This document shows, piece by piece, positions 1-32,111 of a stretch of 32,111 bases of DNA. Under the pieces are notes generated by a model, which searched no databases, was not told where the DNA came from, and was given only the letters and a program-made list of their open reading frames with translations. The stretch spans positions 1-32,111 of the forward strand of contig OMJH01000188.1 of NCBI GenBank assembly GCA_900299295.1. The letters are read 5' to 3'. The stretch comes from Bacteroidota bacterium. GTDB lineage: Bacteria; Bacteroidota; Bacteroidia; B-17B0; Aurantibacillaceae. A program made the position numbers and the translations under genes. The first letter of the stretch is position 1. Each line of letters opens with the position of its first letter.

Positions 1-4
1 ATTG

Positions 5-511
5 TTAGGATTTTTTTGCTTTGATGGGAGAAGGCAAATCACCCCGCATCATGTTCCCCTGCACAACAACCGGAATTTCCTTCCTTTTTGCTTCTTTTAC
101 TTTCAGTTTTTTGTAACCGCCGTCAAAGTCATAATTCAATTTACGCTGCAAGGTTGTGAACGACATATCCTTTGGCTTCTCATCCGACTCAGTTGTATTG
201 CTGAGTGAATTTTTTAAAAAGATATTTTGATCGAGCTGTACCCACAAATAATTCAAAGCGTCCGGTGAATAATTGTAGTACGTAATTTTTTCGCTTCCTG
301 TCAATGAAGGATTCGGCCAGGTTTCATCCAGTTTCACCTGAATCGAATAATCCACCTGTTGCTGCCAGTATTCATGACCGGGACCACCGGCCGCATTTCT
401 GTACGTATTGGGCGTAGGAAGTAACTCATCGATTTGGTGAAACTTATTGGTGTTGTACTGCTGCGCAAAAAAGCAGACAGGAAAAATTAAAATAATAGCG
501 AATTTTTTCAT
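5..511 (-). CDS. M1-family metallopeptidase, N-terminal part; frame interrupted at window edge
   Basis: The 168 readable residues begin with a signal peptide ([17 protein letters not shown]) and continue into the typical N-terminal region of Bacteroidota M1 (aminopeptidase N-like, gluzincin) peptidases. The recognisable stretches are [20 protein letters not shown], an [21 protein letters not shown] segment, and GGYKKLKV further on. The zinc-binding HExxH part would lie beyond the left edge. An in-frame TAA at positions 7-5 ends the frame far short of the usual length of over 550 residues, directly after a run of seven A (minus strand). Reading one base over gives AKKILT, which fits the family better than the stop does, so a homopolymer indel (real or sequencing) is likely. 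ATG at 511 is supported by the signal peptide and by a -7 element at 523-516. It is divergent from ruvB. The family call is confident; whether the gene is intact is not. Confidence 0.8.
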
Positions 512-515
512 GTTC

Positions 516-551
516 CAAATATACTTTTTACGAATCAGTTAAAAAATCAAA
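516..551 (-). promoter_or_regulatory. Bacteroidota-type promoter of the M1 peptidase gene
   Basis: A perfect -7 element TATATTTG is read on the minus strand at 523-516, with TTTG at 551-548. The spacer is 24 bases, slightly longer than usual. The -7 element ends only four bases before the ATG at 511, so the transcript should have almost no leader. Confidence 0.5.
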
Positions 552-637
552 TTTTAAAGATGATTTTACTGATTGAAACTAATACGATGTTAAAAACTAA
601 GGATTTCGCATTCGTCTTATTTCGTAATTTTAAGGCG

Positions 638-1672
638 GTGAATCCAAATTTAGATCCCGATGATGAACAATTAAGCTCTTCTGATAAGGAAGTGGAAAAA
701 ATGTTGCGTCCCGCGCAATTCGATGATTTCAGCGGTCAACTTGGCGTAACGGACAACCTCCGCATTTTTGTTCAGGCAGCGAAACAACGTTCAGAAGCAC
801 TTGATCACGTTTTACTTCACGGTCCTCCCGGACTCGGTAAAACTACGCTTGCACATATCATCTCTAATGATCTTTCCGTAAATATTAAAATCACTTCCGG
901 TCCGGTTCTGGATAAACCGGGTGATCTTGCAGGACTGCTTACTAATCTTGAGCAAAATGATGTTTTATTCATCGATGAAATTCACCGACTGAGTCCTATT
1001 GTTGAAGAATATCTTTACTCTGCAATGGAGGATTACAAGATTGATATCATGATTGATTCGGGGCCCAATGCACGAACTGTTCAGATTAAATTAAATCCAT
1101 TTACGCTTGTTGGCGCAACTACGCGAAGCGGACTGCTAACAGCCCCGTTGCGTGCTCGATTTGGAATAAACCTACGACTCACCTATTACGATTCAAAAAC
1201 GTTAACAGGAATTGTCCAGCGATCTGCGGATATTATGAATGTACCAATTACCGAAGAGGCAGCTTTTGAAATTGCACGCAGAAGTCGGGGTACACCACGA
1301 ATTGCAAATGCCTTGCTACGCCGCGTTCGTGATTTCGCACAAATAAAAGGGGATGGAACCATTCAATTAAAAATTGCACAATACGGATTACAGCAACTAA
1401 ATGTAGATAAGAACGGACTCGACGAAATGGACCATCGCATTCTAAAAACTATCATTGAAAAATTTAAAGGCGGTCCTGTCGGAATCAATACGATCTCAAC
1501 AGCAGTAGGAGAAGAGTCCGGAACCATTGAAGAGGTTTATGAACCCTTTTTAATTCAGGAAGGATACCTCATGCGAACGCCTCGCGGACGGGAAGCCACA
1601 GAACTGGCCTATAAACACCTTGGCAAATCTATGTTCAATAAAGGTGGAACTGGTTTGTTTGAAGATCTCTGA
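638..1672 (+). CDS. ruvB: Holliday junction branch migration DNA helicase RuvB
   Basis: AAA+ motor of the RuvAB complex, which drives branch migration of Holliday junctions during recombination and repair. It shows the Walker A motif [13 protein letters not shown], Walker [13 protein letters not shown], sensor region [19 protein letters not shown], arginine-finger region [20 protein letters not shown], and the C-terminal winged-helix part ([28 protein letters not shown]). I place the start at GTG 638, giving MNPNLDP and 344 residues, which matches the family N-terminus and length. An ATG at 560 in the same frame would add 26 residues with no family resemblance. No clear promoter was recognised. 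The gene ends exactly one base before the convergent rnc stop codon begins, so the two genes abut with no spacer. Confidence 0.96.
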
Positions 1673-2395
1673 TTAAGCAATTCCCATTTCCTCTAAAGTA
1701 AGTTGAGCGGCAAGTTGCTCAGCCCGTCGTTTGGAATGATGCTGAAATGATAATTTGGCTTCATTCTCAATAACCACCTGGATGGTGAAAAGTTTATTAT
1801 GCGGTGGTCCGCTCTCATCAATTAATTCAAAGCTGACTTTCTTTTTACTTTGTTGTCCCCAATTTAAAAGTCGACTCTTAAAATCAGTATCCGTTTGCTC
1901 CAGCTCATCAATATTGATATGATATTTCAGCAAATTCTGGACGATAAATGTTTTTGTCTCAGTAAATCCTTGGTCGAGGTAAATTGCACCAATTAACGCT
2001 TCAAGAGCATCACCGTGAATACTTGCAGTTCTTGATCCTTTCACATCGGATACAATCAATTCATTCAAGCCAATTTTCAATGCAATTTCGTTTAACTGAT
2101 TTCTATTCACAATTCGCGAACGGATTTTTGTAAGGAAACCTTCCCCTTTAAAGGGATACATTTTAAACAAATGTTCTGCAACGATGATTCCCAAAACTGC
2201 ATCACCCAGAAATTCTAAACGTTCGTTACTGTTTTTTACTCCATCCTTTATTTCAACAGCAGCAGAACTATGGCGTAAAGCGAGATGGTACAAGGAAATA
2301 TTTGAGGGCTTAACCCCTGTAATAGAATAGATTCTTTTTGCAAGTGTTCTGTCTGCAGGTGTTCGAAAAAAAGTTGAACTGAATCTATTCAGCAA
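1673..2395 (-). CDS. rnc: Ribonuclease III
   Basis: Double-strand-specific endoribonuclease that processes rRNA precursors and structured mRNAs. The RNase III signature NERLEFLGDAVLG carries the acidic catalytic residues, and a second acidic motif GDALEALIGAIYLDQG follows. A C-terminal double-stranded RNA-binding domain spans roughly residues 165-240 (DFKSRLLNWGQQSKKKVSFE, then AAQLTLEEMG). The length of 240 residues is normal. The start is TTG at 2395, since no ATG exists upstream of the conserved region and the MLNRFSSTFF N-terminus resembles Bacteroidota homologues. It is the last gene of acpP-fabF-rnc, 10 bases after the fabF stop, an arrangement common in bacteria. Confidence 0.95.
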   Translation of the reverse strand: MLNRFSSTFFRTPADRTLAKRIYSITGVKPSNISLYHLALRHSSAAVEIKDGVKNSNERLEFLGDAVLGIIVAEHLFKMYPFKGEGFLTKIRSRIVNRNQLNEIALKIGLNELIVSDVKGSRTASIHGDALEALIGAIYLDQGFTETKTFIVQNLLKYHINIDELEQTDTDFKSRLLNWGQQSKKKVSFELIDESGPPHNKLFTIQVVIENEAKLSFQHHSKRRAEQLAAQLTLEEMGIA

Positions 2396-2405
2396 AATAG
2401 AGAAA

Positions 2406-3659
2406 TTACCGGTTGAATTTCTTTACAATAACGGATGCGTTGTGACCTCCGAATCCAAAAGTATTACTTAATGCAGCACGTACGGTGCGTTTTTGAGCCG
2501 TGTTGAATGTAAAATTGAGGCGATTATCCAAATCAGGATCGTCGGTTGTGTGATTAATAGTTGGAGGGATGATATCATTTTTTACAGCGAGAATGCTGGC
2601 AATTCCCTCAATGGCTCCGGCAGCGCCCAAGAGGTGGCCGGTCATGGATTTTGTGGATGAAATATTCAAATTATAAGCATGCTGACCGAAAACTTTCAAA
2701 ATCGCTTTCGATTCGGCGATATCGCCTAAAGGCGTTGATGTCCCATGAACATTTATATAATCAATATCGTCGGGATTCAAACCGGCATCACGAAGAGCGC
2801 TCTTCATTACATTCATTGCGCCTAATCCTTCCGGATGCGGAGCGGTGAGGTGGTGTGCGTCTGCACTCATTCCCCCACCAACTACCTCAGCGTAAATTTT
2901 CGCTCCTCGCGCGATTGCATGTTCCATTTCTTCGAGAACAATTCCACCTGCACCTTCTCCCAAAACAAAGCCGTCACGTTCTTTATCAAAAGGACGGGAA
3001 GCTGTTTCCGGAGATTCGTTGCGTTCGCTCAGCGCTTTCATGGCGTTAAATCCACCCACGCCGGCTTCATTAACGGCTGCTTCCGAACCACCGGTAATAA
3101 ATGCCACAGCCTTTCCAAGTCGGATATAATTAAATGCATCTATTAATGCATTGGTAGAACTTGCACAAGCAGCAACGGTGGTGAAATTAGGTCCGCGTAG
3201 ATTAAAGCGCATGGAGATGTGCCCTGAACAAATGTCGGCAATCATCTTTGGGATGAAGAACGGATTGAAACGTGGTGTGCCATCGCCCTTTGCAAAGTTT
3301 ACACTTTCATTAAAAAAGGTTTCAAGTCCACCGATTCCTGAACCCCAAATTACACCAATTGTGTCAGGTTCAAAGGCAAACTGGTTAAGCCCGGAATCTT
3401 TCCAAGCCTGATCAGCGGCCGCGATACCAAACATGGAAAAAAGATCCAATCGGCGTTGTTCCTTTTTGTCAATGTAATCGTCAGGATTAAACCCTTTCAC
3501 TTCGCAAGCGAAACGGGTTTTAAACTTTGAAGCATCGAAACGTGTAATAGATTGCGATCCGCTTACACCATTAATCAGATTAATCCAATAATCATGTACA
3601 GTGTTGCCAAGAGGTGTTACTGCACCTAGACCTGTAACAACTACACGTTTCAACTGCAT
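2406..3659 (-). CDS. fabF: 3-oxoacyl-[acyl-carrier-protein] synthase II (KAS II)
   Basis: Condensing enzyme that extends acyl-ACP with malonyl-ACP in type II fatty acid synthesis. It has the thiolase fold with active-site Cys165 in TVAACASSTNALIDA, the two catalytic histidines in NVHGTSTPLGD and SMTGHLLGAAGA, the KAS Lys before the second His, and a C-terminal NTFGFGGHNASVIV loop. The length of 417 residues matches FabF. ATG at 3659 (MQLKRVVVTGLGAVTPLG) is preferred over the in-frame TTG three codons upstream. It lies 24 bases after acpP, whose product carries its substrates, and is transcribed from the acpP promoter. Confidence 0.96.
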   Translation of the reverse strand: MQLKRVVVTGLGAVTPLGNTVHDYWINLINGVSGSQSITRFDASKFKTRFACEVKGFNPDDYIDKKEQRRLDLFSMFGIAAADQAWKDSGLNQFAFEPDTIGVIWGSGIGGLETFFNESVNFAKGDGTPRFNPFFIPKMIADICSGHISMRFNLRGPNFTTVAACASSTNALIDAFNYIRLGKAVAFITGGSEAAVNEAGVGGFNAMKALSERNESPETASRPFDKERDGFVLGEGAGGIVLEEMEHAIARGAKIYAEVVGGGMSADAHHLTAPHPEGLGAMNVMKSALRDAGLNPDDIDYINVHGTSTPLGDIAESKAILKVFGQHAYNLNISSTKSMTGHLLGAAGAIEGIASILAVKNDIIPPTINHTTDDPDLDNRLNFTFNTAQKRTVRAALSNTFGFGGHNASVIVKKFNR

Positions 3660-3683
3660 AGAAGGCAATTAAATGGAAAGAGG

Positions 3684-3920
3684 TTATTTCGCGTTTGCTT
3701 CAATAAAGGCAACAGCATCCCCAACTGTGGAAATCTTTTCTGCCTGTTCATCAGGAATAGCGATATTGAATTCTTTTTCGAATTCCATAATTAGCTCAAC
3801 AGTATCCAATGAATCAGCACCAAGATCATTGGTGAAGCTTGCGGTTGGAACTACTTCTTTTTCATCAACGTTTAACTTATCAACGATGATGGCTTTCACT
3901 TTGCTGGAGATGTCTGACAT
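3684..3920 (-). CDS. acpP: Acyl carrier protein
   Basis: A 78-residue acidic protein that carries growing fatty acyl chains on a 4'-phosphopantetheine arm. The attachment serine is Ser37 in [12 protein letters not shown], the hallmark of the family. It is the first gene of acpP-fabF-rnc. A full Bacteroidota promoter lies just upstream, which places the predicted transcript start about 20 bases before the ATG. Confidence 0.97.
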
Positions 3921-3945
3921 TTCAGTATTTATTGGTTTACGTCTG

Positions 3946-3975
3946 CAAAGATAATTTTATCAGGATAATTACAAA
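3946..3975 (-). promoter_or_regulatory. Promoter of acpP-fabF-rnc
   Basis: On the minus strand TTTG (3975-3972) is followed by an 18-base spacer and TATCTTTG (3953-3946), a perfect match to the Bacteroidota TTTG / TAnnTTTG pattern. The predicted start of transcription is near 3942. Confidence 0.75.
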
Positions 3976-4283
3976 AAAAAAGAATTTCACATTTAACCCA
4001 TTGAAAATTAAAATTTTGATTCAAAAAAATTGATTCATTAACAATACAAGGTATGAATTTTTACCTTTTTGCCTAAAAGTTGCTTTTAAATTTGTTTTTT
4101 CGGTAAAAAAACATTCACAAAAAATTGTGATTGGAAAATTAGCATTATTACAACCTATTTGAAATAATCAATCTGCCGTATAACAGGAATTATCTTAATT
4201 CGTAAAAAAATTGATTAATCATACTAAAAACATACCGTTAAGTCTTGAGATTCAGCGAACAAAAAAACCAAAATGTATAAGGC
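3976..4283. other. AT-rich gene-free region between glmM and the acpP promoter
   Basis: About 310 bases with no ORF of note. It contains a small inverted repeat TCACAA-AAAA-TTGTGA at 4115-4130 and two copies of TTGATTCA 14 bases apart (4016-4023 and 4030-4037). No GC-rich terminator hairpin follows glmM, and I recognise no RNA gene or riboswitch. Confidence 0.5.
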
Positions 4284-5681
4284 TTAGCCCTCCTTAATTA
4301 ACTCCTTTATATCGAGTATTATTTTCTTCGCCAGGTTTTCCGCTGTAACCTGCGACTCGCTTTCAGAGTATATTCGGATGATAGGTTCTGTGTTGGATTT
4401 TCGCAAATGAACCCACTCCTTATCAAACTCAATTTTTACGCCGTCGATTGTATTGACTGGTTGTTTTTTATATTTTTCCTTTACTTTCTCAAGTACGGAA
4501 TCTACATCTATCTGCGGGGTCAGTTCAATTTTATTTTTTGAAATGTAATAATCCGGATAGGTTGCCCGTAACATGCTTGTACTCTTACCAAACTTAGCGA
4601 GTTGCGTTAAAAAAACAGCGATTCCAACCAAAGCATCTCTTCCATAGTGTAATTCCGGCAAGATTATTCCGCCGTTTCCTTCGCCGCCAATCACAGCATT
4701 GGTGCTTTTCATCATTTCAACAACGTTAACCTCGCCTACCGCCGATGCGCTGTATTTTCCGCCGTGCTTTTCTGTAACATCGCGCAAAGCACGCGTTGAA
4801 GAAAGATTGGAAACTGTATTTTTTTTCGGGTGCGACTGAAGTACAAAATCAGCCACCGCAACTAGCGTGTACTCTTCTCCAAACATTTCCCCGTCTTCAC
4901 ATACCAAGGCCAAACGATCAACATCCGGATCCACGGCTATTCCAAGATGGGCTCCGCTTTTTTTTACGAGGCGAGAAAGATCAGTTAAGTTTTCCGGCAG
5001 TGGTTCAGGGTTATGCGCAAAATTACCATCCGGCTCACAGTTAATTTTTTCAATATGCAATACTCCCAATTTCATGAGTAACTTTGGAACTGCGACTCCG
5101 CCGGTGGAGTTAACTGCATCAAGTGCAACTTTAAACTTTGCATTATGAACTGCGTCAGCATCCACATAGGGCAGTTCAAGAATTTTTTCGATATGTAAAT
5201 CCAGAATGTCTTCACGCATAGTCAAATGCCCAAGCGAGAGAACATCCGCATATTCAAAAGATTCGGATTCCGCAATGGCAAGTATTTTTTTACCATCGGC
5301 ATCACTGATAAACTCGCCCTTTGCGTTGAGTAATTTCAAAGCATTCCATTGCTTCGGATTGTGACTCGCTGTCAAAATGATTCCTCCATCTGCCTGCATG
5401 TGTGGCACCGCAATTTCAACCGTAGGTGTAGTTGAAAGCCCTACGTCAATTACATCAATACCAAGTCCCATTAAGGTTCCGCAAACCAAATGATTAACCA
5501 TGGCACCGCTAATACGCGCATCTCGACCAACTACTACGGTGATTTTTTTATTTTCTGACAATTGTCGTATAAAAATTCCGTATGCTGTTGTAAACTTAAC
5601 TACATCGAGCGGACTCAAACCCTCGCCTGATTTTCCGCCGATTGTACCACGAATTCCGGAAATAGATTTAATTAATGTCAC
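4284..5681 (-). CDS. glmM: Phosphoglucosamine mutase-type alpha-D-phosphohexomutase
   Basis: Converts glucosamine-6-phosphate to glucosamine-1-phosphate on the way to UDP-GlcNAc for peptidoglycan and LPS. The phosphoserine loop TASHNPKQWNALK (Ser106 from the chosen start), metal-binding DPDVDRLAL, sugar-recognition GGEGNGGIILPELHYGRD and phosphate-binding RKSNTEPIIRIY motifs all occur in order. The 465-residue length is right for Bacteroidota GlmM. I choose GTG at 5681 (MTLIKSISGIRGTIGG after initiator Met); an in-frame TTG at 5699 would add six unconserved residues. A related mutase at 18520-19926 has a different sugar loop (GGEESGG), so the two are not redundant copies. Substrate specificity is inferred from the loop and could include other hexose phosphates. 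Confidence 0.88.
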   Translation of the reverse strand: MTLIKSISGIRGTIGGKSGEGLSPLDVVKFTTAYGIFIRQLSENKKITVVVGRDARISGAMVNHLVCGTLMGLGIDVIDVGLSTTPTVEIAVPHMQADGGIILTASHNPKQWNALKLLNAKGEFISDADGKKILAIAESESFEYADVLSLGHLTMREDILDLHIEKILELPYVDADAVHNAKFKVALDAVNSTGGVAVPKLLMKLGVLHIEKINCEPDGNFAHNPEPLPENLTDLSRLVKKSGAHLGIAVDPDVDRLALVCEDGEMFGEEYTLVAVADFVLQSHPKKNTVSNLSSTRALRDVTEKHGGKYSASAVGEVNVVEMMKSTNAVIGGEGNGGIILPELHYGRDALVGIAVFLTQLAKFGKSTSMLRATYPDYYISKNKIELTPQIDVDSVLEKVKEKYKKQPVNTIDGVKIEFDKEWVHLRKSNTEPIIRIYSESESQVTAENLAKKIILDIKELIKEG

Positions 5682-5806
5682 AAAAAAATATTTTCTCAAA
5701 AATACAATCTCCTAATTTTTTGAACACTTATTTATTGGCCAAATTTCTTAACATAAAATGATTTTTACTGTTTAAAAAAACCTGTCACGTTTTTGATTTT
5801 AATCGT

Positions 5807-5814
5807 TAAATTTG
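5807..5814 (+). promoter_or_regulatory. -7 element upstream of the TPR gene
   Basis: TAAATTTG is a perfect TAnnTTTG match. No TTTG sits at the usual -33 distance; the nearest, at 5792-5795, is only 11 bases away. A transcript start near 5818 supports ATG 5845 rather than the TTG that lies inside this element. Confidence 0.5.
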
Positions 5815-5844
5815 TTTCAGAACCTAAAAGAATTACTATTTTTC

Positions 5845-7248
5845 ATGCTAGAACCTACGGATAATCATAATGATGATGAGTTGAAGGAATTATTAGCCCG
5901 ATTTGAAGATATGGTCCGCAAGGACACTTTTGTTTTTTTTGACGCCGACGACTTTGACATATTAATCGAACACTACTTTCAGACGCAAAATGCCGAAATG
6001 CTCAAACCGGCTATCGAAGGAGCAAGAGTTCAATATCCTTCAAACCCATCCTTTCGCATCAGTGAAGCCCAATTTCTCGCATCCCAGCAAAAACTTAACG
6101 AAGCGCTTAGCATTTTAGATGAATTGGAAACACTTAACCCGGATGACAGTGACCTTTTTATGACACGCGGTTACATTTATAGTCAAATGGGGGAAAGTGA
6201 TAAAGCAATTGAAAATTTTAAACAGGCACTCCGTGTTAGTGAAAATAAAGAAGACGTTTATACTTCACTTGGATCCGAATTCATTAATCAAAATGACTTC
6301 GAAAATGCATTAATTTACCTGAAAAAAGGTTTTGAACTGAACCCTGAAAATGAAATGATAATTGCAGAAATAGCTATCTGCCACGAATTATCCGGCAAAA
6401 AAGAAGAAGCGCTCGAATTTTTCACCTCCTTTACAGATAATCATCCATTCAATAAATGGGCATGGTTTAACCTTGGAATTTCATTTAGCCGACTCAGTTT
6501 ACATGAAAAAGCTTTGGATGCCTATGATTATGCCATTACTATAGATCCAACCTTTTCATCAGCTTACTTTAATAAAGGGAATGCATATGCAATTTTAAGT
6601 CGTTTCCAGGAAGCAATTGCTGTTTACCGTGAAACTTTCAGTTATGAAGATCCTGATCCTTCCACGTACTATTACATTGGTGAATGTTATGAAAACCTTG
6701 AAGATTATTCAAACGCCATCAGCAATTACAACCGTGCTGTTAAATTAGACCCCAATCTGGCAGATGCTTGGATCTCAATTGGTATTGTGTTGGAGAAACA
6801 AAACCGATTAACTGAAGGAATTCACTACGTAAAAAAAGCACTGGAACTGCAACCCGAAAATCCGGATTTTTGGTATGTATTTGCAGAAATTCAAGAAAAG
6901 CTAGGCTTTAAAGAAGAAGCATTGGGTGCGTACCAAAAAGTAATCGAACTCAATTATGCTGATTACGACGTTTGGTTAGATTATGCCGCCTGCCTAATGG
7001 AGGCAGGTTACCTTGAAGATGCATTACATGCAATGAGCGAAGGTATAAAGCATTTCCCTGAAGTGGCCGACTTACATTATCGTATGAGTGCAGTGCTTAT
7101 AGAATGTGGAAAACGACAAGAAGCGATAACCTATTTGCAAAATGCACTTGTTTTAGACTATGAAAAGCATACTGAATTATTTGAATATGCTCCTGAATTG
7201 AAAACCGACCGGAGTTTCTTGGAGGTTATCAACACTTACAGAAAATAA
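5845..7248 (+). CDS. Tetratricopeptide repeat protein, cytoplasmic
   Basis: A 467-residue soluble protein made almost entirely of TPR helices. The many copies show the W-LG-Y-A-P spacing pattern, for example AWFNLGISFSRLSLHEKALDAYDYAI, TYYYIGECYENLEDYSNAI and AWISIGIVLEKQNRLTEGI segments. It has no signal peptide or membrane segment, and an acidic N-terminus rich in Asp/Asn. It resembles a conserved Bacteroidota TPR protein of unknown function. It presumably acts as a protein-interaction scaffold; no partner can be deduced. The start at ATG 5845 is chosen because the upstream TTG overlaps the promoter -7 element. The ComA-like gene follows 61 bases later under its own -7 element. Confidence 0.85.
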   Translation: MLEPTDNHNDDELKELLARFEDMVRKDTFVFFDADDFDILIEHYFQTQNAEMLKPAIEGARVQYPSNPSFRISEAQFLASQQKLNEALSILDELETLNPDDSDLFMTRGYIYSQMGESDKAIENFKQALRVSENKEDVYTSLGSEFINQNDFENALIYLKKGFELNPENEMIIAEIAICHELSGKKEEALEFFTSFTDNHPFNKWAWFNLGISFSRLSLHEKALDAYDYAITIDPTFSSAYFNKGNAYAILSRFQEAIAVYRETFSYEDPDPSTYYYIGECYENLEDYSNAISNYNRAVKLDPNLADAWISIGIVLEKQNRLTEGIHYVKKALELQPENPDFWYVFAEIQEKLGFKEEALGAYQKVIELNYADYDVWLDYAACLMEAGYLEDALHAMSEGIKHFPEVADLHYRMSAVLIECGKRQEAITYLQNALVLDYEKHTELFEYAPELKTDRSFLEVINTYRK

Positions 7249-7287
7249 ATTTCCGTACATTATTCCATCTTCCTGATTTTATTACCC

Positions 7288-7295
7288 TACCTTTG
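7288..7295 (+). promoter_or_regulatory. -7 element upstream of the phosphosulfolactate synthase gene
   Basis: TACCTTTG is a perfect TAnnTTTG match ending 14 bases before ATG 7310. No convincing -33 element was found. Confidence 0.45.
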
Positions 7296-7309
7296 AGCTA
7301 ACACGAATT

Positions 7310-8086
7310 ATGGAATATAATTTTGAATTACCCCATTTACCGAAACGGAGCAAAAAACCCCGGAAGGAAGGGGTTACTATGGTTATGGACAAAGGCCTCA
7401 GTTTACGTCAGGCTGAAGACTTTCTAGAAAACGGAAAAATTTATACTGACTTTCTGAAGTTAGGATTTGGTTCCTCAATAATTACCAATAATTTACAGGA
7501 AAAAATCAATCTGTATCATAAGCACGGTTTAAGGGTTTATTTTGGCGGAACATTATTTGAGGCATTCATTGCTAGAAACAAATTTGAAGATTACCTGCGA
7601 CTCCTTGATAAATTTGGGCTGGAAACAGCCGAAGTTTCTGATGGTTCCATTGAAATGGCCCACGACAAAAAACTGGAATATATCAATAAATTATCGTCCT
7701 CCCGGTACGTATTGTCTGAGGTGGGTTCAAAAGAAGAAGGGATCATCATTCATCCAAATAAATGGATTAAATTAATGAACTCTGAGCTCGAAGCAGGTTC
7801 ATCAAACGTAATAGCCGAAGCAAGAGAAAGCGGCAACGTTGGAATTTTTCACCGAAACGGAGCAGCGCATGTGGTTTTAATCAATAAAATAATTGCAAAG
7901 GTACCTGTCGAAAAAATAATTTGGGAGACGCCTCAAAAATCGCAACAGGTTTATTTCATAAAATTATTCGGAGCCAATGTGAATTTGGGGAATATTTCTC
8001 CGGATGATATAATCCCCCTGGAAACGTTAAGACTAGGTTTACGTGCAGATACCTTCTTCACCGTTTTACCTGAGCCGGTTCAGTAG
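7310..8086 (+). CDS. Phosphosulfolactate synthase (ComA family)
   Basis: A 258-residue TIM-barrel protein of the ComA family, which adds sulfite to phosphoenolpyruvate to form (2R)-phospho-3-sulfolactate. Family landmarks visible are GVTMVMDKG, DFLKLGFGSS, HGLRVYFGGTLFE, AEVSDGSIEM, SEVGSKEEG, EAGSSNVIAEARESG and LGLRADTF. In methanogens this is the first step of coenzyme M synthesis; in spore formers it leads to sulfolactate. In Bacteroidota the product's use is not settled, and a link to sulfonate metabolism (for instance sulfonolipid precursors) is only conceivable. No comB or comC partner is present in the window. The MFS gene follows 47 bases later and may be co-transcribed. The family call is firm; the physiological role is unknown. 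Confidence 0.87.
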   Translation: MEYNFELPHLPKRSKKPRKEGVTMVMDKGLSLRQAEDFLENGKIYTDFLKLGFGSSIITNNLQEKINLYHKHGLRVYFGGTLFEAFIARNKFEDYLRLLDKFGLETAEVSDGSIEMAHDKKLEYINKLSSSRYVLSEVGSKEEGIIIHPNKWIKLMNSELEAGSSNVIAEARESGNVGIFHRNGAAHVVLINKIIAKVPVEKIIWETPQKSQQVYFIKLFGANVNLGNISPDDIIPLETLRLGLRADTFFTVLPEPVQ

Positions 8087-8133
8087 AATTTTATAATTCA
8101 AATCATTCGTTCTTTCCTTTTCAACTCAGCACC

Positions 8134-9429
8134 TTGCAAAAAAACGACCCCAAAATAATTCGTGCCTGGACCTTTTACGACTGGGCAAACTCAGTTTACC
8201 CTTTGGTTATTTCTTCTGCAGTTTTTCCGATTTTTTACGAGAGTAAAACAAGTTTTAAAGAAAATGGCGTTACTATTTACGATCAAATCAGTTTTCTTGG
8301 TCTACATTTTAAAAACACTGAATTCTACGCTTACCTCGTTTCGCTTTCATACATCGTTGTAGCCTTGCTCGCACCGGTCCTTTCAGGAATAGCGGATTAT
8401 TCGGGTAGCAAAAAAAAATTTTTGCAAGTATTCTGTTTAATTGGTGGGATTTCCAGTTCATTGCTTTATTTTTTTCAACCGCTTAAAACATCTGTCGGTA
8501 TTCCTGTTCAATTGGGAATAACCATTTTGCCCCTATTTTTTGCCAGCATCGGGTACTGGGGCAGCATAGTGTATTACAATGCTTATCTACCGGAAATTGC
8601 AGACCCGGAACATCATGACCGAATAAGTGCCCGGGGTTTTGCCATGGGTTATTTTGGCGGAGCTTTATTGTTGATCCTGATTCTCGTATTAACACCTCGA
8701 GTCCTTTCTTACAATGCAGGTTTTATTCTGGTTGGCATTTGGTGGATTGGATTTGCCCAACTAACATTCCGTCGACTTCCTAACACGCAACGTAAACACA
8801 AAAAAGAGGGACACATTTGGAAAATGGGATTTCTTGAATTCGGGAAAGTTTTGCAGGATATCCGAAAGCGAACAGCATTAAAAAGATACCTTGCCAGTTA
8901 TTTTATGTTCAATATGGCTGTTCAGACCGTGATGATTATGGCTACTGCCTTTGCAAATAAAGAAGTTCACGGAATCAAAACAGAGGATTTAATTATTAGC
9001 ATTTTACTGATTCAGTTTTTAGGTATAGCCGGTTCATTTCTTTTCTCCCGACTATCCGAAAAAATTGGCAACATTATCACACTGGGAATTGCCATTTTTA
9101 TCTGGATACTGCTTTGTATTGGTGTCTACGCCTGGGTATATTTTCCCTGGCAATTTTACATTGCTGCCGCGTTTGTCGGACTCGTGATGGGAGGAATTCA
9201 ATCAACTGCTCGGTCTACCTATTCAAAAATGTTACCCGAAACCGAAGATCATGCTTCATATTTCAGTTTTTTTGATGTAAGCGAAAAAATTGGATTAGCC
9301 ATTGGTACCTTTTCATTCGGATTCATTGAAGGCATGTTTAACATCAGAAGTTCCGTGTTGGCACTAATCTTCTTTTTCACGCTTGGCTTCCTATTACTGC
9401 TTCGCGTGGGTGCATTAAAAAAAGAATAA
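8134..9429 (+). CDS. MFS transporter, UMF1/Atg22-like family
   Basis: A 431-residue integral membrane protein with about 12 hydrophobic segments. It carries the FYDWANSVYPLVI N-terminal signature of the UMF1 (vacuole effluxer Atg22-like) branch of the major facilitator superfamily, and GGIQSTARSTYSKMLPE in the second half, another family hallmark. The start is TTG 8134, which gives MQKNDPKIIRAWTFYDWANS; no ATG precedes the conserved motif. The substrate is unknown; the eukaryotic relatives export amino acids from vacuoles, which cannot be carried over directly. It follows the ComA-like gene on the same strand, so export of a sulfonate or related metabolite is possible but speculative. Confidence 0.87.
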   Translation: MQKNDPKIIRAWTFYDWANSVYPLVISSAVFPIFYESKTSFKENGVTIYDQISFLGLHFKNTEFYAYLVSLSYIVVALLAPVLSGIADYSGSKKKFLQVFCLIGGISSSLLYFFQPLKTSVGIPVQLGITILPLFFASIGYWGSIVYYNAYLPEIADPEHHDRISARGFAMGYFGGALLLILILVLTPRVLSYNAGFILVGIWWIGFAQLTFRRLPNTQRKHKKEGHIWKMGFLEFGKVLQDIRKRTALKRYLASYFMFNMAVQTVMIMATAFANKEVHGIKTEDLIISILLIQFLGIAGSFLFSRLSEKIGNIITLGIAIFIWILLCIGVYAWVYFPWQFYIAAAFVGLVMGGIQSTARSTYSKMLPETEDHASYFSFFDVSEKIGLAIGTFSFGFIEGMFNIRSSVLALIFFFTLGFLLLLRVGALKKE

Positions 9430-9454
9430 CGATTGCTTTCAGTTCGGCAGGATG

Positions 9455-9483
9455 TTTGCCATTTCGCTTCCATTCAAACTTTG
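9455..9483 (+). promoter_or_regulatory. Possible promoter of the thioredoxin-like gene
   Basis: TTTG at 9455-9458, a 17-base spacer, then AAACTTTG at 9476-9483, which has one mismatch to TAnnTTTG. It ends 12 bases before ATG 9496. Confidence 0.35.
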
Positions 9484-9495
9484 TATATTTACCCT

Positions 9496-10110
9496 ATGAA
9501 AGTTAAATTAATTTTAGTGGCAACCATGGCAATAGCGATGGTTATTACGATGTGTTCTTTTTCAGGCGGAAAAGATAATCATGGCCTAATTAAGTGGATA
9601 AGTTTTGGTGAAGCTGTTGAATTATCTAAAAAGGAACCCCGAATGATTATGATTGATATTTTTACCACATGGTGTGGGCCTTGTAAAATGCTCTCAGCAA
9701 ATACTTTTGGCAACCAAGCAATTGCAAATTACATGAACCGTAACTTTTACTGCGTTCGTTTTGATGCTGAAACCCATGACACCCTGCGCTTTTACATGGA
9801 TGTTCCTGACACGATTCGAACCTCTTCCGGTGCTATCAAAAAAATTGAAAAAAAGAAACAACAATACAGTTACACAAATGTTGCAGGCGGCCAACGTGGA
9901 ACGCATCAGTTTGCAGTTTCAATTTTAGAGGGCTATCGAATTGCTTACCCATCGATGGTTTTTTTATCGAAAAAAATTCAGCGAGTTGACGTGGTACAAG
10001 GGTATCTGGAACCCAAACAATTTGAACCTATAATGAAATTTTACGGATCCGGATTCTGGGAAACCGGTAACTATCAGGACTTTCAACGCACTTTTAAATC
10101 TGAATTTTAG
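9496..10110 (+). CDS. Envelope-anchored thioredoxin-fold protein
   Basis: A 204-residue protein whose N-terminus is a hydrophobic export segment (about residues 3-20, ending in Met-Cys-Ser). The Cys20 context ITMC is a poor lipobox, so it may be a signal anchor instead of a lipoprotein. The redox motif is W59-C60-G61-P62-C63, giving a disulfide reductase or isomerase of the periplasm. Between the active site and the cis-Pro region (AYPSMVFLS) is a Lys-rich insertion of about 40 residues (GAIKKIEKKKQQ), longer than in classical thioredoxin. ATG 9496 is preferred because an in-frame upstream start would place 21 non-signal residues before the export segment. The next gene starts two bases after the stop codon, so they form a pair. 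Confidence 0.83.
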   Translation: MKVKLILVATMAIAMVITMCSFSGGKDNHGLIKWISFGEAVELSKKEPRMIMIDIFTTWCGPCKMLSANTFGNQAIANYMNRNFYCVRFDAETHDTLRFYMDVPDTIRTSSGAIKKIEKKKQQYSYTNVAGGQRGTHQFAVSILEGYRIAYPSMVFLSKKIQRVDVVQGYLEPKQFEPIMKFYGSGFWETGNYQDFQRTFKSEF

Positions 10111-10111
10111 A

Positions 10112-10447
10112 ATGGATTTAAAAAAACGCCTGACGGAAATTCTTCATGATAAAGGTTATACTTACTCTGATTTATCCCTGCACCTACAGTTATCAGAAAA
10201 CGAATTGGATGCTGCGCTTGAAGAAGGTAAATTGGAGATTCAGACAATTGAAAAAATTTCGAAAGACCTACAAATTCCTCTTTACAGTTTTTTTCGCATT
10301 CCGGAAAATTATAATAGTCAAAACAAACCCTGGTTCACGACCAAATTGTGGGAAGAAAATTGCGAGAGTTTAAAGAAACGTATTGCTGATTTAGAATTAC
10401 AGGTAGAATTGCTTTCCGACGAATTAAAGAAACGCAAAAGCTCTTGA
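10112..10447 (+). CDS. Small protein with N-terminal HTH-like and C-terminal coiled-coil regions
   Basis: A 111-residue protein. Residues 1-60 have the periodicity of an XRE/Cro-type helix-turn-helix (KRLTEILHDKGYTYSDLSLH, then ISKDLQIPLYSFF). Residues 80-111 form a charged heptad-like helix (CESLKKRIADLELQVELLSD) suited to dimerisation. It starts one base after the thioredoxin-like gene's stop, so it is translated from the same message. DNA binding is plausible but unproven. Many small Bacteroidota proteins of this build are annotated only as transcriptional regulators. Confidence 0.7.
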   Translation: MDLKKRLTEILHDKGYTYSDLSLHLQLSENELDAALEEGKLEIQTIEKISKDLQIPLYSFFRIPENYNSQNKPWFTTKLWEENCESLKKRIADLELQVELLSDELKKRKSS

Positions 10448-10464
10448 TTTGGCCAGACATAAGG

Positions 10465-10495
10465 TTTGGCAGGAATGAATAAATTCTTAATTTTG
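10465..10495 (+). promoter_or_regulatory. Promoter of tRNA-Ser
   Basis: TTTG (10465-10468), a 19-base spacer, then TAATTTTG (10488-10495) match the Bacteroidota consensus with ideal spacing. The predicted start near 10499 lies about 20 bases before the mature tRNA. Confidence 0.75.
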
Positions 10496-10518
10496 GCGAC
10501 CAATCGATTTTGATTGTT

Positions 10519-10609
10519 GGAGAAGTGGGTGAGTGGCTGAAACCAACGGTTTGCTAAACCGTCATACGGGCTTAAACCTGTATCGGGGGTTCGAATCCCC
10601 CCTTCTCCG
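10519..10609 (+). tRNA. tRNA-Ser(GCU)
   Basis: A 91-nt class II tRNA. The acceptor stem GGAGAAG pairs with CTTCTCC (10602-10608), with discriminator G at 10609. The anticodon loop TTGCTAA gives anticodon GCT at 10553-10555, reading AGC/AGU serine codons. A long variable arm (ATACGGGCTTAAACCTGTAT) confirms a serine-type tRNA, and the T arm GGGGGTTCGAATCCCCC is perfect. CCA is not encoded. Confidence 0.96.
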
Positions 10610-10624
10610 CTGATAAATTAAATG

Positions 10625-10655
10625 AAGCCCCGCTATTGCGGGGCTTTTTATTTTT
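10625..10655 (+). terminator. Rho-independent terminator after tRNA-Ser
   Basis: The stem AAGCCCCGC / GCGGGGCTT (nine pairs) has a TATT loop at 10634-10637 and is followed by a T-rich tail. Confidence 0.9.
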
Positions 10656-10695
10656 CGAAAATGCTGAAAGTTTGCTTTCCACAATTTATAGGAAT

Positions 10696-10956
10696 ATGTT
10701 TCGATTGAACTGTGTTACAAAATTTGCATTCAAAATTGGAAAGCACAAAGATTTTGCAGGCATTAGTTATCTCCAATTTCCATTGAACCCAAATTTTCAT
10801 AAACCCCGGTTATTTTTCGACTCAAATTTATTCTTTGAAGTAAGTAAACATTTAAATTTTACCATACATTACGATTTCAATTACGATGAATATAGAGCCT
10901 TACCAATTGAAAATTTTTATTATAATCTGAACCTGGGAATTCTGATTAAAAAATAA
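10696..10956 (+). pseudogene. Probable remnant: C-terminal piece of an outer-membrane beta-barrel protein
   Basis: An 86-residue open frame from ATG 10696 that reads like the final strands of a small beta-barrel. It has alternating hydrophobic and aromatic residues (KPRLFFDSNLFFEVSKHLNF, DFNYDEYRALPIENFYYNLN) and ends in a short strand GILIKK. It resembles the C-terminal end of DUF481 (YdiY-like) outer-membrane proteins. There is no signal peptide; upstream the frame runs straight into the tRNA terminator, so the N-terminal two thirds are missing. Most simply it is a relic left by a deletion next to the tRNA gene. It could also be a short genuine protein, but no promoter or export signal supports that. 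The family assignment is tentative. Confidence 0.4.
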
Positions 10957-11106
10957 ATTGTGCAGTAAGTTTAATGTGATTTTTATATTTTGCTTTTAGA
11001 TGTTTTTAATTATTCATTTTTACTTTAAATAAAATCCATCAAAAAAGTAAAAAATACAGCATTTGAAATAAAAAAATTATAATAGTTTACCGAATTTTAC
11101 AGAATC

Positions 11107-12375
11107 ATGTTAACAGTTATTATTCTGGTTTTTGTCATAGGGTATTTTTTTATTACGCTTGAGCACCTTGTGAAAATAAACAAAACCGCAACAGCCCTGC
11201 TTACCGGCGTGCTTTGCTGGTCATTATTTATTGTATCTAATTCAGACCCTCACAGCATTTCTGAAAAACTTGCAGAGCACATAGGTGAAATAGCAGGAAT
11301 AATATTTTTCTTAATGGGTGCAATGACCATTGTAGAGCTAATTGATGCACACGATGGGTTTGAAGTAATTATAAGTGCGATTTCAACGAATAACAAAAAA
11401 AAATTGATTTGGATTATTTGTATTTTCAGTTTTTTCCTTTCCGCAATTTTAGACAATCTTACCACCACCATTGTTATGGTAACATTGCTCAGAAAATTAA
11501 TCGCGGATAAAAAAGACCGGATGCTTTTCGTTGGAATGGTGGTTATCGCCGCAAATGCAGGCGGCGCATGGTCGCCAATCGGCGACGTAACAACAACCAT
11601 GCTTTGGATTGGAGGACAGATAACCACAATGAACATAATCCAAAATTTAATTTTACCAAGTTTCATCTGTCTGATCGCACCTTTAACCGTTGTAAGTTTT
11701 ATGCTGAAAGGTAAAGCTGATAAACCGACAACCACAGATAAAAAAACCAAACCGCTGGCCTCACCAAAAGACAGAAATATTATTTTTTTCTCAGGATTAG
11801 GCATTTTGCTTTGCGTTCCCATATTCAAAACCATCACTCACCTACCCCCGTTCATGGGAATGCTTTTAGGACTAGGCTTGGTTTGGATAATTTCAGAGTT
11901 CATTCATAAGGATAAAGATCAAGCGGATAAAGACAATTATTCAGTACTTCACGCCTTACAGAAAATAGATATGCCTAGTGTTTTGTTTTTTCTTGGAATC
12001 CTTATATCGATTTCGGCACTTCAATCAACCGGGCAACTCGCGCAATTTGCTTCTATGATGAATGAAAAAATCGGTAATTTAAACCTAATTGTTCTTTCTA
12101 TTGGCTTGCTATCCGCCATTGTTGATAATGTACCACTCGTTGCTGCTTCAATGGGTATGTATGATTTACAAACTTATCCAACCGATCATTACTTCTGGCA
12201 ATTTCTTGCCTACTGTGCCGGAACAGGTGGAAGCACATTAATTATTGGATCAGCAGCCGGAGTCTCAGCTATGGGACTGGAAAAGATTGATTTTTTCTGG
12301 TATCTCAAAAAAATAAGTTGGCTTGCACTCATCGGATACCTGGCGGGGGCGGTTGTTTATATGCTTTTCAGCTGA
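11107..12375 (+). CDS. nhaD: Na+/H+ antiporter, NhaD family
   Basis: A 422-residue integral membrane protein with about 11-12 hydrophobic segments. NhaD/ion transporter superfamily motifs are present: GEIAGIIFFLMGAMTIVELID, AILDNLTTTIVMVTLLRKL, the conserved NAGGAWSPIGDVTTTMLWI, and SAIVDNVPLVAASMGMY in the second repeat, with its buried Asp and Asn. It exchanges external protons for internal sodium and supports pH and salt homeostasis. The start is ATG 11107. The 150 bases upstream are AT-rich and have TTTG at 11062-11065, but no convincing -7 element. The final hydrophobic segment reaches the C-terminus. Confidence 0.92.
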   Translation: MLTVIILVFVIGYFFITLEHLVKINKTATALLTGVLCWSLFIVSNSDPHSISEKLAEHIGEIAGIIFFLMGAMTIVELIDAHDGFEVIISAISTNNKKKLIWIICIFSFFLSAILDNLTTTIVMVTLLRKLIADKKDRMLFVGMVVIAANAGGAWSPIGDVTTTMLWIGGQITTMNIIQNLILPSFICLIAPLTVVSFMLKGKADKPTTTDKKTKPLASPKDRNIIFFSGLGILLCVPIFKTITHLPPFMGMLLGLGLVWIISEFIHKDKDQADKDNYSVLHALQKIDMPSVLFFLGILISISALQSTGQLAQFASMMNEKIGNLNLIVLSIGLLSAIVDNVPLVAASMGMYDLQTYPTDHYFWQFLAYCAGTGGSTLIIGSAAGVSAMGLEKIDFFWYLKKISWLALIGYLAGAVVYMLFS

Positions 12376-12646
12376 TGAAATAAGTTGTGCAAAATTAATT
12401 GAACATTACTTCGCTTTTTATCCATTTTTAGTATTGAATTCAATCTTACCTGTCAGAAACCTGAACTGATATAAAGTTGCTAATTAAGTTAGGCGGCAGG
12501 TAATGAAATCCGATAATCGGTTATAAAATCCGATTCTGAAAATCAAGATTTAGAACTCATTTTTTTAAAAATAACACTTCACTATGTAACTGAAATAGCC
12601 GCATTCAAAATTAAATCAGTGCAACTGAATTTTTTTAAAAAAAAAT
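12376..12646. other. Gene-free region between convergent nhaD and the T9SS protein gene
   Basis: No coding potential and no GC-rich terminator. It holds a perfect small palindrome CCGAT-A-ATCGG at 12510-12520 and a T-tract/A-tract next to the stop of the minus-strand gene (12628-12648) that might serve as a weak terminator. Nothing else was recognised. Confidence 0.4.
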
Positions 12647-15331
12647 TTAACGAACAATAAATTTTTTAACCTCGGTAAACATACCGGTTCGAATTACCGC
12701 AAAATACAACCCTGAATTCAATTCAAGATTTATTCCGATTTTTTCATTCCAAACAAAAGAGCCTTCCATCACGCTTTGTCCTTTTACATCTACCACAGAA
12801 ACAGATATCGTAGTTAATTTATTAATCCCGTCATTCATGGCTATTGTAAATTTTCCGTCATTAACGGAAGGATATAAATTCACCTTCGAAACTGGTAGCT
12901 TTTGCTCATATCCTCCAACAAATACATCCAAATCTGCTGCCCATATTCCTCTCCCAAACGATGAAACGTAAACTTTATTCAATGCCAAATTGAATTCAAT
13001 ATCGGTGACAATTACGTTAGGTAAACCTAGGCTTTGGTTCACCCAGTTACTTGTTCCTGAATACAACATCCAAACACCAATGTCGCTTGCAATTATCAGA
13101 TGATTGGTTCCCGGAATTTGCTTAATGCAATTCACCGGTATGTTTGGTAAATTATATGAAATGTTTACCCACGAGTTTCCACCATCAACGCTTCGAAAAA
13201 CTTTATTACCTGAACTGAAACCCGCCATTGTCACATAAATTTCGGCAGCATTGCTTTCACTTAACTCAACGCCGGTATAATATAATGAATCAGGCAAACC
13301 TGGCGTAATATCATTCCAATTTGCACCACCGTTTTGTGTCACCCATAAACTTCCGCTAATTCCATATTCATATCGAACGCGACGTGCCGCAATTATTGCA
13401 TCCGCATTGCTTTTCCCTACAGCTAGCGCTGAAATTTCATTTTGATACAGCGGATCAAATGGAAAATTTGAAATTGCGTTCCATGAATTTCCTCCATCAG
13501 TTGACTTATTTACATTTCCATATCCAACATACAAAATGCCTTGCTGATTCTTATCTGAAATTATTGGCGTTGTCCATTCTGCATTCTCCCCGCCCACATT
13601 AGTACCCAAGTAAAAAAACGATTGTCCGCCATCCATCGTTGCAGCAAAATCACCGAATTGAGAGGAACAAATAAACGATCCTAGTAAAGAGGTATCCATT
13701 ACATTATCCATTCCGTCGCCGCCGTTAACAGTAGCCCAGGTGTTACCATCAAAATAAAAAGACGCATTATCTTGTGCCCCGACAACAAGTTCCCCTGAAC
13801 TTGTTTTAGACGATGAAAGCCGATAAAATGATGTTGATTGAATTCCATCATTCAATTGGGTCCACTGTGTTGGCCAGGAGTTTCCTGCATTTGCTGATGA
13901 CCATGACTGAGAAACAATTGATGAAGTTCGCCAAATCCCTCCATCAGTTGATACGTAATAATACCCAGTCAATGGCTGATAACTGATGTCGTGAATATCG
14001 GCATGGATTGAAGGTCCATAACTGGTGGTCCAGTGTCCACAAGGCTCAAATGAATTTGCACCATCGGCGGACTTCCAGATATTTATCCCGCCAACAAAAA
14101 CAATATCCTTATTGGCCGGATCAACAAGTAAAGCAAGATCGTATGTTCCCTGACCCCCCGTATTATTTCCTTCACCGTATTCAAGCAAATTCAAGGAATT
14201 GTATTTTAAGACCCATGTTAATCCGGCATCGTTGGATTTATAAATACCATACATCCCATTTTGAATATCAGTGGCGATTGCATAAATACATGTGTTATCA
14301 GTTGGCGCAATGGCCAATCGAATGCGTTGCACAGTTCCTTGAAAAGGAATTCCCGTATTTAGCATTGTCCATGTCAATCCAAAATCCATTGACTTGTATA
14401 TTGCCGCGCTACCTGTGTTTGAATTTTTCACCCAACCACTAGCCGCATAAAGCGTATTCGGTGAAAGTGGATCTTGTTGTAAATCCCAGAAAAGGGAATC
14501 CAGAATTTTATTCCATGATGTCCCTCCATCGATTGAACGATACATTCCGCTTACACCGCAAGCGACAAGTTTATTACTATTTAAAGGATCAACAACAACC
14601 CTACGAATTAACGAAGCATCTCCGTTAGTTAATTGAAATGTAAGACCAGTAGCATTCCAGGATAATCCGCCGTCAGTTGATTTGTATACCCCGATTCCGT
14701 AATGCGTATTTCTTTTCCTTCCGTTAAGAAACAATCCAAAACCTATGTATTCAAAATCACAAACCGAAACATAAAGCGTATTGGTATTTTGAGGATCAAT
14801 GCATATGTCACTAATGCGTGTGATTGGCAAATTATCGGTTAACGGAATGAAAGATTGACCATTATTGGTTGTTTTCCACAATCCGCCCTGTGCAACGCCA
14901 ACATAAAAAGTAGTTGATGAGGAAGGATCGAAGGCCATGCAGTTCACACGACCCATTCCGTTTGTCATATAACCTGTAAGATTTGTTGGCAAAGCGGAAG
15001 GCCCTACCGGATACCAACTGCCGGTATTTGTTTTTCCTAAAGAAAAAAATTGCTTTTGATGAGCATTTTCTAAACAAGCAGAAATATATTCAGCAGGATT
15101 TCCCGGTTCGCCATTTCCATCGCAATGAAATTGAGTTTCCTGTTCCCAGCGTTTGAAAGATTTCCAGTAGCGTTCGTGTGAAAGATCTCGGTTTTTTTTC
15201 CAGCCGTTAAACTCCTTTTGTAAATTTTTGAAGTTTGCATTATTTTTTTCTGGAATGGAAAAGAAAGTCTGTGCCTCAGAAAAAACAAAGGCAATGAAAA
15301 AAAAGAGCACGAAAGAAAATTGTTTTTTCAT
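12647..15331 (-). CDS. Secreted Asp-box (BNR/VPS10-like) beta-propeller protein with T9SS sorting domain
   Basis: An 894-residue secreted protein. Signal peptide MKKQFSFVLFFFIAFVFSEAQ is followed by about ten Asp-box repeats of the S-x-D-x-G-x-x-W type, such as STDGGLSWNA, SIDGGTSWNK, STDGGNSWNA and SVDGGNSWVN. These indicate sialidase/sortilin-like propeller folds. The last 75 residues (from PVSKVNLYPSVNDGKFTIAM to VKKFIVR) are a type A Por secretion-system C-terminal domain. The mature protein should therefore cross the outer membrane by the type IX system and be anchored or released. Asp-box propellers bind or cleave glycans or merely serve as scaffolds; the sialidase catalytic residues cannot be confirmed. 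ATG 15331 is chosen over the GTG three codons upstream because of the signal peptide and the -7 element. Confidence 0.87.
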   Translation of the reverse strand: MKKQFSFVLFFFIAFVFSEAQTFFSIPEKNNANFKNLQKEFNGWKKNRDLSHERYWKSFKRWEQETQFHCDGNGEPGNPAEYISACLENAHQKQFFSLGKTNTGSWYPVGPSALPTNLTGYMTNGMGRVNCMAFDPSSSTTFYVGVAQGGLWKTTNNGQSFIPLTDNLPITRISDICIDPQNTNTLYVSVCDFEYIGFGLFLNGRKRNTHYGIGVYKSTDGGLSWNATGLTFQLTNGDASLIRRVVVDPLNSNKLVACGVSGMYRSIDGGTSWNKILDSLFWDLQQDPLSPNTLYAASGWVKNSNTGSAAIYKSMDFGLTWTMLNTGIPFQGTVQRIRLAIAPTDNTCIYAIATDIQNGMYGIYKSNDAGLTWVLKYNSLNLLEYGEGNNTGGQGTYDLALLVDPANKDIVFVGGINIWKSADGANSFEPCGHWTTSYGPSIHADIHDISYQPLTGYYYVSTDGGIWRTSSIVSQSWSSANAGNSWPTQWTQLNDGIQSTSFYRLSSSKTSSGELVVGAQDNASFYFDGNTWATVNGGDGMDNVMDTSLLGSFICSSQFGDFAATMDGGQSFFYLGTNVGGENAEWTTPIISDKNQQGILYVGYGNVNKSTDGGNSWNAISNFPFDPLYQNEISALAVGKSNADAIIAARRVRYEYGISGSLWVTQNGGANWNDITPGLPDSLYYTGVELSESNAAEIYVTMAGFSSGNKVFRSVDGGNSWVNISYNLPNIPVNCIKQIPGTNHLIIASDIGVWMLYSGTSNWVNQSLGLPNVIVTDIEFNLALNKVYVSSFGRGIWAADLDVFVGGYEQKLPVSKVNLYPSVNDGKFTIAMNDGINKLTTISVSVVDVKGQSVMEGSFVWNEKIGINLELNSGLYFAVIRTGMFTEVKKFIVR

Positions 15332-15347
15332 GGTAATCACTTACCCT

Positions 15348-15355
15348 CAAAAGTA
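15348..15355 (-). promoter_or_regulatory. -7 element of the T9SS propeller gene
   Basis: TACTTTTG on the minus strand is a perfect TAnnTTTG match. It ends 16 bases before ATG 15331. No clear -33 element was found. Confidence 0.45.
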
Positions 15356-15393
15356 GCGAATTAACAACATAAAAATAAGCGGCCTGCTTTTGA

Positions 15394-16974
15394 TTAAAAT
15401 TCGCTTTTAAAATAAAACTGTATGTCCGGATTTTTCTCCTGCGTCATTTGCAACAACCAAGCAGATTCAGCCATAAAAACCGGACGTTCTTCTTTATCGT
15501 AGGCAATGTAATTCGCTTTATCCTCAATGAAATCTTCCAGTTTTTTCTTGTCATCGCAATCAATCCAACAAGCTTTATGCATATTGTAGGATTCGAAGTT
15601 ACAACTGGCATTATACTCTCCTTTCAGTCGAAACTGAATAACTTCAAACTGAAGGGCTCCTACAGTGCCCAGAATTTTTCGGCCATCTACTTTTCGTGTA
15701 AACAACTGGGCAACGCCTTCATCTGTTAACTGTTCTAAACCTTTCTGCAATTGTTTCGATTTCATGGGGTCAGTGTTAACAACAAACCGGAATAATTCAG
15801 GAGAAAAACTTGGAATTCCTTTGAAATTTAATTCTGCACCCTCCGTCATTGTATCACCAATCTTGAAATTACCTGCATCGTACAAACCAACAATATCGCC
15901 CGGATAAGCCTCATCAATCACGGATTTATCCTGAGCCATAAAAGCTGTGGGATTGGAAAATCGGAGTTCTTTTTTGTCACGCACATGATGATAGTATTTG
16001 TTTCGTTCAAATTTTCCCGAACAAATACGCAAGAAGGCGATTCGATCACGATGCTTTGGATCAAGATTCGCATGAATCTTAAAAACAAACCCGCTAAACT
16101 TCTTGTCAAATGGAGAAACATCATTTTGATCGGTTTCACGAGAACGGGGAAATGGAGAAATTCGAACAAAGCAATCCAGTAATTCTTTCACTCCAAAATT
16201 ATTTACTGCGCTCCCAAAAAACACCGGACAAATAGAACCTTGCTGGTAATCGTTTGCGCTGAACTCAGGATAAACGGATTCAATTATTTCAACTTCCTCC
16301 CTTAATTTATCTGCAAAATCTCCACTGATAAAATTTTCAAGAGAACCATCTTTTAAATTTCTTACTTCAATCGTATCCTCAACAATCTGTTTGTTTTCGC
16401 CTCTGAACAAATTCAGTTTTTTTTCATATAAATTATAAACGCCCTTAAACGATTTACCGATACCGATAGGCCAGGAAAGCGGCCGAACCTTAATCTTCAA
16501 TTCTTTTTCAATTTCATCCAGCAAGTCAAAGGCATCGCGCCCTTCGCGATCCATTTTATTGATAAAAACAATCACAGGAGTATTTCGCATACGACAAACC
16601 TCAAGCAATTTTCGTGTTTGCGGCTCAACACCCTTCACGCAATCAATCACCATGATGGCGCTGTCAACCGCGGTTAAAGTCCGATATGTATCTTCGGCAA
16701 AATCCTCGTGACCGGGAGTATCCAGAATATTTACTTTATATCCCTCGTATTCAAAAGCCATAACGGATGTGGCAACAGAAATTCCGCGCTGACGTTCAAT
16801 CTCCATAAAATCTGAGGTTGTATGCTTTTTAATTTTATTAGACTTAACAGCTCCTGCAACCTGTATCGCTCCGCCGAACAACAATAATTTTTCTGTTAAG
16901 GTTGTTTTTCCTGCATCAGGATGAGCGATAATTCCAAATGTTTTCCTTCGCTTGATTTCGTCCTCGATATTCAT
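15394..16974 (-). CDS. prfC: Peptide chain release factor 3
   Basis: A 526-residue translational GTPase that recycles RF1/RF2 after peptide release. G-domain motifs are in order: [17 protein letters not shown] (P-loop), [12 protein letters not shown] (switch I), [16 protein letters not shown] (G3) and [10 protein letters not shown] (G4). RF3-specific regions [17 protein letters not shown] and [26 protein letters not shown] follow. The length equals the family norm and it lacks the extra C-terminal domains of EF-G. ATG 16974 follows closely the terminator of the preceding lipoprotein gene, so prfC has its own promoter, which I could not locate with confidence. Confidence 0.96.
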
Positions 16975-16991
16975 GGGGTTTATAAAGTGCT

Positions 16992-17026
16992 AAAAATAAA
17001 AAACCTCCGGAAAATTTATCCGGAGG
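16992..17026 (-). terminator. Rho-independent terminator of the coiled-coil lipoprotein gene
   Basis: On the minus strand CCTCCGG (17026-17020) pairs with CCGGAGG (17010-17004) around a nine-base loop and is followed by TTTTTTATTTTT. It lies between the lipoprotein stop and the prfC start. Confidence 0.85.
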
Positions 17027-17043
17027 CTTGAACATACAATTAA

Positions 17044-17892
17044 TTACTCGGTTATTATCACAAGGTATTTACTGGTACTCCAGAAATCTTCTGCATTGAT
17101 GATTACTAATTTTTCAATCGATTTTTCACCAACTAGCTTATAAGAACTAGAAGGATGCGAAGTTAAAACTTTTGCCTTTTTAGCCGCAATTGTGATTTCT
17201 GACAACTGTGAAACATCAACCTTAGTAAAATATTGGCGGTTGAAGTCAGTCTTCAATGCCACGGTTTTTCCCATTCCCAAAACTCCTCCTTCTTTAGTTG
17301 TTACACCTTTGTCTTTCAACTCTTTTCCGGTTCCCATACAATAATATGCCGTATTCAATTTCTCAGTTTTTACCTGTGATTCCTCTTCAATTACGGTAAT
17401 GTTTGCCTGAAGATTCCCCAATTCGATATTCAGGTTTTCAATTTTGTTTTTCAAATCCCCTATCTCCAGATCCTTTTCGTCAATTTGTTTCTGCATGTTT
17501 GTTATCATTTGCTCCAAACCCTCAATCTTAAGATTCGACGCTTTGAACTTTTTATTAAGGCTATAAAGACGAGATTTGTTTTTACCAAGTAATTCATAAA
17601 TTGCCGTGATATCCGCTTTAATCTGATCTTCTTTACTCTTAACGTCACCTTCTGATGTTGCCTTAGTCACTATTTTTTCTTTGATTTTGATCGAATCAAG
17701 ATTCCCGGAAATTTCATTAAACGCATTCACAAAATCCTGGATTGCCTTTTCCTTTTCTGAGATGATGTTATCGCGGCTTCCAATTTCACCTTTCAGGCTA
17801 TCCTGAATTGGATCAGTAACCTCTTCGCCACCTCCGCAAGAAGTTATTACCAATGAAAATGTCAGCAAACACAAATAAATAATTTTTTTCAT
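17044..17892 (-). CDS. Coiled-coil lipoprotein of unknown function
   Basis: A 282-residue predicted lipoprotein. The signal MKKIIYLCLLTFSLVITSC ends in a good lipobox (ITS-Cys19) followed by GGGEE. A long charged coiled coil spans roughly residues 25-190 (heptad-rich: MQKQIDEKDLEIGDLKNKIE). A compact C-terminal domain has TAYYCMGTGKELKDKGVTTK, the KTDFNRQYFTKVDVS stretch, and a final YLVIITE. Proteins of this build are common in Bacteroidota but have no assigned role, and I recognise none. Start ATG 17892 is fixed by the lipobox and by a -7 element 25 bases upstream. The gene is divergent from a small exported protein gene and ends at a strong terminator, so it is a single-gene unit. Confidence 0.82.
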   Translation of the reverse strand: MKKIIYLCLLTFSLVITSCGGGEEVTDPIQDSLKGEIGSRDNIISEKEKAIQDFVNAFNEISGNLDSIKIKEKIVTKATSEGDVKSKEDQIKADITAIYELLGKNKSRLYSLNKKFKASNLKIEGLEQMITNMQKQIDEKDLEIGDLKNKIENLNIELGNLQANITVIEEESQVKTEKLNTAYYCMGTGKELKDKGVTTKEGGVLGMGKTVALKTDFNRQYFTKVDVSQLSEITIAAKKAKVLTSHPSSSYKLVGEKSIEKLVIINAEDFWSTSKYLVIITE

Positions 17893-17917
17893 ACGGTTAG
17901 TTTTTGTTTTAAGGCCA

Positions 17918-17948
17918 CAAAAGTAGAACATCTAGATTGTATTTTAAA
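17918..17948 (-). promoter_or_regulatory. Promoter of the coiled-coil lipoprotein gene
   Basis: TTTA (17948-17945), a 19-base spacer, then a perfect TACTTTTG (17925-17918) on the minus strand. The -33 part differs from consensus by one base. Confidence 0.55.
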
Positions 17949-18022
17949 ACATTAACAAAAATTACATGCCAGTTTCAATTAAAAAGGTTTGTGCAAAATT
18001 AGGAATGCAGACCTTGAATGAT

Positions 18023-18030
18023 TAAATTTG
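18023..18030 (+). promoter_or_regulatory. -7 element of the Spy-like gene
   Basis: TAAATTTG is a perfect TAnnTTTG match ending 17 bases before ATG 18048. The closest TTTG (17988-17991) is too far upstream to be the -33 element. Confidence 0.45.
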
Positions 18031-18047
18031 AAACAAATAATTTAACA

Positions 18048-18437
18048 ATGAGAAATTTAATCAGTTCATTATTTCTGCTTGTTGCAATCACCTTCGGCTT
18101 TTCTCAAAGTATAGAACAACGGTCAACTGCTTTATCCTTAAATTTTCAAAAACATCTTTCTATTTCAGCCGAGCAAACTAAAAAAATTGAAACCGTTATT
18201 AAAGCCAAACTGAATTTAATCAGTGAAATTGGAAAATCGGAAGATCAGGAAAAGGCCAAAGTGACCATAATGCTCGAAAAAAGAAAGTATTTTTCTGAAA
18301 TTAAGGCCGTATTAACCGAGGAACAATTTAATGCATGGCAGGTTCTACGATCTGAGCAGTCTGCTGCGCTCAACAATAATCAACTAGTACAATTTCCGGT
18401 AGTTGATGCAGACCTTGATACGATTATCAAAAAATAA
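18048..18437 (+). CDS. Small exported helical protein, Spy/CpxP-like
   Basis: A 129-residue protein with signal peptide MRNLISSLFLLVAITFGFSQS and a helical mature part. It contains LSISAEQTKKIETVI and later LTEEQFNAWQ, which match the LTxxQ pattern of Spy/CpxP-type periplasmic proteins. That fold is associated with chaperone activity or metal/stress sensing in the periplasm. The similarity here is short and the function is inferred. ATG 18048 is supported by the signal peptide and the -7 element. The gene is divergent from the coiled-coil lipoprotein, 155 bases apart, and convergent with the phosphohexomutase gene. Confidence 0.72.
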   Translation: MRNLISSLFLLVAITFGFSQSIEQRSTALSLNFQKHLSISAEQTKKIETVIKAKLNLISEIGKSEDQEKAKVTIMLEKRKYFSEIKAVLTEEQFNAWQVLRSEQSAALNNNQLVQFPVVDADLDTIIKK

Positions 18438-18519
18438 AAAGGTTAACCCCTCTATTTTATTAAATATTACGTTTGGCTTTTAGGCTTAGTTATTCCGGTC
18501 AGTTCCGCAAATTAGATTA

Positions 18520-19926
18520 TTACTGCAGAATTGCTTTTTTCGTTTCTTGAAGAATTTTTTTTGCACAAAACTCATCCCTACCTTCTGCATACAGCCGTAA
18601 TACAGGCTCTGTGCCGCTGGCACGAATCATTAACCACTGCTCATCCTGAAAAAAATATTTCCAGCCATCAGTTGTATCCAACTCCTCTACCCTGTAAGTT
18701 CCGAAAGCTTTATACTTTTCACCTGCACAATTCGCAACAATTGTTTGCTTTAGTTTTTCATCAAGGTGCAAATCATTGCGCTCGTAAAAAAATGGACCTG
18801 TGATACTGTATAAATCTTCGATTAGCTGCTCTAATTTTTTACCGGTTTTCGCCATATATTCCCACAAGGTAAGTCCCATCCAAATTCCATCACGCTCGGG
18901 TATGTGTCCTTTTATGGATATCCCCCCAGACTCCTCACCTCCCAATAATACGTTATCTGAAATCATGTATCCGGCAATGTATTTAAATCCAATCTTGGTG
19001 GTTACGTTTTCCAATCCAAAATGCTGACATAATTTTTTAATGCGAGGTGTAACAGAAACAGCAGTTATAACTTTTCCATCAAATTTCTTGTGCTCCACCA
19101 GGTATTTTACAAGTAACAAAATTATATGATGAGAATCAACAAAATTACCCTTGCTGTCATATAATCCAATCCGATCTGCATCGCCGTCTGTACACAAGCC
19201 ACAATCAATGTCTCCACGGGTTTTAATCAGATTGGAAAATTCAATCAAATTTTTATGAATTGGCTCAGGGGCCTGTCCATGAAAACCCGGATTGTAATCA
19301 TCATGTAAATGAACAATATTTGGAAATAGTCGTTTCATTATCCGTTGACCGGCGCCATACATACTGTCGTACGCTAAACATAAGTCCGAGTTTTTAATGG
19401 CATTAAGATCAAAGTTCTCCTCTACATGTTTTAAATAAAGTGTTTCCAGATCAACATACTGCAGCAAACCGCCGGCGACAAAAGATTCAGTATTCAAGTG
19501 TTGAAAATCCAAAGTACAAACCTCCGGAATTATGTCCTCAATTTCCTGAATTTTTTCAGGTAGTAAGGGTCCCCCGTAATGCCCCTTTAATTTAAATCCA
19601 TTATAAGAAGGCGGATTATGAGAGGCGGTAATTATAATTCCGAGAGAAGCACTGAATTTTAATGCTCCAAGTGATACCATTGGGGTAGACACGAAATCTT
19701 TTGCCAGAAAAACCTTTAAGCCTTGAGCAAGCAAAACACGTGTAACTGTATCAGCAAATAACTCCCCGCCAAAACGGCAATCATGCCCAACAACTACTGA
19801 GGGTGATTGAAAATTTTTTTTCAGCCAAACTCCTGTTGCTTCTGTAACACGTGCCACGTTCTCAACAGTAAAATCCTTGGCGATTATAGCACGCCATCCA
19901 TCAGTTCCGAACTTAATTGTATCCAT
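18520..19926 (-). CDS. Phosphoglucomutase/phosphomannomutase family protein
   Basis: A 468-residue alpha-D-phosphohexomutase that interconverts hexose-6- and hexose-1-phosphates for glycogen, exopolysaccharide or LPS precursor supply. Motifs are FGTDGWRAIIA at the N-terminus, phosphoserine Ser102 in TASHNPPSYNGFK, metal-binding CTDGDADRIG, sugar loop LGGEESGGISIKGH and phosphate-binding RASGTEPVLRLY. The GEESGG loop points to glucose or mannose phosphate rather than glucosamine phosphate; which one cannot be decided here. ATG 19926 is preferred over the TTG two codons upstream. A complete promoter precedes it. It is a different subfamily from the glmM gene in this window. Confidence 0.9.
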   Translation of the reverse strand: MDTIKFGTDGWRAIIAKDFTVENVARVTEATGVWLKKNFQSPSVVVGHDCRFGGELFADTVTRVLLAQGLKVFLAKDFVSTPMVSLGALKFSASLGIIITASHNPPSYNGFKLKGHYGGPLLPEKIQEIEDIIPEVCTLDFQHLNTESFVAGGLLQYVDLETLYLKHVEENFDLNAIKNSDLCLAYDSMYGAGQRIMKRLFPNIVHLHDDYNPGFHGQAPEPIHKNLIEFSNLIKTRGDIDCGLCTDGDADRIGLYDSKGNFVDSHHIILLLVKYLVEHKKFDGKVITAVSVTPRIKKLCQHFGLENVTTKIGFKYIAGYMISDNVLLGGEESGGISIKGHIPERDGIWMGLTLWEYMAKTGKKLEQLIEDLYSITGPFFYERNDLHLDEKLKQTIVANCAGEKYKAFGTYRVEELDTTDGWKYFFQDEQWLMIRASGTEPVLRLYAEGRDEFCAKKILQETKKAILQ

Positions 19927-19941
19927 TTCCAAAATTATTTA

Positions 19942-19976
19942 CAAAGATAAAAAACCCGCGTAAAAAGAAAATCAAA
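19942..19976 (-). promoter_or_regulatory. Promoter of the phosphohexomutase gene
   Basis: TTTG (19976-19973), a 23-base spacer, then a perfect TATCTTTG (19949-19942) on the minus strand. The -7 element ends 15 bases before ATG 19926. Confidence 0.6.
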
Positions 19977-19995
19977 CATTAAAATTAATGTGCCA

Positions 19996-20457
19996 TCAGT
20001 AATTTTCAGGAGTCTTAAATGAAGGTGAAGTACTTAACAAGCGCTGTTTATAGTCATTTATTTTTACCCAATAAATTATCCAGCAAATTAATCCTGCAAT
20101 TGAAAAAAGTCCTCCAATCATTGGAATTACTCCCAAAATCTGTAAAACCAAAAACGTAATTCCGATACTATAACCGGGGCGCTCGAGTACCTCCTGATTT
20201 CTTTCTGTAAGTTCTTTTTGAATAGTGTCAGCAATTTTGCCTACCAAAATAAAATGCCAAATGGCTCCATAAATGGGAATAAAAACCCGCCAAACCGAAC
20301 CCGGACTTAGCTCCTGATTATGCACCGCGCATAATTTTATTGTTGAGGATAAGGTAGTGAGATAAAAAATGTAAGGAATTAAAAACAACACTATTAAAAT
20401 GACAACAATTGCAGTTATCAAATACATCTCTGCTTGGCTAAAATTTGAATGCATCAT
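19996..20457 (-). CDS. Small multi-pass membrane protein of unknown function
   Basis: A 153-residue protein with three or four hydrophobic segments: about residues 11-34, 55-72, and a long one at 97-130 that includes GVIPMIGGLFSIAGLICWIIYW. The pattern LSPGSVWRVFIPIYGAIWHFILVGKIADTIQKEL is seen in Bacteroidota membrane proteins that I know only as hypothetical. No catalytic motif is visible. Two adjacent ATG codons (20457 and 20454) could both start it. A near-consensus TAATTTCG on the minus strand (20469-20462) lies just upstream. It is separated by 44 bases from the M61 peptidase gene on the same strand and could be co-transcribed with it. Confidence 0.75.
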   Translation of the reverse strand: MMHSNFSQAEMYLITAIVVILIVLFLIPYIFYLTTLSSTIKLCAVHNQELSPGSVWRVFIPIYGAIWHFILVGKIADTIQKELTERNQEVLERPGYSIGITFLVLQILGVIPMIGGLFSIAGLICWIIYWVKINDYKQRLLSTSPSFKTPENY

Positions 20458-20501
20458 ATCACGAAATTAATATATTTATTTTCTAAGTTTTTATGGATAT
20501 T

Positions 20502-22235
20502 TTAAAATAATGGTGAATGCCAAAGCTTATAATTTTTTATTTGATCGGCACTTAAATCCTGAATTTTTGAAATGGAATAGGAAGTAAAAAAACCAGAATT
20601 TTGATTTGCTCTGATTTCAATTTTTTGGAAAACACTATTTCGAGCCAATGTAAATGAAATAGGTTTTTGCTCCTGAAATAAATTTTTCAGCACGTCGTCT
20701 AAATCAGGCCCGATAGCATTTCCGTTTATTTCAGTAATTTCATCGGAAATACTAAGTCCGCTGAGCTCTGCAGGAGAATCGGGAGCGATCATGGTGATGC
20801 GTTTTCCTGATATACCATCAACCGTTTTAAATCCAAAATAATGTTCATGCACCGGCAAAGAAACCTCTGCTAACCTAAAGCCAAGCTGACTAAGACAGGA
20901 TTCAATTTCAATGAAATAATCATTTTTCCCAAAAAGGTAACGTGAAAACAAATCATTAATTTCTTTCTCAGCGTATTTGTTACACAAACCTATAATATCA
21001 TCAAGTGTATATCCCCTGCCCTTTTTACCAAATTCATTGTAGAGTTCAACACAAACATTTCGCAGGCTATTTCTTCCCTCACTATTTACCATAATATGTA
21101 TGTCAAGTATAAAGGCAAGTAAATTACCTTCGTCATAAATAGATACTTTTCGATGTGGAGCACCCTGAACGTATCCATCGAGCCAGGTATCAAAAGATGA
21201 ATCGGCGAGGGATAAATTAAACCGCCCGAAATTATTAAGGTGTTTATTTATTCGTTCCGCCAAGGTCAACAGATAGTCTCGTTCAGTAAACACTCCGGAT
21301 CGCCAGAGTAACAAGTCGCCGTAATAGGTGGTGAATCCTTCATAAACGAATCCGGAGCGGGAATAATTTTCACGAGAATAATCATAAGGTAACATCTCCG
21401 CAGGGCGGATAAATTTAATATTCCAAACATGAAAAAATTCGTGGCAACTGACACCAAGAATTTCAGCATACAACTTCCATTCCAGCAATTCAGAAGTGGG
21501 ACCTATAGCAATCACGGTGGATTTTAAATGTTCAACGCCATGATAAAAACGAAAAGGAAGCAACTGGAACAAAAAATGAAAATCAGAAACCGGACAATCA
21601 CCGAAAAATTTAATGGTGTATTCCATAAATGCGCTGAAATCATTCATCATTTTTTCAGCTAAGAGAGGAATTCCCTCGTTAAGATGGAGTTGAGTTTTTA
21701 ATAATGGGAGTTGAAAAGAAAAGGTACTGATCTTGTTTCCGGCTAATACAGGTGAATCGGCCAATTCATGAAAATCGGCAGCTGAATATTGGCAAGAACC
21801 AATTTTTTCAAGTGAAGTAGAAATAGTAAAATCAGATGGTAATGTAAAATTCAATTCGTGCTGTAGGTTAACTAGCTCTTTAGAATACATAAGGCAATTT
21901 ACAGGATTAATATACAACTGATGTTCGTCAGCATAAGTGGAACCTGCATTCAATTCAAAAGAAAAATAGGAATAAACAACTTTTATTTGCTTTTTGCCTG
22001 CGCACTTTATTCGCCAGGTTGACTTATCGGTTTTTTCAAAATGAAGAGGGTAATCCCGATCATCAAATACCTCTACGCATCTCACGTTTTTTGCAAAATT
22101 TCCTAGTTCGTAACGGCCGGGCCGCCACACCGGCAAACACACTTCGAACGCTTCCTTGCCCAATACAGGAAAAAGAATTTCGATATCTATATAATGAGTA
22201 GTTGGCTTCTTGCTTTGTATAAAATAACGAATCAT
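20502..22235 (-). CDS. M61-family (glycyl aminopeptidase-like) metallopeptidase with PDZ domain
   Basis: A 577-residue protein. The N-terminal half is the beta-rich M61 domain (VCLPVWRPGRYELGNFAKNV). The catalytic domain carries H265-E266-F-F-H269 in SCHEFFHVWNIKFIRP and the third zinc ligand Glu299 in YEGFTTYYGDLLL, both with the exact flanking residues of the family. Residues from about 460 form a PDZ domain (ITMIAPDSPAELSGLSISDEI). M61 enzymes remove N-terminal glycine or other small residues. No signal peptide is visible, so it is probably cytoplasmic, unlike many relatives. It is divergent from the TPR/membrane protein gene, 66 bases away. Confidence 0.9.
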   Translation of the reverse strand: MIRYFIQSKKPTTHYIDIEILFPVLGKEAFEVCLPVWRPGRYELGNFAKNVRCVEVFDDRDYPLHFEKTDKSTWRIKCAGKKQIKVVYSYFSFELNAGSTYADEHQLYINPVNCLMYSKELVNLQHELNFTLPSDFTISTSLEKIGSCQYSAADFHELADSPVLAGNKISTFSFQLPLLKTQLHLNEGIPLLAEKMMNDFSAFMEYTIKFFGDCPVSDFHFLFQLLPFRFYHGVEHLKSTVIAIGPTSELLEWKLYAEILGVSCHEFFHVWNIKFIRPAEMLPYDYSRENYSRSGFVYEGFTTYYGDLLLWRSGVFTERDYLLTLAERINKHLNNFGRFNLSLADSSFDTWLDGYVQGAPHRKVSIYDEGNLLAFILDIHIMVNSEGRNSLRNVCVELYNEFGKKGRGYTLDDIIGLCNKYAEKEINDLFSRYLFGKNDYFIEIESCLSQLGFRLAEVSLPVHEHYFGFKTVDGISGKRITMIAPDSPAELSGLSISDEITEINGNAIGPDLDDVLKNLFQEQKPISFTLARNSVFQKIEIRANQNSGFFTSYSISKIQDLSADQIKNYKLWHSPLF

Positions 22236-22287
22236 GAAATTAATTTTTAAGTATAAAAATACTAAAATGAAAGAAGACGAATTGTAC

Positions 22288-22295
22288 TAAATTTG
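22288..22295 (+). promoter_or_regulatory. -7 element of the TPR/membrane protein gene
   Basis: TAAATTTG is a perfect TAnnTTTG match ending only six bases before ATG 22302, which predicts a leader of a few bases at most. No -33 TTTG was found. Confidence 0.45.
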
Positions 22296-22301
22296 TAAAT
22301 C

Positions 22302-23420
22302 ATGAACATTGTAAGAATCCTAAAATTATTTTTTTCTGTCATTCTCTTTCCTGCATTCATTTTTTCACAATCCATTTCCTCAGAGGAAAAATTTTCCCAA
22401 ATTAAAACCCTGGCAAACGACCAATCAAAATGTTCTGAGTTATATGATCTTGGTTTTTCTATTCGAGCTGAAGAACCTTTACTTGCCTACTCCTGTGCAA
22501 AATACCTCAGGGATATTTCTTCGCAATTAACGGATACATTTTATCTTGCCCGTGCATACAACCTATTGGGTATTCTACATTATCGAAATCAGGAATTTGA
22601 TAAAGCAATTTATTACCACCGGAATGCATTAAAATGGCGTGAGGCACTCAAAAACGAATCGGAAATCGGGGCTTCTTACACCAATTTAGGAAATATGTAT
22701 TCTGATTTAGAAAATTTTGAAATGGCCGAAAGCTACCATCTCAAAGCCTTTTCTTTGTTTCAGAAACTGAAAAACACAAAACAAATTCTGAATTGCCTTT
22801 GTAACCTTGGGATTTTAAAACAAGCTCAAGGTAATTATGTCGAAGCTCAAAATAATTTAGAACAGGCGCTTCAGCTTGCTGAAAACTTAAACGATGCGGA
22901 AAGCAGGATAATTTGCTATAATAACCTTGGTTATTTACATCAGTTGAAGCAACAATACGATGAAGCTTTATCATATTTTTTCGAATGCATAAAGCTTAAC
23001 GAGCAAATGGATGCCATTACCTCGCTTGCCATGTGTTACTATAATGTTGCCACACTTTATAAACTAAAGTCAAACTTAAGTGAAGCAATTCGGTGGTATC
23101 AACGCGCCATTGAATTAGCTGATTCCTCTGGGGCGGTCAGGGTGAAAAAAATTGCACTAAACGAAATTGCCGATATTTACTATTTTACTGGTGATTACAA
23201 ATCCGCATATGAATCGTTGCGACAAAAAGATACACTGACTGATTTAACGTTTGAAAAAGAAGATGAACCTAATTTGATATTTCCGGAAAATGAAATTTCT
23301 GATAAAAAAAACAACCAAATTCTAGTGTCTTTGCCGTATTTGTTAATCGTTACGTTATTCACCGTTTTACTGATTTTTTTTGTTGTATGGAAATTGAAAA
23401 AAAACAAACAAGATGAATAA
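22302..23420 (+). CDS. TPR protein with signal peptide and C-terminal transmembrane helix
   Basis: A 372-residue protein. Signal peptide MNIVRILKLFFSVILFPAFIFSQ is followed by about six TPRs between residues 80 and 290 (ARAYNLLGILHYRNQEFDKA, ASYTNLGNMYSDLENFEMAE, CYNNLGYLHQLKQQYDEA). A single transmembrane helix follows at about 342-363, then a nine-residue basic tail. This is the sensor half of the TPR histidine kinases and LuxR-type regulators common in Bacteroidota, but the protein stops right after the membrane helix with no kinase or HTH domain. It overlaps the SUI1-like gene by eight bases, implying translational coupling. Confidence 0.82.
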   Translation: MNIVRILKLFFSVILFPAFIFSQSISSEEKFSQIKTLANDQSKCSELYDLGFSIRAEEPLLAYSCAKYLRDISSQLTDTFYLARAYNLLGILHYRNQEFDKAIYYHRNALKWREALKNESEIGASYTNLGNMYSDLENFEMAESYHLKAFSLFQKLKNTKQILNCLCNLGILKQAQGNYVEAQNNLEQALQLAENLNDAESRIICYNNLGYLHQLKQQYDEALSYFFECIKLNEQMDAITSLAMCYYNVATLYKLKSNLSEAIRWYQRAIELADSSGAVRVKKIALNEIADIYYFTGDYKSAYESLRQKDTLTDLTFEKEDEPNLIFPENEISDKKNNQILVSLPYLLIVTLFTVLLIFFVVWKLKKNKQDE

Positions 23421-23754
23421 AAAAAACAAGAATAAACCCTACGGAATCGTATTTAGTACCGACCCAAAGCAAACGACGGAAAAACCTGAAGAAAACGAAA
23501 GTATTTCTACACCGGAAAAACAAGAATTAAAAATTTATCTCGTTCGTTTAGGAGGTAACAAAAGTATGACCTGCGTAACCGGATTTGTAGGAAGTGACCA
23601 CGAACTTGAAAAATTAGGTAAATCATTGAAGCAAAAATGCGGTACAGGGGGAAGCGTAAAAGACGGGGAAATTCTAATTCAAGGTGACAATAGAGACAAA
23701 GTGCTTAAACTTTTGATAGAGGCCGGTCACAATGCGAAAAAAGCGGGAGGTTAG
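23413..23754 (+). CDS. eIF1/SUI1-like translation factor (YciH family)
   Basis: A 113-residue protein. Residues about 38-113 form a SUI1 domain: KIYLVRLGGNKSMTCVTGFV, GKSLKQKCGTGGSVKDGEIL and a final IQGDNRDKVLKLLIEAGH. The basic N-terminal 35 residues are low-complexity. Bacterial SUI1 proteins resemble eukaryotic eIF1, which monitors start-codon selection; in E. coli YciH affects initiation fidelity in vitro. The start ATG lies inside the last codons of the TPR/membrane gene, so it is translated from the same message. It converges on folE with a three-base gap. Confidence 0.9.
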   Translation: MNKKNKNKPYGIVFSTDPKQTTEKPEENESISTPEKQELKIYLVRLGGNKSMTCVTGFVGSDHELEKLGKSLKQKCGTGGSVKDGEILIQGDNRDKVLKLLIEAGHNAKKAGG

Positions 23755-23757
23755 ATT

Positions 23758-24465
23758 TTATTCTAATGAAAGATATTTTAAAAATTCGCTTTTAGTTTTT
23801 TCTTCCTGAAATTTTCCGCCATAAAACGAACTCACAGTCGCAGAGTTGATGTCCTTGATTCCGCGCGAGCTGACGCACAAATGTTTGGCATCAATCAGCA
23901 CAGCCACATCCTCCGTCTGTAGAATCTCCTGCAATTCATTGGCAATCTGAACAGTCAATCGCTCTTGCACCTGTGGCCTGCGCGCAAAATAATCTACAAT
24001 GCGATTTAATTTCGATAATCCGATCACCTTACCGGAGGAAATATAAGCTACATGCGCTTTTCCATAGATTGGAACGAAGTGGTGCTCGCAGTTACTGTAA
24101 AACGTAATGTCTTTCTCCACTAACATCTGATTGTACTGATACTTATTTTCAAATAACGCAACCTTCGGTTTATTTTCAGGATGCAATCCCTGAAAAATTT
24201 CTTTCACATACATTTTTGCTACCCGTCCCGGAGTTCCCCTTAAACTATCATCACGTAAATCAAGACCTAATACTTCCATTATCTCCCGAAAGTGATTTTC
24301 AATTTTTGAAATTTTCTCTTCATCACTAAGCAGAAAAGCATCAGGACGAAGCGGAGTTTCGATTCCTGTCCCGATGTGCTCGTTTCCAATGTCATCGTCA
24401 GAAATGGTTAGAAAACTATTTGTACCCTTAACGAAAGTGCTTAAATCGATGTTTGATGTTTGCAT
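23758..24465 (-). CDS. folE: GTP cyclohydrolase I
   Basis: A 235-residue enzyme that converts GTP to 7,8-dihydroneopterin triphosphate, the first step to folates and other pterins. Zinc and substrate residues are in FYSNCEHHFVPIYGKAHVAYI and in KHLCVSSRGIKD. Other family stretches are DDSLRGTPGRVAKMY and SKLNRIVDYFARRPQVQERL. The start is set at ATG 24465 (MQTSNIDLSTFV). An in-frame TTG at 24531 lies upstream of the predicted promoter. It is divergent from the photolyase run, whose CRY-DASH enzyme uses a folate-type antenna in known relatives, so shared regulation would be logical. An inverted repeat covers the common control region. Confidence 0.96.
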   Translation of the reverse strand: MQTSNIDLSTFVKGTNSFLTISDDDIGNEHIGTGIETPLRPDAFLLSDEEKISKIENHFREIMEVLGLDLRDDSLRGTPGRVAKMYVKEIFQGLHPENKPKVALFENKYQYNQMLVEKDITFYSNCEHHFVPIYGKAHVAYISSGKVIGLSKLNRIVDYFARRPQVQERLTVQIANELQEILQTEDVAVLIDAKHLCVSSRGIKDINSATVSSFYGGKFQEEKTKSEFLKYLSLE

Positions 24466-24483
24466 GTTTAAAAAATTGCTTTC

Positions 24484-24518
24484 CAAATGTAAACATTTTT
24501 TGTTTAACTTTGAACAAT
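24484..24518 (-). promoter_or_regulatory. Promoter of folE
   Basis: A perfect TACATTTG -7 element lies on the minus strand (24491-24484), with ATTG (24518-24515) 23 bases upstream as an imperfect -33 element. The predicted start is about 15 bases before ATG 24465. Confidence 0.5.
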
Positions 24519-24531
24519 TAATGTTAAACAA
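24500..24531. promoter_or_regulatory. Inverted repeat (candidate operator) between folE and the photolyase run
   Basis: TTGTTTAAC (24500-24508) and GTTAAACAA (24523-24531) are perfect inverted 9-mers separated by 14 bases. The left arm overlaps the photolyase -7 element and the spacer contains the folE -33 candidate, so one bound dimer could control both promoters. The regulator is not encoded in the window. Confidence 0.5.
24505..24512 (+). promoter_or_regulatory. -7 element of the photolyase operon
   Basis: TAACTTTG is a perfect TAnnTTTG match about 45 bases before ATG 24557. No -33 TTTG lies at normal distance, which would fit an activator-dependent or repressed promoter. Confidence 0.45.
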
Positions 24532-24556
24532 TTAAATATCCATAAAACCTAATAAG

Positions 24557-25882
24557 ATGGCAAACAACGAAAAAATCAAAATTGTCTGGTTTCGCAATGA
24601 CCTTAGGTTACACGATAACGCAGCACTCACAAGCGCCATTGAAACAGCAGATAAAATCATACCGGTTTATATACTTGATCCAAGAAATTTTCATGATAAT
24701 CAGTTCGGTTTTCAAAAAACCGGAATTTTCAGAACTCGTTTTCTATGGGATTGTGTTCATGATTTAAATAATAATCTTAAACAAATTGGGAGCGATTTAA
24801 TTATCCGTTCCGGGTATCCCGAACGAATTCTCCCTGAACTTTGTAAACAATTTTCAGTAACATCTGTTTACTACAATAAGGAAGTTGCGCCTGAAGAGAT
24901 TGCGGTTGAAAAACGACTGGAAAATGAACTGCTTAAAATTGATGTGAATCTCAAAGACACGTGGTGCAGTACACTTTATACAAAAAAAGAACTGGCATTC
25001 AGTATTCCACGAATGCCGGATGTCTTCGCAGACTTTCGAAAGAAAACAGAACGTGAGTCAGTTTGTTCTGCTCCTATCCCCGCGCCGGGAAAAATCGTTA
25101 CACCTGATATTTCTGAACCCGGTGAATTACCTCCTTTAAGTGATATCATTAATGAAGAATTCGTCGCTGATGAAAGAGATTCCAATCATTTTAAAGGAGG
25201 AGAAACCAATGCACTGATACATCTTCACAACTATTTTTGGGTCAGCCAGGATGTTCGTCACTACCATGATACTCGGAACGAGCTTGTGGGGAAATCCTAT
25301 TCCTCTAAATTCTCTCCATGGCTGGCTTTAGGTTGCTTATCGCCAAGAAGAATTTATCAGGAACTTAAAAAATTTGAATTGGAAGTTGAGGAAAACAAAT
25401 CCACGCAATGGTTGAAGTTGGAGCTCATGTGGCGGGATTTTTTTCGTTTCAGTATGGAAAAACATTTCGATAAGTATTTTACACTTACCGGAATTCGAAC
25501 TAAAAATTCAATGGAGCTATCCAACGACAAACGGAAATTTCTGCAGTGGGCTGAAGGCAGAACCGGAGTTGAATTTATTGATGCGAGCATGCATGAATTA
25601 AATAAAACGGGTTTCATGAGCAATCGTGCGCGCCAGGTTGTTGCCAGTTACCTCGTTCATGACATGGGAATCAATTGGCTGATGGGAGCTGCATACTTTG
25701 AGAGTAAACTTATTGATTACGATGTGTGCAGCAACTATTGCAACTGGGCTTACATATCCGGAGTGGGTAATGACCCACGTCCTGAACGCTATTTTGACGT
25801 CGCCAGGCAGGCAAGAACGTACGACCCGAAGGGTGAGTTCAGAAAATTATGGTTAAGCGGAGAGGAAAATTATGCTGCATAA
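24557..25882 (+). CDS. Cryptochrome/photolyase family protein, CRY-DASH type
   Basis: A 441-residue flavoprotein of the photolyase/cryptochrome family. The N-terminal antenna domain begins IVWFRNDLRLHDNAAL. The FAD-binding region includes FKGGETNALIHLHNYFW (about 214-230), KFSPWLALGCLSPRRIYQEL (about 251), ELMWRDFFRFS (about 290), GFMSNRARQVVASYLVHDMG (about 352) and DYDVCSNYCNWAYISGVGND. CRY-DASH hallmarks are TLYTKKELAFSIPRMPDVF in the linker and the ending RYFDVARQARTYDPKGEFRKLW. Known CRY-DASH proteins bind FAD and a folate antenna and repair cyclobutane dimers, chiefly in single-stranded DNA; some also signal. It is first in a six-gene run and its last codons overlap the SRPBCC gene by 11 bases. 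Confidence 0.93.
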   Translation: MANNEKIKIVWFRNDLRLHDNAALTSAIETADKIIPVYILDPRNFHDNQFGFQKTGIFRTRFLWDCVHDLNNNLKQIGSDLIIRSGYPERILPELCKQFSVTSVYYNKEVAPEEIAVEKRLENELLKIDVNLKDTWCSTLYTKKELAFSIPRMPDVFADFRKKTERESVCSAPIPAPGKIVTPDISEPGELPPLSDIINEEFVADERDSNHFKGGETNALIHLHNYFWVSQDVRHYHDTRNELVGKSYSSKFSPWLALGCLSPRRIYQELKKFELEVEENKSTQWLKLELMWRDFFRFSMEKHFDKYFTLTGIRTKNSMELSNDKRKFLQWAEGRTGVEFIDASMHELNKTGFMSNRARQVVASYLVHDMGINWLMGAAYFESKLIDYDVCSNYCNWAYISGVGNDPRPERYFDVARQARTYDPKGEFRKLWLSGEENYAA

Positions 25883-26333
25883 CCTGAAAGCCACTCAAAT
25901 TCTGAATTCCGACATCGATACTGTTTGGGAATTCATGAGTAACCCTTCCAATCTCTCGAAAATTACTCCGGAATACATGGGCTTTGAAGTTCATACTGAC
26001 CTAAAAGGAAGATCAATGTATCAGGGGCAAATCATTGAGTATACAGTTCGACCCCTGCTTGGAATTCCACTGCACTGGGTTACCGAAATCACGCATGTAA
26101 AGGAAAAGGAATATTTCGTTGATGAACAACGATTTGGTCCTTATTCGTTTTGGCATCACCAACATTGGATACTGCCGCATAAAAATGGAGTTGAAATGTT
26201 TGATGAAGTACATTATCGCCTGCCATTGGGACCCTTGGGAAAAATTGCCAACGCATTATACATTAAAAAACAATTGGAAGGAATTTTCCGTCACCGTTAT
26301 CAAGTGCTGAATAACATCTTCAATAAACCCTAA
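25872..26333 (+). CDS. SRPBCC-fold protein (often annotated cell division inhibitor)
   Basis: A 153-residue START/Bet v 1-like ligand-binding fold. It begins NLKATQILNSDIDTVWEFMS, the usual SRPBCC opening, then has ITPEYMGFEV, the run RFGPYSFWHHQHWILP, and a long C-terminal helix GKIANALYIKKQLEGIFRHR. SRPBCC proteins hold hydrophobic ligands in a deep cavity. Relatives in photolyase neighbourhoods carry the label cell division inhibitor without, to my knowledge, direct evidence. Its start codon lies within the CRY-DASH gene (11-base overlap), so the two are translationally coupled. Role unknown; a carrier for a chromophore or its precursor is one untested idea. Confidence 0.82.
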   Translation: MLHNLKATQILNSDIDTVWEFMSNPSNLSKITPEYMGFEVHTDLKGRSMYQGQIIEYTVRPLLGIPLHWVTEITHVKEKEYFVDEQRFGPYSFWHHQHWILPHKNGVEMFDEVHYRLPLGPLGKIANALYIKKQLEGIFRHRYQVLNNIFNKP

Positions 26334-26355
26334 CTCCTGAACAAAGTTTTAACGT

Positions 26356-27045
26356 ATGGAAAAAAATATTTTAATCGCAGGTGCTTCGTCAGCAATAGCA
26401 CTTGCCTCATCCGTAATTTTACAAAAGCAAGGGCATCGTACGATTGGATTAAGCACAAAACCTAACATTCCAGGCTATGATAATTTTTTTCACGTCACTA
26501 ATTACGAATCAGATTCGCTCCCTGAACTAGACGTTGTTATTGATGGACTTGTTTATTTCCCGGGAACAATCAATCTTAAACCTTTTGCAAGAATTACAAA
26601 CACTGAATTTCTACAAGATTTATCTGTGAATGCGCTCGGCGCGCTGAACGTACTCCAGCGTTATTTACCTCAGTTAAAAAAAGTGGATTCAGCTTCTGTG
26701 GTATTTATTTCAACTGTGGCTGTTCAAACCGGAATGCCTTTTCACTCAAGTATTTCATTTGCAAAAGGAGCCTTGGAGGGAATAGTTCCTGCGCTGGCCG
26801 CTGAGTTGGCTCCAAAAATCAGAGTAAATGCAATTGCTCCTTCTCTTACCAATACTGCATTAAGTGAACGTTTTTTAAACACGCCTGAAAAAATTGCTGC
26901 AGCCCAGCAACGAAATCCGTTAAAAAAAATAGGAACGCCCGAAGACGTTGCAAATGCAATTTGCTTTTTGCTGAGCGAAAATTCATCATGGATTACTGGT
27001 CAGATTTTATCCGTTGATGGCGGAATGCGAAACCTGAAACTTTGA
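26356..27045 (+). CDS. Atypical short-chain dehydrogenase/reductase lacking the catalytic Tyr
   Basis: A 229-residue Rossmann-fold SDR. The nucleotide loop is GASSAIALA instead of TGxxxGxG. The tetrad Asn is kept as Asn92 (VNALGALNVL). At the active site the usual Ser is Thr120 (FIST), the Tyr of YxxxK is Ile133 (SSISFAK), and Lys137 remains. The C-terminal part is normal for SDRs: RVNAIAPSLTNTAL, GTPEDVANAICFLLS, ITGQILSVDGG. Classical alcohol/ketone oxidoreduction is therefore doubtful. It may be a binding or structural member of the photolyase module, or may use another mechanism. It lies 22 bases after the SRPBCC gene and three bases before the flavin reductase gene. Confidence 0.85.
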   Translation: MEKNILIAGASSAIALASSVILQKQGHRTIGLSTKPNIPGYDNFFHVTNYESDSLPELDVVIDGLVYFPGTINLKPFARITNTEFLQDLSVNALGALNVLQRYLPQLKKVDSASVVFISTVAVQTGMPFHSSISFAKGALEGIVPALAAELAPKIRVNAIAPSLTNTALSERFLNTPEKIAAAQQRNPLKKIGTPEDVANAICFLLSENSSWITGQILSVDGGMRNLKL

Positions 27046-27048
27046 TGC

Positions 27049-27684
27049 ATGAGATACATAGATGCGCAGGAAATACTTGAATTTGAGCAACGATTTCGTG
27101 CCACCTTCATCAATTCTCTCGGCGGTTTCAAAAGCTTATGTCTTATTGGAACGGTGAATGAAAACTCCCTGACTAACTTGGCTGTCTTCAATTCTTTTTT
27201 TCATATCGGAGCCAATCCCCCGCTCTTCGGTCTTATCGTGCGACCGGATGCTGTTGAACGGCATACGTTGGAGAACATCCGTAAAAAAAAGTATTTCACG
27301 GTGAATCATGTAAACGAGAAAATCGTTAAGCAGGCTCACCAAACCTCCGCACGTTATTCGTTAGAACAATCTGAATTTACTGAAACAGGCCTTACTCCTG
27401 AATTCATAAATAACTTTTCTGCTCCGTATGTAAAAGAAAGTTTTATCAAAATTGGAGCGTATTGTATTCGTGAAATTTCCATTGAAGAAAACGGGACTAT
27501 CCTTTTGATTAACAGATTTGAAAATATTATCTGTCCTGAAAATATAATCGGACGCGATGGTTTTGTAAATCTTGAAATGGCCGGTAGCCTCACCTGCTCA
27601 GGACTCGACAGTTACCACACGACGAAACAAATCAGCAGGCTTTCGTATGCAAAGCCTGGAAAACCCGTCGAGCAAATTCCATAA
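27049..27684 (+). CDS. Flavin reductase-like (split-barrel FMN-binding) protein
   Basis: A 211-residue protein of the flavin reductase-like/flavoredoxin fold. It contains SLCLIGTVNENSLTNLAVFN (the FMN-binding opening of the split barrel), FFHIGANPPLFGLIVRPD, the ERHTLENIRKKKYFTVNHVN segment, and a late GSLTCSGLDSYHTTK. Members bind FMN and reduce flavins or other small acceptors. In this setting it could keep photolyase FAD reduced or act on a chromophore precursor; both are inferences. The start ATG 27049 is three bases after the SDR stop. It lies upstream of the DUF2256 gene by 28 bases. Confidence 0.85.
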   Translation: MRYIDAQEILEFEQRFRATFINSLGGFKSLCLIGTVNENSLTNLAVFNSFFHIGANPPLFGLIVRPDAVERHTLENIRKKKYFTVNHVNEKIVKQAHQTSARYSLEQSEFTETGLTPEFINNFSAPYVKESFIKIGAYCIREISIEENGTILLINRFENIICPENIIGRDGFVNLEMAGSLTCSGLDSYHTTKQISRLSYAKPGKPVEQIP

Positions 27685-27712
27685 TCGCTAAGAAACAATC
27701 ATCACATTTAAC

Positions 27713-27877
27713 ATGCGCAGTAACGGAAGAACCATTTCAAAAATTCACCTTCCGAAAAAAACTTGCCTTACCTGTCAGCGACCATTTTCGTGGAGAAAAA
27801 AATGGGAGCGAAATTGGGAGGAAGTGAAATACTGCAGTGATGCATGCCGAACGCAAAAAAAGAAGTATGAAAAATAA
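27713..27877 (+). CDS. DUF2256 mini-protein (zinc-ribbon-like)
   Basis: A 54-residue basic protein easily missed because of its size. It reads [20 protein letters not shown], then [16 protein letters not shown] and a Lys-rich end, which is the full DUF2256 signature. Cys18-x2-Cys21 and Cys41-x3-Cys45 probably bind one zinc ion. The function is unknown. The family is known to me mainly as a neighbour of photolyase-related genes. Its last 11 bases overlap the start of the FeS photolyase gene, so the pair is translationally coupled and probably functionally linked. Confidence 0.9.
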
Positions 27878-29405
27878 AATCCTGAGGCTCATACTAGGGG
27901 ATCAACTCAACTATCAGCATAGCTGGTTCCGTGAGCAACGCCCTGATGTAACTTATTTAATGATGGAAATGCGCCAGGAGACCGATTATGCAAGGCATCA
28001 TGCACAAAAGTTAATCGGATTTTTTGCCGCCATGTACAATTTTGTAGCGTTTCTGCGAAAATCCGGTCATCAGGTGATTTACCTGCAACTTCAAGACAAA
28101 AAAAACTTGCAATCACTTTCAGAAAATATAAAATCGCTGATTGCCGAAAACGGATTTACCCACTTTGAATACCTTTTACCGGACGAATTCCGAGTTGATG
28201 AACAATTGAAAAAATTAAGCAAAGAAATCAATATCGAAGTTTCATCCTCTGACACAGAACATTTTATTACAAAACGTGAAGATTTTCAGGAGATTTTTTC
28301 CGGAAAGAAAAAATACCTGATGGAAACCTTTTATCGCAAGTTAAGGCAACGCACCGGTGTTTTGATGGATGGCGATGAACCCGCAGGCGGTCGCTGGAAC
28401 TACGACCTGGAAAACAGAAAACCATTCAAGAGTCATCAGAAGGCAATTCCACCTTTAGAATTCAATCACGATTACAAGAGCATCTGGAAGGAAATCACAA
28501 AAGCAGGTGTCAAATCAATTGGAACTCCGTTGGATTCAAAATTTCCTTGGCCAACAACGCGAAAGGAATCGATTTCAGTACTCAATTATTTTCTGGATGA
28601 ATTATTAACGCATTTTGGCGAATATCAGGATGCGATGACATCCCGTTCGTGGTCGCTGTTTCATTCACGCATTTCATTTTCATTGAACACAAAAATGATT
28701 TCTCCACTGGAAGTTATTAAAAAAGCAGAGGAGAGATTCAGAAATAATCCTGAGCATTATACTTTACCTCAGGTAGAAGGTTTTATTCGTCAAATTTTAG
28801 GCTGGAGGGAGTACATGCGCGGAATTTACTGGGCAGAAATGCCGCAATTCTCAAATTTGAATTTTTTCGAGCACAAGCGAAAATTACCCGCATGGTTCTG
28901 GACAGGAAAAACAAAAATGGCCTGTTTACATCAAGCGATTACACAAAGCCTGGAACATGCGTATGCGCACCACATTCAGCGTTTGATGGTAACCGGGAAC
29001 TTCGCATTGCTGGCGGGTATAAACCCGGACGAGGTCGATGAATGGTACCTTGGAATTTACTGCGACGCGATTGAGTGGGTGGAAATAACAAACACAAGAG
29101 GGATGAGCCAATTTGCAGACGGCGGTATTGTGGGAACTAAACCCTACATTTCCAGCGCGGCCTATATCAATAAAATGTCAGATCATTGTAAAGGTTGTAC
29201 CTACGATTATAAAATTAAAACCGGTGAGAAAGCTTGTCCGTTCAACAGTTTGTACTGGAATTTTCTCGATAACCATAGAAAGAAACTTGAAAACAATCCA
29301 AGAATGGGAATGATGTATAAGGTTTGGGATAAGATGCAGGCAAATGAAAAGGAAAAAATAATTTTGCAGGCGCAAAAATTCTTTGATGAAATCAAAATTT
29401 TATAA
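27867..29405 (+). CDS. FeS-type prokaryotic (6-4) photolyase / cryptochrome-related protein (FeS-BCP)
   Basis: A 512-residue photolyase-related protein (DPRP family). It begins [17 protein letters not shown], typical of the group, and has FAD-domain stretches [34 protein letters not shown] and [19 protein letters not shown]. Four cysteines, Cys353, Cys441, Cys444 and Cys457 (the last three in HCKGCTYDY...KACPFN), have the same spacing as the [4Fe-4S] ligands I recall for Agrobacterium PhrB (350, 438, 441, 454). His368-His369 align with the PhrB active-site pair. Known members repair (6-4) photoproducts using FAD, an FeS cluster and a lumazine antenna. ATG 27867 is chosen inside DUF2256; an in-frame ATG ten codons earlier adds unconserved residues. 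Confidence 0.93.
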
Positions 29406-29418
29406 AATAAAGAAATGG

Positions 29419-30046
29419 TTATTTAACCCCGAAATGCAATGCTAGCCACGATGACACATTTGATTTAATAGCTTTACCGTAAAAATCTTTTAAATAAGAT
29501 AAGACTTCGTCTGTTTTTTGAGAACCACTGGATGCCTTACTTTCTTTTAAAAGAATTTCAATCTCAGATTTCATGGATTCATTTTGAGGTAAAACAAGTA
29601 CAAATTCACTAATAGCCTGAACCTGGTTGTCCTCATTGATATAACTTAATTTACAATCGAGCGATTCAGCGGAAAAAGGTTTATTGTCAATACTTAAAAT
29701 TGAGGACCTGTCGAAAACAACTTTATCGCCGTCGATACCCAACTTCTTATTTATCTCTTCACCATTGTGTGTAAAGGTTAAAAAGAAAAAATTGGATTCG
29801 TTTAAAGGAAAATTATCCTTACCAACCTCAATTTTTTCTTTTTCAAGAATGACCAGTTTTCCACTAAAAAAAGATTGTAAGTCAACTACGTTTAACAGGG
29901 CACCATCTCCGCTGCTGATGTTGCTTGTAGGTTATTTCACCATTCACTTTAATTACCTTATAGGTATCAGCAAACGGGAGCCAGGCAAACGAAAAAATAA
30001 GAAACGAAGAAATGGCTAAGAGTAAAAGAAGAAAGGTATTTTTCAT
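29419..30046 (-). pseudogene. Frameshifted gene for a small exported or anchored protein
   Basis: From ATG 30046 the first frame gives a hydrophobic export segment (MKNTFLLLLLAISSFLIFSF) and then YKVIKVNGEITYK. It continues out of register to a TGA at 29884-29882. A second frame is open from 29931 to the stop at 29419 and reads SNISSGDGALLNVVDLQSFF, GKLVILEKEKIEVG and onward to WLALHFGVK. Joining them near 29926 gives one continuous protein of about 208 residues, with a two-base loss or one-base gain at the join. The second frame has a stop at 29934 and no start of its own that makes sense, so this is one broken gene. A sequencing error is possible. The protein family is not recognised. Confidence 0.65.
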
Positions 30047-30081
30047 AGTATCGGCGATTTACGAAAACCGTACCATTTTCA

Positions 30082-30501
30082 CTAGTTGCGCTCCAGTGAG
30101 CTGAAAAAGAAAGACGCCTCTATCGCTGCGTTTTCATCACTATCTGAACCATGAACTGCATTTGCAGCAATACTTTTAGCAAAAAGTTTACGAATGGTCC
30201 CTTCATCGGCTTTCGTAGGGTCAGTAGCTCCGATCAGTTTACGAAAATCAGCTACTGCATTTTCTTTCGACAAAACTGCGGCCACAATTGGCCCTGAACT
30301 CATATAATCTACAAGCTCGCCGTAAAAAGGACGCTCTTTATGAACGGCATAAAATTTTCCGGCATCTTCACGGGAAAGTTTAAGGTATTTCATGGCATTG
30401 ATTCTGAATCCTGCCTTATTAATCATGGATAAAATTGGTCCGATGTTATTCGCTTCAACTGCATCGGGCTTAATCATTGTGAAAGTAATTGTTCCTGACA
30501 T
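30082..30501 (-). CDS. ndk: Nucleoside-diphosphate kinase
   Basis: A 139-residue enzyme that transfers the gamma phosphate from ATP to other nucleoside diphosphates through a phosphohistidine. The active residue is His117 in [25 protein letters not shown] and [19 protein letters not shown] are further family motifs. ATG 30501 ([15 protein letters not shown]) is correct by family alignment; an in-frame TTG or similar at 30564 would add 21 spurious residues. A -7 element lies 18 bases upstream. The frameshifted gene follows on the same strand, 35 bases downstream. Confidence 0.96.
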
Positions 30502-30519
30502 TATGTTTTTTTTGATGTG

Positions 30520-30527
30520 CAAAAATA
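30520..30527 (-). promoter_or_regulatory. -7 element of ndk
   Basis: TATTTTTG on the minus strand is a perfect TAnnTTTG match ending 18 bases before ATG 30501. No convincing -33 element was found. Confidence 0.4.
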
Positions 30528-30576
30528 AGCATTTAACGTAATTTATCCAGCAGATGATGAACATTCTGCTTTAATG

Positions 30577-30609
30577 TTTGTTGTTAATAGCTCTACCGAT
30601 GTATCTTTG
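30577..30609 (+). promoter_or_regulatory. Promoter of ssrA (tmRNA)
   Basis: TTTG (30577-30580), a 21-base spacer, then a perfect TATCTTTG (30602-30609). The predicted start near 30613 leaves a leader of about 45 bases to be removed in tmRNA maturation. Confidence 0.7.
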
Positions 30610-30658
30610 TTTCACAATTCGTTCTTTCAAAACGTTTAAATTGAGTACGTTTTAAAAT

Positions 30659-31025
30659 GGGGCCGACCGGTTTTGACAGCGGGCGCAATTTTTCGGTAAG
30701 CATGTGGTGCGTTGTGTAGAGTGCACCTTAAAGAAAATGCTCAACCCTTTAAATGGCGAAAATACTTACGCCATGGCTGCTTAAGACTAAGTCTTAGGTA
30801 ACCGTTGTCTCGTCCGGAGCGAATCCGCTCAGCGCCGGAAGTGAGGCATGGGAAAACAGCGGACGGTTATTGCTTGTTGCGGGCAATAATTTGTATCAGC
30901 AACTACGCTTTGGTTTGGATCGTAATTGTTCCTGGCCTTTGCCGACAATCAAACAATTACTCAACATGAAGAAAGCCGTTTAATTCACCGTTTGGACGAG
31001 GGTTCAACTCCCTCCGGCTCCACCA
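30659..31025 (+). ncRNA. ssrA: Transfer-messenger RNA (tmRNA)
   Basis: Rescues stalled ribosomes by tagging the incomplete peptide for proteolysis. The 367-nt RNA has the standard 5' end GGGGCCGACCGGTTTTGACA and a 3' end in which CGGCTCC pairs with GGGGCCG (one G-U pair), discriminator A31022 and an encoded CCA (31023-31025). The T-arm is GAGGGTTCAACTCCCTC. The tag frame, from resume codon GGC at 30755 to TAA at 30782-30784, encodes GENTYAMAA, a Bacteroidota-type tag. It is a one-piece tmRNA with an intervening pseudoknot region, and is followed by a terminator. Confidence 0.96.
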
Positions 31026-31033
31026 CATCTAAA

Positions 31034-31059
31034 GCCCTTGAATTTCAAGGGCCTTTTTT
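31034..31059 (+). terminator. Rho-independent terminator of ssrA
   Basis: GCCCTTGA (31034-31041) pairs with TCAAGGGC (31045-31052) around ATT and is followed by a C and six T. Confidence 0.9.
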
Positions 31060-31103
31060 ATTGATTGCAAAGGGAAATTGAACTTTCATATAAAAATTTA
31101 ATC

Positions 31104-31136
31104 GGAATAATATGGAATCGTATTCCAAATAATTCC
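31104..31136. promoter_or_regulatory. Symmetric four-half-site operator-like element
   Basis: GGAAT (31104), GGAAT (31114), CGT centre, ATTCC (31122), ATTCC (31132): nested inverted repeats with equal five-base gaps on both sides, centred on 31120. Neighbouring half-sites on each side are 10 bases apart, one helical turn. It covers the -33 region of the promoter that follows, and no TTTG is present there. Confidence 0.6.
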
Positions 31137-31137
31137 T

Positions 31138-31145
31138 TATATTTG
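31138..31145 (+). promoter_or_regulatory. -7 element of the AAA_14/DUF4143 gene
   Basis: TATATTTG is a perfect TAnnTTTG match that ends four bases before ATG 31150, so the message should be leaderless or nearly so. Confidence 0.5.
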
Positions 31146-31149
31146 ATGT

Positions 31150-32111
31150 ATGATTCAGCGAACAGCTAAAAGTAAACTACAAGACCTTGCTACAAAATTC
31201 AAAACTGTGGCAGTTACAGGTGCTCGTCAAACGGGAAAAACGACTTTAGTAAAACAAGTTTTTAAGGGTAAACCTTACCTTTCATTGGAAAATCCTGATA
31301 CTCGTAGTTTCGCCCTTGAAGATCCTAGGGGTTTTTTGGAAACCTATCGTGATGGCGCAATCCTAGACGAGGTTCAGCGCGCTCCTGCACTTTTTTCTTA
31401 CCTGCAGGAGGTCCTGGATAATTCAAAAATAAAAGGTTTATTTATTCTCTCAGGATCGAATAATTTTTTATTGCAACAGACAATTTCCCAAACTTTAGCT
31501 GGTAGAGTTGGGTACATAAATCTATTACCATTTTCAATAACTGAATTAAAAAAATCCAAACTGTTGCCAAAGAGCGATGATGAACTAATGCTGAAAGGAT
31601 TTTATCCTCCCATATATGATCAGAAAATCCCACCAGTAGATTGGTGCCCAAATTACATTAGAACATATATAGAAAAAGATGTAAGGCAAAACAAGAATAT
31701 TACAGATCTTATTGTATTTGAAAAGTTTATTAAGTTGTTGGCTGGCCGTTCAGGTCAGGAATTAAATTATTCAGCTTTATCTGTGGAAATCGGGGTTGAT
31801 GTTAAAACTGTTCAATCATGGATTGGGATATTGGAAAGCAGTTTTATAGTTTACTTATTAAAACCACATCATAAAAATTTTAATAAAACAATTGTCAAGC
31901 GGCCAAAGCTTTACTTTTATGACACTGCTTTGGTTTGCTATTTATTGGGGATACGAAATACTTCACAACTAACTACGCATCCGTTAAGAGGGGCCATTTT
32001 TGAAGGGATGGTGGTTACAGAACTTATTAAAAAAAGAACTAATATGGGATTGGAGATAAATTTGTTTTATTGGAGAGATAAAACCGGTCACGAAATTGAC
32101 ATTATTGTTGA
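31150..32111 (+). CDS. ATP-binding protein, AAA_14 with DUF4143 (partial, runs off the right edge)
   Basis: 320 residues are visible, with no stop before the window end. An N-terminal AAA_14 ATPase domain has Walker A GARQTGKTTL (residues 24-33), Walker B with ILDEVQRAP, and sensor-like LFILSGSNNFLL. The DUF4143 region follows: YIRTYIEKDVRQ, VKTVQSWIGILESSFIVYLL, PKLYFYDTALVCYLLGI and GAIFEGMVVTELIK. It ends in WRDKTGHEIDIIV, which resembles a PD-(D/E)xK-like core. The family is common in bacteria and archaea, often in variable regions, with no established function; toxin-like or mobile-element roles have been suggested. Only a few C-terminal dozens of residues should be missing. It sits directly after ssrA, a frequent island insertion site. 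Confidence 0.88.
   Translation, partial: MIQRTAKSKLQDLATKFKTVAVTGARQTGKTTLVKQVFKGKPYLSLENPDTRSFALEDPRGFLETYRDGAILDEVQRAPALFSYLQEVLDNSKIKGLFILSGSNNFLLQQTISQTLAGRVGYINLLPFSITELKKSKLLPKSDDELMLKGFYPPIYDQKIPPVDWCPNYIRTYIEKDVRQNKNITDLIVFEKFIKLLAGRSGQELNYSALSVEIGVDVKTVQSWIGILESSFIVYLLKPHHKNFNKTIVKRPKLYFYDTALVCYLLGIRNTSQLTTHPLRGAIFEGMVVTELIKKRTNMGLEINLFYWRDKTGHEIDIIV

Follow-up and report, generated by a model that had tools for sequence, protein, structure and literature searches.

The window, by which we mean the whole 32,111-nucleotide stretch analysed, contains a folE gene and a cryptochrome gene (cry) that are read divergently, and the 91 bp between them hold an inverted repeat. This arrangement raises the question of whether a single regulator, acting at that repeat, could switch pterin synthesis and photorepair together. 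The initial annotation, made from the sequence alone, had proposed a shared light- or stress-responsive switch of this kind. Here, the genes flanking the repeat, the repeat itself, its possible regulator and its recurrence in related genomes are considered in turn.

Genes flanking the palindrome

To the left of the palindrome, here called P1, folE (23758..24465, minus strand) encodes a GTP cyclohydrolase I paralogue of 235 aa counted from the ATG (PF01227, 1.4e-64; TIGR00063). To the right, a run of five genes is found on the plus strand. The first, cry (24557..25882; PF00875/PF03441), was initially named photolyase, a name that has to be corrected, as its product is a DASH-family cryptochrome (525 bits against TIGR02765, for which the cut-off is 317). 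The following gene (25872..26333) has no Pfam match and encodes a product which we take to be SRPBCC-like; 26356..27045 encodes an SDR oxidoreductase; 27049..27684 encodes a flavin-reductase-like protein; and 27867..29405 encodes DPRP, a photolyase-related protein (PF04244, 2e-74).

The naming of folE as a GTP cyclohydrolase I gene stands, but it is not the sole copy: the source assembly (2.8 Mb, 93% complete, 3.95% contamination) has three such genes, located in the window and on contigs C180 and C197. The folE of the window can therefore be regarded as a spare copy, which removes the objection that a repressor acting in the dark would starve the cell of folate. It is 41% identical to the C180 gene, which adjoins a gene named by eye as 6-pyruvoyl-tetrahydropterin-synthase-like. 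At up to three core mismatches, the palindrome is absent near the C180 and C197 genes in the stretches covered, of which the one on C197 ends at the gene. The C197 gene (L182) lies beside phage-terminase-like genes (by eye) and is possibly prophage-borne or a contamination.

Palindrome and promoters of the intergenic region

P1 (24500..24531, without strand) has the form TTGTTTAAC-N14-GTTAAACAA, with the left arm at 24500-24508, the right arm at 24523-24531 and a gap of 14 bases. A TGTTTAA motif at 24465-24471 overlaps the folE ATG (24463-24465, minus strand). On re-reading the sequence, the positions noted earlier for the perfect 9-mers, their 14-base gap and the TGTTTAA at the folE start were borne out. 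The region is AT-rich, A and T making up 73 of its 91 bp. When it was shuffled 1000 times with dinucleotide composition kept, 165 of the resulting sequences contained an inverted repeat whose arms were 9 or longer and whose gap was at most 30, so that a shuffle test restricted to this region leaves P1 unsupported. Since an inverted repeat alone is not rare here, the case for P1 as an operator rests on recurrence. By chance, the window should contain 0.14 copies of the specific 9+14+9 word at up to three mismatches; P1 is the sole exact copy in the genome, and the word recurs across the class with a recognizable consensus, as described below. A second, degenerate palindrome (P2, 24464..24496, without strand) over the folE start is a weak possibility; it has three mismatches in 16 core bases, and its spacer of 15 is the second commonest spacing of the palindrome in relatives.

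The -7 element of Bacteroidetes promoters has the consensus TAnnTTTG. A candidate cry -7 element fitting this consensus, TAACTTTG (24505..24512, plus strand), falls inside the left half of P1, as the overlap suggested in the initial annotation had it, at offset 6, which is a recurrent position. A candidate folE -7 element, TACATTTG (24484..24491, minus strand), also fits the consensus and lies just downstream of P1 towards folE, at offset 41. Among 71 gene-site pairs, TAnnTTTG clusters relative to the palindrome at offset -4 (10 pairs), offset 6 (4 pairs) and offsets 38-42 (13 pairs), compared with about 0.2 per position. Judged by these clusters, the palindrome overlaps the promoters of its targets. 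As cry falls into the offset-6 group and folE into the 38-42 group, a single palindrome can serve the two genes, in line with the initial annotation. A generic sigma-70 promoter scan gave nothing above chance (2 found against 2.1 expected), and promoters of that kind were rejected.

A CarH-like regulator in the same genome

With up to three mismatches, the palindrome occurs at nine places in the genome. The sole copy that differs from P1 by one mismatch (C170:29159-29190) ends 2 nt before the ATG of P0001, a MerR protein of 297 aa (L009:817-1710). Its gene (merR) heads the operon merR-crtI-crtB, which is followed by a crtZ-like gene, and about 12 nt ahead of crtI on C170 there is a further copy of the palindrome, which has two core mismatches. 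A MerR/CarH-type regulator encoded outside the window had been only a suggestion of the initial annotation, together with a search of the genome for the same arrangement at carotenoid or MerR genes; P0001 and the copy before its operon agree with both. In tetranucleotide usage, C170 is as close to the window (0.929) as two parts of the window are to each other (0.922), which ties the two together; loci of other genomes gave 0.49-0.86.

Two further copies in this genome were observed: one on C59 (L006), exact to the degenerate word, lies 19 nt before a nitroreductase gene, and one on C119 (L007), with 1 mismatch, lies at the start of a ferredoxin-NADP-reductase-like gene (named by eye).

P0001 has an N-terminal MerR winged-helix domain (PF13411, MerR_1, 3.5e-15) and a B12-binding_2 domain (5.5e-9), both over the cut-off, while the B12-binding (cobalamin Rossmann) domain, at 0.072, is below the Pfam cut-off (13.4 vs 32.1 bits). 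A genome search with the B12-binding domain missed P0001, returning three frames of 747 to 1223 aa, and the MerR search found it. The best solved-structure matches are to Thermus thermophilus CarH (3whp and 5c8d, E about 2e-18), and the alignment reaches into both cobalamin regions. The score against the NCBIfam CarH model NF052513 was 88.6 bits, below the equivalog cut-off of 400.

Residues W131, E141, H142 and H177 are described as key to AdoCbl binding in CarH (PMC11796333). All four contact residues are present in P0001, and they are kept in 42, 43, 41 and 43, respectively, of 43 aligned rows, which include P0001 and in which at least two genomes are present twice (e.g. G106 and G090). His132, the light-state axial ligand of T. 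thermophilus CarH (residue roles also from PMC10442372), is not kept: P0001 has Gln, and Q, S, G, A, L and T are the commonest residues in the 43 rows, Gln most often. For the H132A variant of T. thermophilus CarH, a largely tetrameric state in the light is reported (PMC10442372). Since His132 is not kept and that variant stays largely tetrameric, either P0001 must have a different light step or it may respond to some other signal.

Recurrence across the class

An exact search for the word TTGTTTAAY-N14-RTTAAACAA, covering 295 genomes from the class, gave 113 sites in 86 genomes, whereas the reversed word, used as control, was found in 1 of the 295. In its conserved form, TTGTTTAA is repeated in inverted orientation across a spacer of fixed length: 14 was observed at 113 sites, 15 at 20, 13 at 1, 8-12 at 8, and 16-20 at 3. 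The spacer-13 version of the word gave a single stretch in a contig scan, a Methanobrevibacter contig.

CarH-like MerR proteins (relatives of P0001, E <=1e-15) are encoded by 184 of the 295 genomes. Of the 86 palindrome-bearing genomes, 84 encode such a protein, against 100 of the 209 others (Fisher p 5e-19), a p value that overstates independence because the genomes are related, although they span many families. Conversely, the exact palindrome is absent from 100 of the 184 MerR-bearing genomes. The palindrome, in the source genome as the copy with one mismatch to P1, is located at merR itself there and in loci L098, L124 and L172. The single genome of the same genus (78% completeness) gave no cry, MerR or palindrome match, and a plasmid search gave only partial photolyase-like matches.

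Genes adjoining the palindrome in relatives

Neighbouring genes were surveyed at 75 listed sites of the 113, with duplicate reference rows and neighbour cluster 15, that of the right-hand gene at L167, left out of the counts. None of these 75 sites lies inside a gene, a gene start is found within 400 nt at 74 of them, and at the 55 listed sites where just one flank has a near gene the median distance from palindrome to start codon is 29 nt. Photorepair-operon, pterin, carotenoid, rhodopsin/BCD (beta-carotene dioxygenase) or MerR genes adjoin 31 of the 75 sites. The number rises to 54 when MerR, cry-operon, FolE, PTPS, carotenoid, rhodopsin or ECF sigma genes are counted, and 9 sites have other or unknown genes only, without fasciclin or DUF4397. 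As ECF sigma genes are common in the Bacteroidetes phylum, the 23 sites of the 54 that adjoin them are weaker evidence; 14 of these 23 follow merR at a distance of no more than 1.2 kb. Upstream of some ECF sigma genes (L075, L077, L095, L105, L106 and L117), the palindrome is present in tandem, with 42-44 bp from copy to copy, an arrangement that suggests cooperative binding.

By kind of gene, the listed sites adjoin ECF sigma genes (23), fasciclin (8), homologues of the SRPBCC-like gene (7), PTPS (6), CrtI (6) and DUF4397 (5). The cryptochrome/photolyase family accounts for 3 sites, one being that of the window and the other two, at 203 and 328 nt, being weaker cases. TonB receptor and TetR_C_23 genes adjoin 3 sites each; FolE (the window's included), CrtZ-like (by eye), rhodopsin, SDR, DUF2911 and HTH_27 genes adjoin 2 each; and MerR, flavin reductase, DPRP, BCD, DUF2805/TIGR03643 and nitroreductase genes adjoin one each, with 17 rows assigned to 'other'. 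By these counts, each gene of the window's operon has a homologue beside a palindrome of its own in some relative. In L143 and L144, an SRPBCC and a PTPS gene diverge from a single palindrome, so that pterin synthesis and the cry cluster are coupled as they are in the window. In L170, L173 and L174, several palindrome copies accompany a cluster of merR, crtI, crtB, folE, cry, DPRP and SRPBCC genes. Both in this genome and class-wide, the palindrome is associated with genes for photoprotection and with that of the CarH-like protein.

The arrangement of the window itself was not recovered. None of the 10 larger relative loci has a divergent folE/cry pair; locus L168, whose cry is the nearest relative (G017, 53% identity), lacks the palindrome at two core mismatches across 16 kb; and no copy at two core mismatches was found in L169, L171 and L175. 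The initial annotation had named absence of the repeat from this intergenic region in relatives as a refutation, and on this point the loci speak partly against the shared switch. The palindrome does stand at cry-operon and pterin genes of relatives.

Among other arrangements observed, a rhodopsin gene and a BCD gene diverge from a single palindrome at L134. Fasciclin (L116, L122, L123, L130 and L138) and DUF4397 (L071, L076, L101, L107 and L157) proteins are also frequent neighbours of the palindrome.

Proposed light switch and rival explanations

We propose, with good though not full confidence, that P1 is the operator of P0001, a CarH/LitR-like MerR repressor bound in the dark and released in the light, which would control together folE, the cry operon and merR-crtI-crtB. 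P1 is a genuine repeat and, very probably, an operator and the docking site of a vitamin-B12-type light sensor, since in related bacteria this sequence is also found at the gene for the sensor and at many genes of sun protection. In the dark, cobalamin-loaded P0001 would bind P1 and cover the -7 element of cry together with the stretch in which the -33 element of folE has to be located, keeping both promoters off or low. Light would then break the cobalt-carbon bond and P0001 would leave P1, so that folE and the cry-SRPBCC-SDR-flavin reductase-DPRP operon would be made together with the palindrome-bearing merR-crtI-crtB. The spare folE may serve the DASH cryptochrome with additional pterin/folate for its antenna, with a housekeeping folE elsewhere covering basal needs. 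Direct binding, dark repression, light sensing through cobalamin and the part of the pterin as antenna are steps that we infer. The shared light or stress switch first suggested for folE and the photolyase operon gains support from the recurrence of the palindrome at cry-operon, pterin, carotenoid and rhodopsin genes of MerR-bearing relatives.

The most serious rival accepts the palindrome as the operator of P0001 and questions only the signal, which might be redox or singlet oxygen, or light perceived by a partner photoreceptor, as in the class II LitR that works with a LOV protein. The loss of His132 and the weak Pfam match of the Rossmann part point in this direction, as does the Pseudomonas class II LitR, which is described as working through a LOV protein (PMC9758184). 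On the other hand, the AdoCbl-binding residues W131, E141, H142 and H177, whose roles are given in PMC11796333, are kept in nearly all 43 rows, and we judge a non-cobalamin signal unlikely. It is less probable still that the palindrome belongs to a different regulator, such as an SOS repressor or the adjoining ECF sigma factor, and merely co-occurs with the MerR gene. Such a reading would suit the ECF sigma genes at 23 of the 75 listed sites, and photorepair could belong to a DNA-damage response. Yet the word is palindromic in the manner of repressor sites and stands at merR in four loci, this genome's included, while 14 of the 23 ECF sites follow merR closely. As for the SOS box, the Bacteroidetes motifs given in PMC8565304 are GGA-N5-TCC and CTAA-N5-TTAG; the P1 word fits neither, and an SOS box was rejected.

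Chance alone, as an inverted repeat in an AT-rich intergenic region, would be in keeping with the shuffles of the gap, in which arms of at least 9 are common enough. Against it are the 113 exact copies in 86 of 295 genomes, compared with one genome for the reversed word, and the sharp preference for one spacing; on these grounds it was rejected and is hardly credible.

Returning to P1 as the operator of a light-responsive P0001, a wider proposal can be put forward only tentatively, at somewhat less than even chances: a class-wide light regulon of Bacteroidota, in which a distinct CarH-like branch without His132, releasing DNA by other cobalamin chemistry, would act at the 32-bp palindrome (in places at tandem copies some 42-44 bp from one another) and jointly switch on repair by the DASH cryptochrome, dedicated pterin synthesis (a folE paralogue, PTPS), carotenoids, rhodopsin with its retinal-forming enzyme, and a relaying ECF sigma factor. 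As His132 is missing, the photochemistry of this branch would have to differ from the textbook case. The palindrome would offer a sequence handle, readable in any genome, for genes that many environmental Bacteroidota may switch with light. It would also tie a spare pterin-synthesis gene to cryptochrome repair, and it makes the regulation of Bacteroidota rhodopsins, carotenoids and photorepair directly testable.

Comparison with known systems

No published account of this palindrome or of a Bacteroidota CarH regulon was found in open-licence PMC, where titles and abstract starts were searched by word queries and not by motif, which makes this weak evidence of absence. In Chryseobacterium lacus, carotenoids are made in the light, and a CarA/LitR-like gene was guessed by the authors (PMC7064467). 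The Bacteroidetes LexA-like SOS repressors share with the present case palindromic operators, DNA-damage genes and the phylum; their words, as quoted above from PMC8565304, differ from P1 and are located upstream of dinB/umuD-type genes.

The Pseudomonas class II LitR proteins PplR/PmlR are closer in their targets. According to PMC9758184, folE, phrB and cryB are light-induced genes of the LitR family in Pseudomonas, and PplR/PmlR are repressors with promoter-overlapping sites and a regulon that includes photolyase, CryB, FolE and SDR. They differ in that the PplR1 site is T(G/A)TACA-N12-TGTA(C/T)A and that class II LitR, which acts together with a LOV protein, retains in its C-terminus only a single cobalamin domain of the two (PMC9758184).

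CarH of Thermus thermophilus and Myxococcus xanthus, an AdoCbl-dependent light repressor, resembles P0001 in its MerR domain, in the positions W131, E141, H142 and H177 of a region that in P0001 is putatively cobalamin-binding, in adjoining carotenoid genes and in an operator that overlaps the promoter. Unlike CarH, whose operators are described as three or four 11-bp direct repeats of the form nAnnTnnACAn (PMC8156234), P0001 would recognize a 32-bp inverted repeat; in addition, its His132 is replaced, its score is far below the CarH equivalog cut-off, and the palindrome regulon would also include cryptochrome, pterin, rhodopsin and ECF sigma genes. The CarH/LitR light regulon is thus a known kind, and the palindrome operator was not met in the open-licence PMC literature searched. 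The switch proposed here is best called CarH/LitR-like, as its predicted logic is that of these light regulons and its operator differs from theirs.
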